Origin: a virus
Virus record (IMG/VR): IMGVR_UViG_3300044611_001052
Coordinates: 1 to 44,768 of that record
DNA: 44,768 nucleotides
Direction: 5' to 3' (one strand)
Positions 1 to 44,768 of the stretch are shown in pieces; the stretch's first letter is position 1; each line of letters opens with the position of its first letter. The notes beneath the pieces are model-generated. The model saw only the letters and a program-made list of their open reading frames with translations, did not search any database and was not told where the DNA came from. Made by a program: the position numbers and the translations under genes.

Positions 1-382
1 CCCCACCACCAGTAAGTTGCAGCGAGTTAGTCAGAGTGATGTTATTTGCAAAGACGTCGAATCTTGCCGTAGTAGTGCCGAGAGCACCACCGTTTGCATT
101 CGGGCGAAGTGTACTGTACGAGATAGTATCGTATAAAAATGCATTGAAACGGTTTGAAGTATTACCGAGTGGCTGCTGATCTGCAATCAGAAGAACCCCG
201 CCTTGACCGATAGTCACGTTAGCATATACAAGAGAACCGTTTACTACAAGGTTACCAGATACAACAAACAAGTCGTTTTTAAAGTGCGCGTTGGCTTCTA
301 CGTCGACACGATCATAGAAGATCGCGTTGCCAGAAGCAACTAAACCGTTATCAACCTTAAATCTACTATTTGCGCCTGCCAT
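1..382 (-). CDS. Tail fibre/appendage-like structural protein, 3' part missing (partial)
   Basis: The reading frame opens at an ATG at 382 and stays open to the left window edge, giving about 127 residues starting MAGANSRFKVDNGLVASG. Two spaced copies of a motif of the type LGNTSNRFNAFLYD / LGTTTARFDVFANN are visible. Such (L)G-T--RF--(F/L) repeats are common in fibre and appendage proteins of T4-like phages, where they precede trimeric beta-structured shafts. The gene lies 8 bases downstream of the next fibre-like gene in the same orientation, so it belongs to the same late operon. The C-terminus, which would hold any receptor-binding or chaperone domain, is outside the window, so the exact role cannot be stated. 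Confidence 0.7.
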   Translation of the reverse strand, partial: MAGANSRFKVDNGLVASGNAIFYDRVDVEANAHFKNDLFVVSGNLVVNGSLVYANVTIGQGGVLLIADQQPLGNTSNRFNAFLYDTISYSTLRPNANGGALGTTTARFDVFANNITLTNSLQLTGGG

Positions 383-390
383 GTTTTACC

Positions 391-2445
391 TTACTTAATG
401 AATTGCGCTACGACTTTAGCCGAGCTGCTTGCTATTTTTTGGTTTACATACACTCTAACGTTAGTAGTATCTGCATTTGCTGAGAAGTTACCGAGTAAGC
501 TCAGACCAGCATTCGCGGTGGCAGGAGATGAAACTGTACCGTATGTAGTCATATAAGCATCTGTAGTATCATGAGCGATCAAAGCTTCAGAGATCTGTGT
601 GTTACCGGCATTCTTGAGTTGGATCAGAAGCTTAGCGCTGCTGTAGTCAGCTTTCGCGAATTGGAAGATTAGAAGATCTGAACCAGTCGTAGCTCCAAGA
701 TTTCCATTGGCAAACACATCAACGACGTGCTCAGTCTTAAAAGTCACAATGTTTGCATGTGTAGCAGGACCAGTCACTGCGAGCGTATTCGCTAGAGTAG
801 TGACTCCTGTTACTCCAAGAGTACTCGAAAGCGTTGTAGCTCCTGTTACAGTGAGCGTATTCGAAAGATTAGTATTTCCTGTTACGGCGAGTGTACTTGC
901 AAGAGCAACGTTCGAACTGACTGTCGCAGCACCTACAACAACAAGATGGCTTGTCGGCGTAATGGTAAGATTTGCAGATGCGGTAATCGATCCATTACCA
1001 ATCGCCGTATTAAACGTTGCATTGCCGACAAGTACAGTAGTAGCATTTGCAAAGACATTCGCACCAACTGCAACTACTGTTTGGTTAGCAGTGACGATAC
1101 CGGCAAAGAATCCTGTCGGAGTAACATTAGATGTCGACGTTGAGTTAACAATGCTAACGATTCGAGTATTCGCTAAAACGGTATTACTACCTTCTGCGGT
1201 GAAGAATCGAAGTGATGTTAGCTCAGAAGCATTAAGCGTATTACCTACAAATACTCCGCTGCTATTCGCTACTACATTACCAATCGCACCTGTTCCAGCG
1301 ATTTGAACTGTACCACCGTTGGTAGCATTTGCAGTGACATTGGCGCCGAGCGAGATCTGAATAGTATTGGCAGTAAAGATGCCAGTTTTGAATGCATTCG
1401 GTTCAATGTTTGCAGTGGCACTCGAGTTAGCGATGCTAATGATTCGAGTATTTGCAAGAGTGGTGTTTGAACCTTCAGATGCAAGGAAACGAACTGATGT
1501 GACTTGTGAAGAGTTTAAAGTATTACCTACATGCAGGCCACTACTATTTGCAACCGTATTGCCGACCGTACCAGTTCCTGTTACTTGGATCGTGCCGCCG
1601 TTGGTAGCATTCGCAGTGACATTGGCACCAAGTGAAACTTGAATGGTGTTAGCTGTAAAGATGCCTGTCTTGAAACTGATAGGATCAATATTTGCAGATG
1701 ATGTTGTATTGGCAATGCTAATGATCTGATTGTTTGCGAGTACGGTATTGCTACCTTCTGCGGCAAAGAATCGAACACTCGTCATCTGACTGTTCGTAAC
1801 AGTATTGCCTACATATAGGCCGCTGCTATTTGATACACTGTTACCTACTGCTCCGGATCCTGTGACTTGGATCGTACCACCATTCGTGGCATTAGCAGTG
1901 ACATTGGCACCTAATGTAATCTGAATCGTGTTCGCTACAAACAATCCAGTGCTAAAGCTAATTGGATTCATCGTAGCAGTGTTAGTGCTATTCGCGGCAA
2001 CAACTGCGAATGCAGTTGCTGTTGTATTCGTGGTCGAGTTCGACTGAATCGTCAGCTTCGTTGTGTTAGCGACAAGGTTTGCACCAGTCAAACCAGCATG
2101 TAGACCGTACTGCCACATGAATGTGTTCGAAGAACCATTGGCAACTTCCAGACGAATTTCGGTCGATGTCACGTTGCTCAGAACAGTGTTCGTACTGATC
2201 ATGAGATTCGCAAACGAACCGTTGACGTTTCCGCCTTTCATCCAGTTTGTTACGACGAGATTATTAGCCCCGAATGTTCCGTATAGCTGAGCTGTTCTTG
2301 GAAACGCAGTGTTACCCGTGTTTGCATACGTGCTATTTGCAGTGATGATTTCTGTCGAAAGCGCGTGAAGAAGTTCATTGGTCTCGAGGAGCCAAACCTC
2401 GAACGAGTCGGTAATTACATCAACATTAGCTACTGGTCTTGACAT
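391..2445 (-). CDS. Repeat-rich tail fibre/appendage structural protein, 684 aa
   Basis: A 684-residue protein, extremely rich in Asn, Thr, Ser, Ala and Val. The N-terminal part (about 1-150) is unique. The middle holds three long tandem repeats of 94 residues, each containing IQ(V/I)SLGANVTANATNGGT followed by GN(T/V)VANSSG and a (V/L)RF(F/L)A(S/A)EGSNT motif. Near residue 520 come four 12-residue units of the type TLTVTGATTLSS, a pattern typical of trimeric beta-shafts in phage fibres. The C-terminal 90 residues are again unique and less repetitive. No catalytic motif is visible. It is packed between another fibre-like gene and a small coiled-coil gene with 1-base overlap, as expected for a late virion operon. 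I infer a surface-exposed baseplate appendage or fibre; the receptor is unknown. Confidence 0.65.
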   Translation of the reverse strand: MSRPVANVDVITDSFEVWLLETNELLHALSTEIITANSTYANTGNTAFPRTAQLYGTFGANNLVVTNWMKGGNVNGSFANLMISTNTVLSNVTSTEIRLEVANGSSNTFMWQYGLHAGLTGANLVANTTKLTIQSNSTTNTTATAFAVVAANSTNTATMNPISFSTGLFVANTIQITLGANVTANATNGGTIQVTGSGAVGNSVSNSSGLYVGNTVTNSQMTSVRFFAAEGSNTVLANNQIISIANTTSSANIDPISFKTGIFTANTIQVSLGANVTANATNGGTIQVTGTGTVGNTVANSSGLHVGNTLNSSQVTSVRFLASEGSNTTLANTRIISIANSSATANIEPNAFKTGIFTANTIQISLGANVTANATNGGTVQIAGTGAIGNVVANSSGVFVGNTLNASELTSLRFFTAEGSNTVLANTRIVSIVNSTSTSNVTPTGFFAGIVTANQTVVAVGANVFANATTVLVGNATFNTAIGNGSITASANLTITPTSHLVVVGAATVSSNVALASTLAVTGNTNLSNTLTVTGATTLSSTLGVTGVTTLANTLAVTGPATHANIVTFKTEHVVDVFANGNLGATTGSDLLIFQFAKADYSSAKLLIQLKNAGNTQISEALIAHDTTDAYMTTYGTVSSPATANAGLSLLGNFSANADTTNVRVYVNQKIASSSAKVVAQFIK
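760..915 (-). repeat. Four 36-base (12-residue) in-frame repeats
   Basis: The cctgttac core recurs at 806, 842 and 878 with exact 36-base spacing, and a diverged copy sits near 770. The encoded unit is TL-VTG-T-L--. This is the kind of short period seen in trimeric beta-helical fibre shafts. Confidence 0.75.
1120..1980 (-). repeat. Three tandem 282-base (94-residue) in-frame repeats
   Basis: The core ccgttggtagcattNgcagtgacattgg lies at 1316, 1598 and 1880 in the plus-strand listing (third copy diverged at its start), an exact 282-base period. Units differ by scattered, mostly silent or conservative changes, so the array is not a recent perfect duplication. Confidence 0.8.
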
Positions 2446-2654
2446 TAATTTCTTCCATTCACTACTTGTAAGAGTAGAGTTTTAATTTCTTTGAGATCGT
2501 CTTCGACTGCACTGATTCTATTCGATAGCTCTTTGCTATTCTTCGCTTTCGATCTCTCTGCTACAAACTTTGCATAAGATGCATCGTCTGTATTTATGAA
2601 AGCTCCAGTAGAAGTATCTTTCATGAATCCATCAGTTTCAGTCTTGACTAACAT
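2445..2654 (-). CDS. Small conserved T4-like hypothetical protein with coiled-coil end, 69 aa
   Basis: A 69-residue protein starting MLVKTETDGFMKDTSTGA. The first half has the pattern (K/D)T-TGA-INTDD that I associate with small proteins next to fibre genes in marine T4-like phages. The second half (about 30-64) has heptad-like spacing of hydrophobic residues among charged ones (LSNRISAVEDDLKEIKTLLL), consistent with a short coiled coil. It overlaps its upstream neighbour (ATG at 2654 shares the stop region of the preceding gene) and the following gene by one base, indicating translational coupling in the late structural operon. Function unknown; a small virion or assembly protein is plausible. 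Confidence 0.7.
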   Translation of the reverse strand: MLVKTETDGFMKDTSTGAFINTDDASYAKFVAERSKAKNSKELSNRISAVEDDLKEIKTLLLQVVNGRN

Positions 2655-4768
2655 TATGCGGAAACTCCGATAACCTGAATAGCCTCTACCTTTGGAACAA
2701 TGTGAGATTGCGTTGCAAGAAGAACGATCTTAATTTGCATCGATGTATAGCGATCGAACTCTACATATTCTGAGTTGACATATCTTACAGTGTTATCATT
2801 TTCAACATTGTTCCATGCAATATTTCTGTACTTCAGTTTATCGATAACAATATCTGATCTTGTAACTCCGGCCGACACGAGACTTGAAGTTGTAATGTTT
2901 CGATATGTGCTGATCGCAGTAGTATTTGCTGCCGAGACCACGAACACTTCATGATTACCAAAGTCTTGATCTTTGATTCGAATCAAGTCGCCAGCAGTCA
3001 CTGTCGCCGAATGATCGCTTGTTGTAGTAATTGTATTCGAACCAGATGTAATTGATCCAGTTCCTGGAAGAGCGACTTGAAGTTCAGGAGCAGTATCAAA
3101 TCCATATGTAAACTCGTAGAAGTCATTTGGATCTGTCGAGCTAAAGCGATCGATATTATCTTTTAATACAAGCGGAGTCCACGCTTTACTTTGGAATGAT
3201 TCTCTGTCTGCCGCGTTATGAACTTTTGCATAGACTTTGATTTCTGTTCCAGCTGGACGATATCCTGTCAGATATACTACGATATCTTCTGCATATTTGT
3301 CTTGGGCAAATCTAATAACTTTTGAAAGATACTTCGATTTAGCAAGGCCGTTTGCGCCAGTTTCTGTATCATAACTAGCAATGCTGCTAAGTCCTACTGT
3401 TCTTGTTTCTGTGTAAACGTTGTTGATGTCGTTCTGATAGAAGTAGAAGTCAAGTTCGCGAGTCGTTGCATAAGGAACGCTGAAGCGGTCGATTTCGGCA
3501 CTGCTCACAGCAATATTTAGATTCGCGACAACTGATTTTCTTCTGTCTCCAAAAAGATTTGAGCTCTTTGAGGTATCAACTTCGACTGAGCGAGATAAGA
3601 TATATCCTGTCGCCGACGTATCATTCATTTGAAGAAGATTAATGTTTGTTGATGTAGAAGACAACTGATTCGCAGAGTTGGCAATCTTATAGTTAAGAGT
3701 AAATGTAGATCCAGAAGGATTGCCGATTAAGAATGAAGGCTTAAAGTTATCAACAGGATAGCTATCGATAGAAGCGATATTTGCAGTTGCTCCTGATCTT
3801 TCTCCTATAATTCTGCCGCCACTCACCGCAAATTTGTTTGTAGCATTTGCTGAAGAGTCTGCCAAAATCAACTTATACTTTGGATAATCTATGTTATAAG
3901 CTAAACCTACAGGAGGAACTTTATAACCGATTCCAGAAGCAGAGAAAGCTGGCAGGCTTGCAATTGTCATATGCGTGGCATTCGTGATAGCATTGACAGA
4001 CAGAATCTGTTTTGCGCCGCCGCTTTGAACTAAAATTTTAGCTCCGCCAAAAAGATTAGTAAATGTGGTTGCAATACCAACTACGTTCAAACTGTTCGTA
4101 GAAACTGTGACAGTGCCACTGGCATTCGCGATGTCTTGATAGATGTATTCTCCACCGATAAATGCACCTGTATTGGTATTGTCAATCGTAAAGAATTCAT
4201 AATCTTTATTTACAAGACTGATTGTAATGTTATTGGCAGTGTATCTGGCCACCTTTACCTTAAACTTCAGATCTCTGTCGCTCAGTGAACGATGAGTAGA
4301 AGTGTTCGTAGGAACATATAGCTTTCCGCCATGTGTTCCTCTTGAACCTACAGACAATGTATTAGTAATCTGACCGTCGGTTACGAGTCTATCACCGAGT
4401 ACGTTTTGCCATACATCAAATCCTGGATCATTAAATTTAAGAACTAATCCGTAATGCTTTCCAGTGGCCAAACGAACAGGATCTCGAAATCCAATGGCAG
4501 TCGCCGCTGAAGCATCTTGAGAAGTATTAATCAAATCATACTGAATAAGAGTCATGGAGTTGCGAAGCTGACGAGTCTCAAAAGGAGAATCGTTTTCTAC
4601 TTCGCAAATCCAAGCATTTACTGTAGGAGCCACTGCACCTGAAACGGTGGCTCCACGCACAGGCTTAGCTTTAAAGAATACGTCGATGGATGTGAGCATG
4701 ACTTCAGGAGCGTTAGCCACTGTTTGCGGATTCACGTAAAAGGTTTGAATATAGTTAAAGCCAGACAT
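2654..4768 (-). CDS. Virion structural protein, baseplate/appendage-associated, 704 aa
   Basis: A 704-residue protein beginning MSGFNYIQTFYVNPQTV. It is beta-rich with short Asn/Thr/Ser-rich stretches such as TITTTSDHSATVTAGD, and its C-terminal third reads like the surface proteins found beside DUF4815 proteins in T4-like phages of marine and soil bacteria. I see no enzyme motif. A good ribosome site (AAGAGGAA) precedes the ATG, and a late-promoter-like GATAAATA lies 22 bases upstream, which would make this the first gene of the appendage sub-operon with the small coiled-coil protein and the two fibre-like genes. The role as an appendage or baseplate-peripheral component is inferred from position and composition only. 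Confidence 0.65.
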   Translation of the reverse strand: MSGFNYIQTFYVNPQTVANAPEVMLTSIDVFFKAKPVRGATVSGAVAPTVNAWICEVENDSPFETRQLRNSMTLIQYDLINTSQDASAATAIGFRDPVRLATGKHYGLVLKFNDPGFDVWQNVLGDRLVTDGQITNTLSVGSRGTHGGKLYVPTNTSTHRSLSDRDLKFKVKVARYTANNITISLVNKDYEFFTIDNTNTGAFIGGEYIYQDIANASGTVTVSTNSLNVVGIATTFTNLFGGAKILVQSGGAKQILSVNAITNATHMTIASLPAFSASGIGYKVPPVGLAYNIDYPKYKLILADSSANATNKFAVSGGRIIGERSGATANIASIDSYPVDNFKPSFLIGNPSGSTFTLNYKIANSANQLSSTSTNINLLQMNDTSATGYILSRSVEVDTSKSSNLFGDRRKSVVANLNIAVSSAEIDRFSVPYATTRELDFYFYQNDINNVYTETRTVGLSSIASYDTETGANGLAKSKYLSKVIRFAQDKYAEDIVVYLTGYRPAGTEIKVYAKVHNAADRESFQSKAWTPLVLKDNIDRFSSTDPNDFYEFTYGFDTAPELQVALPGTGSITSGSNTITTTSDHSATVTAGDLIRIKDQDFGNHEVFVVSAANTTAISTYRNITTSSLVSAGVTRSDIVIDKLKYRNIAWNNVENDNTVRYVNSEYVEFDRYTSMQIKIVLLATQSHIVPKVEAIQVIGVSA

Positions 4769-4790
4769 GCATTTCCTCTTTTATTTTTAT

Positions 4791-4798
4791 TATTTATC
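4791..4798 (-). promoter_or_regulatory. T4-type late promoter variant (GATAAATA)
   Basis: GATAAATA on the minus strand, one base off the T4 late consensus TATAAATA, in the only sizeable gap of this operon (4769-4814). It would give a leader of roughly 17 bases containing the AAGAGGAA ribosome site of the 704-residue gene. Confidence 0.5.
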
Positions 4799-4814
4799 TA
4801 CCACTCTGTTGATC

Positions 4815-7800
4815 TTATGGTATATTGAAATTTATCTGTGATTCAAAGTTTCGAAGATCGAGTCTAAGCACGTTGTAAGTACCACTTGGATCAATGAATG
4901 TATCAACTGCTGATTCAGTTGCATTACCTCCTCCGCCACCACTCTGAGTGTTAGTTCTGGCGTCAGCTTGTGCAACAGAAGTAGAAGTGGTTGAAGCAGT
5001 AACATTCAGATTATTAGTATTTGTAGCAGAAAGATTAGAGTAGTAGGCAAGAGTAATTGCACCTGCTGCTCTCGAAGTTCCATCAGTGTTTTCAATTACA
5101 AATCGTTTTTGTCCAGCAATATTAGAGATGATACGATTTTGTGCCGTAACATCAGTTGCCGCTTCATCGAGACCAGCATCATAATAAAAATCGAATGTCA
5201 TGACACCGTTTTCGTCGCTTCGAAGGCCAGTAGTATTCGTTGTAGATGTTCTTACTTGTGAACACTTCGAAGTTCTGTTTTCTCCATCAAACGTAAACGT
5301 ATGATTTGTATTCGGCTTCAAGCCAGATACAGAAATTACAAACTTCTGAGAATCGGCAATGTATTGTTGATTAATATCGCCGCCAAAAACGTAATAATTA
5401 AGCAACGAATTGGTAATTGTAAATGAACTCGGGTTTATGTTATGTACAGCGCCCGTATATTCAAACGTATTTGGATTCGCTACCGTAATTGTCGAAGTTG
5501 TTACAGAATCTGTAGGATATTGCAGAAGGTAACCATAAGTTCCCGTTCTACCTTCTCCACCAAATAGACCACCGCGTTTCTTGCCCTTGTATATTCTCAC
5601 TTTTGCATATTGGCCTGCCGCAGGATCATGCGTCCACGTGATCTTAAATTGATCTTCAAGGAAAGTACCAGAATCGATACCAGTTGGATATGACTTACGC
5701 TCTATGCTTCCGACATGCTCGACTCCACGACCATCATTTAATTGTCTTATTTGATAGAGTCTGGCAATATCTGCGCTGGTAATAGAAGTCGCAGAAGCAG
5801 AAGTTTGAGTGGCCGTCCATGGACCATTTTCTGAAGCTCCTTGATAGACGGTTGCCGAAATGGCATTGTCGCGAGAAACTACATAAAGTTCTGCTGGTCC
5901 AGAAAGACTGCTGAATCGATAAACGAATTCTTCGAACACTGTACCAGAATCCGAAACGCTGGTGCTTCTTTCTCTTGCTACTGTTGATTCTATTCTTTGA
6001 GTAACAGTAGTAACAACCACATTTCCAGTTGTATTTGCAACAGTATTTGCAGCAGTATTTGCAGCAGTATTTGCAACTGGAAGAGGTCCAGCAGTCGCGA
6101 CGCTTTGTTCTCCAATAACAAACTCGTTATATGGAAGTGTCAGAATGCCATCTTCTTGTCCTGTGCCATCTGGCTTAAACTGAAGATTTAACTCTCTCAG
6201 ATATGGACCAAGCTGGTCGTTTTTAATAGTAGCATAAAATTCTGGGCTTCCGATGTCTGCATAAACATAGTCGGTGAAAGGATCTACGAAGAATCCAAAC
6301 TTAAATCTATCAAGTGCCGCGTCGAGGCTACTCGGAATAAATCTTGCCTTTGCGAGCGCTTCGGCAAGAGTAAACGATACGTAATATTCCAGATCTTTAA
6401 TTCTTCTATCAAGGCTACCGATATCAGACATCGTATAACGGCGTTGCTGAATGCGAGTTCTTTGAGAAGCACTAATTGAAGGCTTAATAGTATAGACATT
6501 CTTTCTTTTTCCAGAAATAGCGCTCGTCACCTTTGTATCTGTGATAGCAATCATCTCAGTCGAAAGCACTTCTGGAAGAGAAGGATACGGAGGAATGTTG
6601 TATATTTGCAAAGTAAGAGAGCTATCTTGTGCCGGTGGCAGGACAGGAGAAATGCTTGGTTCGCCACCTTTTATTTCAAATCCACCGATAGAATTGATAA
6701 TAACTCGATCAACTCTTCCAAGATAAGAACTTACATTTGCAGACAATGTAGAGTTAGGCACAGGGAAAAATGCGCTAGCCGAAGAGAAGTAGTTTGTATT
6801 CGAAGGCAGTGTAGGATTGATAATCGACGCAGCGTTTGCACCAGCAGCAACTGAAGAAATATCAGTCACATAGTTGATTGTATTTGCAGCCGATGGACGA
6901 AGATCTACGCAATCTCTTACGTCATAATAAATTCCAGTTTTTCCTTCGAACTCTGGAAGTTCCATCGTATTAATGCTTACGTCGCTCACTAGCGAAGCAA
7001 GATTTGCACTGTCATTGATCGTATAAGAAGAGATTGTCTTGACACCTGACGCAGATTGGAAAGCATCAAACTTTACAAGAAGAATATCATTCGCAGCAAG
7101 CGCATCGTATCTTGGCTTTCTGACAAGCTTCGAAATATCAAGGAAATCTTCATTTTGACCTGAGTCAATATAAAACTGGTTCGTGACGTCCGTAACACCG
7201 AATGTATTCTCGGTGAAGTACATCGTATTGCCAGTAAACTTATGAGCAGAAGTACTGTTTGAAGTCAGTGTAAGATTTGCTCCGCCGCGAGTAGCAGAGA
7301 GTGCGAATCCAGATGTATTTGCATATACGGCAAAGTATGTGGTAGCATTTGCAAGGCCACCGAGTACTCCGACACCTGCAGCATTCGAATATAGAAGAGA
7401 ATCGCCGTTCGCGAATGGGTTATTCGTGATAGTAATAAACGCGTTAGCGGTTCCAGATCCTGTAATATCTGTGGCTACGTTAAACGTAATATCTTGAGCA
7501 GTCGCGTCTTTCTTGTATACTCCACGAAGGCGATATACGTCAGATACACCGAGCGGCCATGGTCCTTGAATACCTGCGCTGTTGTTATTTGCAATACGAA
7601 TTCTTGCATAGTTACCACGATTTGACGTCTTGGCAGCAGAGCTTACATTGTTTCTTTGTGCATTATACACCACCGAAACAGGCATCGACGCGGCGGCATT
7701 TGAAGTAGCATTCGCAACATTATTACCGAAGTAGATCGTCATGACTTGACTGTTCGAACTATCAACGTTCGCCCACTTCGTGGCTTTATTTGTCAGTGAG

Positions 7801-10223
7801 ATCGGAATATTCTGTGGATAATAAAGAGTAATGCTACCACCAGAGTATGTTTTGCCTGGAGCAGTGGCGAGAGTCATTAATGTACTATTTGCAATCGATG
7901 CGATTTGGGCCACAGCAGTATTTCCAGCCGTAGAATTGGCAAGAAGAACATAATCTCCAGGAGAAAATTGTGTAGTAAATAATGAACCAGTTCCTACAAC
8001 ATTAGCAGTCGTATTATTAGCAGTACTAATAGTGCCTGTTGCGGTTATCTGAGACTTAAAGTTACCATTAGGAATTACAATCAAATCGCGTTTCTCAGAA
8101 GTATTCAGCTCTTCTGTATACGGGAAATATTCATTTGATGAAAGATTTAAAACAACATAACCGTCAGAATTAGAAGTTTCAGTTGTGTTAATGGTTCTGT
8201 ATTGATATGTGATGTTAGAAACATTCGACGTAGCATTCTTTAACTTGAAAAGAAGCGATGAGTCTGAAGTATCTCGAAGTACTGCTCCAAGAGTAGCATC
8301 AATTACTACGTCAGCAATTGCTTTATTGCCACTGCTATAGTAGATGCTTCTTACGTCCTTAGTATTTGAACCGCCGTTCATCTTAATGTCAAAGAGATAC
8401 ATTCTGTATACGGCATTCGAATTACCTACATCTCCACTCTGATAAGCAAAAGTGCGGAGTCTTGCTGTACCAATCTTCGTTCCGACTGGGGAAATTGTAG
8501 TCGAGCCAGTGCTAATATAATTGGCGGCATTCGCATAAAGATCTACTTGACCACCGATGTCAAAGTTGAACGAACCGGCAAGTTCGTCGACTTCGAAATA
8601 GTTACCATAACCGAGACGAGTTTGCGAAGCAGGATCATTCAGCTTCGTCGTACCCTTATTCATGTTTTGCTTATAGTTGTCGATAGTTTCGATACGAATA
8701 CCGTTGATATAAGCTTTACCCGGATCAATGTTCATCTTGACAAGGCTAGCAGTATCTGAGAATGTGCCAGAATCTTTCGTCAGTGTAAGGAACTGATCGA
8801 TGACATAGTTGCCAGATTCTTCGTAAGTTCTTGCTGCGAGTTGACGTCCGATGACATTATAGACGGTGTCTTGATTTACACGATAAGGACGACCATCTGT
8901 GAACTCGATGATAGGAAGAAATTCTGAGTTTGCATCAGCTTCGGCTTTTGTCAGTACGCTGATGACTGGTGTCAGCTTTAGACGATCTGCACCAGGAGCG
9001 GCAAAGTTGAAAGTACCAGTGGCGTTGTCAAGAAGTGACTGATCTTGGTTCGAATTGACGATGCTTTCGTTTGTATAGAAACCGACAGACTTATCAAAGC
9101 CAGTATTCGAATACTTGTTCACAACTTCAAACTGAGAAGCAACTCTCGAGAAGAATCCTTTCTGATAGATTGTGCCTTCGCCGATCGTAACGCCATAACC
9201 AGTTCCGATAGGAACAGCTGTCGCGTTTGCTACTTGGATCGTAGCAAGGAATGTTTCTGCTGCAAGTTCGAGCTCGCCTAATTCGGTGGCAGTAAATGTA
9301 GAAGTGGTCGAGTTATTTGCGATGGTAACATGCGGTTCGACATAATAGCCTGAACCTTGTCCAATGATCTGAACAGCTGTGACTTTACCTAGACTGTCTG
9401 TTGTAAGTGAACCAACGGCACCTGAACCAACAATTGCAACTACGTTAGCAGATACACCAGATCCGAAGTTACGAATCTGCTCGCCAGCTGCAAATCGGAA
9501 CTTAATCGTATTTGCAGAAATAAGATCAGAATATTCTGGTCTCACCTTCAAGATAAGAGCAGAGCTATTAGCAGTTGTATTCGCTTCGATAATCACGGCA
9601 TTTGCAACACCGTTCTGAATTACAGATCCGGCCACAAAGCTTGCAGCTGCTGCTGCACCGCCAGTACTATTTTGTACAGCAAGTGCCGACATCACTACAA
9701 CCGTGTCGCTATTACTAAACTTCGAAGCGCCATCGTTTACTTTGATATTGAAGATAGGATAAGACTTATTGAAAACTGTAAGAGTTTCATCTGCAGCAAA
9801 TGAATCTGTTGAGAAATTATTTCCCGAACTGATGTAGTTCACAAACAGAGTGTTCAAATCTGGTGAACGAGATTGCAGACCAGCAGCCGTCTTTACGATG
9901 TATGCTTCGACGTTTGCAGCATTCTTAACATATAAGTTGTTATAAAGAGTGATATCGACTTGTAGACCATCGGTCGTCAGATCGTTGATCTTGATATAAG
10001 GAACTTTATCATGCTTAGTAATCGTACAACCATCGATGATTGTGCCACGCTTGAATACGTTGTCACCAAACTTCTCAATTTGATTTTGCAAGATTGACTG
10101 GAGCTGGTTAAGCTCACGGGCTTGGACTGCGACACCAGGCTGGAACAGGACTTTATAAAAGTCCTTCTTGACGTCGAAGTCATCAAAATAAGGAGATACG
10201 TTTAGGTTGGTTTCCAGAGCCAT
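4815..10223 (-). CDS. Giant DUF4815-type structural protein, 1802 aa
   Basis: An 1802-residue protein. The N-terminus (YFDDFDVKKDFYKVLFQPG followed by AVQARELNQLQSILQNQ) is the hallmark of DUF4815 proteins, large virion proteins of T4-like and other myoviruses. Around residues 200-320 is a G-GSGYYVEPHVTI segment of a small beta-repeat type. Residues about 910-1010 hold one copy of the FANGD-YY/FAVYANTSG repeat that is multiplied in the neighbouring gp7-like protein. An Ala-Asn-Thr run (TAANTAANTVANT) marks a flexible linker near 1385-1400. The C-terminal 350 residues have Fn3-like or beta-sandwich character but no clear catalytic motif. It starts 4 bases after the gp8-like gene ends. I infer a baseplate-peripheral scaffold or fibre-network protein; the DUF has no assigned activity. 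Confidence 0.8.
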   Translation of the reverse strand: MALETNLNVSPYFDDFDVKKDFYKVLFQPGVAVQARELNQLQSILQNQIEKFGDNVFKRGTIIDGCTITKHDKVPYIKINDLTTDGLQVDITLYNNLYVKNAANVEAYIVKTAAGLQSRSPDLNTLFVNYISSGNNFSTDSFAADETLTVFNKSYPIFNIKVNDGASKFSNSDTVVVMSALAVQNSTGGAAAAASFVAGSVIQNGVANAVIIEANTTANSSALILKVRPEYSDLISANTIKFRFAAGEQIRNFGSGVSANVVAIVGSGAVGSLTTDSLGKVTAVQIIGQGSGYYVEPHVTIANNSTTSTFTATELGELELAAETFLATIQVANATAVPIGTGYGVTIGEGTIYQKGFFSRVASQFEVVNKYSNTGFDKSVGFYTNESIVNSNQDQSLLDNATGTFNFAAPGADRLKLTPVISVLTKAEADANSEFLPIIEFTDGRPYRVNQDTVYNVIGRQLAARTYEESGNYVIDQFLTLTKDSGTFSDTASLVKMNIDPGKAYINGIRIETIDNYKQNMNKGTTKLNDPASQTRLGYGNYFEVDELAGSFNFDIGGQVDLYANAANYISTGSTTISPVGTKIGTARLRTFAYQSGDVGNSNAVYRMYLFDIKMNGGSNTKDVRSIYYSSGNKAIADVVIDATLGAVLRDTSDSSLLFKLKNATSNVSNITYQYRTINTTETSNSDGYVVLNLSSNEYFPYTEELNTSEKRDLIVIPNGNFKSQITATGTISTANNTTANVVGTGSLFTTQFSPGDYVLLANSTAGNTAVAQIASIANSTLMTLATAPGKTYSGGSITLYYPQNIPISLTNKATKWANVDSSNSQVMTIYFGNNVANATSNAAASMPVSVVYNAQRNNVSSAAKTSNRGNYARIRIANNNSAGIQGPWPLGVSDVYRLRGVYKKDATAQDITFNVATDITGSGTANAFITITNNPFANGDSLLYSNAAGVGVLGGLANATTYFAVYANTSGFALSATRGGANLTLTSNSTSAHKFTGNTMYFTENTFGVTDVTNQFYIDSGQNEDFLDISKLVRKPRYDALAANDILLVKFDAFQSASGVKTISSYTINDSANLASLVSDVSINTMELPEFEGKTGIYYDVRDCVDLRPSAANTINYVTDISSVAAGANAASIINPTLPSNTNYFSSASAFFPVPNSTLSANVSSYLGRVDRVIINSIGGFEIKGGEPSISPVLPPAQDSSLTLQIYNIPPYPSLPEVLSTEMIAITDTKVTSAISGKRKNVYTIKPSISASQRTRIQQRRYTMSDIGSLDRRIKDLEYYVSFTLAEALAKARFIPSSLDAALDRFKFGFFVDPFTDYVYADIGSPEFYATIKNDQLGPYLRELNLQFKPDGTGQEDGILTLPYNEFVIGEQSVATAGPLPVANTAANTAANTVANTTGNVVVTTVTQRIESTVARERSTSVSDSGTVFEEFVYRFSSLSGPAELYVVSRDNAISATVYQGASENGPWTATQTSASATSITSADIARLYQIRQLNDGRGVEHVGSIERKSYPTGIDSGTFLEDQFKITWTHDPAAGQYAKVRIYKGKKRGGLFGGEGRTGTYGYLLQYPTDSVTTSTITVANPNTFEYTGAVHNINPSSFTITNSLLNYYVFGGDINQQYIADSQKFVISVSGLKPNTNHTFTFDGENRTSKCSQVRTSTTNTTGLRSDENGVMTFDFYYDAGLDEAATDVTAQNRIISNIAGQKRFVIENTDGTSRAAGAITLAYYSNLSATNTNNLNVTASTTSTSVAQADARTNTQSGGGGGNATESAVDTFIDPSGTYNVLRLDLRNFESQINFNIP

Positions 10224-10227
10224 TTAA

Positions 10228-12657
10228 TTAAAACTCCAATACTATCTTTATAATTTCTGATTTGTTATCGTTACGAGCGATAGGATCAAGATTCTCTAAG
10301 TAAAGAACCTCGCCGCTACCGACTACAAAGTCTCCATTGTATTTATTCAATAATGGGGAAAGCTCTGCAGAAGATACTACGCCTGCGATATCTCTGACTC
10401 CGCGAGGATCAAGATTGAAGATACCTGACTTATTGCTAATCCATAGTATGTCAGAACCATCGATCTCATCGAGATGGTGGACTCTACCGCGCGGTTGCGC
10501 ATATGAAATAAGACTTTCTTGCTTAATCTCTTCATCTTCGAGGAACGGCACGCCGCCAGTGCTAAATGTGCCAATCAATCGAGTTAGCTGGCGAGAGTAG
10601 TTGAATGAACTTGCTACTCTGTCGTTGATTTCAATCGTTCCAGTAATAGATGCTGTCGTACCCGACACAGGAACTACGGTGTCTCCTGACATACCACCAA
10701 CGCCGATGATACGACTGCCAGAAGTAAATACGCCTGCGACGTTTGACAATTCAATCTGACTTGGTCCAGAGAATGCAACTGTGCCGCTCGCTTCTACAAC
10801 GATAGCTGACACTTCGCAATCTTCTGCCGTAAACGAGCTATTTGTATTTGCAGTCGTAATACGATAGTCTTGTGGAACATTGGCGACTGTCGAGATGTAG
10901 TTATTCGAACCGTCTGTGACAAGAACATAATCACCAACTTCAAAGGCATCTTTGTAAGTAGGAGCATCTGGATTTCTAAGAACTACAGTAATAACTCCGT
11001 TCGATCCTGATACACTTGCATCTCCATTAATCGTAATGAGAGGAGCTGAAGTATATCCAGTCCCGGCGTTAGTAATTGTAACAGATGTAATAACTCCTGA
11101 ACCATTGTTTGCAAAGGTTGCAGCTGCACCAGTTCCATCGGTTCCTGAATTGTTGAAGACGAGTTGATTGTTCGCAGTGCTATCGTATCCTGTTCCACCG
11201 CTTACGATAGTAGCAGTAGTCGAAAGAAGACCAAAGTCTGTCTTTTCAATCGTCGTGCTTGCGGAAGTAATAGAAACGTTGCCGTGCAGCTTTAACTTTC
11301 TATATTGATAGACTTTCTCACCAACAGAAAAACCTGGACCAATTACATTGTTGATATTCATATCAACTTTTGTAAAGGCCGGATTCTTAATTACGCCGAC
11401 TTGTCTAAAATCGTTTTCTGTAGAAATGATGCCGCTCTCGCTATTATTAAACTTAGCGCTGATGCATATTCTTTTTGCAAAGAGTTCATTGTAAGGATCT
11501 GAGCCATGACCATTCTTTGGAGAAATGATTGGACGCAATGATGCTGGTGCGAAGTATGTAGAACTTGACACAACCGGAGGAAGCTGAATAAATGTTTCGT
11601 CGAAAATAGATGGAGGAATAGTAATAGGCTGTTCAGAAACATATGATTCAGCCTTTCGATAGTTTTCTCCTACCGCTAGCAATTCGACTCTATTTACGGA
11701 ATTTGTAGATGCCGCATCGATATATACAATTCCTTCTGCAGGAGTCGACTCTTCGCCGTCTCCCCAAACGAATGCATATGGATATACTTCATAAGTGTCT
11801 CCAGCAGAAGGAGTATTAATAAATGAGGAATCAAGAATAAATTTCTTCTGCGCAGAAGTGCCTTCATAGTTAACGATTCTTCGATACTCGCCGATAGCAA
11901 GACCCGAAGTCATCTTCATGACACAACCTTGATAGTAGTCATCGATTGATACTGCTGTCGCTGGTGCACCATAAAATGTAGGAATACCTTGAACAGTAAT
12001 ATCTGAAGTTAAGAGTGTGGCACTGGCAATATAGTTGTCATAGCCTGCGCCGGGATCTTCTACCTTAATGACTTCAATCGTTCCTCGAGTTGCTCCATCG
12101 ATCACCGCGGTGTTGGCAATGATAGGAATGTATTGCGAAGTAGCAAACTTTTCGTACTGAGATTTTGTGATAGTGTACATGTATTTCCATACATAACCAT
12201 CGCCTGTTTCGACAGGATTGAGATCAGCGGCACTACCTACACGAGAAGGTGCAACAGTCGAGTTGACATTGATAGTATCAGTGCTTTTGTTGAACAAGCA
12301 CTTCCAAACGTTGTATTCTGTATCGTCATCGACAGTGATAAAGAAGTTCTTAGTTTCAAGATCTCCGTCAAGATGATCATACATCGCATAGTGTGTGTTT
12401 GATTGCCACAAGTTCTTTTTCGCCATATGAACTGCATCATCAGAAGAAATTCTCTTCGCGAAGATCATGTTGTCATAGACATTCGTATCTGTATCACGAA
12501 TGCTATTATTCGGAACAGGAATAATCGTGTCGCTGTTAGCATAAGGAATATGACGAGCAGCATACACAAAGTAATCATTGTTAGCAAAGCTATTCATGAA
12601 GTTTGCAGCTGCCGCTACATTAAAACTACTCGTAATGAGTTTTTGAGTTACTGCCAT
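10228..12657 (-). CDS. gp8: Baseplate wedge protein gp8-like, enlarged, 809 aa
   Basis: An 809-residue protein whose N-terminal 230 residues match the T4 gp8 family as I know it: FMNSFANNDYFVYAARH, then YDNMIFAKRIS--D--H, YAMYDHLDGDL, NVWKCLFN and GDGYVWKYMYTI. gp8 is a wedge subunit that links gp6, gp7 and the outer baseplate. T4 gp8 is 334 residues, so this version is more than twice as long; the excess lies in the C-terminal half, which includes a beta repeat with SGGTGYDS and NAGTGYTSAPLITI and other G-T/S rich segments. The gene abuts the gp7-like gene on one side and the DUF4815 gene on the other, the expected T4 order 6-7-8. Confidence in the wedge assignment is high; the function of the insertions is unknown. 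Confidence 0.85.
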   Translation of the reverse strand: MAVTQKLITSSFNVAAAANFMNSFANNDYFVYAARHIPYANSDTIIPVPNNSIRDTDTNVYDNMIFAKRISSDDAVHMAKKNLWQSNTHYAMYDHLDGDLETKNFFITVDDDTEYNVWKCLFNKSTDTINVNSTVAPSRVGSAADLNPVETGDGYVWKYMYTITKSQYEKFATSQYIPIIANTAVIDGATRGTIEVIKVEDPGAGYDNYIASATLLTSDITVQGIPTFYGAPATAVSIDDYYQGCVMKMTSGLAIGEYRRIVNYEGTSAQKKFILDSSFINTPSAGDTYEVYPYAFVWGDGEESTPAEGIVYIDAASTNSVNRVELLAVGENYRKAESYVSEQPITIPPSIFDETFIQLPPVVSSSTYFAPASLRPIISPKNGHGSDPYNELFAKRICISAKFNNSESGIISTENDFRQVGVIKNPAFTKVDMNINNVIGPGFSVGEKVYQYRKLKLHGNVSITSASTTIEKTDFGLLSTTATIVSGGTGYDSTANNQLVFNNSGTDGTGAAATFANNGSGVITSVTITNAGTGYTSAPLITINGDASVSGSNGVITVVLRNPDAPTYKDAFEVGDYVLVTDGSNNYISTVANVPQDYRITTANTNSSFTAEDCEVSAIVVEASGTVAFSGPSQIELSNVAGVFTSGSRIIGVGGMSGDTVVPVSGTTASITGTIEINDRVASSFNYSRQLTRLIGTFSTGGVPFLEDEEIKQESLISYAQPRGRVHHLDEIDGSDILWISNKSGIFNLDPRGVRDIAGVVSSAELSPLLNKYNGDFVVGSGEVLYLENLDPIARNDNKSEIIKIVLEF

Positions 12658-15600
12658 TTATTCCTCTATCGTCTTTGTCAAGAAGTGACCAGCGTTGATA
12701 TCTCCGCTAGTGCTACCATTCGCTGTTATATTTATAGGACTTCCATTCGCGGTTAACGATAGTTTCACCGTATTTGGAGTAGTATTTACGACATAATAGT
12801 TTTGATTATTAGCTAGTTTTTCAATTCTAAGAATGTGTGTTTCTACGGTTGCATTCGAGTAAACACTTACCGCTTTACCGATAGAGTTTGCAAGCTTTAT
12901 TGCCGTAGAGTTTGCGCTTCGAATGAAAAACTCGTTACCTTCTGTAAGACCGATAGCAGCAGATCCACCATTTTTTGTGTACTTTACAACATCACCTCTT
13001 CTGAAGAGATTATTTGTTACACTAATCGTATTCGAACTAATTGTATTTGTAACAAACGTCAATGATACGTTTGCTTCTACAGCTGTGTTCGAAGTGGTGT
13101 AAAGAACCAAGTCTCCATTCGCAAACGGATTAATCAGTTTTGTTACAGTGTGCAGTTCGAGCGTATTACTGATTGCAACAGTATTCAAATTCAGAGCATC
13201 TCCGCCTCTTGTTTCAGAGATCTTGATACCTGTCGTATTCGCGAACACTACGTAATAGTACTCGTTATTCGATAGACTCGAAGAAGTTCCTACACCAAGT
13301 GTTTGTGCTTCTAACGTAGTATATTGTAAATAATCATGTACATTTAGTGGGAATGTGGTATAATAAGGATTAGTCCCTAACGATATTAGATCAGTATCAT
13401 TGTTGACATCCATTACCTTAAACTTGAAACTGACATCTTCAATATCTGTTTCAATTGTATCATTTACAGTCGAAACGTCGTCGTTCGAGTTAAATTGAAT
13501 TTCTTGCCCAGTAGAAATGCTTGTCAAAGCTAGCGCCGCGTTCGCTTCTTCTACGATCAATGCAGATCCGAAGAACTTTGTTCCTGCCATATGCATGACT
13601 TTCTTGAACATGTCAGAATATCTGTCTACTGAGATCTTCGAAAGAATCTCATATGAATACTCTTGGTAATAGTCTCCGTCGTGCACGTAGATATCGTCAG
13701 ACAAGAATCCTTTCGAGCTTCTGTAATATCCGATTCCAAGGCCATGACCGTCGAGAACAATCTTTGCTGTACCAGATCTCAGATTATCTTCTGATACAAA
13801 GTCAACGATTTCGGCATTCGAATATGCAAAACCTGAATCGATGACTTGAAGAGCAGTGACTTCACCGTCCGATGTCACAACGTTTGCCGTAATATCTGCA
13901 TTCAAACCGATAGGATATAATTCTGTGATATCTTCAGTCACGCCTATTACGTCAGCTTCGGCACCGGAGACTTCGCCGATCATTGGCTCATTCGGCAACC
14001 AAGTGTTTTCGAATGTGATTCTCTTGGCAAGCATCTGAGAACTGTTACTTGATTTTACAATGGCTTTGGCAGTCGATACAATCTCGAAAAGACTTACGCT
14101 CGAAACAAGACCATTCGCTGTCGGTACAGTGTATGAAAAGATGATTGAGTTATTGACAAGCGGAGCATTGTTTCCAGTGACTCTGATATAATTTCCAGTT
14201 GTGTTGGAGAAAACTGAAGAGACTGTAGAGTTGACAATGCCACCGGTGCTATTCGTCTGGAATAGCTTATCTTTTGGTAGGTAGCCTGGAAGAGTTGCGA
14301 TCGTATGTGATTCACCGCCTGTCGAGTTGGCAGTAATGTTGATTGCAGATCCGCTTAAAGTAGAAGCTAATTTAAATCCTACGGTGTTCGCAGCAACAAC
14401 ATAGTAAACAGCATTTGCTGTCAAACCGCTGATGGCAGTATTGCCATTCGGAATTCTGTATTGAACGATTTGACCATTGGCGAACTCGTTCGTATAGCTA
14501 CGTAGCTGATGACCAATCAAGTCAGGATTGTAATTTCTAAGGAAGTGCCCATTACTTCCAGGATTTGCTGCAGTTAAATCGACGTTGGCTCCACCGGCTG
14601 TCAATGAAAGTGCTAAGCCAGTGCTATTTGCATAGCGAACATAATACAGAGCATTCGCTTCGAGACCAGAAACCGCGGCAACATCATCTGTCACAACATA
14701 TCTGACTTGACTACCGTTGGCAAATAAAGTATTCGCAGTCGCAATCTGAATAAAATCATTACTGTTCTGCACGTTAGTGTTTGAGTTAAACTCTGCTACG
14801 TTCGAGCTCTGCGTAATATTCACTTTCGCGAGTGTATTTGCTGCTTCGGTTGTGAGAGTAACACCAGTAGTATTAGAAGTAAGAACGTAGTAGAAGCCGT
14901 TGTTCGATAGGCCTGTCACAGCCGTATTCGCATTATCAGTAAAGTAACGAACAAGATCATTCGCTGCAAACTCGTTGCCAGTGATTGTAATAAAATCTGT
15001 ATTCGAGTTGACTTCGTCCGTAGGATTAAACGACGACGTGATGTTACGATAGAAGATAAATTCTGATGCGCTGTTGGCTTCGTACTGAGATTGTACAGTA
15101 AACGTCTTGGCATCATACGTATTGCTATATGCACCAGAAGAAACTTGCAGATCAAAGAATTTCAGATTTGCCTGAGATTGGTTTACTATTTCTCCGACAA
15201 CAAAGTTTCTCGTTGCATTTTCAAATGTAATCACAAAGTCTTTACGATCGAATCCTGCAATATATGGTTGGTGAGCAAGCACAAATGGATCAACGTTATA
15301 GTCTTCACCTGGATTGATCTGATTAAGTGATCCAATGATACCGATTTCAAATCTACCAAATGTCAAACATGCATATAGATTATCGAGTAAGTTGCCTTGT
15401 GGATTCTTTGGAAATCCAAAAGCATCTGAAGAGATAAACTCTGAAGCGAACACCTGATTCGCTTGTGCAATCGTCGATAATTCTGCCACTGCTGTAATTG
15501 CAGTATTCACAAGATTGTTGCCATATACAAGAATATTGCTATTTGCAGGAGTAGAAGTGGTGTTTGTGAAACCAAAGTCGCGAATAGGATCCTTGATAAG

Positions 15601-18315
15601 AAGATTCGTTCCTGTCACATCATATAATGTTGCATGCGCAGTCTTATATAAGAAGTGACCAGACTCGTTGGCTCTAGTCGCCGCGAATGCCGGAATATTG
15701 AATGATGTATTCGCAAAGCTTTCGCCAGGGAAACTCGTGCTATTAATATGAATGTACTTGTTCGCAGGACTCGAAAGAATGAGTCCAGTGGTATTTGAGA
15801 ATGCAACGTAATAAGGTTTACCGCTTTCGAGTCCACTGATTACTGTATTTCCTGCGGCAACTTCATATGTAACACTCTCACCTGCAATATAGTAAGTATT
15901 AGCATCTGTAATAGTAATAAACCCTGTCGTTGCATTTGCAGCAGTCGAAGGATTAAATGAAACCTTGCGGATCTGTTGATATACTCTTTGACCTTCATCG
16001 AATCCAGTATTCGCTGTTACAGAGAGTTGAAGGCGGCTATAGTCGAGTGTATCTTGACTGTTGGCGGCAATGAGATCTGTACCAATGAAGATGACTTCTG
16101 TTTCACCAATCGTACCTACACCAAATCCAGCGCCTGTTCCAAAACTAATCGATGATATATTTGCGGTGGTATTTGAAAGCGGAGCAACGATCTTCGAAGG
16201 GAATGAACGAACATAGTCGCCACCGGTAATGTCGAGCGAATAAGATGTAATCTTAAAGTTATCTGCGTTTGCAGCGGTGTATACCGTATCTGTTTCGTTC
16301 CAGTATCCTTTACGAGAAAGAAATGTTAACGTTCCGCTGTTTGATCCAGAAGCATAGTTAGCAGTGATTACAGTACCTTCAGCAACAATCGCATTCGCGC
16401 TGTTGTAGATGTAGATGTTATTCGCAAAGGTAACGTTATTCGAAGAGCATTCATCAAACGCAATGACATGGACTTGCTTCTTAATGTCATATAAACCAGC
16501 GTTTAGATTCACATAACTGACGTTCGCAAAGATTTGATTGTTGGTTTGATTGATAAGCTTATACGTTAAACCGTAGTTATGAGCATTTCCAGTCGCGTTT
16601 GCCGATGCGTTTGCAGAAAGTATAAGAGAAGTTGAATTGGTTACACTGACTACGTTACCAATCGACGTGTTGCCTGTGACATAAAGTGTAGAGTTGATGT
16701 AGTTGTTATTAAAAGCAGTGGATGTTCCAGTGACTACATTGCTGGTAGTAGATGTAGTGATTGTGCCTGTTCCAACTTTGTAATCCCAATCCGCCATCCG
16801 CTTACTGTTTTTGAAAGCACCACGAGCATTGGCAAGAGTAAGTTGAACTTCACCTTCGAGCTGGATCACATTTGCCACTGTACCAGAAGCAGTAATATAT
16901 CCTGCATTCTGTTGCTGTACGACATCACCTACCATAAATGTAGAAGAAGGCGCAGTAATAATAACAGCATAATCTGTCGGTATGTTCATGAACTTACCAG
17001 ACATTGACTTGTCTGTCAGTGTACTTGCTGTAAAGCTTGTTCCTGTGTTATTCGTTCCGGTATAATAGGTAGCAGATGGAACGAATACGCCTGAAGTATG
17101 TGATATCGAGATAAAACCGTTTGTATTCGAAGAACGTGCAACTTCGAGTACTCTTCCTTGTGCAGCAAGCATGCCATTTGCCGCGTAACGATATACAGTA
17201 TTTCCTACAGAAACGTTTGATGTGGCCGCACTGTATCCGATATTGACTACAGGTTGAACACCACGTTCGAACAGTCGATAGTAATTTTCAGCAGTAAAAT
17301 CTGCAGTGACTTCATTCAGGTTTAATACTTTCTCAGAGACAATCGATTCTGTGTTGAGAGTATATCCATATCCGCCGTCTATAAAAATGAAATCTACGAG
17401 ACCAGCAGCCGAATTCGTAGATTCTACTCTTGCTAAACCGCCGAGCCCACGATCGCTGTTCGTAAATCTTACGATGTCTCCGACAGTAAAGTCTCGGCCG
17501 CGTGTCTGAACTGTAACTCTTTTTACAGATCCTACGAGTTTCGATCTTTTGGTAATATCGAATACGGGTTCATTATTAATATTGAGACCAACCACTTCGC
17601 CGTTACGAAATTCGCCTTGTCTTCCAGAAATATAAAGTAGATTAACGAAACCTTTACCAACTCTTCTACGAATGTACTTCTCAACGAAAGCTTTGGCGCC
17701 TGAAAGCTGGCCCACAACTTGCTTTCCGACATAGTCGATATTATAGATTGAGTATCCGATTTCAAGATATTCTGGTTTCTCGTACACACCATCTGAAAGA
17801 CGAAAGATCTTTTCTGCAGGATATTGTACTTCAGCAGCCGTACCATATACAAGCTTAAAGAAGAGATCAACTGCGCGCTCTGTACCCTTAGCACGATATA
17901 AATCAAGGGAGTTTTTAACAAGAAGCTTCTTATTCGTAGCAGTATCAAACTGAATGTTCTTCAGATACTTCTCTTTAAAGTGAACAATAAAGTCATCTGT
18001 TGTACTATCAATGTCGCGATAGTCTGGCAACCGGCGGGCGTGATAAAGTGGATTGGCATCAATTGGTTGATATCGAGTGATACTCGACATATATGTTGAG
18101 TTGGCAAGTTGATTAGCAGTGACTTCTATAATATCGTTATTCGAAGCGATATACTGAGTAACAGTATTGCCAGAATAGTTAACATATGTTCCAGAGTTTT
18201 CAAGCCACTCATAGTAGGCTTTCACGAACGCAATGAAGTTCTCTCCCTCTTCTTGGTAAAAAGAAGGAAATTGACTCTGAATTAACGGAGATATTCTTTT
18301 TTCTATATTCTTCAT
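12658..18315 (-). CDS. gp7: Baseplate wedge protein gp7-like, greatly enlarged, 1885 aa
   Basis: An 1885-residue protein. Residues about 1-160 resemble the C-terminal core of T4 gp7: FYQEEGENFIAFVKAYYEWL, a DDFIVHFKEKYLKNI segment, then SLDLYRAKGTERAVDLFFKL and VYG-AAEV-YPAEKIFRLSDG. This is the region through which gp7 contacts gp10 and gp8 in T4. T4 gp7 is 1032 residues; here the core is N-terminal and is followed by about 1600 residues of beta-rich, Asn/Thr-rich sequence. That tail includes at least six or seven copies of a roughly 80-residue repeat (FANGD-V-Y...GNTAISGL...YYVV-ANTTG) and several VGD-V-Q beta units. Position between gp6 and gp8 supports the call. The extension probably decorates the baseplate rim; that is inference. 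Confidence 0.8.
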   Translation of the reverse strand: MKNIEKRISPLIQSQFPSFYQEEGENFIAFVKAYYEWLENSGTYVNYSGNTVTQYIASNNDIIEVTANQLANSTYMSSITRYQPIDANPLYHARRLPDYRDIDSTTDDFIVHFKEKYLKNIQFDTATNKKLLVKNSLDLYRAKGTERAVDLFFKLVYGTAAEVQYPAEKIFRLSDGVYEKPEYLEIGYSIYNIDYVGKQVVGQLSGAKAFVEKYIRRRVGKGFVNLLYISGRQGEFRNGEVVGLNINNEPVFDITKRSKLVGSVKRVTVQTRGRDFTVGDIVRFTNSDRGLGGLARVESTNSAAGLVDFIFIDGGYGYTLNTESIVSEKVLNLNEVTADFTAENYYRLFERGVQPVVNIGYSAATSNVSVGNTVYRYAANGMLAAQGRVLEVARSSNTNGFISISHTSGVFVPSATYYTGTNNTGTSFTASTLTDKSMSGKFMNIPTDYAVIITAPSSTFMVGDVVQQQNAGYITASGTVANVIQLEGEVQLTLANARGAFKNSKRMADWDYKVGTGTITTSTTSNVVTGTSTAFNNNYINSTLYVTGNTSIGNVVSVTNSTSLILSANASANATGNAHNYGLTYKLINQTNNQIFANVSYVNLNAGLYDIKKQVHVIAFDECSSNNVTFANNIYIYNSANAIVAEGTVITANYASGSNSGTLTFLSRKGYWNETDTVYTAANADNFKITSYSLDITGGDYVRSFPSKIVAPLSNTTANISSISFGTGAGFGVGTIGETEVIFIGTDLIAANSQDTLDYSRLQLSVTANTGFDEGQRVYQQIRKVSFNPSTAANATTGFITITDANTYYIAGESVTYEVAAGNTVISGLESGKPYYVAFSNTTGLILSSPANKYIHINSTSFPGESFANTSFNIPAFAATRANESGHFLYKTAHATLYDVTGTNLLIKDPIRDFGFTNTTSTPANSNILVYGNNLVNTAITAVAELSTIAQANQVFASEFISSDAFGFPKNPQGNLLDNLYACLTFGRFEIGIIGSLNQINPGEDYNVDPFVLAHQPYIAGFDRKDFVITFENATRNFVVGEIVNQSQANLKFFDLQVSSGAYSNTYDAKTFTVQSQYEANSASEFIFYRNITSSFNPTDEVNSNTDFITITGNEFAANDLVRYFTDNANTAVTGLSNNGFYYVLTSNTTGVTLTTEAANTLAKVNITQSSNVAEFNSNTNVQNSNDFIQIATANTLFANGSQVRYVVTDDVAAVSGLEANALYYVRYANSTGLALSLTAGGANVDLTAANPGSNGHFLRNYNPDLIGHQLRSYTNEFANGQIVQYRIPNGNTAISGLTANAVYYVVAANTVGFKLASTLSGSAINITANSTGGESHTIATLPGYLPKDKLFQTNSTGGIVNSTVSSVFSNTTGNYIRVTGNNAPLVNNSIIFSYTVPTANGLVSSVSLFEIVSTAKAIVKSSNSSQMLAKRITFENTWLPNEPMIGEVSGAEADVIGVTEDITELYPIGLNADITANVVTSDGEVTALQVIDSGFAYSNAEIVDFVSEDNLRSGTAKIVLDGHGLGIGYYRSSKGFLSDDIYVHDGDYYQEYSYEILSKISVDRYSDMFKKVMHMAGTKFFGSALIVEEANAALALTSISTGQEIQFNSNDDVSTVNDTIETDIEDVSFKFKVMDVNNDTDLISLGTNPYYTTFPLNVHDYLQYTTLEAQTLGVGTSSSLSNNEYYYVVFANTTGIKISETRGGDALNLNTVAISNTLELHTVTKLINPFANGDLVLYTTSNTAVEANVSLTFVTNTISSNTISVTNNLFRRGDVVKYTKNGGSAAIGLTEGNEFFIRSANSTAIKLANSIGKAVSVYSNATVETHILRIEKLANNQNYYVVNTTPNTVKLSLTANGSPINITANGSTSGDINAGHFLTKTIEE
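12660..15965 (-). repeat. Dispersed approx. 80-residue coding repeats in the gp7-like gene
   Basis: Copies are visible at about 12660-13130 (two, diverged), 13130-13460, 14270-14520, 14530-14790, 14810-15050 and 15640-15965. Each encodes an N-terminal FANG-(D/Q)-V-Y strand, a central GNTA(I/V)SGL turn, then YYVV-(A/S)NTTG and a (L/I)-LS strand, commonly followed by INITAN and GHFL. DNA identity between copies is low, so the duplications are old. Confidence 0.75.
12729..12736 (-). promoter_or_regulatory. Possible internal late promoter (TATAAATA) before gp8
   Basis: A perfect TATAAATA on the minus strand inside the last codons of the gp7-like gene, about 70 bases before the gp8 start. It sits in a codon context (Pro-Ile-Asn-Ile) that recurs in these repeat proteins, so it may be chance. 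Confidence 0.25.
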
Positions 18316-20195
18316 TATTCTCTGATCTGTTCAATTGTGACGTCGACGTCATTTTCAAGAATATTAAGTATCACGTTCTGAGAAGAAGTGATGTCAAGAG
18401 TACGCGGCTTGGCATAGATTTTTAAAGAAGTGCCAGTGTAATTAGTAATATTAAAGTTGTTGATTCTGACGATACCAGTATCATAGTCAACTGTACCAAT
18501 ATCAAGAATGGTTCTATGTTGTGTTCCAGAAGTATTGATGATACGCATGATACCATCACCGTTATCTTCAAGACGACAGTTTGGCAAACCATTATAAGTG
18601 AATGTCGAAGAACTTACGACATGAATATCACCGATTAAGTGTTCTGCACCTTTGCCTGGAACATCGTTCTTTAATGGATTTTTAAAGTCAATCGTTACAT
18701 TCTGACCAGAAGAAATTACACCTGAAGTCGCCAATGATACAAGCGAACCAGATGTTGACGTAGGAGTAGAAGTCACTGTCGTGCTCAGCACCGGAGTGAG
18801 ATACTTGACGAGTTCAATTTGAGTTTCGTTACTAATGATACTATTTTCTGCGGCATCGACATCACGAATAAATCTTGAGTAGCGCAGTGTACGACCAAAG
18901 TTATTTAGATTCGTAGAAGCGTGTGTCAGAATAGAATCTATAACGTTCGTACGAATATCTTCTGGATTTAAACCGGTAAGATTGATATTGTACTTGATAT
19001 TTGTATTGACATATAAATATGTGTAATCAGGAGAAACAAAGAGTGGCTCAATCGCCACAGAAGAACGTGATCTTAAGAATTTCTTATATTCTGCTTCTTT
19101 AATCTTTGGAAGACCGTCGACTTCATCAAGATCGATCGACAAGAAAATTCTGCCATACTGGGGAGGATTTGCATCTTCTCCGCCATATGCAACCACTGCA
19201 TTGATTTCAGGAAAGTTTGCTTTGAGTAGATTCTCATAGTCTTCAGAAGTCACAGCACGTTCTTGTGTAGTAAATGCACGAGGAGCATTGTACTTAATCG
19301 AGCTCAGATCTTCTGCAACAGCTCCGTCGGCCGAAGCAGTAATCGTTTCAATTACAATGTTTGCTTCATTATCGATGCGTGCAGTATTAATAAACTTAAA
19401 TGCGCCATTCGGAAGTTCTCCGTTGCATGATCGATATTCAATGATACACGCAGAGTTGTTCTTTGGTTTTCTTCCAACAACTCCGTCACCAAAGACGACT
19501 TCGTATGTGTCACCAATTCCCGGTTGTAAGAAAAAGACCTTTGCGTTTTCATCATGACCAAAAAGAGACGTCGCTCTCTTGTAAGTTTGAATAGTCGTGC
19601 CGTTATCTTCAAAGACCGTAACTAATACGCTTTCAAGATCAACTCTTTTATTACTAATCTTATACACAAGAGGATTAGCATAATTTATTGTATAGGTATC
19701 GCTGAGGTAGCTACCTTCGTATACTCGAATCGGCTCGCTCTCATATATAAGATTTGATCCTGAAGGAGTTCTCTTTGTAATAACATAATTTTCAGTAGTG
19801 CTAAAGTTATAAGTGAAATCATCAACACGCGAAGTAAATGATGTTCCCTTTGGAATAACGATCGATCTCTTTGCCGTATCTGTCGAAGTAATTACCAGTT
19901 GAATGACAGCCGAAGATGATCGAAACGATCTCGGAAGATAGTTTAATTCTTTGGCATGAGAAATAACGCTGTCACGTAACTTCGCCGAATCAAGAAACAT
20001 CTCGTTGCTGACCATGTTGAGATAGAACGCGTTCTGATAAGTGTTATATGAAAGCACGTCGAGAAGAACCGAAAGGTTGCTTCCGTCGAAGTCGTAATCT
20101 TTAAATCGATCTTGTGATTTCAGAAATGTCTTCAACGAGTCTTTATAGGAATCGAAGTCTAACTGTGTAAGGACTATACTGGAATTTGCTGCCAT
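18315..20195 (-). CDS. gp6: Baseplate wedge protein gp6, 626 aa
   Basis: A 626-residue protein close in length to T4 gp6 (660). The N-terminus has the family pattern LDFDSYKDSLKTFLKSQDRF followed by DFDGSNLSVLLDVLSYNTY, then NEMFLDSAKLRDSVISHAKE and LNYLPRS. gp6 dimers form the continuous inner ring of the baseplate that holds the six wedges together, and the family is related to the gpJ baseplate proteins of other contractile phages. The central ERAVTSEDYENLLKANFPEI motif is also typical of this superfamily. The gene overlaps gp25 upstream and gp7 downstream by one base each, matching a tightly coupled wedge operon. Start at the ATG overlapping the gp25 stop is well supported. Confidence 0.92.
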   Translation of the reverse strand: MAANSSIVLTQLDFDSYKDSLKTFLKSQDRFKDYDFDGSNLSVLLDVLSYNTYQNAFYLNMVSNEMFLDSAKLRDSVISHAKELNYLPRSFRSSSAVIQLVITSTDTAKRSIVIPKGTSFTSRVDDFTYNFSTTENYVITKRTPSGSNLIYESEPIRVYEGSYLSDTYTINYANPLVYKISNKRVDLESVLVTVFEDNGTTIQTYKRATSLFGHDENAKVFFLQPGIGDTYEVVFGDGVVGRKPKNNSACIIEYRSCNGELPNGAFKFINTARIDNEANIVIETITASADGAVAEDLSSIKYNAPRAFTTQERAVTSEDYENLLKANFPEINAVVAYGGEDANPPQYGRIFLSIDLDEVDGLPKIKEAEYKKFLRSRSSVAIEPLFVSPDYTYLYVNTNIKYNINLTGLNPEDIRTNVIDSILTHASTNLNNFGRTLRYSRFIRDVDAAENSIISNETQIELVKYLTPVLSTTVTSTPTSTSGSLVSLATSGVISSGQNVTIDFKNPLKNDVPGKGAEHLIGDIHVVSSSTFTYNGLPNCRLEDNGDGIMRIINTSGTQHRTILDIGTVDYDTGIVRINNFNITNYTGTSLKIYAKPRTLDITSSQNVILNILENDVDVTIEQIRE

Positions 20196-20623
20196 TATCT
20201 TACTCTATAAAGGGTGAGTTGAAGTGTCTGCGGATTAGCATTATTTATTATCTCATAATAGACTGATACTTCATAAGAATGCGCAAACTCATTTGATACT
20301 ACTAAGACATCAATGATTCGAGCTCGCTGTTCGTATTTGGTAATCGAATCGAACACGGCATCTTTGATAAGATCTGAAGTCATCACAGAAATATCTTCGA
20401 ATAAGAATCGACGAAGACCACCACCAAATTCTGGATTAAACAATCGTTCTTTGGTATTTGTCTGTAAGATATTTCTCATCGATCTTCTGACAGCCTGTTC
20501 GTCAGTGTGAAGAGCGAGTCTCTTGTTCTGAGGATGTATGTTAAAGTTATTATAAAAGTCGGTGAACACAGGATCACGCTGTGTTGTTTTCCTCGTTGTC
20601 AGTGCATCTATTCTGTCTGCCAT
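20195..20623 (-). CDS. gp25: Baseplate wedge protein gp25, 142 aa
   Basis: A 142-residue protein against 132 in T4. The core RRSMRNILQTNTKERLFNPE followed by FGGGLRRFLFEDIS is the conserved gp25/TssE motif (EPR-like region with GGGLR). gp25 is the wedge protein that contacts the tail sheath and is shared with type VI secretion baseplates. The gene has a good ribosome site (AGTAGGG) and a perfect late promoter TATAAATA about 20 bases upstream, so it begins a late sub-operon gp25-gp6-gp7-gp8-DUF4815. Very confident call. Confidence 0.93.
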   Translation of the reverse strand: MADRIDALTTRKTTQRDPVFTDFYNNFNIHPQNKRLALHTDEQAVRRSMRNILQTNTKERLFNPEFGGGLRRFLFEDISVMTSDLIKDAVFDSITKYEQRARIIDVLVVSNEFAHSYEVSVYYEIINNANPQTLQLTLYRVR

Positions 20624-20643
20624 ATTACCCTACTACTTTATCT

Positions 20644-20651
20644 TATTTATA
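20644..20651 (-). promoter_or_regulatory. T4-type late promoter before gp25
   Basis: Perfect TATAAATA on the minus strand in the short gap between gp25 and the 191-residue gene. Its spacing gives a short leader carrying the AGTAGGG ribosome site of gp25. Confidence 0.75.
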
Positions 20652-20655
20652 ATGA

Positions 20656-21231
20656 TTATATGATGGTTTCTAGTATCTCATAGTTTTCGATGTCGACATT
20701 TGCAACATCGTCAGAGAGAAGCCCAACCTGGCCAGTAAAGGCAAAGTTTTGATAATCTTCGTTGCTACCAATCGCATCTAATCCTGGACCAGCCGAACGA
20801 GTAAAATCATATCGTATCATTACAAATGTAGATTTATTCGTTTCAATATAAGAAAGAAGCTTGTTGTTGCCATCATACACAAAATCAGTCAAAATCATAT
20901 CACAATCTTCGTACGAAACAACTGTTCCGACCTCAAACGTATCGTTGACTTCGTGTCTGAAAGGATACCAATCATCAACAACAACATCATGATCTGTTGC
21001 AAACACATAAACTGCACATAACAATAAATCATCAACACAATTTTGTTCGCATCGTACGAAAGTCGGCATATACCAATCGTCAATTTCAACCGTGGTGACT
21101 CCAGGTTCTGGCACAGTAAATCGTATTGCGATTGGTGGGCTTAGATCCCCATAAGAAACTGTTGGAACTGTCGGTTCGCTAACATCTGAAAAGAAATATC
21201 CATTTTCTGATACTGAATATTGATCTAACAT
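20656..21231 (-). CDS. Hypothetical acidic protein in the baseplate operon, 191 aa
   Basis: I do not recognise this 191-residue protein. It begins MLDQYSVSENGYFFSDVSEP, is markedly acidic (many Asp, few Lys) and predicted to be mostly beta, with a DDWY motif repeated (EIDDWYMP and VDDWYPF) about 40 residues apart and three Cys in one stretch (RCEQNCVDDLLLCAVYV). No transmembrane segment or enzyme motif is visible. It sits between the 443-residue unknown gene and the gp25 promoter, so it is probably the last gene of the hub sub-operon that begins at gp48. A minor tail-tip or assembly role is possible but unsupported beyond position. Confidence 0.7.
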   Translation of the reverse strand: MLDQYSVSENGYFFSDVSEPTVPTVSYGDLSPPIAIRFTVPEPGVTTVEIDDWYMPTFVRCEQNCVDDLLLCAVYVFATDHDVVVDDWYPFRHEVNDTFEVGTVVSYEDCDMILTDFVYDGNNKLLSYIETNKSTFVMIRYDFTRSAGPGLDAIGSNEDYQNFAFTGQVGLLSDDVANVDIENYEILETII

Positions 21232-21247
21232 GTTAGACTAATCCACT

Positions 21248-22579
21248 TCACACGGTTGCAGAAGCGGGCTGAGCCCATTTTGGCAGATTGTCTGGATTCG
21301 GTTCTAACCCGTACTTCGTTCTACGTATCTCGATGCAATTCGGAATGAATTTTAAGATCGCATCTGGAATACCAAATATCGGTTTTAAAATGATATTTAA
21401 AACCTGACAAATCGATACTTTGCCGCGACAGATGTCAATAATCAGTTTGATTGTGTCGAGGATTTTGCCTACGATTGGAAACTGCTGTAGAATCCAACCT
21501 GGAGCTTTGAGTATGATATCATGTATCTTGGCAATCAAATCTGTCTGAAAGAACTTCTTAATCTTTTCCATGGCGTCTTCGAACGCATCTTCAATTCGAT
21601 GCCACAATTCTTCTTTTGAATGAATCGTTTCTTTCTTCTTACGTTCTTCGTTATCGAAACCAATTAAATTGCCTAAGGTTCCGAAGAGCGGGATCGGCAA
21701 GTTCAAGACAAAGTCTATGAGTTCTTGGAGTAACTTCTCTCCAAAGTCTTCGATAGCTTTACCTGATAAGACGTCTTCTTTTGCCTTCTTAATACGTTTC
21801 TTAAAATCTTCATACTTCAGTTTTAATTGCGCTTTAATAGGCTTCGTAGGATCGATGAATACTCCAATCTTTTCAATGATTGGACCAATAATAGGAATCT
21901 TAGTCAGTAAGCCGATCAATGCATTGATGCAGGCGGCAATAAAATCGCTCAGCAGTTCTTTCATCCATGCCAAAGCTTTCTGCCAAAATTCTTCGGCTTC
22001 ATGCTCAGGACTCTTAATACCCAGAGTTCCGTCGTATTTGCCATCACCAAAAAACTTTCGAACCGATTCGATGTCTTCGGCAATTGCAGCTTTGATCTTG
22101 ACTTTACCTTCCTTCGTAAACAAATCGTTGATTACTGGCTGATAACGAACAGGATTACCAGCTTCGTCGACGAGTGTTACAGCCGTAATGAATGGAATCG
22201 GGGTAGTAAGTGGATTTGGAATTCCAAGAATATCAACAATCTTGAGTAGTGCGTCGACGATCCTCTTCTGAAACCATACGTCGATCTCTTTTAAAAACTC
22301 GCGGACCTTATACTTCATCTCTTGTTCTTTTGACTTGATCTTCTTAAAGACGTCAGTCATCAGAATACCAGTAATATCATCGACTAGCTTTTCCATGTCT
22401 CGAATAGCTTCGATGAGTTCTTTGCCGCACTCGTCTTGAATAAACTTTGCTTGTAACTTCAGTTGGCTAATGATCTTTGCAATGCCTACGAAATAGTCTT
22501 CCATTTGACGGAAAGATATTTGCCCGTTAGGACCACATTCTAAATTAGGAACTTCAGGAACATAGACTATCGGTCTCAT
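21248..22579 (-). CDS. Unknown helical protein next to gp5 spike gene, 443 aa
   Basis: A 443-residue protein that I cannot assign to a family. It is almost entirely helical and highly charged (KIKSKEQEMKYKVREFLKEI; KFEDFKK-like runs), interrupted by hydrophobic or amphipathic stretches with Pro-Ile-Gly turns: LIGLLTKIPIIGPIIEKIG, LNLPIPLFGTLGNLIGF, FPIVGKILDTIKLIIDI and LKPIFGIPDAILKFIP. This alternation resembles membrane-interacting or tape-measure-like segments. The ATG overlaps the gp5 stop by four bases (ATGA), so it is translationally coupled to the spike gene. That coupling suggests a hub, tail-tip or internal-tube protein that may be released with the spike at infection; this is inference. 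Confidence 0.75.
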   Translation of the reverse strand: MRPIVYVPEVPNLECGPNGQISFRQMEDYFVGIAKIISQLKLQAKFIQDECGKELIEAIRDMEKLVDDITGILMTDVFKKIKSKEQEMKYKVREFLKEIDVWFQKRIVDALLKIVDILGIPNPLTTPIPFITAVTLVDEAGNPVRYQPVINDLFTKEGKVKIKAAIAEDIESVRKFFGDGKYDGTLGIKSPEHEAEEFWQKALAWMKELLSDFIAACINALIGLLTKIPIIGPIIEKIGVFIDPTKPIKAQLKLKYEDFKKRIKKAKEDVLSGKAIEDFGEKLLQELIDFVLNLPIPLFGTLGNLIGFDNEERKKKETIHSKEELWHRIEDAFEDAMEKIKKFFQTDLIAKIHDIILKAPGWILQQFPIVGKILDTIKLIIDICRGKVSICQVLNIILKPIFGIPDAILKFIPNCIEIRRTKYGLEPNPDNLPKWAQPASATV

Positions 22580-23385
22580 GCATTGATTCCAACAATTGCG
22601 GCTTGAATATCCACCGCGCCTGATTTTGATACCACCTGTACACTGCCATTATTAGCATAGATCCCTACATTGCCTTCGTTTGCAAAGATGTCGAGATCTG
22701 ATTGAGCAGTGATAACAATCTTACCTTGGTTACATGTGATCTCAATATTCTTATCACCCTTCTCATCGCCGACATTAAAAATTGTCATGTTGCCTGAGGC
22801 TAATTGAATATGATCTTTTACTGACTTTGTCACGATGGTTCCATCTGGCAAGATCTCGAGATAAGATCCTGACTTATGATAAACTTGTACGCGCTCTGAT
22901 CCAGGAGTATCATCTAGCTCTACTAAGTGACCGCTGCGAGTAGTCATGGTATTATTATAAGGATATCTCGCCTTGTACTTCGATTCTGGTTCAACGTAGA
23001 AACCATCATCAGTCTTAATTCGATTTTGAGTTTTTTCTTCTGGTTCACCTTGACCACGAGCATATGAAGATACGCTGTGATTGCCTTCTGGCGCATAGTT
23101 TAACACACCAAGAATATATGCCGACTGTTGATTTGGAAGCTTCATGCACATGACTCGAGATCCCTTTAAGAGACCAGTCGGACTTAATCCAATTCCAGAG
23201 ACTCCGGCGCTCGTAGTTGGCATCATAACATATGACGGTAATAAATCTTCAGAATTCACTTGATTAGAGTGACCTAAAAGTTCTCTTACTAAAACTCTGC
23301 CAGTTTGTGGTTTATCAGCTTCTAAACCGAGATCTGTCGTCGGATCTTCTGCTACTATACCTTCAAAAAATCTTGGAACTTGCAT
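22576..23385 (-). CDS. gp5: Baseplate hub spike protein gp5-like without lysozyme domain, 269 aa
   Basis: A 269-residue protein. The first 100 residues have an OB-fold-like spike start (FFEGIVAEDP--D, GRVLVRELLGHS, GSRVMCMKL, YILGVLNY) as in the gp5/VgrG N-terminal domain. The C-terminal half has regular short beta repeats (IEITCNQGKIVITAQSDLDI, then NVGIYANNGSVQVVSKSGAV) typical of the triangular beta-helix needle. T4 gp5 is 575 residues with a lysozyme domain between these parts; here that domain is absent, as in many T4-like marine phages. The ATG follows an AGAGG ribosome site that overlaps the end of the gp27-like gene, matching the gp27-gp5 partnership at the tail tip. Confidence 0.85.
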   Translation of the reverse strand: MQVPRFFEGIVAEDPTTDLGLEADKPQTGRVLVRELLGHSNQVNSEDLLPSYVMMPTTSAGVSGIGLSPTGLLKGSRVMCMKLPNQQSAYILGVLNYAPEGNHSVSSYARGQGEPEEKTQNRIKTDDGFYVEPESKYKARYPYNNTMTTRSGHLVELDDTPGSERVQVYHKSGSYLEILPDGTIVTKSVKDHIQLASGNMTIFNVGDEKGDKNIEITCNQGKIVITAQSDLDIFANEGNVGIYANNGSVQVVSKSGAVDIQAAIVGINA

Positions 23386-23395
23386 TTATCATCCT

Positions 23396-24694
23396 CTAAA
23401 CTGTGTGTGTTTTTGGCAATCCACCGATGCCATCTTTTACGAGCTCTAACCCCTGTGCATATTCTGCTTTTTCATTGAAAGTCAGCATATGACGGCATTT
23501 AGTTACAACATAATTACCTGTCGTGACAGCGCTATCTTCATTCACAGGATTTTCTTCTCCTCTTGTAAGGCCAGCCGCTTCGGGTAATTGACAGTGAATC
23601 ACATCTCCAACAGTAATGGCTGAATCTCCATAAATAGTGATTTGCATAACCACTGTTAAAAAGTGACTCATGTAATAAGGCATATGATTAAACTTTTCGG
23701 CTCTCTCTGCATTTCCAACAGTCGGATCAAAAGGAATCGCTCGAGGAGCTCCTTCATTTCCATCTTCAGTTTTCTCAACCTGAGCTTTAAGATTTGTAGA
23801 TGCAGATCCTTCGTTTAGTGTTTCAAATTGTAAATTTTTTGGATCAGCTTGAAAAGAAATGATGTCTCCAGTGACACTATTTTGTAGTTGACACGTCGAT
23901 CTTCCACCTCCAATTAATCTTAAAATTCCTTCGTTGCCGCTTTGAATAATTTTAGTAGTTAAGATGTTTCTCCACTTTGCTCCGGTTACATTTAAGTTGG
24001 TTAAAGTAGATTGTGTAAAACACTTGTCGCCGATATTTTTTATGCCTTCTTTGATTAACGCTTCCATGCTTTTAAAAACAAATCCGTACTTGTTTTCAAA
24101 GAAGTAAAAACAATGGCCGTTAAATTCTTGAGACATTGCATGTTCTAATCTAATTTGATCAATACACTCGAATGGAGTCTTTTCAGTAAAGTTAAATGCA
24201 TGCAACCCACGAGTTTTTTCTGCAAAGAAAGGTTTATTTGATTTCGTTAAGTTAAGATATGCTTTTACCATATTCTCGCACTCGATGTTTTTCCTAACAA
24301 GCGGTGTGTTTTTTATGGTCGAAGCTTTCCATGCTTCATATGTAACACACTCCACTTTATAAATTAGTGCTTTATCATCGGGAGAATTAAAAGTAACTGG
24401 TTTATTAATAACATAAAGTTCGTATCGAATAGACGATTTTGAATTATCTTCGTCTGTTGTAAAATCAATGATAATTTTCTTATCTGTAAAAACAAATTTA
24501 TCTCCTGCGCCCTTCGCCTCATAGAATTCGAATTGTGCACGAACAGCAGGTTCGAGTATAGATTCATATATGTTTGCTTGTACACAGACAGGAGTCAAAT
24601 CAACAGCCTTGCCGCAATCGACAGTTTTTGCTGTATTATCAATCATTAAGAACTCGTTAAGTTTAAACTGCCCGTCTCTAATTTGAGAAATCAT
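23396..24694 (-). CDS. gp27: Baseplate hub protein gp27-like, 432 aa
   Basis: A 432-residue protein, slightly longer than T4 gp27 (391). It begins MISQIRDGQFKLNEFLMIDN and contains the pattern (V/I)YESILEP-VRAQFEFYEAKG with IIIDFTTDED, then a VECVTYEAWKAS segment and MVKAYLNLTKSN--FFAEKT. These match what I know of the tube-like domains of gp27-type hub proteins in T4-like phages. gp27 forms the trimeric ring joining the gp5 spike to the tail tube. It lies directly upstream of gp5 and 1 base from gp53. The family assignment rests on position and these segments, not on a search, so moderate confidence. Confidence 0.65.
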   Translation of the reverse strand: MISQIRDGQFKLNEFLMIDNTAKTVDCGKAVDLTPVCVQANIYESILEPAVRAQFEFYEAKGAGDKFVFTDKKIIIDFTTDEDNSKSSIRYELYVINKPVTFNSPDDKALIYKVECVTYEAWKASTIKNTPLVRKNIECENMVKAYLNLTKSNKPFFAEKTRGLHAFNFTEKTPFECIDQIRLEHAMSQEFNGHCFYFFENKYGFVFKSMEALIKEGIKNIGDKCFTQSTLTNLNVTGAKWRNILTTKIIQSGNEGILRLIGGGRSTCQLQNSVTGDIISFQADPKNLQFETLNEGSASTNLKAQVEKTEDGNEGAPRAIPFDPTVGNAERAEKFNHMPYYMSHFLTVVMQITIYGDSAITVGDVIHCQLPEAAGLTRGEENPVNEDSAVTTGNYVVTKCRHMLTFNEKAEYAQGLELVKDGIGGLPKTHTV

Positions 24695-24695
24695 A

Positions 24696-25538
24696 TTACG
24701 AACTCAATTGTTGTATAAATTGTTTTTCTGTTTCAGCGAGATAAGAAGACTTGAGAACAAATATATTTCGCTTCAATTCGTTTCTTTCTTTCTCATCATC
24801 ATATGCATTTACGGCATACCAATACTCTGTTTCTGCAGTAGAAATGTTTTGCTTTATCGGAGTAATTGTTTTTATTCCTTCTGCTTGATTGACTGCAAAA
24901 GTTCCGTTGACGTGCTTTACGGTTAAGCTATTATTTTCAAGATCAACATAGTCAACGGTCGCATAAGCACCAGTGCTCGTCTGAGACACTCGATCTCCGA
25001 CTTGGAATTGTGTTGGAGAAGCAGTAAGAGTCAACGATAATATTTTGTTTGTGGATACTATCCAATCTTCTTTGATTCTTTCGTAGCCGATCACTGCACC
25101 AGTATTCGTAAGTTTTGGCTTCCAATACTTTTGAGTATTTGTAGTTTCATCGGCAAGGAGAGAATCGTATTGTTGAAGAGTAATAATTCTTTCATCTTCA
25201 TGCCAGTTTAATCGATAGAAGAGAGTAATCGCTCGAGCATTCGAATTTGATCCATACTTTGTTTCAATATAATTCTTAAAATCTTCTGCTGATTTATAGT
25301 AATCGTAATAAGGATCAACGATGTTGTTCGTAAGATAGATCATCCAGTCAAATTTCGAAGATCCGTAATAGTTATAAGACAAAATGTCTGGCCTCTCGAA
25401 GCCTTCTTCAAGAGTAAACTGAAAGGTAGAATAGATTTCTTTTTTTGTTTTATCAGTAAAGTCGACGCGTGCCAAGATATTCTTGGCAACGTTTCCTCCA
25501 TAGTCTACAACTGGAAATCGATCGAAATATCTTGCCAT
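24696..25538 (-). CDS. gp53: Baseplate wedge protein gp53 with inserted beta domain, 280 aa
   Basis: A 280-residue protein against 196 in T4. The N-terminal FDRFPVVDYGGNVAKNILARV and the downstream motif ERPDILSYNYYGSSKFDWMI followed by YLTNNIVDPYYD are the signature of the gp53 LysM-like wedge protein that joins wedges at the inner ring. Residues about 165-225 are an insertion with a VGDRVSQ...AYATVDYVD...G-FAVNQ beta pattern that also occurs in the gp7-like protein. The C-terminus returns to the family (EYWYAVNAYDDEKERNELKR). The ORF is preceded by gp48 and followed by gp27, a known order in T4-like phages. Confidence 0.85.
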   Translation of the reverse strand: MARYFDRFPVVDYGGNVAKNILARVDFTDKTKKEIYSTFQFTLEEGFERPDILSYNYYGSSKFDWMIYLTNNIVDPYYDYYKSAEDFKNYIETKYGSNSNARAITLFYRLNWHEDERIITLQQYDSLLADETTNTQKYWKPKLTNTGAVIGYERIKEDWIVSTNKILSLTLTASPTQFQVGDRVSQTSTGAYATVDYVDLENNSLTVKHVNGTFAVNQAEGIKTITPIKQNISTAETEYWYAVNAYDDEKERNELKRNIFVLKSSYLAETEKQFIQQLSS

Positions 25539-25540
25539 TA

Positions 25541-26824
25541 TTAGGGTTTCTTTTCTTCTTTATTACTAAGCGCACCTTCTACGTAACCCGTAGTGTCAGC
25601 TATTGTTTTATCAATATTAAAATCAAGTCCTGCAGCATCAATGCCTTTTTGTATTTGCGTCTTGAAAGTTTCCCAAGTTTCGCTCAGACGATCTCCGCCT
25701 TCTCTGCCATAATCACGCGAAGTTTGAATCTGTGTTTCAATCATTGAAATTGAACATTCGATAAATGCCGGGTGGCTTGTGCCTTCAAAGAATGCAGGAA
25801 TTCCTTGTGGAGAGTAATTGAGTTCAATCGATTGAATGAGACACGGGAAAAATTGAATTAATCCAGGTTCACCTTTCATAATTCTTAATTCTGGTTGACA
25901 TAAGAAAGGATATGCGAGGGCCGCAGTTCCTAAGCTACTATATGATGGCAAAGCATATGCTTTCATTGCTTTCAACAGATTCATTAACTGTTGACTTTCT
26001 TCTGGATTACGAGGAGCAAAAGTCCATTCGAATCTGTGAGTACGGAGTGGAACGCCGCTAAATAAAGCTTGTATGTGAGGATTTGGAACAGCGCCAATCG
26101 CTTGAGCGCCGAGAGCTCCTACATCTCCTGTTGATTGAACCATCGCGCTAAAAGCAAGCGCGGCGACTGAATTTGTTATGGCTTGTGTTCGTTCTTTACC
26201 GCCTGGTGCTGTTACAAAGTTTTGCATCGCATCTGCAATTCCACCTTTCAGACCTGTGGCATTTGGAGCAACTTCAATATCAAAGCTTTCTCTTATTCCT
26301 TTCGGAAGAGGAAGAGCAAATGCTTGTACAAACTTAAGATCTCCTTTTGTATGAGGAGAAGGACGTTGGTATTGTTTAAACTTAAATGACATATAATAAT
26401 TTTCACTGATGTGGTCAGGAAATTGCATCGTATCCAAACCATCAACAGTAATTTTATTCGAAGCTCTTTGAATAGCATCAACATATGTTTCGGCAAAAGC
26501 AGAAGCACCTATGATATTACCATTCTGTGGATTGAAATTGTTACGAATGTCGGCGCAAGATGCTCGTTTCATTTCGCTTGTAAATGTTTGGAAATACTTG
26601 TCTTCGAGGCCGGCAGTTAAAGAATCTCCGAATCTTGCAGAAAGTTTCGCTGCAGTTGCATCAGAAAATCCTGCCTTCTTTAGTGCTTTGGCAAAAAGAT
26701 CTTCGACTGCATTCTCGAGTTTATCTTCGAGCTTATTCGTAATCCTTTTAGCAAGGTTATTCAGAAGCCCTCCCGAGCCCTTTTTAAAGTCATCTAAGCT
26801 TATTAAAAATCCGTCTCTTGCCAT
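25541..26824 (-). CDS. gp48: Baseplate tail-tube cap protein gp48-like, about 427 aa
   Basis: The longest frame begins at a TTG at 26836, but the ATG at 26824 has a GAGAG ribosome site just upstream, so I prefer it. The N-terminal 90 residues are helical and charged. The C-terminal 200 residues have a tail-tube-like fold pattern: THRFEWTFAPRNPEESQQL, then LRIMKGEPGLIQFFPCLIQS, IELNYSPQGIPAFFEGTSHP and SISMIETQIQTSRDYG. gp48 and gp54 cap the hub and start the tail tube in T4; both resemble gp19. Which of the two this is rests on my memory of the IQFFPC/TEMQ-type motif and on its placement next to gp53. It is the first gene of the minus-strand hub operon behind a perfect late promoter. Confidence 0.65.
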   Translation of the reverse strand: MARDGFLISLDDFKKGSGGLLNNLAKRITNKLEDKLENAVEDLFAKALKKAGFSDATAAKLSARFGDSLTAGLEDKYFQTFTSEMKRASCADIRNNFNPQNGNIIGASAFAETYVDAIQRASNKITVDGLDTMQFPDHISENYYMSFKFKQYQRPSPHTKGDLKFVQAFALPLPKGIRESFDIEVAPNATGLKGGIADAMQNFVTAPGGKERTQAITNSVAALAFSAMVQSTGDVGALGAQAIGAVPNPHIQALFSGVPLRTHRFEWTFAPRNPEESQQLMNLLKAMKAYALPSYSSLGTAALAYPFLCQPELRIMKGEPGLIQFFPCLIQSIELNYSPQGIPAFFEGTSHPAFIECSISMIETQIQTSRDYGREGGDRLSETWETFKTQIQKGIDAAGLDFNIDKTIADTTGYVEGALSNKEEKKP

Positions 26825-26856
26825 ACTGTCTCTCAAATTTAAAAAGGCTATCAGCT

Positions 26857-26868
26857 TATTTATAAATA
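26857..26868. promoter_or_regulatory. Palindromic bidirectional late promoter TATTTATAAATA
   Basis: The 12-base palindrome contains TATAAATA on both strands: plus 26861-26868, minus 26864-26857. It lies in the 49-base gap between divergent gp48 and gp4. The minus promoter gives a leader of about 27-32 bases; the plus promoter ends only 5 bases before the gp4 ATG. Confidence 0.8.
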
Positions 26869-26873
26869 GATTT

Positions 26874-27314
26874 ATGGCTTATCAAGGAAAGTTTCGACCA
26901 AAGGATATAAAGAAATATCTCGGGGACTCGAACAATATCGTATATCGTAGTCGATGGGAACTTAAGTTCATGATGTACTTAGATTCTCATCCGAATGTCG
27001 TGCAGTGGGGGAGTGAAGAGTTAGTGATTCCTTATCGCTCTCCTCTCGACAATCGTGTACATCGATACTTTCCAGACTTCATTGTGAAGAAAAAATCACC
27101 AGAAGGAAAGATCGATACGATTGTCGTCGAAATAAAACCTCATGCGCAGACACGGCCTCCGGTGGTGATAAATAAGCCTAATAAGCGTTACATTAATGAA
27201 GTCATGACATGGGGTGTCAATGAAGCCAAATGGAGAGCTGCAGCAGTATACTGCAATGATCGCGGTTGGAAGTTCGACATACTTACAGAAAAAGAACTAG
27301 GAATTAAGTTTTAA
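26874..27314 (+). CDS. gp4: Head completion protein gp4 (nuclease-like), 146 aa
   Basis: A 146-residue protein from the ATG at 26874; the longer upstream frame antisense to gp48 is not coding. It carries the family signature GKFRPKDIKKYLGDSNNIVY, RSRWELKFMMYLD, IPYRSPLDNRVHRYFPDF and IVVEIKPHAQT--P. T4 gp4 (150 residues) finishes filled heads before tail joining. The RYFPDF...VEIKP arrangement resembles a PD-(D/E)XK nuclease core. No ribosome site lies before the ATG, and the late promoter ends 5 bases upstream, so the mRNA may be leaderless. It overlaps the next gene by one base (TAATG). Confidence 0.9.
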   Translation: MAYQGKFRPKDIKKYLGDSNNIVYRSRWELKFMMYLDSHPNVVQWGSEELVIPYRSPLDNRVHRYFPDFIVKKKSPEGKIDTIVVEIKPHAQTRPPVVINKPNKRYINEVMTWGVNEAKWRAAAVYCNDRGWKFDILTEKELGIKF

Positions 27315-27913
27315 TGGCAATAGTCTTTGATACTATCATCACACAAGGTGTTCGTTCAGGACAGATTCCTGCGCGTACGAACTCTGCGCGTGAGTGGTTC
27401 AGAGATACTGCCGGCAAAATGAATCGTATCAATGAGCGTGAGATGATGAAGGGTGACGTAAGTCGTATGACTACTCAGCCTCTGCTCGGCTCGATGTACA
27501 TGTTCTACTATGATCCGAAACATAAAGAAGAGCTTCCATACTACGACAGATTTCCTCTGATCTTTCCATATAAGAAAGTCAAAGGCGGATTTATGGGACT
27601 CAACTTACACTACTTGCCGTTGCAACTCAGAGCGAAGTTAATGGACGGTTTATATGACTTTGCAAACAATACTCGTTACGACGAGTCGACTCGTCTGAAA
27701 CTCAGCTACGAACTCATGACTCAGGCAGCAAAGCTAAGATGGTATGCTCCATGCATTAAGCATTATTTGGCTTCACATGTGCAGTCAAAGTTTATGTACG
27801 TTTACCCATCAGAATGGGATATCGCTCTCTTTTTACCAACAGAACGTTTCGTCAAAGCAAGAAAGAACCAAGTTTGGATGGACACGAAAAGAATGCTAGG
27901 AGTTACTAAGTAA
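27314..27913 (+). CDS. Conserved T4-like protein next to gp4, 199 aa
   Basis: A 199-residue protein with strongly conserved-looking segments: IPARTNSAREWFRDTA, then GSMYMFYYDPKHKEELPYYD, RFPLIFPY, GLNLHYLPLQLRAKLMDGLY and SEWDIALFLPTERFVKA. I recognise this set as a widespread protein of T4-like phages of marine and alphaproteobacterial hosts, found beside gp4. In T4 the neighbour of gene 4 is gene 2 (DNA end protector, 274 residues), so gp2 is a positional candidate, but I see no motif that proves it. It is basic and Tyr-rich, compatible with a head or DNA-end role. One-base overlaps with both neighbours show tight coupling. Confidence 0.75.
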   Translation: MAIVFDTIITQGVRSGQIPARTNSAREWFRDTAGKMNRINEREMMKGDVSRMTTQPLLGSMYMFYYDPKHKEELPYYDRFPLIFPYKKVKGGFMGLNLHYLPLQLRAKLMDGLYDFANNTRYDESTRLKLSYELMTQAAKLRWYAPCIKHYLASHVQSKFMYVYPSEWDIALFLPTERFVKARKNQVWMDTKRMLGVTK

Positions 27914-29214
27914 TGTCAAACAAAGCTGAAGGAAGAACCAAACAAAATACCCTCGCCGGGAGACTTTTAACTTTTGCAAGTCCAGCAGTTGAGGCTTTAT
28001 CTGGAAAACCTATCAGTGCATTTGTTCAGGCGAGTCAAACGAAAGGTGGTAGAGGCGGAGGAAGAGCTCCACAAGGATCATCAGAGCGTGCTCATCAAGA
28101 TGTATTTGATAGGATTGCGGCTCGTGATAATCCGCAAGGCGCGCAGGGCTCTCAAGGCGCAACAAGCAGAGGTGGTGCACAAGGTGCAACTGCGAAACCT
28201 AAGCCTGCGGCAAAAACACAAGTAGCTAAAGGCGTCAATAATAATACAAAACAAGAAATTGAAACTAAAAATTCTGAATTTAGCACCGGTGAACGCAGTA
28301 AAGGCATATTTAATATCGGTCGATTTAGAGCCGAAGTTTCTGGTGCAGATAGTATACTTCCTACACATAGCTTCTTAACAGTTTTTGCTCCGATGCCATG
28401 GGCAATAAAAAAGTTTCCAGCCGGAAATCTCGATTCGATTCTGACAATGAGATGCGATAATGTTGTTCTTCCTTCTATTAATCTATTACAAGAACAAAAT
28501 ATCAGAAGATACGGATTTGGTCCAGTTGAAAATGTTGCGTATGGCGTAAATGTCGGAGATTTTACTCTTCAGTTCATCGTCGATAAAGACGCGCTGGTTG
28601 TAGAATTCTTTGAAGAATGGTTAAATCTAATCGTCAATCGCGACTCTTTTGGTGGCGCGAATATGAATAATAATAAAATTGGTGGTTTGCGAAGACCATA
28701 TGAGATCGCTTACAAAGATACGTATGCGTGTCCGAATGTAAATGTATTTGTATATGATCGGTCACAAAATGCTGTGATGGAATATCATATATATGATGTG
28801 TTTCCTACCGGCATACAAAGCATGAATATGTCATGGAGCGAAGAAAATACTTTAATGAAGTTAAACATCACTTTTTCTTTTACTGATCTTCGAATTGAAA
28901 GATCGAAATCGAAGAATAAAAAAAGCCAATCGATTAATGATGAAATTAAAGTGACTGCGACTGGTCCGTATGCGGTTCAAGGAATGGGTGCTGGAGGTGT
29001 TGTTGATCTTGCTACTCTCGATCCAACAGGCGCCCGAGGTCTTGAATTAACAGATCTATCAAATGAAACTACAATCATCGGCGATGGATTTAGATCAAGA
29101 GGTTCGCCACCTCCTCTTCCGCCAAACACATTTTCTAACCGCGGCGTTGAACTCGCCGGGTTTCCGAAACGATATGACACACTTGGAAATCAAATAACAA
29201 CTGTCGAAGCATAA
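27913..29214 (+). CDS. gp54: Baseplate tail-tube initiator gp54-like, 433 aa
   Basis: A 433-residue protein. Residues 1-135 are low-complexity, rich in Gly, Gln, Ala and Lys. The rest has a tail-tube-like fold pattern: FRAEVSGADSILPTHSFLTV, then MRCDNVVLPS, VNVGDFTLQFIVDKD, EYHIYDVFPTGIQSMNMSWS and LMKLNITFSF. The DVFPT--- (L/M)-WS ... (V/I)TF-F motif is what gp19 tube proteins and their relatives gp48/gp54 share. gp54 sits at the first tube ring in T4. Given the other tube-like gene at 25541, the two probably form the gp48-gp54 pair, although which is which is not proven. The glycine-rich N-terminus is an extension relative to T4 gp54 (320 residues). Confidence 0.6.
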   Translation: MSNKAEGRTKQNTLAGRLLTFASPAVEALSGKPISAFVQASQTKGGRGGGRAPQGSSERAHQDVFDRIAARDNPQGAQGSQGATSRGGAQGATAKPKPAAKTQVAKGVNNNTKQEIETKNSEFSTGERSKGIFNIGRFRAEVSGADSILPTHSFLTVFAPMPWAIKKFPAGNLDSILTMRCDNVVLPSINLLQEQNIRRYGFGPVENVAYGVNVGDFTLQFIVDKDALVVEFFEEWLNLIVNRDSFGGANMNNNKIGGLRRPYEIAYKDTYACPNVNVFVYDRSQNAVMEYHIYDVFPTGIQSMNMSWSEENTLMKLNITFSFTDLRIERSKSKNKKSQSINDEIKVTATGPYAVQGMGAGGVVDLATLDPTGARGLELTDLSNETTIIGDGFRSRGSPPPLPPNTFSNRGVELAGFPKRYDTLGNQITTVEA

Positions 29215-29237
29215 TTTATAATTTAGGAGAATATATA

Positions 29238-29948
29238 ATGCCTTTACCAAAAATCGACCAACCACTCTTTGACGTGACGATTCCCTCTTCAAAGAAAAAG
29301 ATTCTCTTTCGACCATTCTTGGTGAAAGAAGAAAAGATCTTGCTCATCTCTCAACAAGGCGGCGAAGACACTGATGTGATCAGAGCCATCAAACAGATCT
29401 TAAAACTTTGCGTGCAAGATGAAGATTTTGATGTCGATAAGCTTACGACTTTCGATCTTGAATATTTGTTCTTAAAACTGCGAGCGAAATCTGTCAACAA
29501 CATTGTCAAGTTATCTTATCGTGATAACGAAGACGATAAAGTTTATGACTTTGAATTAAACCTTGATACGATTGAAGTCGAAATGCCAGAGGGTATTGAT
29601 TCGACTATTAAACTGTCTGATAATATTGCAATGATCATGAAGTATCCGAGCTCGAGCATCACTGATAAAATCACGCAGTTTGATAATGAAGTCGATCTCA
29701 TGACATTCTTTATCATTAACTGTATCGATACCATCGTAACAGAAGAAGAAATTTATCCTGCTTCTGAATATACAGACAAAGAACTCGAAGAGTTTCTCGA
29801 TCAATTGCCAGTCAATTCTTTCGATTTAATTCGGCAATTCTTTGAGAAGATGCCGAAGTTATATCATAAGATTGAATACACAAATGAACTTGGTAATGAT
29901 AGGAGTATCGAGTTAACGAATCTCAAAGATTTTTTTATGTGGCGCTGA
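29238..29948 (+). CDS. gp26: Baseplate hub subunit gp26 / tail assembly chaperone-like, 236 aa
   Basis: A 236-residue protein of the T4 baseplate gp26 family: IFFRPF-like KKKILFRPFLVKEEKILLIS, then IRAIKQILKLCVQ, DFDVDKLTTFDLEYLFLKLR, AKSVNNIV and a VDLMTFFIINCIDTIV segment. T4 gp26 (208 residues) acts in hub assembly. The gene has a clear ribosome site (TTTAGGAGAAT). Just before its TGA lies a T TTT TTT heptamer, and a -1 shift there continues into the next ORF, the arrangement of tail assembly chaperone pairs such as lambda G/GT or P2 E/E'. It directly precedes the large tape-measure-like gene, as those pairs do. Confidence 0.85.
   Translation: MPLPKIDQPLFDVTIPSSKKKILFRPFLVKEEKILLISQQGGEDTDVIRAIKQILKLCVQDEDFDVDKLTTFDLEYLFLKLRAKSVNNIVKLSYRDNEDDKVYDFELNLDTIEVEMPEGIDSTIKLSDNIAMIMKYPSSSITDKITQFDNEVDLMTFFIINCIDTIVTEEEIYPASEYTDKELEEFLDQLPVNSFDLIRQFFEKMPKLYHKIEYTNELGNDRSIELTNLKDFFMWR
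29930..29936 (+). promoter_or_regulatory. Candidate -1 ribosomal frameshift site (T TTT TTT)
   Basis: In the gp26 frame the codons are GAT TTT TTT ATG TGG CGC TGA. The heptamer T TTT TTT at 29930-29936 fits X XXY YYZ. After a -1 slip the next codons are TAT GTG GCG CTG AGT, which is the frame of the downstream ORF. A short hairpin (TGAGT/ACTCG around CACA, 29946-29959) starts 9 bases beyond the site. The predicted fusion is 294 residues: 233 of gp26, one Tyr, and all 60 codons of the next ORF. Confidence 0.6.
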
Positions 29949-30121
29949 GTCACAACTCGCTTCAAAACTACTATAGTATGATCTTTGCTTTGGCTCAGCA
30001 TCACAAATATTCGATAACTGAGATCGAAAACTTAATACCTTATGAAAGAGATCTCTACGTTGATTTATTAATGGCTCATCTTGAAGAACAGAGACAAGAA
30101 ATAGAGAGTAGAAGAAAGTAA
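29939..30121 (+). CDS. gp51-like small ORF, likely -1 frameshift extension of gp26, 60 aa
   Basis: The 60-residue frame has only a GTG as a possible start (29939), with no ribosome site before it, and overlaps the gp26 end by 10 bases. The protein reads ALSHNSLQNYYSMIFALAQH, HKYSITEIENLIPYERDLYV and ends in a charged helix. The -HH-YS--EI--L---E---Y pattern resembles the short C-terminal chaperone extensions of other tailed phages (P2 E', lambda T, GpE family). In T4-like phages the gene after gp26 is called gp51, the hub assembly catalyst, although T4 gp51 is much longer (249). I favour expression mainly as a gp26 fusion through the slippery T run; independent initiation at GTG is the alternative. 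Confidence 0.7.
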   Translation: MALSHNSLQNYYSMIFALAQHHKYSITEIENLIPYERDLYVDLLMAHLEEQRQEIESRRK

Positions 30122-32367
30122 TGCCTAGGTTATTTGAAACACCGGTTTCTGCTGCAGTAAAATCGACCATCGAAGGTACTTTCGGTCTAGCAGGAAAAGT
30201 AGTAGAAGCTGCTGGCAATGCCGTGCGCGGCGTTGGAGAAGCGGTAGGAGGAGCTCTCGAAGGAGCTCTTTCTCCTGCACCGGTAACTGTTATTAATGGT
30301 GTTGGTATGGCAGGTCAAGCCGGAAAGTCGAAAGTGTCTGGTTCAGGCACTATTCCCGCTTCTCCTAAAAAGTCTGCACGACCGGCTGTCAATCCAAATA
30401 TGCCTACAGAAAAACTGTTAGTAGTAGCAGTCAATTATCTTTCTTCGATTGAAAAAACTCTTGAGCAACAACTTCAGTTTGAAAAAAGAGCATTTCAGCA
30501 ACAAGCTCAAGCAGAAAAAGAAGCGTCGATCGAATCCGGTGGAAGTTCATTTCAAAATCCGTTTAGTAATTTAGGAGAAAAACTCGACGCGATAAAAGAT
30601 AATGCCAAAGAAAGAGCTGGAACTGTAGGAAAGCTTTTAATCGGTGCCGGTTTGCTTGGTACTCTTGGCCTCGCTGCTCTTGGAAATTTAGACACATCAC
30701 AATTAGAAGAACTAAAATCGAATTGGGCGGCTTTTACTGATAAGATATCTCCTATCATTGGTTTCGTTCAAAATTTTGCAGCCGCATTGGGCACAACAGC
30801 AATCGCAGGAGCGGCAGTAGGAAGTGTTTTCGGTTGGAGAGGAGCACTCTTCGGATTAATTGGCGGGAAAATATATGAAGATGCTTATGGAACATTTAAT
30901 GAAAAAACAGGACAAAGAGAAGGTGGTCAAGGACTGCTTTCATCGATAGTTAGTAATTTTCCACTCGCAGCGGTAGCTATAGCTCCTGTCACCGCTATTA
31001 AATTTGCATATAAAGGACTTAAAACTATAGCAGGTGCACTTACTGCTTTTACAAAAAAACAAGCAGCAAGATTTATGGCATGGTTTGCAGAAAAAGCCTT
31101 TATACGTTTCGCTTTCTCTGCATACGGTAAAAATAGATTGTGGAATCTTTTCTTAAGATACTTAGAAAAGAAAGCTCAGCAAAGACTTCTTGCTCAAATT
31201 GCTGCTGTGGCCGCTACGACCGCCGCTACTACTGCTGCTGAAGCTACACTAGCTGCCACCGGTATAGGTGCACCAGTGGCTGCGGTTTCTGCCGTGGTAA
31301 CAAAGCTAATAGCAGCAGGTTTTACTGCTTGGTTGCTATGGGATTTGTATCAAATTTGGGTAGAATTCTCGGAAACAGCAGAAGCGAGAGCACAAGAAGC
31401 TACCGACGATGAAAGAGCAAATGCATCGCCTGTATCTACAGCCGCAACACCTGACGCGACAGCAACATCCGGATCTGCAAATATATCAGGCGCTCCTGTG
31501 GCTTCTGCAGCTCAAACACAAAATCTTCCTTCAATTCCTGCAGACGTAGAAAAAATCCTTGCTACTATCAGAACACGCGAGTCTGGTGGCAATTATGGTA
31601 TTCCACATCCTAATGGCATGCCAGGTCAAACTGCATCCGGCGCTTATGCATTTACAAATGGATCTTGGAGAGGATTAACTAAAAAGTATAATATAGGAAC
31701 AGAATATAGTAGCGCCTATCTTGCTCCGCCGCCTATTCAAGATGCTGTTGCCGCAAAATACGTTCAAGAAATATTACAAAAAGCCGGCGGTGATGTTTCG
31801 AAAGTTCCACTTGCCTGGTATACAGGCAATATACAAGGAAAGATGTCTGCAAAGGCGCTTGCTATAAACAATGGTATGACTCCACAAGCATATCAAGCAA
31901 AATGGATGGCAGATTATACCGGTGGAAAATATTCGGCTTCTTCTTATGATTCGCAAGGAGCAAGTTCGCAAGAATCAAAAGGTGTTATGGGTTCTCTTGC
32001 TGATTTAGGCAAAGGCGCAATTGAAAGCGCCGGTAAAGTGTTTCAAGCCAGTCTTGGAGAGATGAGTCTTACAACCGGTTCGCAGTTATCTAATAAATTT
32101 AATAATAATATGCAAACTCCTGTAAAATCAGAATCTGCGGCAGCTGCCAAAATTTCTAAAATATCTACAGAATTACAAAACACGGTTGATTTAGGGAAAT
32201 TAGATTCTACTAAAGCAGCAACCGAACCAGCATCTGCAAATATATCTCCTATTGGAAAACCCGGATCTTCAAACGATAGTAAGCGAGATCACTTTGATCC
32301 GAATTACCCAAGCGATAGCTTGCTTATGGAAAAATATATGCAACATCAAAAATTGGTAATTGCATAA
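30121..32367 (+). CDS. Tape-measure/hub-like tail protein with lytic transglycosylase domain, 748 aa
   Basis: A 748-residue protein. Hydrophobic helical segments occur near 170-190, 217-238, 280-300 and 385-410, a tape-measure-like feature. Residues about 475-570 form an SLT-type lytic transglycosylase domain: RTRESGGNYG with likely catalytic Glu487, GAYAFTNGSWRGLTKKYNI, and a VPLAWYTGN segment that closes the fold. This enzyme class cuts the glycan between MurNAc and GlcNAc. A segment at about 630-664 (GAIESAGKVFQ...LTTGSQLSNKF) recurs in the next protein. By position after the gp26/gp51 pair it occupies the place of the tail-length or hub protein (gp29 in T4). I infer a hub/tape-measure protein that opens peptidoglycan during DNA entry. 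Confidence 0.75.
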   Translation: MPRLFETPVSAAVKSTIEGTFGLAGKVVEAAGNAVRGVGEAVGGALEGALSPAPVTVINGVGMAGQAGKSKVSGSGTIPASPKKSARPAVNPNMPTEKLLVVAVNYLSSIEKTLEQQLQFEKRAFQQQAQAEKEASIESGGSSFQNPFSNLGEKLDAIKDNAKERAGTVGKLLIGAGLLGTLGLAALGNLDTSQLEELKSNWAAFTDKISPIIGFVQNFAAALGTTAIAGAAVGSVFGWRGALFGLIGGKIYEDAYGTFNEKTGQREGGQGLLSSIVSNFPLAAVAIAPVTAIKFAYKGLKTIAGALTAFTKKQAARFMAWFAEKAFIRFAFSAYGKNRLWNLFLRYLEKKAQQRLLAQIAAVAATTAATTAAEATLAATGIGAPVAAVSAVVTKLIAAGFTAWLLWDLYQIWVEFSETAEARAQEATDDERANASPVSTAATPDATATSGSANISGAPVASAAQTQNLPSIPADVEKILATIRTRESGGNYGIPHPNGMPGQTASGAYAFTNGSWRGLTKKYNIGTEYSSAYLAPPPIQDAVAAKYVQEILQKAGGDVSKVPLAWYTGNIQGKMSAKALAINNGMTPQAYQAKWMADYTGGKYSASSYDSQGASSQESKGVMGSLADLGKGAIESAGKVFQASLGEMSLTTGSQLSNKFNNNMQTPVKSESAAAAKISKISTELQNTVDLGKLDSTKAATEPASANISPIGKPGSSNDSKRDHFDPNYPSDSLLMEKYMQHQKLVIA

Positions 32368-34562
32368 TGGCTGAACCGGTTACGATTGGCGGCCAAACCT
32401 TCATTAAAACTGGTGATGGATGGGTAGATCAAAAAACAAAAATAAAAGCGCCCGAAGGCTTACTTAAGCTTCTGAATAATCTTCAATCTGAGAATTCTCT
32501 TTCTGAAGGCAAGAAGAAGCGTGTTCGTATTGATCCTTCTCGACCTGTTATAAAACTCGGTAAAACAGAATATGTATGGGATCTCAACGGAAAAGTATGG
32601 ATCGATAAGAAAACAAGAGAAGCTTCGAATCCGCGTTTTAGCTTATTGATTGAAGCAACATATCAGTCGACACTCGGCAGTGATCAGTTACAAGATCCCG
32701 GTACACCAACTCCAAGCACTGCGGCCGCAAAAGCAGCAATGAAAGATGTGCTTGCAAATAATATGTTTGCAACAAATCAAAAAACAAAAACTTCGAAGAC
32801 AGGAAGCGGCACACTTCCTTCAATGAGTAATATTAAAATTAATTCTCCTATCGTTCAGATGATAGAGAAGCTAGCTACGATTGACGGTTATCTCAAGCAA
32901 AGATTAAATAACAATATATCTTCATATAATACGCGCAGTGTTTCTACAAAAGAACAATCGATAGAACAAGGTGCATCGCAAACAGATGCTACTCCTAATT
33001 TAGAACAAGAAAAAGTCGATGCTGAAGTAGAAAAAGCAAATAAAGAATCGAATGGTATATTATTAGGTGCAGCTGTTGCAGCTGGAGCTCTTTTTATATC
33101 TCAACTCGATCCGGTAAAAGAAACTTTTAATGCTATTGTAAACTTTGCAAAAGGTGTTTATGATTTTGCATCAGGAATAGCTGGAGTTTTTAATGATGGC
33201 CTACGCAATATTGTAGGAACTCCAGAGTCAAGAGCAGCAGAAAAATTATCAACTGAAACTGGTTCTTCTGCAACAGGCGTAACACAACCTTCCGCCGAAA
33301 TGCAACAAACCAACGACCAATCAGAAGATTCCACAGCATTTTCAGGTCCAAAACAACCTGTTACTTCTGGCAATAAAGCTTCAAGTGGACCGAATTCACC
33401 CGAAGAAATTTTAACTGCTTTTCCGGGGCCTAAATCTTCTTCAAAATCCGGTACTTCCGGTGGCACAACAGGGTCAAAAGGTTCTGATGCTACTCGCGCT
33501 TCTTCTGCAACCGCTGTAACGCCTTCTTCTTCTGCAACCGCTGTAACGCCTTCTTCTTCTGCAGCTACAACTCCTTCTTCTGCAGCTACAACTCCTGCTT
33601 CTGCAACTCCTGCAGCTACTCCAGCTACTACGGCACCAGCTAATGGTACAAAATCTACGGCGCCGGCACAAGCAACTCAAACGGGTGGATCTTCTCCTAG
33701 CGCAACTTCTAATCAATCATTGAGTAAAGCTACTCGACTAGCTGCTAGTCAAGTTGGTATTGGTGAATCACAAATAGGCAACTATTTAAGACAAGGTGGC
33801 GTCGGATTAGATCCGCGAAATGAAAAATGGTGCTCGGCATTTGTAAACTCTACACTCGCTCAAGTTGGATTAAAAGGCGCAACTAACATAGCTAATAGCT
33901 TTCAAAAGTGGGGAGATAATGTTCCAGTGTCTTCTGTTCAAGAAGGCGACATTGTTATTCAAACTCGTGGTTTAGGTCCAGATGTTGCTGGTGGCCATAT
34001 AGGTATCGCAACAGGCGTAAGACAAGGAAACAAAGTCGAGCTCATAGCCGGTAACACTAGCAATAAAGTTAAGAGATATTTTTTAGATAACAATGCTAAA
34101 AATGGATTGCAAATAAGAAGATATAACCCGCAAAAACCATATGGCAAAGGAGCAGTGGGAGGAGCGCCATTAGGAGGAACCGGAGATAGCGCTTTGGAAC
34201 AAGCGGTTGGAGCCGGCGTTGATTTAACGGAGGGCGCGATCAAGGCAGTTGGAAATATTCTAAGTGCTGCTTTAGGACCTATGAGTATTACTACTGGATC
34301 ACAACTTCAAAATAGTTTTAATAGTACAATGTCAAGTGATATAGGAAAAGCAGCAAGAGAAAAAACAAATGCGATTGTCGATTCAAAAATTATAGAATCT
34401 GCAGCTGCTACGATAAAGACGAGTTCAGCAGATACAAAGGCTTCTGCGAGTTCTTCTCAAATGCAAATCGCTGAGTCGACTGGAGATAACGCCAGCATTC
34501 AATATTACTTAACTCGTATGGGATTTGCGCCGCTCGATTATAAACAAGCGGCAAGAGCATAA
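32367..34562 (+). CDS. Tail-associated CHAP/NlpC-like cell-wall hydrolase, 731 aa
   Basis: A 731-residue protein. Residues 1-90 have two related units, (F/Y)(I/V)---G-(G/K)W(V/I)D-KT(K/R), probably small beta modules. A hydrophobic segment lies near 230-245. Residues about 330-450 are a low-complexity Ser/Thr/Pro/Ala linker, with ATAVTPSSS repeated. Residues about 450-585 form a TIGR02594/CHAP-type domain: KWCSAFVNSTLAQVG with Cys489, GDIVIQTRG, GGHIGIATG with His544, and IAGNTSNKV with Asn563, a complete Cys-His-Asn triad. Such domains cut peptide or amide bonds of peptidoglycan. Residues 622-655 repeat the C-terminal module of the preceding protein. It overlaps its neighbour by one base and ends at the strong terminator. 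Confidence 0.75.
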   Translation: MAEPVTIGGQTFIKTGDGWVDQKTKIKAPEGLLKLLNNLQSENSLSEGKKKRVRIDPSRPVIKLGKTEYVWDLNGKVWIDKKTREASNPRFSLLIEATYQSTLGSDQLQDPGTPTPSTAAAKAAMKDVLANNMFATNQKTKTSKTGSGTLPSMSNIKINSPIVQMIEKLATIDGYLKQRLNNNISSYNTRSVSTKEQSIEQGASQTDATPNLEQEKVDAEVEKANKESNGILLGAAVAAGALFISQLDPVKETFNAIVNFAKGVYDFASGIAGVFNDGLRNIVGTPESRAAEKLSTETGSSATGVTQPSAEMQQTNDQSEDSTAFSGPKQPVTSGNKASSGPNSPEEILTAFPGPKSSSKSGTSGGTTGSKGSDATRASSATAVTPSSSATAVTPSSSAATTPSSAATTPASATPAATPATTAPANGTKSTAPAQATQTGGSSPSATSNQSLSKATRLAASQVGIGESQIGNYLRQGGVGLDPRNEKWCSAFVNSTLAQVGLKGATNIANSFQKWGDNVPVSSVQEGDIVIQTRGLGPDVAGGHIGIATGVRQGNKVELIAGNTSNKVKRYFLDNNAKNGLQIRRYNPQKPYGKGAVGGAPLGGTGDSALEQAVGAGVDLTEGAIKAVGNILSAALGPMSITTGSQLQNSFNSTMSSDIGKAAREKTNAIVDSKIIESAAATIKTSSADTKASASSSQMQIAESTGDNASIQYYLTRMGFAPLDYKQAARA

Positions 34563-34588
34563 AAAAAGGGCGACCGAAGCCGCCCTTT
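34561..34588 (-). terminator. Intrinsic terminator of gp32, probably bidirectional
   Basis: Stem AAAGGGCG/CGCCCTTT around the loop GCTTCGGT (a C-UUCG-G tetraloop closed by C-G and G-U pairs), then a T run on the minus strand. On the plus strand the arm is also followed by a short pyrimidine tract, and the structure begins at the stop of the convergent CHAP gene, so it may serve both operons. Confidence 0.85.
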
Positions 34589-34597
34589 CCCACCTTA

Positions 34598-35494
34598 TCA
34601 ATCTTCTTCGGCAAGCCGTTTGAAGAAATCGAGATCATCGTCGTCTTCATCGACCGTAGAAGCTGCAGCAGGTGCAGCAGCCGCCTTGAAGGTAGGCGCA
34701 GGAGCTTTATACTCCTCTTCATCACGATCAACTCCGCGAATCTTGGCAGGTTCCGCAGAAAGTGCCAAGACAGTGTTCAGACGAGTCTTAAGATCCTCAT
34801 AAGACTTGAATTGCTTTGCATCTACGAGCTCAGCGAGCGGATACTCTTGAGTGTAGACACGTTCAAGCTCACTGTCATCATCGAACAGTGGTGCGGGAGA
34901 GTCGAATTCTGACTTATCGTAATTAGGCCAACCTTCGACCTTACGAATTTTGAGCTTGAAATTAGCACCGTTCCAAAGATCGAAAGGATTTACTGGCTTC
35001 TCGTCCTCAAAACCTGGGTTCATGAGGTCGTTCAGCTTATCGAAGATCTTCTTTCCGTACTTGTACAGGAAGACCTTACCTTCGTTCGCAGGATTGCCTG
35101 GATCCTTCACAACATAGATGTTGCTGTGGTATGCCAAGCGGCGCTTCTGCTTGCGTGCGATCTCCTTATCAGAGTCAAGACCAGTGTTCCAAAGAACGCT
35201 GTTGTATTCTGACACGGGATCGTCTTTACCGAGAGTCGTAAGCGACTTCTCGATGTACCAAAGACCTGTTGGTCCTTGGAATCCATGGTCCCAGATGCGA
35301 GTGAAAGGAATGTCTTCGTTGGCTGGCGCGGGAAGGAAACGAATCACGGCGTATCCATTACCAGCTTTATCAACGGTAGGCTTCCAATACTTTCCCTCGT
35401 CGGGATCTGAATATGTGGTATTTTGTTTAGCAAGTTCTTTGGTGAGCTTCTCAAAAGAAGAGTTGGAAGAACGCTTAAGGTCTGCAAATGACAT
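34598..35494 (-). CDS. gp32: Single-stranded DNA-binding protein gp32, 298 aa
   Basis: A 298-residue protein (T4 301). The basic N-terminal helix MSFADLKRSSNSSFEKLTKE provides cooperativity, the core has KYWKPTVDKAGNGYAVIRFL, GLWYIEKSLTTLGKDDPVSE, YNSVLWN and NEGKVFLYKYGKKIFDKL, and the C-terminus is the acidic tail DEDDDDLDFFKRLAEED used to recruit replication proteins. Unlike T4 gp32 there is no Cys at all in the protein, so the Cys/His zinc site is absent, as in cyanophage relatives. It lies downstream of its loader partner gp59, behind a GATAAATA late-like box and a ribosome site (TAGGAGA) and in front of a strong terminator. Confidence 0.95.
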   Translation of the reverse strand: MSFADLKRSSNSSFEKLTKELAKQNTTYSDPDEGKYWKPTVDKAGNGYAVIRFLPAPANEDIPFTRIWDHGFQGPTGLWYIEKSLTTLGKDDPVSEYNSVLWNTGLDSDKEIARKQKRRLAYHSNIYVVKDPGNPANEGKVFLYKYGKKIFDKLNDLMNPGFEDEKPVNPFDLWNGANFKLKIRKVEGWPNYDKSEFDSPAPLFDDDSELERVYTQEYPLAELVDAKQFKSYEDLKTRLNTVLALSAEPAKIRGVDRDEEEYKAPAPTFKAAAAPAAASTVDEDDDDLDFFKRLAEED

Positions 35495-35553
35495 AGTAAT
35501 CTCCTATATGTCGGTATGTTTCGAAGTATTTAGATTGCAGCGAACTGCAATTG

Positions 35554-35561
35554 TATTTATC
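35554..35561 (-). promoter_or_regulatory. Possible late promoter variant before gp32 (GATAAATA)
   Basis: GATAAATA on the minus strand overlaps the gp59 stop codon and leaves a leader of about 60 bases to the gp32 ATG. One mismatch from the T4 late consensus. gp32 in T4 is read from middle and late promoters, so a late promoter here is plausible. Confidence 0.4.
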
Positions 35562-36135
35562 ATGAAGTAAAGGCAGCCTTGACAATTTTTCTACATTTAA
35601 ATGCATCATAATGAAAGAAAGGCTTATACTTCAGCAGCTTCTTGTGGATGCTGGGCCATAGGACACCATCCTCAATCTTCTTGTTCCAATGACCGAAGAA
35701 CCCGAAGATATCATTGAGGATAATCACCGTCTCGATAGAAATCTCTCGACGAAGATATTGTTTCAGTAAGAAGGGATGTTGCCCATTCTTTACAATAACA
35801 CAATCATTGAAATTTGTACATAGTTTTTTTACGTCTTCTTCGAAGATATAAGAAAGAGACTGCTGTCTCTTCAACCATTCATTGTACACTTTCTCTGAGT
35901 CATCACCGAACAGATCGCCTATCCATTTCAGATCGCCATCTACAAAGTTGGCAACCAGATATTTGAGTGGATCTTTATGTTTGGACAGCTTGTAGAACTG
36001 ATACTTGTCCTTACGTACATCAAAGCTCGAAGGCTTTGCGCCTATCTTGCCGTTGTATTTGATGTAGTCATAGCTGTCTGTTGTGAAGTGGTTTTTAAGG
36101 GCGAGGAAAGTGGTGTAGCTCTCGAATGGAGTCAT
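35560..36135 (-). CDS. gp59: DNA helicase loader gp59, 191 aa
   Basis: A 191-residue protein (T4 217). The motifs DSYDYIKYNGKIGAKPSSFD, VRKDKYQFYKLSK, VANFVDGDLKWIGDLFG-D and the central EDVKKLC--FNDC match gp59, which loads gp41 helicase onto gp32-coated fork DNA. The basic N-terminal half (R/K-DKYFF-KLS type) is the DNA-binding part in T4. It overlaps gp33 by four bases (ATGA) upstream and is followed by gp32, its binding partner; 33-59-32 is also the T4 gene order. Confidence 0.9.
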   Translation of the reverse strand: MTPFESYTTFLALKNHFTTDSYDYIKYNGKIGAKPSSFDVRKDKYQFYKLSKHKDPLKYLVANFVDGDLKWIGDLFGDDSEKVYNEWLKRQQSLSYIFEEDVKKLCTNFNDCVIVKNGQHPFLLKQYLRREISIETVIILNDIFGFFGHWNKKIEDGVLWPSIHKKLLKYKPFFHYDAFKCRKIVKAAFTS

Positions 36136-36377
36136 ACTGGTAGCTTAGCCCTCTTTGGCATGAAGTTGAGTTCTTCTGCTTCGTCTTGAAGCTTTGCCTT
36201 GATACGAATGTTACTACGAATGATACTCGCAGCAGCCTCGATCTCGATGTTATTCTTTTCACAATAGTGGACGACGGCATCCATATAATCTAAATCATAA
36301 TTAATAACCAGTCGTTCAATTTCTTTAATGAACTTTTCAGAAGTCAATGCTTTCGTTGAAATGACGTCGTCCACCAT
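36132..36377 (-). CDS. gp33: Late transcription co-activator gp33, about 81 aa
   Basis: The frame opens at 36386 with an ATG that overlaps the hydrolase stop (ATGA); a second ATG three codons later at 36377 has the AGAGG site at a better distance, so I use it. The protein reads KFIKEIERLVINYDLDYMDA, VVHYCEKNNIEIEAAASIIR and KAKLQDEAEELNFMPKR, the gp33 pattern of T4-like phages outside the T4 species. gp33 links host RNA polymerase carrying gp55 to the sliding clamp gp45, giving enhanced late transcription at TATAAATA promoters such as those in this window. T4 gp33 is 112 residues, so this is a short version. It is coupled to gp59 by a four-base overlap. Confidence 0.85.
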   Translation of the reverse strand: MVDDVISTKALTSEKFIKEIERLVINYDLDYMDAVVHYCEKNNIEIEAAASIIRSNIRIKAKLQDEAEELNFMPKRAKLPV

Positions 36378-36382
36378 AATAA

Positions 36383-36961
36383 TCATCCTCTATAAAAAAT
36401 GTGTGCACCAATCTTAGTCGTACGAGCAAACACTCTACCCCATGACGGACTTACGTAGTCAGCGTGGTAAAACTTTGCTCCCTTTGTTACGTCACCGTAA
36501 TTTCCGAGATACACATGTTCGGCGATTTCCTTTGATTTAGCAAAAGCTACACCATCACGAATTCTTTTTCCACCCTCACACTTCCATGAAAATTGGCATA
36601 CGCGCGCAGTTCTCTGATTGATAACTCCACATGGCGTGCTTGGGAAACGATCGTCTTTTGCGCGGTTCAAAACAACATTGTTTACCGCAATCCTACCTTT
36701 ATAAGGTTCATGGCCTGCTTCGAAGTATGTATTCTCGGCCATGCATTGGATTTGTTTTTTGTCGTAGTTGCTCAGATAGACTGGCTTCTTTACGACCTTT
36801 TCTTTTTCGATTACCTGAATGACTGGGACCTTTACGATCTTGACTTCAGGTTCTTTGTTTGGTGTAGCCAAAGCCACGCCTGTTACTGCAATGATACCTA
36901 TGACAAAGCCTTCGGCCCAGCGTAGATACGGGAAATCTTTTCTAGTTTCGAAAAGTTTCAT
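36383..36961 (-). CDS. SleB/CwlJ-type cell-wall hydrolase, probable endolysin with signal anchor, 192 aa
   Basis: A 192-residue protein. Residues about 15-34 (AEGFVIGIIAVTGVALATP) form a single N-terminal membrane segment, followed by a Val/Lys/Glu-rich linker. From residue 66 on is a SleB/Hydrolase_2 domain: CMAENTYFEAGHEPYKGRIA with candidate catalytic Glu76/Glu81, NNVVLNRAKDDRFPSTPCGV, VCQFSWKCEG, and IGAHIFYRG with His187 at the end. These enzymes cleave cortex or cell-wall glycan as lytic transglycosylases. The single weakly hydrophobic N-terminal helix suggests Sec export or a signal-anchor-release lysin, which would explain the absence of a recognisable holin here. A good ribosome site (AGAGGAAG) precedes the ATG. 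It is coupled to gp33. Confidence 0.8.
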   Translation of the reverse strand: MKLFETRKDFPYLRWAEGFVIGIIAVTGVALATPNKEPEVKIVKVPVIQVIEKEKVVKKPVYLSNYDKKQIQCMAENTYFEAGHEPYKGRIAVNNVVLNRAKDDRFPSTPCGVINQRTARVCQFSWKCEGGKRIRDGVAFAKSKEIAEHVYLGNYGDVTKGAKFYHADYVSPSWGRVFARTTKIGAHIFYRG

Positions 36962-36977
36962 GTTCTTCCTCTTAGTC

Positions 36978-37157
36978 TCAATGACTTTGGCAAACAGAGA
37001 CTACTTTACAGGCATCCCAGCCATATAGTTTTCTGCCGCTATAAGAAGATACACAAGAGAATAACGAAGTATCTTCCATCCATTTCCCTCTTACTGGAAA
37101 TGCAAAATCATTAGTGTTTTCGTCGGTGACATCCGAATGATGCCGCTTTCTAGCCAT
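36978..37157 (-). CDS. Possible small ORF between tmRNA and hydrolase, 59 aa
   Basis: An open frame of 59 codons (MARKRHHSDVTDENTNDFAF...) ends 17 bases before the hydrolase ATG. No convincing ribosome site precedes the first ATG; an internal ATG 26 codons later has AAGAGGG six bases upstream and would give 33 residues (MEDTSLFSCVSSYSGRKL...). Composition (several Cys, Ser, His) is not like its neighbours and I see no family. It may instead be non-coding leader: the stretch contains an 8-bp inverted repeat GAAGATAC/GTATCTTC. Weak call. Confidence 0.3.
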   Translation of the reverse strand: MARKRHHSDVTDENTNDFAFPVRGKWMEDTSLFSCVSSYSGRKLYGWDACKVVSVCQSH

Positions 37158-37215
37158 CTAAGACTTGAAGTTTTGCAAGAGTCAATGGAGGATTCTAACC
37201 TCCGTCGTGATATTT

Positions 37216-37223
37216 TATTTATA
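37216..37223 (-). promoter_or_regulatory. Late-promoter-like TATAAATA in the tmRNA 3' flank
   Basis: A perfect TATAAATA on the minus strand about 100 bases after the tag stop. It could drive late expression of the SleB-type hydrolase and gp33-gp59-gp32 with a leader of about 250 bases, or mark the AT-rich end of the tmRNA coding piece. Confidence 0.4.
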
Positions 37224-37450
37224 CTACCACCAGCGGTTTTTCTGGTGACTCGTAGCACCAGAGATTCAACTGGTAGCAAGTGGCCCGTTCTGTTCCAAGG
37301 TGGAGCCATACCCGTGTAGATCATGCCGCTAGGCGGATATCTGCAAAGCTATCGTTATCGTTAGCATTTATGTTTAGTGGCACTTTGCCAGGCAATCAGT
37401 CTCGAACCGCCCTATTACACGAAAATCGAATTCCAAGGTCACCCCCATCA

Positions 37451-37529
37451 TCTACTATGCAAACACGCTTCGGCTTCCTGGCATGTTCGGGATACGATTA
37501 TAACCGTATCCGGATTAATGCATAGTAGA
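37451..37529 (-). repeat. 11-bp inverted repeat bounding the tmRNA internal spacer
   Basis: TCTACTATGCA (37529-37519, directly after the CCA) and TGCATAGTAGA (37461-37451, four bases before the coding-piece 5' G) are perfect complements. With ACCA/TGAT between (three of four paired), they extend the 7-bp acceptor stem into a nearly continuous 22-bp helix in the precursor, which RNase processing must open to create the mature ends. Confidence 0.9.
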
Positions 37530-37589
37530 TGGTGGAGGTGCGGGGAGTCGAACCCCGGTCTTTCCGCCTTTATTGTTGATTGTCAACAA

Positions 37590-37635
37590 CTGATATACTA
37601 TATATACAATGTTTTTCTTTAATTGTACATGCTTA
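37590..37635 (-). promoter_or_regulatory. Promoter element upstream of the tmRNA (TGTACATG box plus -10)
   Basis: On the minus strand TAAGCATGTACA (37635-37624) overlaps the stop codon of the nuclease gene and is followed by an AT-rich segment with TATAGT (37602-37597) and TATATC (37597-37592). Four sister elements precede protein genes between 39.6 and 40.55 kb. Transcription starting near 37586 would give an acceptor piece of about 57 bases. Confidence 0.6.
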
Positions 37636-38070
37636 ATTGCACCAAGACTGTTTTGCATCTCCGAAATATGCTCGAGCAAAGCTGTTCTTAATAAGCAGAT
37701 CGCGAAGGCTCATGCCGTCAAGCAGAATGTCACCGAGTACACGGCCACCAAACTTGTCCCAATCATATAGAACAACCTGATGTTTCTTCGTACCAGCAAT
37801 TACATCTTTGACAAAAACAGAAGCTTGCTCTCCACGCTTCTTTTCGCTCTCGCACTTGGCACGAAAGCTTTTTTCTGGAGTATCAACACCAAAGATACGA
37901 ACGCCGAGTTCAGGCTTGAGCGGAGCTGGTAAGTATGGTGCCTCGATGACAATCGTATCTCCATCAATTGCTCGAACGATCTTTGCATCATAGGTTACAC
38001 CAACGGGTGTTTTCTGAGCAATTGCTGGAGTTGCTAGCATGACTAATGCTAGAGCGATAAAATTCTTCAT
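37633..38070 (-). CDS. Secreted thermonuclease (SNase family), 145 aa
   Basis: A 145-residue protein with a classical signal peptide (MKNFIALALVMLATPAIA, cleavage expected after residue 18). The mature part is a staphylococcal-nuclease fold: AIDGDTIVI (DGDT at 36-39), VRIFGVDTPE with Arg58, Asp63 and Glu66, and DKFGGRVLGDI with Arg110. The spacing of these residues equals that of Arg35/Asp40/Glu43/Arg87 of the staphylococcal enzyme, so it should be an active calcium-dependent nuclease of DNA and RNA. Cys73 and Cys144 could form a disulphide, fitting export to the periplasm. A role in degrading host, competing or exogenous DNA is inference. It follows a small secreted protein gene and its stop overlaps the tmRNA promoter element. 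Confidence 0.85.
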   Translation of the reverse strand: MKNFIALALVMLATPAIAQKTPVGVTYDAKIVRAIDGDTIVIEAPYLPAPLKPELGVRIFGVDTPEKSFRAKCESEKKRGEQASVFVKDVIAGTKKHQVVLYDWDKFGGRVLGDILLDGMSLRDLLIKNSFARAYFGDAKQSWCN

Positions 38071-38079
38071 ATATTTTCC

Positions 38080-38412
38080 TTAATTACAAGTGGTTTCCCA
38101 ATAAACATACCGGCGACCGTAGCGCCACTCGGTAATCTGTTCACGAACGCAGTAGCGTCTATCATATCGATAATCTGGTGGATAATAACGAGTGTCATTA
38201 TAATCTTGATTTCTATCTTCTTCTGGTGCTCGTTCTTTTGAAGCAAGCACACCTACAACGACACCGCCGATAATGGCACTACATAGCCAACCACATCCGC
38301 TTTTACGTTTTTGTTTGTGTTCGCGATGTTCTGTACGATCATAATTTCTTGCAAGAACTGGAGTAGAAATCAGCATACTGCTGACAATTGCGAATGTAAT
38401 AAGCTTCTTCAT
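38080..38412 (-). CDS. Secreted or membrane-anchored small hypothetical protein, 110 aa
   Basis: I choose the ATG at 38412 (MKKLITFAIVSSMLISTPVL), because AAAGG lies at the right distance and a signal peptide starts there; a longer frame adds nine residues. After the signal peptide (cleavage near ALA, residue 21) is a basic stretch, KSGCGWLC, a short Gly/Val-rich helix (SAIIGGVVVGVLAS) of glycine-zipper type, and an Arg/Tyr-rich tail (RYYPPDYRYDRRYC, RYGRRYVYWETTC). It contains four Cys. I do not know the family; similar short Gly-zipper envelope proteins exist in proteobacteria, so it may be an acquired host gene acting in the envelope. One base separates it from the preceding gene. Confidence 0.7.
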   Translation of the reverse strand: MKKLITFAIVSSMLISTPVLARNYDRTEHREHKQKRKSGCGWLCSAIIGGVVVGVLASKERAPEEDRNQDYNDTRYYPPDYRYDRRYCVREQITEWRYGRRYVYWETTCN

Positions 38413-38413
38413 A

Positions 38414-38593
38414 TTAGAACCTTTCATCGATATCGGCAAACATCACTCGTTTTCTTGGATCTCCATCAGTGATACATCGAGTCAGTGTAAGCGCTTCTTT
38501 GTAATTCTTTGTATGGAACATGACAGGAAAGATGATCTCATCATCCTCCATTTCGAATGCCATTCCAACAAAGTAAGTACCGTTTTCTACCAT
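38414..38593 (-). CDS. Small hypothetical protein, probably leaderless late gene, 59 aa
   Basis: A longer frame starts at 38653 inside the end of the DUF932 gene, but the sequence between contains a terminator-like hairpin and a perfect TATAAATA box, so I take the ATG at 38593 (MVENGTYFVGMAFEMEDDEI). The protein is acidic with a C-terminal RKRVMFADIDERF; no family recognised. The TATAAATA ends five bases before the ATG and there is no ribosome site, the same arrangement as gp4. It is followed by the secreted small protein one base later, so both and the nuclease could be transcribed together late. Confidence 0.65.
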   Translation of the reverse strand: MVENGTYFVGMAFEMEDDEIIFPVMFHTKNYKEALTLTRCITDGDPRKRVMFADIDERF

Positions 38594-38598
38594 AAACG

Positions 38599-38606
38599 TA
38601 TTTATA
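38599..38606 (-). promoter_or_regulatory. T4-type late promoter, possibly giving leaderless mRNA
   Basis: Perfect TATAAATA on the minus strand, directly behind the hairpin that ends the DUF932 gene and five bases before the ATG at 38593. With T4 spacing the transcript would start at about the A of that ATG. Confidence 0.65.
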
Positions 38607-38607
38607 A

Positions 38608-38631
38608 TTGGGAGAACCGAAGCTCTCCCAA
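38608..38631 (-). terminator. Hairpin after the DUF932 gene (UUCG loop)
   Basis: TTGGGAGA / TCTCCCAA around GCTTCGGT, the same C-UUCG-G loop as the terminators at 34561 and 40555. Only two T residues follow before the TATAAATA box, so termination may be weak or Rho-assisted. Confidence 0.6.
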
Positions 38632-38636
38632 CCATA

Positions 38637-39584
38637 TTAGGCAGCATCTGCAAACTCCACCGCAGTTTCCAATGCCTTCGTCTTGAGGTTCTTATTCGAA
38701 CCGTACCAGGCAGAAGTCATGCGATTATCTGCATTGCGACCAATCATGTGATCAGTCATGAAGGTAACCGCGTTGAAAGCCTGCCACCAGCTACCTTCGC
38801 CATATTCGGCGCCAGGCTGTTGATCCATGATTTCGAGAGCGATACCAGCATTCTTGCTGAGATCTTTCTTCGAACCGGTGACAGGGAATACACGCTGGAA
38901 ATACTCGACGATGTTCTCGTCAGTGTAACGCTTCGAACCAAGATAAGCAGCCATTTCCTTGTACTTCGCAAGCTTTTCCTTGGCAACACCGAGTGTTTCC
39001 TTGACAACGTCACCGTCAAACTCGCGGCGATGGCTGACCTTGACAATCTTGCTCGACTGGCTGTTCAGCGAGAGCGTGAGAGTGTTGTTGCAAACGACGC
39101 GAACAGGAGTGAAGCGAACGTCGATCGACCAACCATACTTATGCGGATTGGTGAAGAGCAGGTAGGAATCGACCTGATCGCCCTTGAACAATTCGAAGGA
39201 ATCCTTCACCTTTGCCAAGGCCCAAACAAGCTGGCCATCGCGAAGCGAACCAGCTGTGTGCATTTCCATCTCACCAGCTGCAACGAAATCATTGAAGAAT
39301 TCGAAGGCCGATTCGTTCTGATTAGGAACCCAATCGTTGGTGATGACGTCGAGGATCTTATTGTCAACGTCACGAACCAGAGCGGAGTGGCCGATGTCGG
39401 TTTGTTTGCCACCGATATTGGCAAAAGCAGTAATTGGATTGACCTTCCAGTCAAGACCAGCGGCCTTCAGCATCTGATTCGGTGTAAGGTCGTTCGAGAC
39501 CTTCGTACCGAGACCATGCCAAGGTGTTTCGCCGGCATAAGCCATCGAAGCCTTGCCGTCGAGAAATTCAATCATATGAGCCAT
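38637..39584 (-). CDS. DUF932 protein (phage/plasmid-like TIGR03299 type), 315 aa
   Basis: I take the ATG at 39584 because AAAGGA precedes it and the residues MAHMIEFLDGKASMAYAGET match the start of DUF932 proteins; the frame extends 14 codons further upstream without support. Diagnostic segments are TPWHGLGTKV, ALVRDVDNKILDVITNDWVP, NQNESAFEFFNDFV, PVRVVCNNTLTLSL and WQAFNAVTFMTDH. DUF932 proteins are common in phages and plasmids, usually near replication or recombination genes; no biochemical activity is firmly established to my knowledge. GC is visibly higher than in neighbours, suggesting different codon use or a separate origin. Preceded by a TGTACATGTTTA element and followed by a UUCG hairpin, so it is probably a single-gene early unit. 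Confidence 0.85.
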   Translation of the reverse strand: MAHMIEFLDGKASMAYAGETPWHGLGTKVSNDLTPNQMLKAAGLDWKVNPITAFANIGGKQTDIGHSALVRDVDNKILDVITNDWVPNQNESAFEFFNDFVAAGEMEMHTAGSLRDGQLVWALAKVKDSFELFKGDQVDSYLLFTNPHKYGWSIDVRFTPVRVVCNNTLTLSLNSQSSKIVKVSHRREFDGDVVKETLGVAKEKLAKYKEMAAYLGSKRYTDENIVEYFQRVFPVTGSKKDLSKNAGIALEIMDQQPGAEYGEGSWWQAFNAVTFMTDHMIGRNADNRMTSAWYGSNKNLKTKALETAVEFADAA

Positions 39585-39605
39585 AATATAGTTTCCTTTT
39601 TCAAT

Positions 39606-39651
39606 TTGGTATAACCATTCTACCATAGAATGGCCTATTTGTACATGTTTA
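39606..39651 (-). promoter_or_regulatory. TGTACATG-type promoter element before DUF932
   Basis: TAAACATGTACA on the minus strand at 39651-39640, then a possible -10 TTATAC at 39614-39609. Spacing is about 3 bases shorter than in the sister elements and the -10 is weaker. Confidence 0.5.
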
Positions 39652-39653
39652 AT

Positions 39654-39797
39654 TTACGCTGGCGTGATAATCCAGAGGCCAGCAAATACGATAGGGGCAA
39701 AGATAAGAAATGAGAGGCTAGCGAGCATCTCGTTGCGAAACTCTGCAGGAGTCATAGTAGCCTTCATATCGCGAATAACTTGAGTGATCGTGTTCAT
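39654..39797 (-). CDS. Small membrane protein, 47 aa
   Basis: A 47-residue ORF (MNTITQVIRDMKATMTPAEF...) with a strong ribosome site (GAAGGA) eight bases before the ATG. Residues about 25-45 (LASLSFLIFAPIVFAGLWII) form one transmembrane helix, with the charged N-terminus probably in the cytoplasm. It is the only gene between two TGTACATG-type elements and its stop is three bases from the downstream one. Function unknown; small single-span proteins in early phage regions often act on host envelope or superinfection, which here is only a suggestion. Confidence 0.75.
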   Translation of the reverse strand: MNTITQVIRDMKATMTPAEFRNEMLASLSFLIFAPIVFAGLWIITPA

Positions 39798-39813
39798 GTT
39801 TGCTTCCTTCTTT

Positions 39814-39859
39814 ATTATAGGTCCACCTTACCAAAGTTTTGATAAAATGTACATGTTTA
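39814..39859 (-). promoter_or_regulatory. TGTACATG-type promoter element (strong form)
   Basis: TAAACATGTACA at 39859-39848, 28 bases, then TATAAT at 39819-39814, 16 bases before the ATG at 39797. Its 5' end contains the stop codon of the preceding 56-residue gene. The stretch from 39810 to 39860 is almost identical to 40500-40550. Confidence 0.75.
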
Positions 39860-40027
39860 TTTTTCGATAAAATCAGAAACCATCTGAAAAAAGTCATCGG
39901 GCTTTTCGTCCTCGAGGACCATAAGATAGTCACGAACATCTTCTGTGATGCCATGCTTGGCGAAATATGCGGCGATGGCTCGCTGAACGGTATCCATGCC
40001 GAAGTAGCCTATGACAGGACTACTCAT
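39857..40027 (-). CDS. Small hypothetical protein, 56 aa
   Basis: A 56-residue acidic helical protein (MSSPVIGYFGMDTVQRAIAA... ending SDFIEK). The ATG overlaps the stop of the upstream gene (ATGA), so it is translationally coupled. The motif YFAKHGITEDVRDYLMVLED followed by DDFFQMV suggests a compact helical fold; no family recognised. Too short for a default ORF cut-off but supported by coupling and by its clean placement between two regulatory elements. Confidence 0.7.
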   Translation of the reverse strand: MSSPVIGYFGMDTVQRAIAAYFAKHGITEDVRDYLMVLEDEKPDDFFQMVSDFIEK

Positions 40028-40230
40028 ACATCATCCTCCATTTGTTGAACCATGATTGCAATGATTTTTTCGAAGTCATCATCAGGATGCAACATATAAT
40101 CTGCAGAGATATCACTGTACATCTCAGTGCAGGTGTTCATGGTTTCAACACCATGAGTTCCGCTGAGGGCTTCATAGATGAAATCGAAAGGATCATCTTG
40201 AGCGAGGATGTATTCATATAGCTTAGTCAT
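40024..40230 (-). CDS. Small acidic hypothetical protein, 68 aa
   Basis: The preferred ATG at 40230 has the ribosome site AAGAAGGAAAC, and the frame upstream of it runs through the promoter element, so the longer 87-codon version is unlikely. The 68-residue product (MTKLYEYILAQDDPFDFIYE...) is acidic, ending in HPDDDFEKIIAIMVQQMEDD. Its DDPFDFIYEA and the next protein's DDFFQMV share a similar acidic-aromatic helix, but this is too short to claim homology. No family recognised. Driven by its own TGTACATG-type element. Confidence 0.75.
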   Translation of the reverse strand: MTKLYEYILAQDDPFDFIYEALSGTHGVETMNTCTEMYSDISADYMLHPDDDFEKIIAIMVQQMEDDV

Positions 40231-40246
40231 TTTTGTTTCCTTCTTT

Positions 40247-40292
40247 ATCATATATCCAGGATACCTTGTTTTCGAAATATTGTACATGTTTA
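40247..40292 (-). promoter_or_regulatory. TGTACATG-type promoter element
   Basis: TAAACATGTACA at 40292-40281, 28 bases, then TATGAT at 40252-40247 (one mismatch to TATAAT), followed by AAAGAAGGAAAC and the ATG at 40230. Spacing is identical to that of the elements at 39814 and 40504, while the sequence in between differs. Confidence 0.7.
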
Positions 40293-40301
40293 TTTCGAAA
40301 A

Positions 40302-40487
40302 TTAGAGGTGATTTTCGGTTTTGAATTTATTGGCGGAATCGATGTCGACGAAAGTGATACAAATGGTTGGATTTCCGTTACGGGTAACGGTGGTGTATTG
40401 AATGTCGGTGATAGTGGTATAATACGAAGCGAGAGTTTCGAAGATGTTGTGGTTGTAGTCGAAGTCGAAGGTAATGGTGTTAGTCAT
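40302..40487 (-). CDS. Small hypothetical protein, 61 aa
   Basis: A 61-residue protein (MTNTITFDFDYNHNIFETLA...). It looks like an alternating alpha/beta mini-domain: TITFDFDY, a helix, then TVTRNGNPTICITFVDID and a terminal helix. The ribosome site AAAGAGG lies before the ATG, and a strong promoter element is directly upstream. No family recognised. It is the first of three small-gene units that share the same promoter architecture. Confidence 0.75.
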   Translation of the reverse strand: MTNTITFDFDYNHNIFETLASYYTTITDIQYTTVTRNGNPTICITFVDIDSANKFKTENHL

Positions 40488-40503
40488 GATTTTTTCCTCT
40501 TTG

Positions 40504-40549
40504 ATTATAGGTCCACCTTACCAAAGTTTTGATAAAATGTACATGTTTA
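40504..40549 (-). promoter_or_regulatory. TGTACATG-type promoter element (strong form)
   Basis: TAAACATGTACA at 40549-40538, 28 bases, TATAAT at 40509-40504, 16 bases before the ATG at 40487. It begins directly after the terminator of the exonuclease gene, so transcription restarts here. The core TGTACA is palindromic, as expected of a dimeric activator site at about -45. Confidence 0.75.
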
Positions 40550-40554
40550 TTGTC

Positions 40555-40582
40555 AAAAAAAATGCGACCGAAGCCGCATTTT
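40555..40582 (-). terminator. Intrinsic terminator of the exonuclease-PhoH operon
   Basis: On the minus strand AAAATGCG-GCTTCGGT-CGCATTTT followed by four more T; the loop is the C-UUCG-G type used at 34561 and 38608. It starts two bases after the exonuclease stop. Confidence 0.9.
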
Positions 40583-40583
40583 C

Positions 40584-41273
40584 TTATCCGTACATTTGAT
40601 GGTAAGATCGAACCAGATCGGTCGCTTTCTCAAGGTAGTTTTGAGGACGTTCCCTAAACACTTGTGCCTCGAGAGAATCATCGACACCAATGATGATAAC
40701 GATATCCTTCACTAAGATGCCTGTCATTTCCCATAGCATGTATGCATAGAGACTGGTCTGTAGGAAGTATCCTTCGATCCAGTCCTTTCGCTTCAGCTTC
40801 GCAGAAGTCTTATAGTCAATGATCGACAGACGGCCGTCGTAGTCTGCTATGAGGTCGCATGAACCTGCTAGTTTCAGATGATCGGAGAAGAGCGTACATT
40901 CTGTGGCTCTGATCATGTCAACCTTGTCGTCAAGGATCATCTTGATCTGACGAAACATCATCATGTTATGAGGCATCGACGTATCGATGTCATGGCCTAA
41001 CACATAGTTTTCACACATCGTATGGATGTTAGTTCCACGAGTGGCAGCCCGAGATGAAACTCGAGCTGCTTCGTCCTCGCCTACTCTTTTCTTCCAAGCT
41101 TCAAGGGCAGATTTATCAGTCATCTTACCGAGGACGGCGGTGACAGACGGATATCTCTTTCCTTCTGGTGTCTCATAGAGACGTGTTGGACCATCTATCC
41201 TTTGCAGCTCCGCAAAGTCTAGCAGATCGTATTCGAAACCTTTACGGTTGAAGTCCGAGTTTTTGACGAGCAA
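40584..41273 (-). CDS. PD-(D/E)XK exonuclease, RecB-like, 229 aa
   Basis: A 229-residue protein of the PD-(D/E)XK_1 (RecB/AddB-like, MGME1-like) exonuclease family. Motifs: RYPSVTAVLG, TRGTNIHTMCE with His84 and Glu89, LAGSCDLIADYDGRLS with Asp140, IIDYKTSAK with Asp153 and Lys155, and YFLQTSLYAYM with Gln172, the complete metal site and QxxxY motif. Such enzymes digest single-stranded or broken DNA ends and are common beside PhoH in T4-like cyanophages. The start is a TTG at 41273: GAAGGA lies eight bases upstream and no in-frame ATG occurs until residue 51. The first 10 codons overlap the end of PhoH, so translation is coupled. Confidence 0.88.
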   Translation of the reverse strand: MLVKNSDFNRKGFEYDLLDFAELQRIDGPTRLYETPEGKRYPSVTAVLGKMTDKSALEAWKKRVGEDEAARVSSRAATRGTNIHTMCENYVLGHDIDTSMPHNMMMFRQIKMILDDKVDMIRATECTLFSDHLKLAGSCDLIADYDGRLSIIDYKTSAKLKRKDWIEGYFLQTSLYAYMLWEMTGILVKDIVIIIGVDDSLEAQVFRERPQNYLEKATDLVRSYHQMYG

Positions 41274-41994
41274 TTATATATTCCTTCACTAATTTCGATC
41301 GAACGATATCCTGTTCGAGAAAGTCAACATGTACAAAATCATTCAACTTACCGAGGACCTTCATAAAGTCCTTGAGTCCGTTGCGTTCTTGGTCCTTCGT
41401 AAGATCTGACTGACGGAAGTCACCGCAGAACAATACTTTACAACCCTTACCAATACGAGTGATCACCGAGTCCAGTTCGTGGAACGTCATGTTATTGACT
41501 TCGTCCACAATGACAAAACAGTTGTTCATGGTAATACCACGAACGAACGACGTTGAGATAAACTCGATGGCGTTCTTCTGCTTGAGGATCTCGTATGCAT
41601 CAGACCGATCAAACAATTCGGTGCAGATTGCATAGTAAGGTGCCTCATAGACCTTCATCTTTTCCTTCTGGTTTCCAGGAAGAAAACCCATATCTCGTGT
41701 TGGTACTACCGATCTTACAATATAAATCTTATTTTGTACACCGGTATTTTCCATCATCGATTCAATGGCCTTATACAGAGCAATAAACGTTTTACCTGTA
41801 CCAGCCATGCCGTGCAACATCAAATGTTTTCCATCATCAAAAGCATCAAACGCAATGCGCTGGTTTTCTGTGAGTGGATTAATATTTTTTAAATTGAAAT
41901 TTTGAGTTTTAAATGTCAACCCTTCTTGTGTGTCACCATTTTGTCTGGCGATTCTTTTTTCTCTCTTAGTTAAACGAGGTTGGCTATGTTGCAC
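41242..41994 (-). CDS. phoH: PhoH-like ATPase, 250 aa
   Basis: A 250-residue P-loop ATPase of the PhoH family: LTENQRIAFDAFDDGKHLML, Walker A GMAGTGKT at 62-69, a RSVVPTRDMGFLPGNQKEKM segment with the conserved G-LPG, VRGITMNNCFVIVDEVNNMT (Walker B; most relatives have DEAQN rather than DEVNN), and GDFRQSDL. The basic start (PRLTKREKRIARQ) may bind nucleic acid. PhoH proteins are very common in marine T4-like phages; a helicase or RNase-associated ATPase activity is suggested for relatives but the phage role is not settled. It is coupled to the exonuclease by a 32-base overlap. Confidence 0.92.
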   Translation of the reverse strand: MQHSQPRLTKREKRIARQNGDTQEGLTFKTQNFNLKNINPLTENQRIAFDAFDDGKHLMLHGMAGTGKTFIALYKAIESMMENTGVQNKIYIVRSVVPTRDMGFLPGNQKEKMKVYEAPYYAICTELFDRSDAYEILKQKNAIEFISTSFVRGITMNNCFVIVDEVNNMTFHELDSVITRIGKGCKVLFCGDFRQSDLTKDQERNGLKDFMKVLGKLNDFVHVDFLEQDIVRSKLVKEYIIARQKLGLQP

Positions 41995-42003
41995 AAGTTG
42001 TCC

Positions 42004-42303
42004 TTATTTTTTATTACGAGCCTTATTTACTGCCTCTCTGGTTTTGGTGCTTTTAATACCTTTATCAGCGTGTTGTTCACCGAGTGGCGAGTATGGGTTG
42101 GCATTACCGATTCTATTGAGTAGGTCGTTAAAGCCCGAGTCATTTTTGTGAGTTACGCCTGCTATTCCTGATACAAAATTAGGAGCGCCTATAATTTCTT
42201 CGATGTCTGGATTGGCCTCGAGAAAATCAATTTTCTGTTGATAGTTAAAGAATTCCTCGAAAACTTCTCCGGTTTCTTTGAGTCTAAATTCGTATATAGG
42301 CAT
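42004..42303 (-). CDS. Conserved T4-like hypothetical protein (FmdB-like start, no Cys), 99 aa
   Basis: A 99-residue protein beginning MPIYEFRLKETGEVFEEFFN. The MP-YEF(R/K) beginning resembles FmdB-type zinc ribbons, but there is no Cys, so a zinc site is absent. It continues with IDFLEANPDIEEIIGAPNFV, GFNDLLNRIGNANP-SPLG and a Lys-rich end. I recognise the overall pattern from hypothetical proteins of T4-like cyanophages near replication genes; no function is known to me. Start codon overlaps the stop of the small upstream gene by one base (TAATG). Confidence 0.75.
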   Translation of the reverse strand: MPIYEFRLKETGEVFEEFFNYQQKIDFLEANPDIEEIIGAPNFVSGIAGVTHKNDSGFNDLLNRIGNANPYSPLGEQHADKGIKSTKTREAVNKARNKK

Positions 42304-42470
42304 TAATAATCTTCATCTTCTATCAGATCTAAAAGGGTGCTTTTTGCTTTAGAACGAAGGGCAGATCGAAGCCGCTTCTCACTCAAATGCTGACGATGAT
42401 CATGTGATGTATTTTTCGAGTCGTCATATTCTTCATTATATTTTCTAAAACGCTTAACCGTGTTGCTCAT
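42303..42470 (-). CDS. Small basic/acidic hypothetical protein, 55 aa
   Basis: A 55-residue ORF (MSNTVKRFRKYNEEYDDSKN...EDEDY). Its ATG lies 17 bases inside the DUF6433 gene end and its stop overlaps the ATG of the next gene, so it fills an otherwise unexplained 150-base gap exactly, which argues that it is real. A basic middle (KRLRSALRSKAKS) and an acidic tail suggest a small nucleic-acid or protein-binding role; no family recognised. Confidence 0.7.
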   Translation of the reverse strand: MSNTVKRFRKYNEEYDDSKNTSHDHRQHLSEKRLRSALRSKAKSTLLDLIEDEDY

Positions 42471-42882
42471 TTGGAATTAACCCTGGAAAAGCTTCGTTAA
42501 TTGTTGCTGCGTTGAGTCCTTCGACTTTCTTATCCTTGACTGCAATCAAAAGATTTGCATCCTTCGGATGAAGAGATTCGAGAAGACCGATGAAAAGCAT
42601 TTCGCGCTGAACTTGTTTAATGTCAGGACGATTGCCGCTGAGGTAAAGAGGAAGTGTACGTGCCTCTTGATAGAGTCTTCCTTCGCTGTCGAGCACTTCG
42701 CTCGGCTTATAAGGAGGAGCTCCTTCTGGTAGCCACCATCCTACGTTAGGATGGAATGCCAATTCAAGGATATACCGAAGTGTTTCATTATCATACTGTC
42801 GTAAGACAGAAACCTTTGATGGTACATCTTTTGCTTCCTTGACCAAATCAAGGATCTCTGCTATCGCTAATGTTCTTTGCAT
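42454..42882 (-). CDS. DUF6433-type conserved T4-like protein, 142 aa
   Basis: A 142-residue protein with the pattern I associate with DUF6433 of T4-like phages: a helical start (ILDLVKEAKDVPSKVSVLRQ), LRYILELAFHPNVGWWLPEG, PPYKPSE, EARTLPLYLSGNRPDIKQVQ, REMLFIGLLESLHPKDANLL, AVKDKK and INEAFPGLIP. The family is widespread in cyanophages and relatives, located next to RNase H, and its role is unknown. One base separates it from the RNase H gene. Confidence 0.75.
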   Translation of the reverse strand: MQRTLAIAEILDLVKEAKDVPSKVSVLRQYDNETLRYILELAFHPNVGWWLPEGAPPYKPSEVLDSEGRLYQEARTLPLYLSGNRPDIKQVQREMLFIGLLESLHPKDANLLIAVKDKKVEGLNAATINEAFPGLIPNEQHG

Positions 42883-42883
42883 A

Positions 42884-43735
42884 TTAAAACTCGTTAATGC
42901 TTTCTAATAGGAGTTTGAGACGACGTTCGATAAAGTAGTTGAAGAGTTTATCTCTTCCTTTACCAGCTTGCTGCTCGTACTGCACGAGCACTTCCTTCTT
43001 AATATCAGGAGGAATGAAGTTGAGATCAACGAGCTGCTGATTGCGAAGGTAACCGCGCAGCATCTTCTCGTCACAGAATTCCTTTGGATCTGATACGAGC
43101 CACTGATCTAATTTTTTCTGACTAATAGGTTTCTGTCTGGCACCGACAACGAACGTGTCATCTGCTGACAAGAAGTTAGGAACACCGTCGCCAGTATCAC
43201 CGCGAATGATATGTTCTTTGATGAACTTATCGACGTCGTTCGTCTTACGCCACTTCTTCTGTACAGGATCAAACTGCTGTACGTTCATGTAAGCTTGAAG
43301 CTGCACAAAGTCCTTGTCACCAGAAAGAATCAAGATCTTCTCGTTGGTATTGCCATAGGTTTGTGCAAGAGTGCCGATGATATCATCAGCTTCGGCGCCA
43401 TCGACACGAATGACTCGATAAGGAAAGTAATCCTTGAGTTCATCGCGGACTTTATTGAGAGTCTCGAATACGGCAGTCCAGTTGATCTCGGACTTCTCAC
43501 GATTCTTACGACGATTGGCTTTGTAATAGGGAAATACTTGACGGCGCCAGTTATTACCAGCATCGCATGCGATAATCATCTCGCCGAACTCGTTCTTAAA
43601 CTTGACATTATAAGCTCGAACAGAGTTTAGCACCATGTGTCGCAAAAGATCTTCTTCGATATCTGCATTCGTGTGGTTTCCAAGTTGTATCATTAGATTG
43701 GAAATCATAACCTGCGAAAGGTCCATAATAATCAT
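42884..43735 (-). CDS. rnh: RNase H / 5'-3' flap exonuclease (T4 rnh family), 283 aa
   Basis: A 283-residue FEN-1/T4 RNase H-type 5' nuclease (T4 305). The acidic metal ligands are all present: MDLSQVM (Asp5), IIACDAGNNWRRQVFPYYKA (Asp58), VDGAEADDIIGTLA (Glu115, Asp117, Asp118), ILSGDKDFVQLQ (Asp140, Asp142) and GDTGDGVPNFLS (Asp180, Asp183) in the helix-three-turn region. It removes RNA primers from lagging-strand fragments and acts with gp32 in T4. The frame begins MIIMD; the second ATG, three codons on, is an alternative start, exactly as in the gp33 gene, which has the same ATGATTATTATGG beginning. Confidence 0.93.
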   Translation of the reverse strand: MIIMDLSQVMISNLMIQLGNHTNADIEEDLLRHMVLNSVRAYNVKFKNEFGEMIIACDAGNNWRRQVFPYYKANRRKNREKSEINWTAVFETLNKVRDELKDYFPYRVIRVDGAEADDIIGTLAQTYGNTNEKILILSGDKDFVQLQAYMNVQQFDPVQKKWRKTNDVDKFIKEHIIRGDTGDGVPNFLSADDTFVVGARQKPISQKKLDQWLVSDPKEFCDEKMLRGYLRNQQLVDLNFIPPDIKKEVLVQYEQQAGKGRDKLFNYFIERRLKLLLESINEF

Positions 43736-43744
43736 TTCAATTTC

Positions 43745-44095
43745 TCACTCTTCATCTGGTAAAGTATACGTATATTCAATTGTACTGTCTTCATTATATC
43801 TAAATTCAAATATGTTGTCAGACATATTATGAAATGGATGCTCGAGATTATACTGTCTGTGCAACAATGCCTTGATGCCTTCCATGACTAAGGCTACATC
43901 TTTGATGTATTTATCGTCATTGATATCTACGCCGTAGGCTCCGAACATATTAATTATGTCAGGAATCATGTCATTCATGACTCCAGCCACGTGTTCTTTA
44001 CGAGTCTGAGTAACCTTATCATGAATTTCGTCTAAGTTCTGAGGCGGCGCCTCGTCGCGCTTGACACCTGGAAATAAGATTACGTTGTCCGTCAT
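43745..44095 (-). CDS. Conserved T4-like hypothetical protein, 116 aa
   Basis: A 116-residue acidic protein beginning MTDNVILFPGVKRDEAPPQN. The D-VI-FPG start followed by a helical middle (VAGVMNDMIPDIINMFGAYG, then VALVMEGIKALLHRQYN) and an acidic beta-like end is a pattern I recall from small conserved proteins next to RNase H in T4-like phages, but I know no function. The ATG overlaps the stop of the upstream gene (ATGA), so it is coupled to it. Confidence 0.7.
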   Translation of the reverse strand: MTDNVILFPGVKRDEAPPQNLDEIHDKVTQTRKEHVAGVMNDMIPDIINMFGAYGVDINDDKYIKDVALVMEGIKALLHRQYNLEHPFHNMSDNIFEFRYNEDSTIEYTYTLPDEE

Positions 44096-44768
44096 TTAAT
44101 AACCCTTAGTAGAATGGTGTCTTGATTGATTCGGCCATTCGGCTTCGACTCTACGGTCTTGATCTCGTCCATAAACTTGCGTAGGCTGACTTTGCCTGCA
44201 CCGAGCAATGCTTGAATAGAAACATCTGGCTTTCGCAAGCTCTTGCTTGTAGAAGTTTCGACATCATAACCGATCAAGGTAGTGCCCTTCACTTGGATTC
44301 CAGCTGGACCACTCGAATCATATCGAGCCAACTTCTTGTATTTGGTGTTGTAAGCCCATAGCTGTGTACATCCTACGATCTCTGCTGGATGGACAGAGAC
44401 AATCTTGAGTGAAGGCTCTTCCTTCTGATATTTAAGGTTCTTGACCAGATCGACCGCAGACTTTGCTTTCTTTTCACGTGGCTTACGAACCTTGACAGCC
44501 TTCTTGTTATTTACATAACGATCGATGTCACCGAAGAAACTCTGCCAAAAGTTAATCCAAAACTTCAGACGCTTGCCGAAAGCTTCTTGAACTTGCTCGT
44601 CATTCGACATAATCTCTGTATATTGAGGACGATAGTAGTCAGCTACGATGCCGAGAATCTGTGCGTTCAGCTCGTTCGCTTGACAGAAGGTGTACATCGA
44701 GAACTCTTTGCCATCGATGACATTATCGAGTTCTTCTTCGAGACTCGTGATGATGTAGTTGGCTTTCT
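44092..44768 (-). CDS. Conserved hypothetical protein, 5' end beyond the window (partial)
   Basis: The frame stays open past the ATG at 44697 to the right edge (residues KANYIITSLEEELDNVIDGK before the internal Met), so at least 225 residues, with the true start outside. Features: a helical N-terminal region with aromatic residues (LKFWINFWQSFFGDIDRYV), a Lys/Arg-rich linker (KKAVKVRKPREKKAKSAVD), and a beta-rich C-terminal part (VGCTQLWAYNTKYKKLARYD, GIQVKGTTLIGYD). The basic linker suggests nucleic-acid binding. I associate it loosely with a conserved protein of T4-like cyanophage replication regions; function unknown. Confidence 0.7.
   Translation of the reverse strand, partial: KANYIITSLEEELDNVIDGKEFSMYTFCQANELNAQILGIVADYYRPQYTEIMSNDEQVQEAFGKRLKFWINFWQSFFGDIDRYVNNKKAVKVRKPREKKAKSAVDLVKNLKYQKEEPSLKIVSVHPAEIVGCTQLWAYNTKYKKLARYDSSGPAGIQVKGTTLIGYDVETSTSKSLRKPDVSIQALLGAGKVSLRKFMDEIKTVESKPNGRINQDTILLRVIK

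Follow-up and report, generated by a model that had tools for sequence, protein, structure and literature searches.

The window, the whole stretch of 44,768 nucleotides analysed here, is a virus contig (IMG/VR record IMGVR_UViG_3300044611_001052) with T4-type genes, among them gp32, gp59, gp33, baseplate hub and wedge proteins, a tail tube cap, PhoH and T4 RNase H. The presence of the core T4-type genes (gp32, gp59, gp33, baseplate and tail proteins) places the contig among the T4-like phages. On the minus strand, a SNase-like nuclease gene is followed by a tmRNA gene, endolysin, gp33, gp59 and gp32, and this gene order was found again in many related contigs among the matches listed. The locus comprises the following features.

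37633..38070, minus strand: staphylococcal-nuclease-like protein, upstream of the tmRNA
37624..37629, minus strand: -35-like hexamer TGTACA, separated from the -10 box by 17 bases
37599..37606, minus strand: -10 box TATATATA (in relatives mostly TATAAATA)
37530..37591, minus strand: acceptor piece of the tmRNA (T-arm, CACCTCC, A, CCA), from the start of the RF04321 match at 37591 and the letters; mature 5' end approximate
37447..37529, minus strand: intervening sequence (IVS) of 83 nt between CCA and G1, predicted to be absent from the mature two-piece RNA
37519..37529, minus strand: 5' arm TCTACTATGCA of the 11-bp IVS terminal stem
37451..37461, minus strand: 3' arm TGCATAGTAGA of the IVS terminal stem, followed by the tail TGAT (37450-37447)
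37230..37446, minus strand: coding piece of the tmRNA, from G1 (GGGGGTG) to the ARAGORN end, placed by ARAGORN, Rfam and the letters; 3' end approximate
37321..37365, minus strand: tag reading frame ANDNDSFADIRLAA with stop TGA, from ARAGORN and the letters
37216..37223, minus strand: TATAAATA box directly after the tmRNA and before the endolysin leader RNA
36962..37206, minus strand: conserved structured leader RNA of ~245 nt before the endolysin gene, ending at the endolysin start; not part of the tmRNA
36383..36961, minus strand: endolysin, a cell wall hydrolase (Hydrolase_2)
36132..36386, minus strand: gp33, late promoter transcriptional regulator (PHROG phrog_254, E 1.4e-17)
35560..36135, minus strand: gp59, DNA helicase loader
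34598..35494, minus strand: gp32, single-strand DNA-binding protein

A first-pass annotation made from the letters alone had read this locus as a permuted, two-piece tmRNA gene of a T4-like phage, with the acceptor piece before the coding piece on the minus strand, ends pairing over 7 bp and a tag frame closed by a stop, and had proposed ARAGORN and an alpha-type covariance model as checks. ARAGORN called a permuted tmRNA gene at 37230-37625 (-) with the tag ANDNDSFADIRLAA*. Two Rfam models matched above their cut-offs: RF04321 (tmRNA_permuted) at 37591-37321 (-) with 89.0 bits against a cut-off of 47 (E 6.5e-16), and RF01849 (alpha_tmRNA) at 37633-37279 (-) with 54.2 bits against a cut-off of 50. 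Both the programs and the letters give the same order of pieces. Reading from the letters, the T-arm CGGGG-TTCGACT-CCCCG lies at 37557-37541 (-), the acceptor strand CACCTCC + A + CCA at 37540-37530 (-) and the G1 stretch GGGGGTG at 37446-37440 (-). The two ends pair over 7 bp and CCA is present; the stem includes a G3-U70 wobble, the feature read by alanyl-tRNA synthetase (AlaRS). The predicted fold of 37190-37635 is 5.1 sd below dinucleotide shuffles. The outcome that the first-pass annotation had set as a refutation, a lack of any covariance-model hit, did not arise. All elements named in the first-pass annotation are present, far beyond chance, and that this is a real tmRNA gene is virtually certain.

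Such a gene in a T4-like phage is already known and is not a novelty. According to the available sections of PMC9004378, the T4-like methylophage Melnitz encodes a two-piece tmRNA, 53 two-piece forms occur among 133 unique phage tmRNA structures (50 of the 53 from marine or aquatic samples), and an early use of phage tmRNA, from an early promoter, is postulated. The tmRNA gene of Melnitz lies immediately upstream of gp33 and gp59 in its record (MZ577097), and the permuted tmRNA of the pelagiphage Mosig (MT647606) likewise adjoins gp33. Both phages thus resemble the window in carrying a permuted tmRNA just upstream of gp33; Melnitz also shares the promoter layout and has an IVS of 142 nt with a 9-bp terminal stem and TGAT, and the IVS of Mosig has an 11-bp terminal stem, as in the window. 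They differ from the window in their tags, and in the window the endolysin and its leader RNA stand between the tmRNA and gp33. In the Melnitz record (L290, tmRNA 1252-1704), a small open frame in the 142-nt IVS runs into the coding piece.

The tmRNA gene is widely retained in relatives of the window. A search with the core of the endolysin leader RNA hit 97 viral stretches, 80 of them among the matches listed. Of the leader-bearing loci, 110 extend 1300 nt or more upstream, and ARAGORN called a tmRNA in 97 of these 110 (the counts are of loci, some sharing one contig). The other 13 loci come from nine records, all of which match RF04321, six of them above the cut-off; the remaining three have only sub-threshold tmRNA pieces, and direct reading of these revealed a long IVS. 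Because the tmRNA model matches all nine records, absence of the tmRNA from the 13 loci was ruled out.

The 141 permuted loci were reduced to 74 distinct genes, in which the acceptor stem was CACCTCC/GGGGGTG (69 genes), CGCCTCC/GGGGGCG (3) or CATCTCC/GGGGATG (2), always fully paired and with G3-U70. Two more stems, CAGGTCC/GGGCCTG and CGGGTCC/GGGCCCG, occur in the endonuclease-bearing genes described below, which brings the number of versions to five, each fully paired. The pairing script demanded full pairing, so this survey shows which stems occur; the script fitted 141 of 142 permuted loci called by ARAGORN, the exception being L004. This locus (L004 2944-3334, from the crAss-like phage cr130_1) has an annotated tmRNA that is permuted by ARAGORN and carries the unusual tag DNYNVVDYTHVA. 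ARAGORN also called permuted tmRNA genes that their records leave without annotation in Ruegeria phage RpAliso (L002 2864-3207) and in phiCbK-like Caulobacter phages (L003 2947-3386, L291-L296).

The tmRNA could be a passenger or a decaying copy of a host gene with no function in the phage, and the available sections of PMC9004378 do describe the acquisition of ssrA fragments by phages through imprecise excision. We consider this very improbable in view of the five acceptor-stem versions, each fully paired, the tag frame, which is open in the ARAGORN-called relatives, and the four endonuclease-bearing copies, which retain the tag frame and pass a tmRNA cut-off. A working phage gene is, on these sequence patterns, the likely reading, held with good confidence. 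SmpB was not detected in ten viral records, all of them possibly fragments and one (L107) from outside this group, and the phage tmRNA therefore presumably uses the SmpB of its host. Taken as a whole, the locus is best explained as a long-resident, probably working two-piece tmRNA gene of the phage, a reading to which we assign a probability of about three in four.

Capture of the gene from the host had also been suggested, and here the age of the event matters. A degenerate pattern for the tag ANDNDSFADI had no match in a collection of 84,980 species genomes, and a host donor with the same tag was rejected on this result. A scan of the species genomes with the acceptor piece gave a single match, an actinobacterial one-piece tmRNA, which was not a donor. 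Because the tag is without a match in these genomes and the place beside gp33, gp59 and gp32 is kept across a large phage group, the sequences do not suggest a recent capture. An older capture from an alphaproteobacterium is likely. The permuted tmRNAs of Alphaproteobacteria (RF01849, RF04321; available sections of PMC11915505) have the same order of pieces, a 7-bp acceptor stem with G3-U70 and an AANDN-type tag; the copy in the window differs in being phage-borne.

We surveyed the promoter region in 72 distinct genes with sufficient upstream sequence, which are related to each other, trying spacings of 15-19. A box ~66 nt before the acceptor strand reads TATAAATA in 40 and TATATATA in 23 of the 72. 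In 66, a distance of 17 bases separates the box from the best -35-like hexamer upstream of it, and this hexamer is TTGACA without a mismatch in 17 genes. The sequence is TGTACA-17-TATATATA in the window and TTGACA-17-TATAAATA in Melnitz. We take TATAAATA to be the T4 late-promoter box. It occurs seven times in the whole window against 2.3 expected, a number reached in none of 100 shuffles, and this excess fits T4-type late promoters. The layout looks as if it could be read both by the host polymerase and by the late phage machinery.

The course of events that these elements predict, and that we think quite likely, is as follows. The hybrid promoter (-35-like hexamer, 17 bases, T4-late-type box) would give a single precursor, from which host tRNA-processing enzymes would cut out the IVS. 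The product would be used by host AlaRS and SmpB, so that stalled ribosomes would be freed and a tag ending in LAA would be added for host proteases. The group offers numerous natural variants in a conserved context, with a promoter that can be recognised, which makes it possible to test whether ribosome rescue is run by the phages themselves; phage two-piece tmRNA is known, and we found no experimental study of it in the literature searched.

The IVSs of these genes are unlike in sequence and share one architecture, in which a terminal helix usually starts 0-1 nt past CCA and ends 4-5 nt before G1, with a tail that is usually TGAT or TTGAT. Among 34 family representatives, the terminal helix averages 10.4 bp, against 3.2 in shuffles. 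In a set of 44 genes (the 34 representatives, Mosig, phiCbK and RpAliso, four endonuclease-bearing genes and three genes missed by ARAGORN), 26 have a helix span of exactly 11 and 40 a span of 10-13; a stem of 11 bp, as in the window, is also found in phiCbK. Permuted tmRNA genes, unannotated in the stretches shown, were also seen on plasmid records of 1.6-2.2 Mb (L179, L180 and L181, from Paracoccus versutus and Pseudorhodobacter turbinis). Unlike the window, these bacterial copies, three large-plasmid genes from two genera (Paracoccus twice, Pseudorhodobacter once), have IVSs measuring only 22, 22 and 25 nt, and their terminal stems comprise 1, 1 and 4 bp.

Together, the terminal helix and the acceptor stem of the window span ~22 positions (7 acceptor, 4 and 11, with one C-A mismatch), which suggests a substrate for RNase III. 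The 23S rRNA IVSs, for example of Coxiella, are excised by RNase III without religation according to the available sections of PMC4990558. It is conceivable, if somewhat doubtful, that the terminal helix serves by this analogy as a length ruler for RNase III. According to the same sections, the 23S rRNA IVSs are also stem-closed inserts of sporadic occurrence, some with an ORF; they differ in lying in an rRNA helix instead of the gap of a permuted tmRNA, in having an S23p ORF where an HNH endonuclease is found here, and in that excision by RNase III has been shown there and is inferred here from helix length only. Of the features that define the 23S-rRNA-type IVS, the terminal inverted repeat is present (span 10-13 in 40 of 44) and the location in an rRNA helix is not. 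The phage IVS may therefore work like a 23S-rRNA-type IVS; because its site is a tmRNA gene, it is not a member of that class.

Other identities for the IVS were considered. At the gathering level, no Rfam family other than tmRNA overlapped the IVS in the loci scanned, and in the four endonuclease-bearing loci there was no Rfam match besides tmRNA even at the permissive level. A 12-base SAM-SAH match on the opposite strand of the window's IVS (E 5.6) and a P31 match over the tmRNA of L119 (E 2.9) were far below their cut-offs and were treated as chance. Intron models gave no match at E<=1 in the four endonuclease-bearing loci and none at E<=10 in the window region, and with no catalytic intron model matched, a group I or II intron was rejected. 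The group I introns of tmRNA genes (available sections of PMC11915505) are likewise mobile inserts, some with a homing endonuclease; they are self-splicing and lie in the T-loop of the intron form of the gene, whereas the IVS occupies the natural gap between CCA and G1. In the same sections, a tRNA gene is mentioned in one IVS and a repetitive element in another, and endonucleases are placed in the group I intron form. An origin of the IVS from a tRNA was rejected as well: T-arm-like ends occur in L027, L028 and L119, but Rfam found no tRNA in L028 and L119.

To compare IVSs with the genes that carry them, we used 70 distinct genes (the 74 without RpAliso, phiCbK, Mosig and L142), of which 66 had an IVS of at least 20 nt and gave 2145 pairs. 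The acceptor strand with the 60 nt preceding it, together with 175 nt counted from G1, served as the backbone, and the threshold for IVS identity was set at 80%, since 70% was too near the shuffled maximum of 0.68. IVS identity reached at least 80% in 24 of 331 pairs with backbone identity of at least 0.95, in 5 of 142 at 0.90-0.95, in 18 of 910 at 0.80-0.90, in 33 of 720 at 0.70-0.80 and in 2 of 42 at 0.50-0.70; these counts are not independent, as the sequences are related and were gathered partly by exact acceptor pattern. Because so few pairs share their IVS at any level of backbone identity, the IVS is, by this measure, nearly uncoupled from its gene.

Individual pairs illustrate this. 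The IVSs of L080 and L174 are 99% identical on backbones of 70% identity, and those of L046 and L137 are 98% identical on backbones of 74%. Among six pair alignments, the borders of exchange lie at or near CCA and G1 in these two pairs; L014 and L021 have longer shared flanks and differ in the tag part. Two or more tags accompany seven of the 34 IVS families, and one of the seven, the 122-nt IVS, has five; the family of the window's IVS (13 loci) was seen with no tag but that of the window. Eleven viral stretches contained the core of the 122-nt IVS, all 11 with a permuted tmRNA called by ARAGORN; a 70-nt IVS core was found in three stretches. Neither the 122-nt IVS nor that of the window (query 37449-37531, two bases off the final limits) had a match in the phages collection. 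IVS length ranges from 5 to 157 nt in the ARAGORN-called genes; to judge by the 5-nt alleles (four distinct genes, ten loci), the IVS is dispensable. Its exchange is not universal, since six phiCbK-like phage records have almost the same IVS. In the phage group of the window, the comparisons make it very likely that whole IVSs are swapped, from CCA to G1, and that the mature halves are left in place.

Most of these sequences are metagenomic contigs and the borders fall within conserved blocks, and the combinations of IVS and backbone could thus be assembly chimeras joined at the conserved acceptor and G1 stretches. Such chimeras are highly improbable, because the combinations recur across datasets: the 122-nt IVS with the tag ANDNDSFADIRLAA is found in five datasets, and the window's gene recurs in a further six contigs, which come from six datasets. 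The isolate Melnitz, with its 142-nt IVS, also has the same design.

Alternatively, the IVSs may act as small RNAs in their own right, phage-phage competition being one conceivable role, with selection maintaining their diversity and the tmRNA gene serving as no more than their carrier. Some cores are near-identical in distant backbones, the window's core is unusually well folded (z -3.58, or 3.6 sd below shuffles) and some IVSs contain small ORFs, such as those of L090 and L095, in which no family scored above its cut-off. However, the 31 IVS cores as a group show no excess of folding over shuffles (mean z -0.20), IVS alleles of 5 nt exist and no Rfam family but tmRNA fits. We regard functional small RNAs as unlikely.

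In four contigs (L056, L195, L077 and L222), the IVS is 471 or 505 nt long and contains an ORF with its own TATAAATA before it. The ORFs have 141 (L056), 156 (L195) and 152 (L077) codons. Compared with the ORF of L195, identity is 87% for that of L077 and 83% for that of L222. The two ORFs tested match PHROG homing endonucleases (L195, 1.9e-13; L056, 1.8e-11). The Pfam HNH model gave 25.1 bits for L195, against a cut-off of 21.4, and 19.3 bits, below the cut-off, for L056, and a PDB search retrieved HNH domains (best 1.1e-4). The ORF has relatives in T4-group phages, one of them annotated mobB; it shares with the Mob-type HNH homing endonucleases of these phages the HNH motif and the PHROG homing endonuclease assignment, and differs in sitting inside a tmRNA IVS. 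By homology, the IVS ORF is a relative of HNH homing endonucleases, and cleavage of IVS-less alleles is predicted.

The four genes keep the tags ANDNDSVVGIRLAA, ANDNTAYEGLALAA, ANDDNVGFALAA and ANDNTAYGDLALAA, each still scores above one or more tmRNA cut-offs when matched across the insert, and their IVSs have a terminal stem and tail like those of the short IVSs. None of the four contigs has the window's backbone. The strict regex search can miss endonuclease-bearing genes; in L056 and L222 the acceptor pieces escaped it and were read directly; five further pattern matches (L141, L169, L297, L298 and L300) were set aside as they lack a permuted tmRNA. A second endonuclease ORF lies directly after the tmRNA in L077 (PHROG 6.8e-15), and the stretch just after the tmRNA looks like a hot spot for such ORFs. 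By eye, homing-endonuclease-like ORFs were also seen between tmRNA and endolysin in L037 (HNH) and L058 (GIY-YIG-like).

The discarded IVS is possibly a niche for a mobile element, perhaps a homing one. Such an IVS would spread by cutting and repair of the tmRNA genes of other phages. Splicing and ligation would both be unnecessary for it, since the two-piece tmRNA lacks nothing once the IVS is gone, and the 11-bp terminal helix would keep the IVS removable. We put at only slightly short of even the chance that homing by the endonuclease is a main driver of IVS exchange and that the ORF-less IVSs are shrunken forms. A tentative further step is to see here a kind of mobile element undescribed in the literature searched, with full-length forms (~470-505 nt) bearing an HNH endonuclease and short forms that have lost it.

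Ordinary phage recombination could also move the IVS, with the T-arm/acceptor and G1 stretches as short blocks of homology and the endonuclease genes landing in a harmless spot. The borders of exchange do coincide with conserved blocks, the swap of the tag part between L014 and L021 points to mosaicism beyond the IVS, and the endonuclease was found in four contigs only. On the other hand, endonuclease ORFs also directly follow the tmRNA in L077 and L037, as if this spot attracts them, and the endonuclease-bearing IVSs share the terminal stem and tail of the short IVSs. Recombination by itself is a plausible account to which we give somewhat less than even odds.

What looks new is the exchange of the IVS as a unit and the presence of an endonuclease inside it, that is, a throw-away piece of tmRNA swapped among related phages, sometimes with a DNA-cutting gene typical of mobile DNA. 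In the open literature searched, we found no description of a homing or exchanged IVS in a permuted tmRNA, and IVS exchange is not among the topics discussed in the available sections of the Melnitz paper (PMC9004378). Should the IVS prove to be a homing element, mobile DNA would have a splicing-free safe house in permuted RNA genes, and homing endonucleases would have a further way to occupy a conserved gene, beside self-splicing introns and inteins.

The leader RNA between the tmRNA and the endolysin gene forms a separate element. A tRNA-like element after the 3' end of the tmRNA was rejected, being the start of this leader. No Rfam family fits the leader, the best overlapping matches lying far below the cut-off, and the phages collection gave a single 29-base match (E 0.9). 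The endolysin start lies 96-112 nt after the leader core in 141 of 144 loci, some of which share a contig, and the other three end at a contig edge. In 29 aligned of 50 distinct sequences, 12 of the 53 predicted pairs have changes on both sides with pairing kept, and the leader may, as a putative regulatory RNA, control or time lysis.
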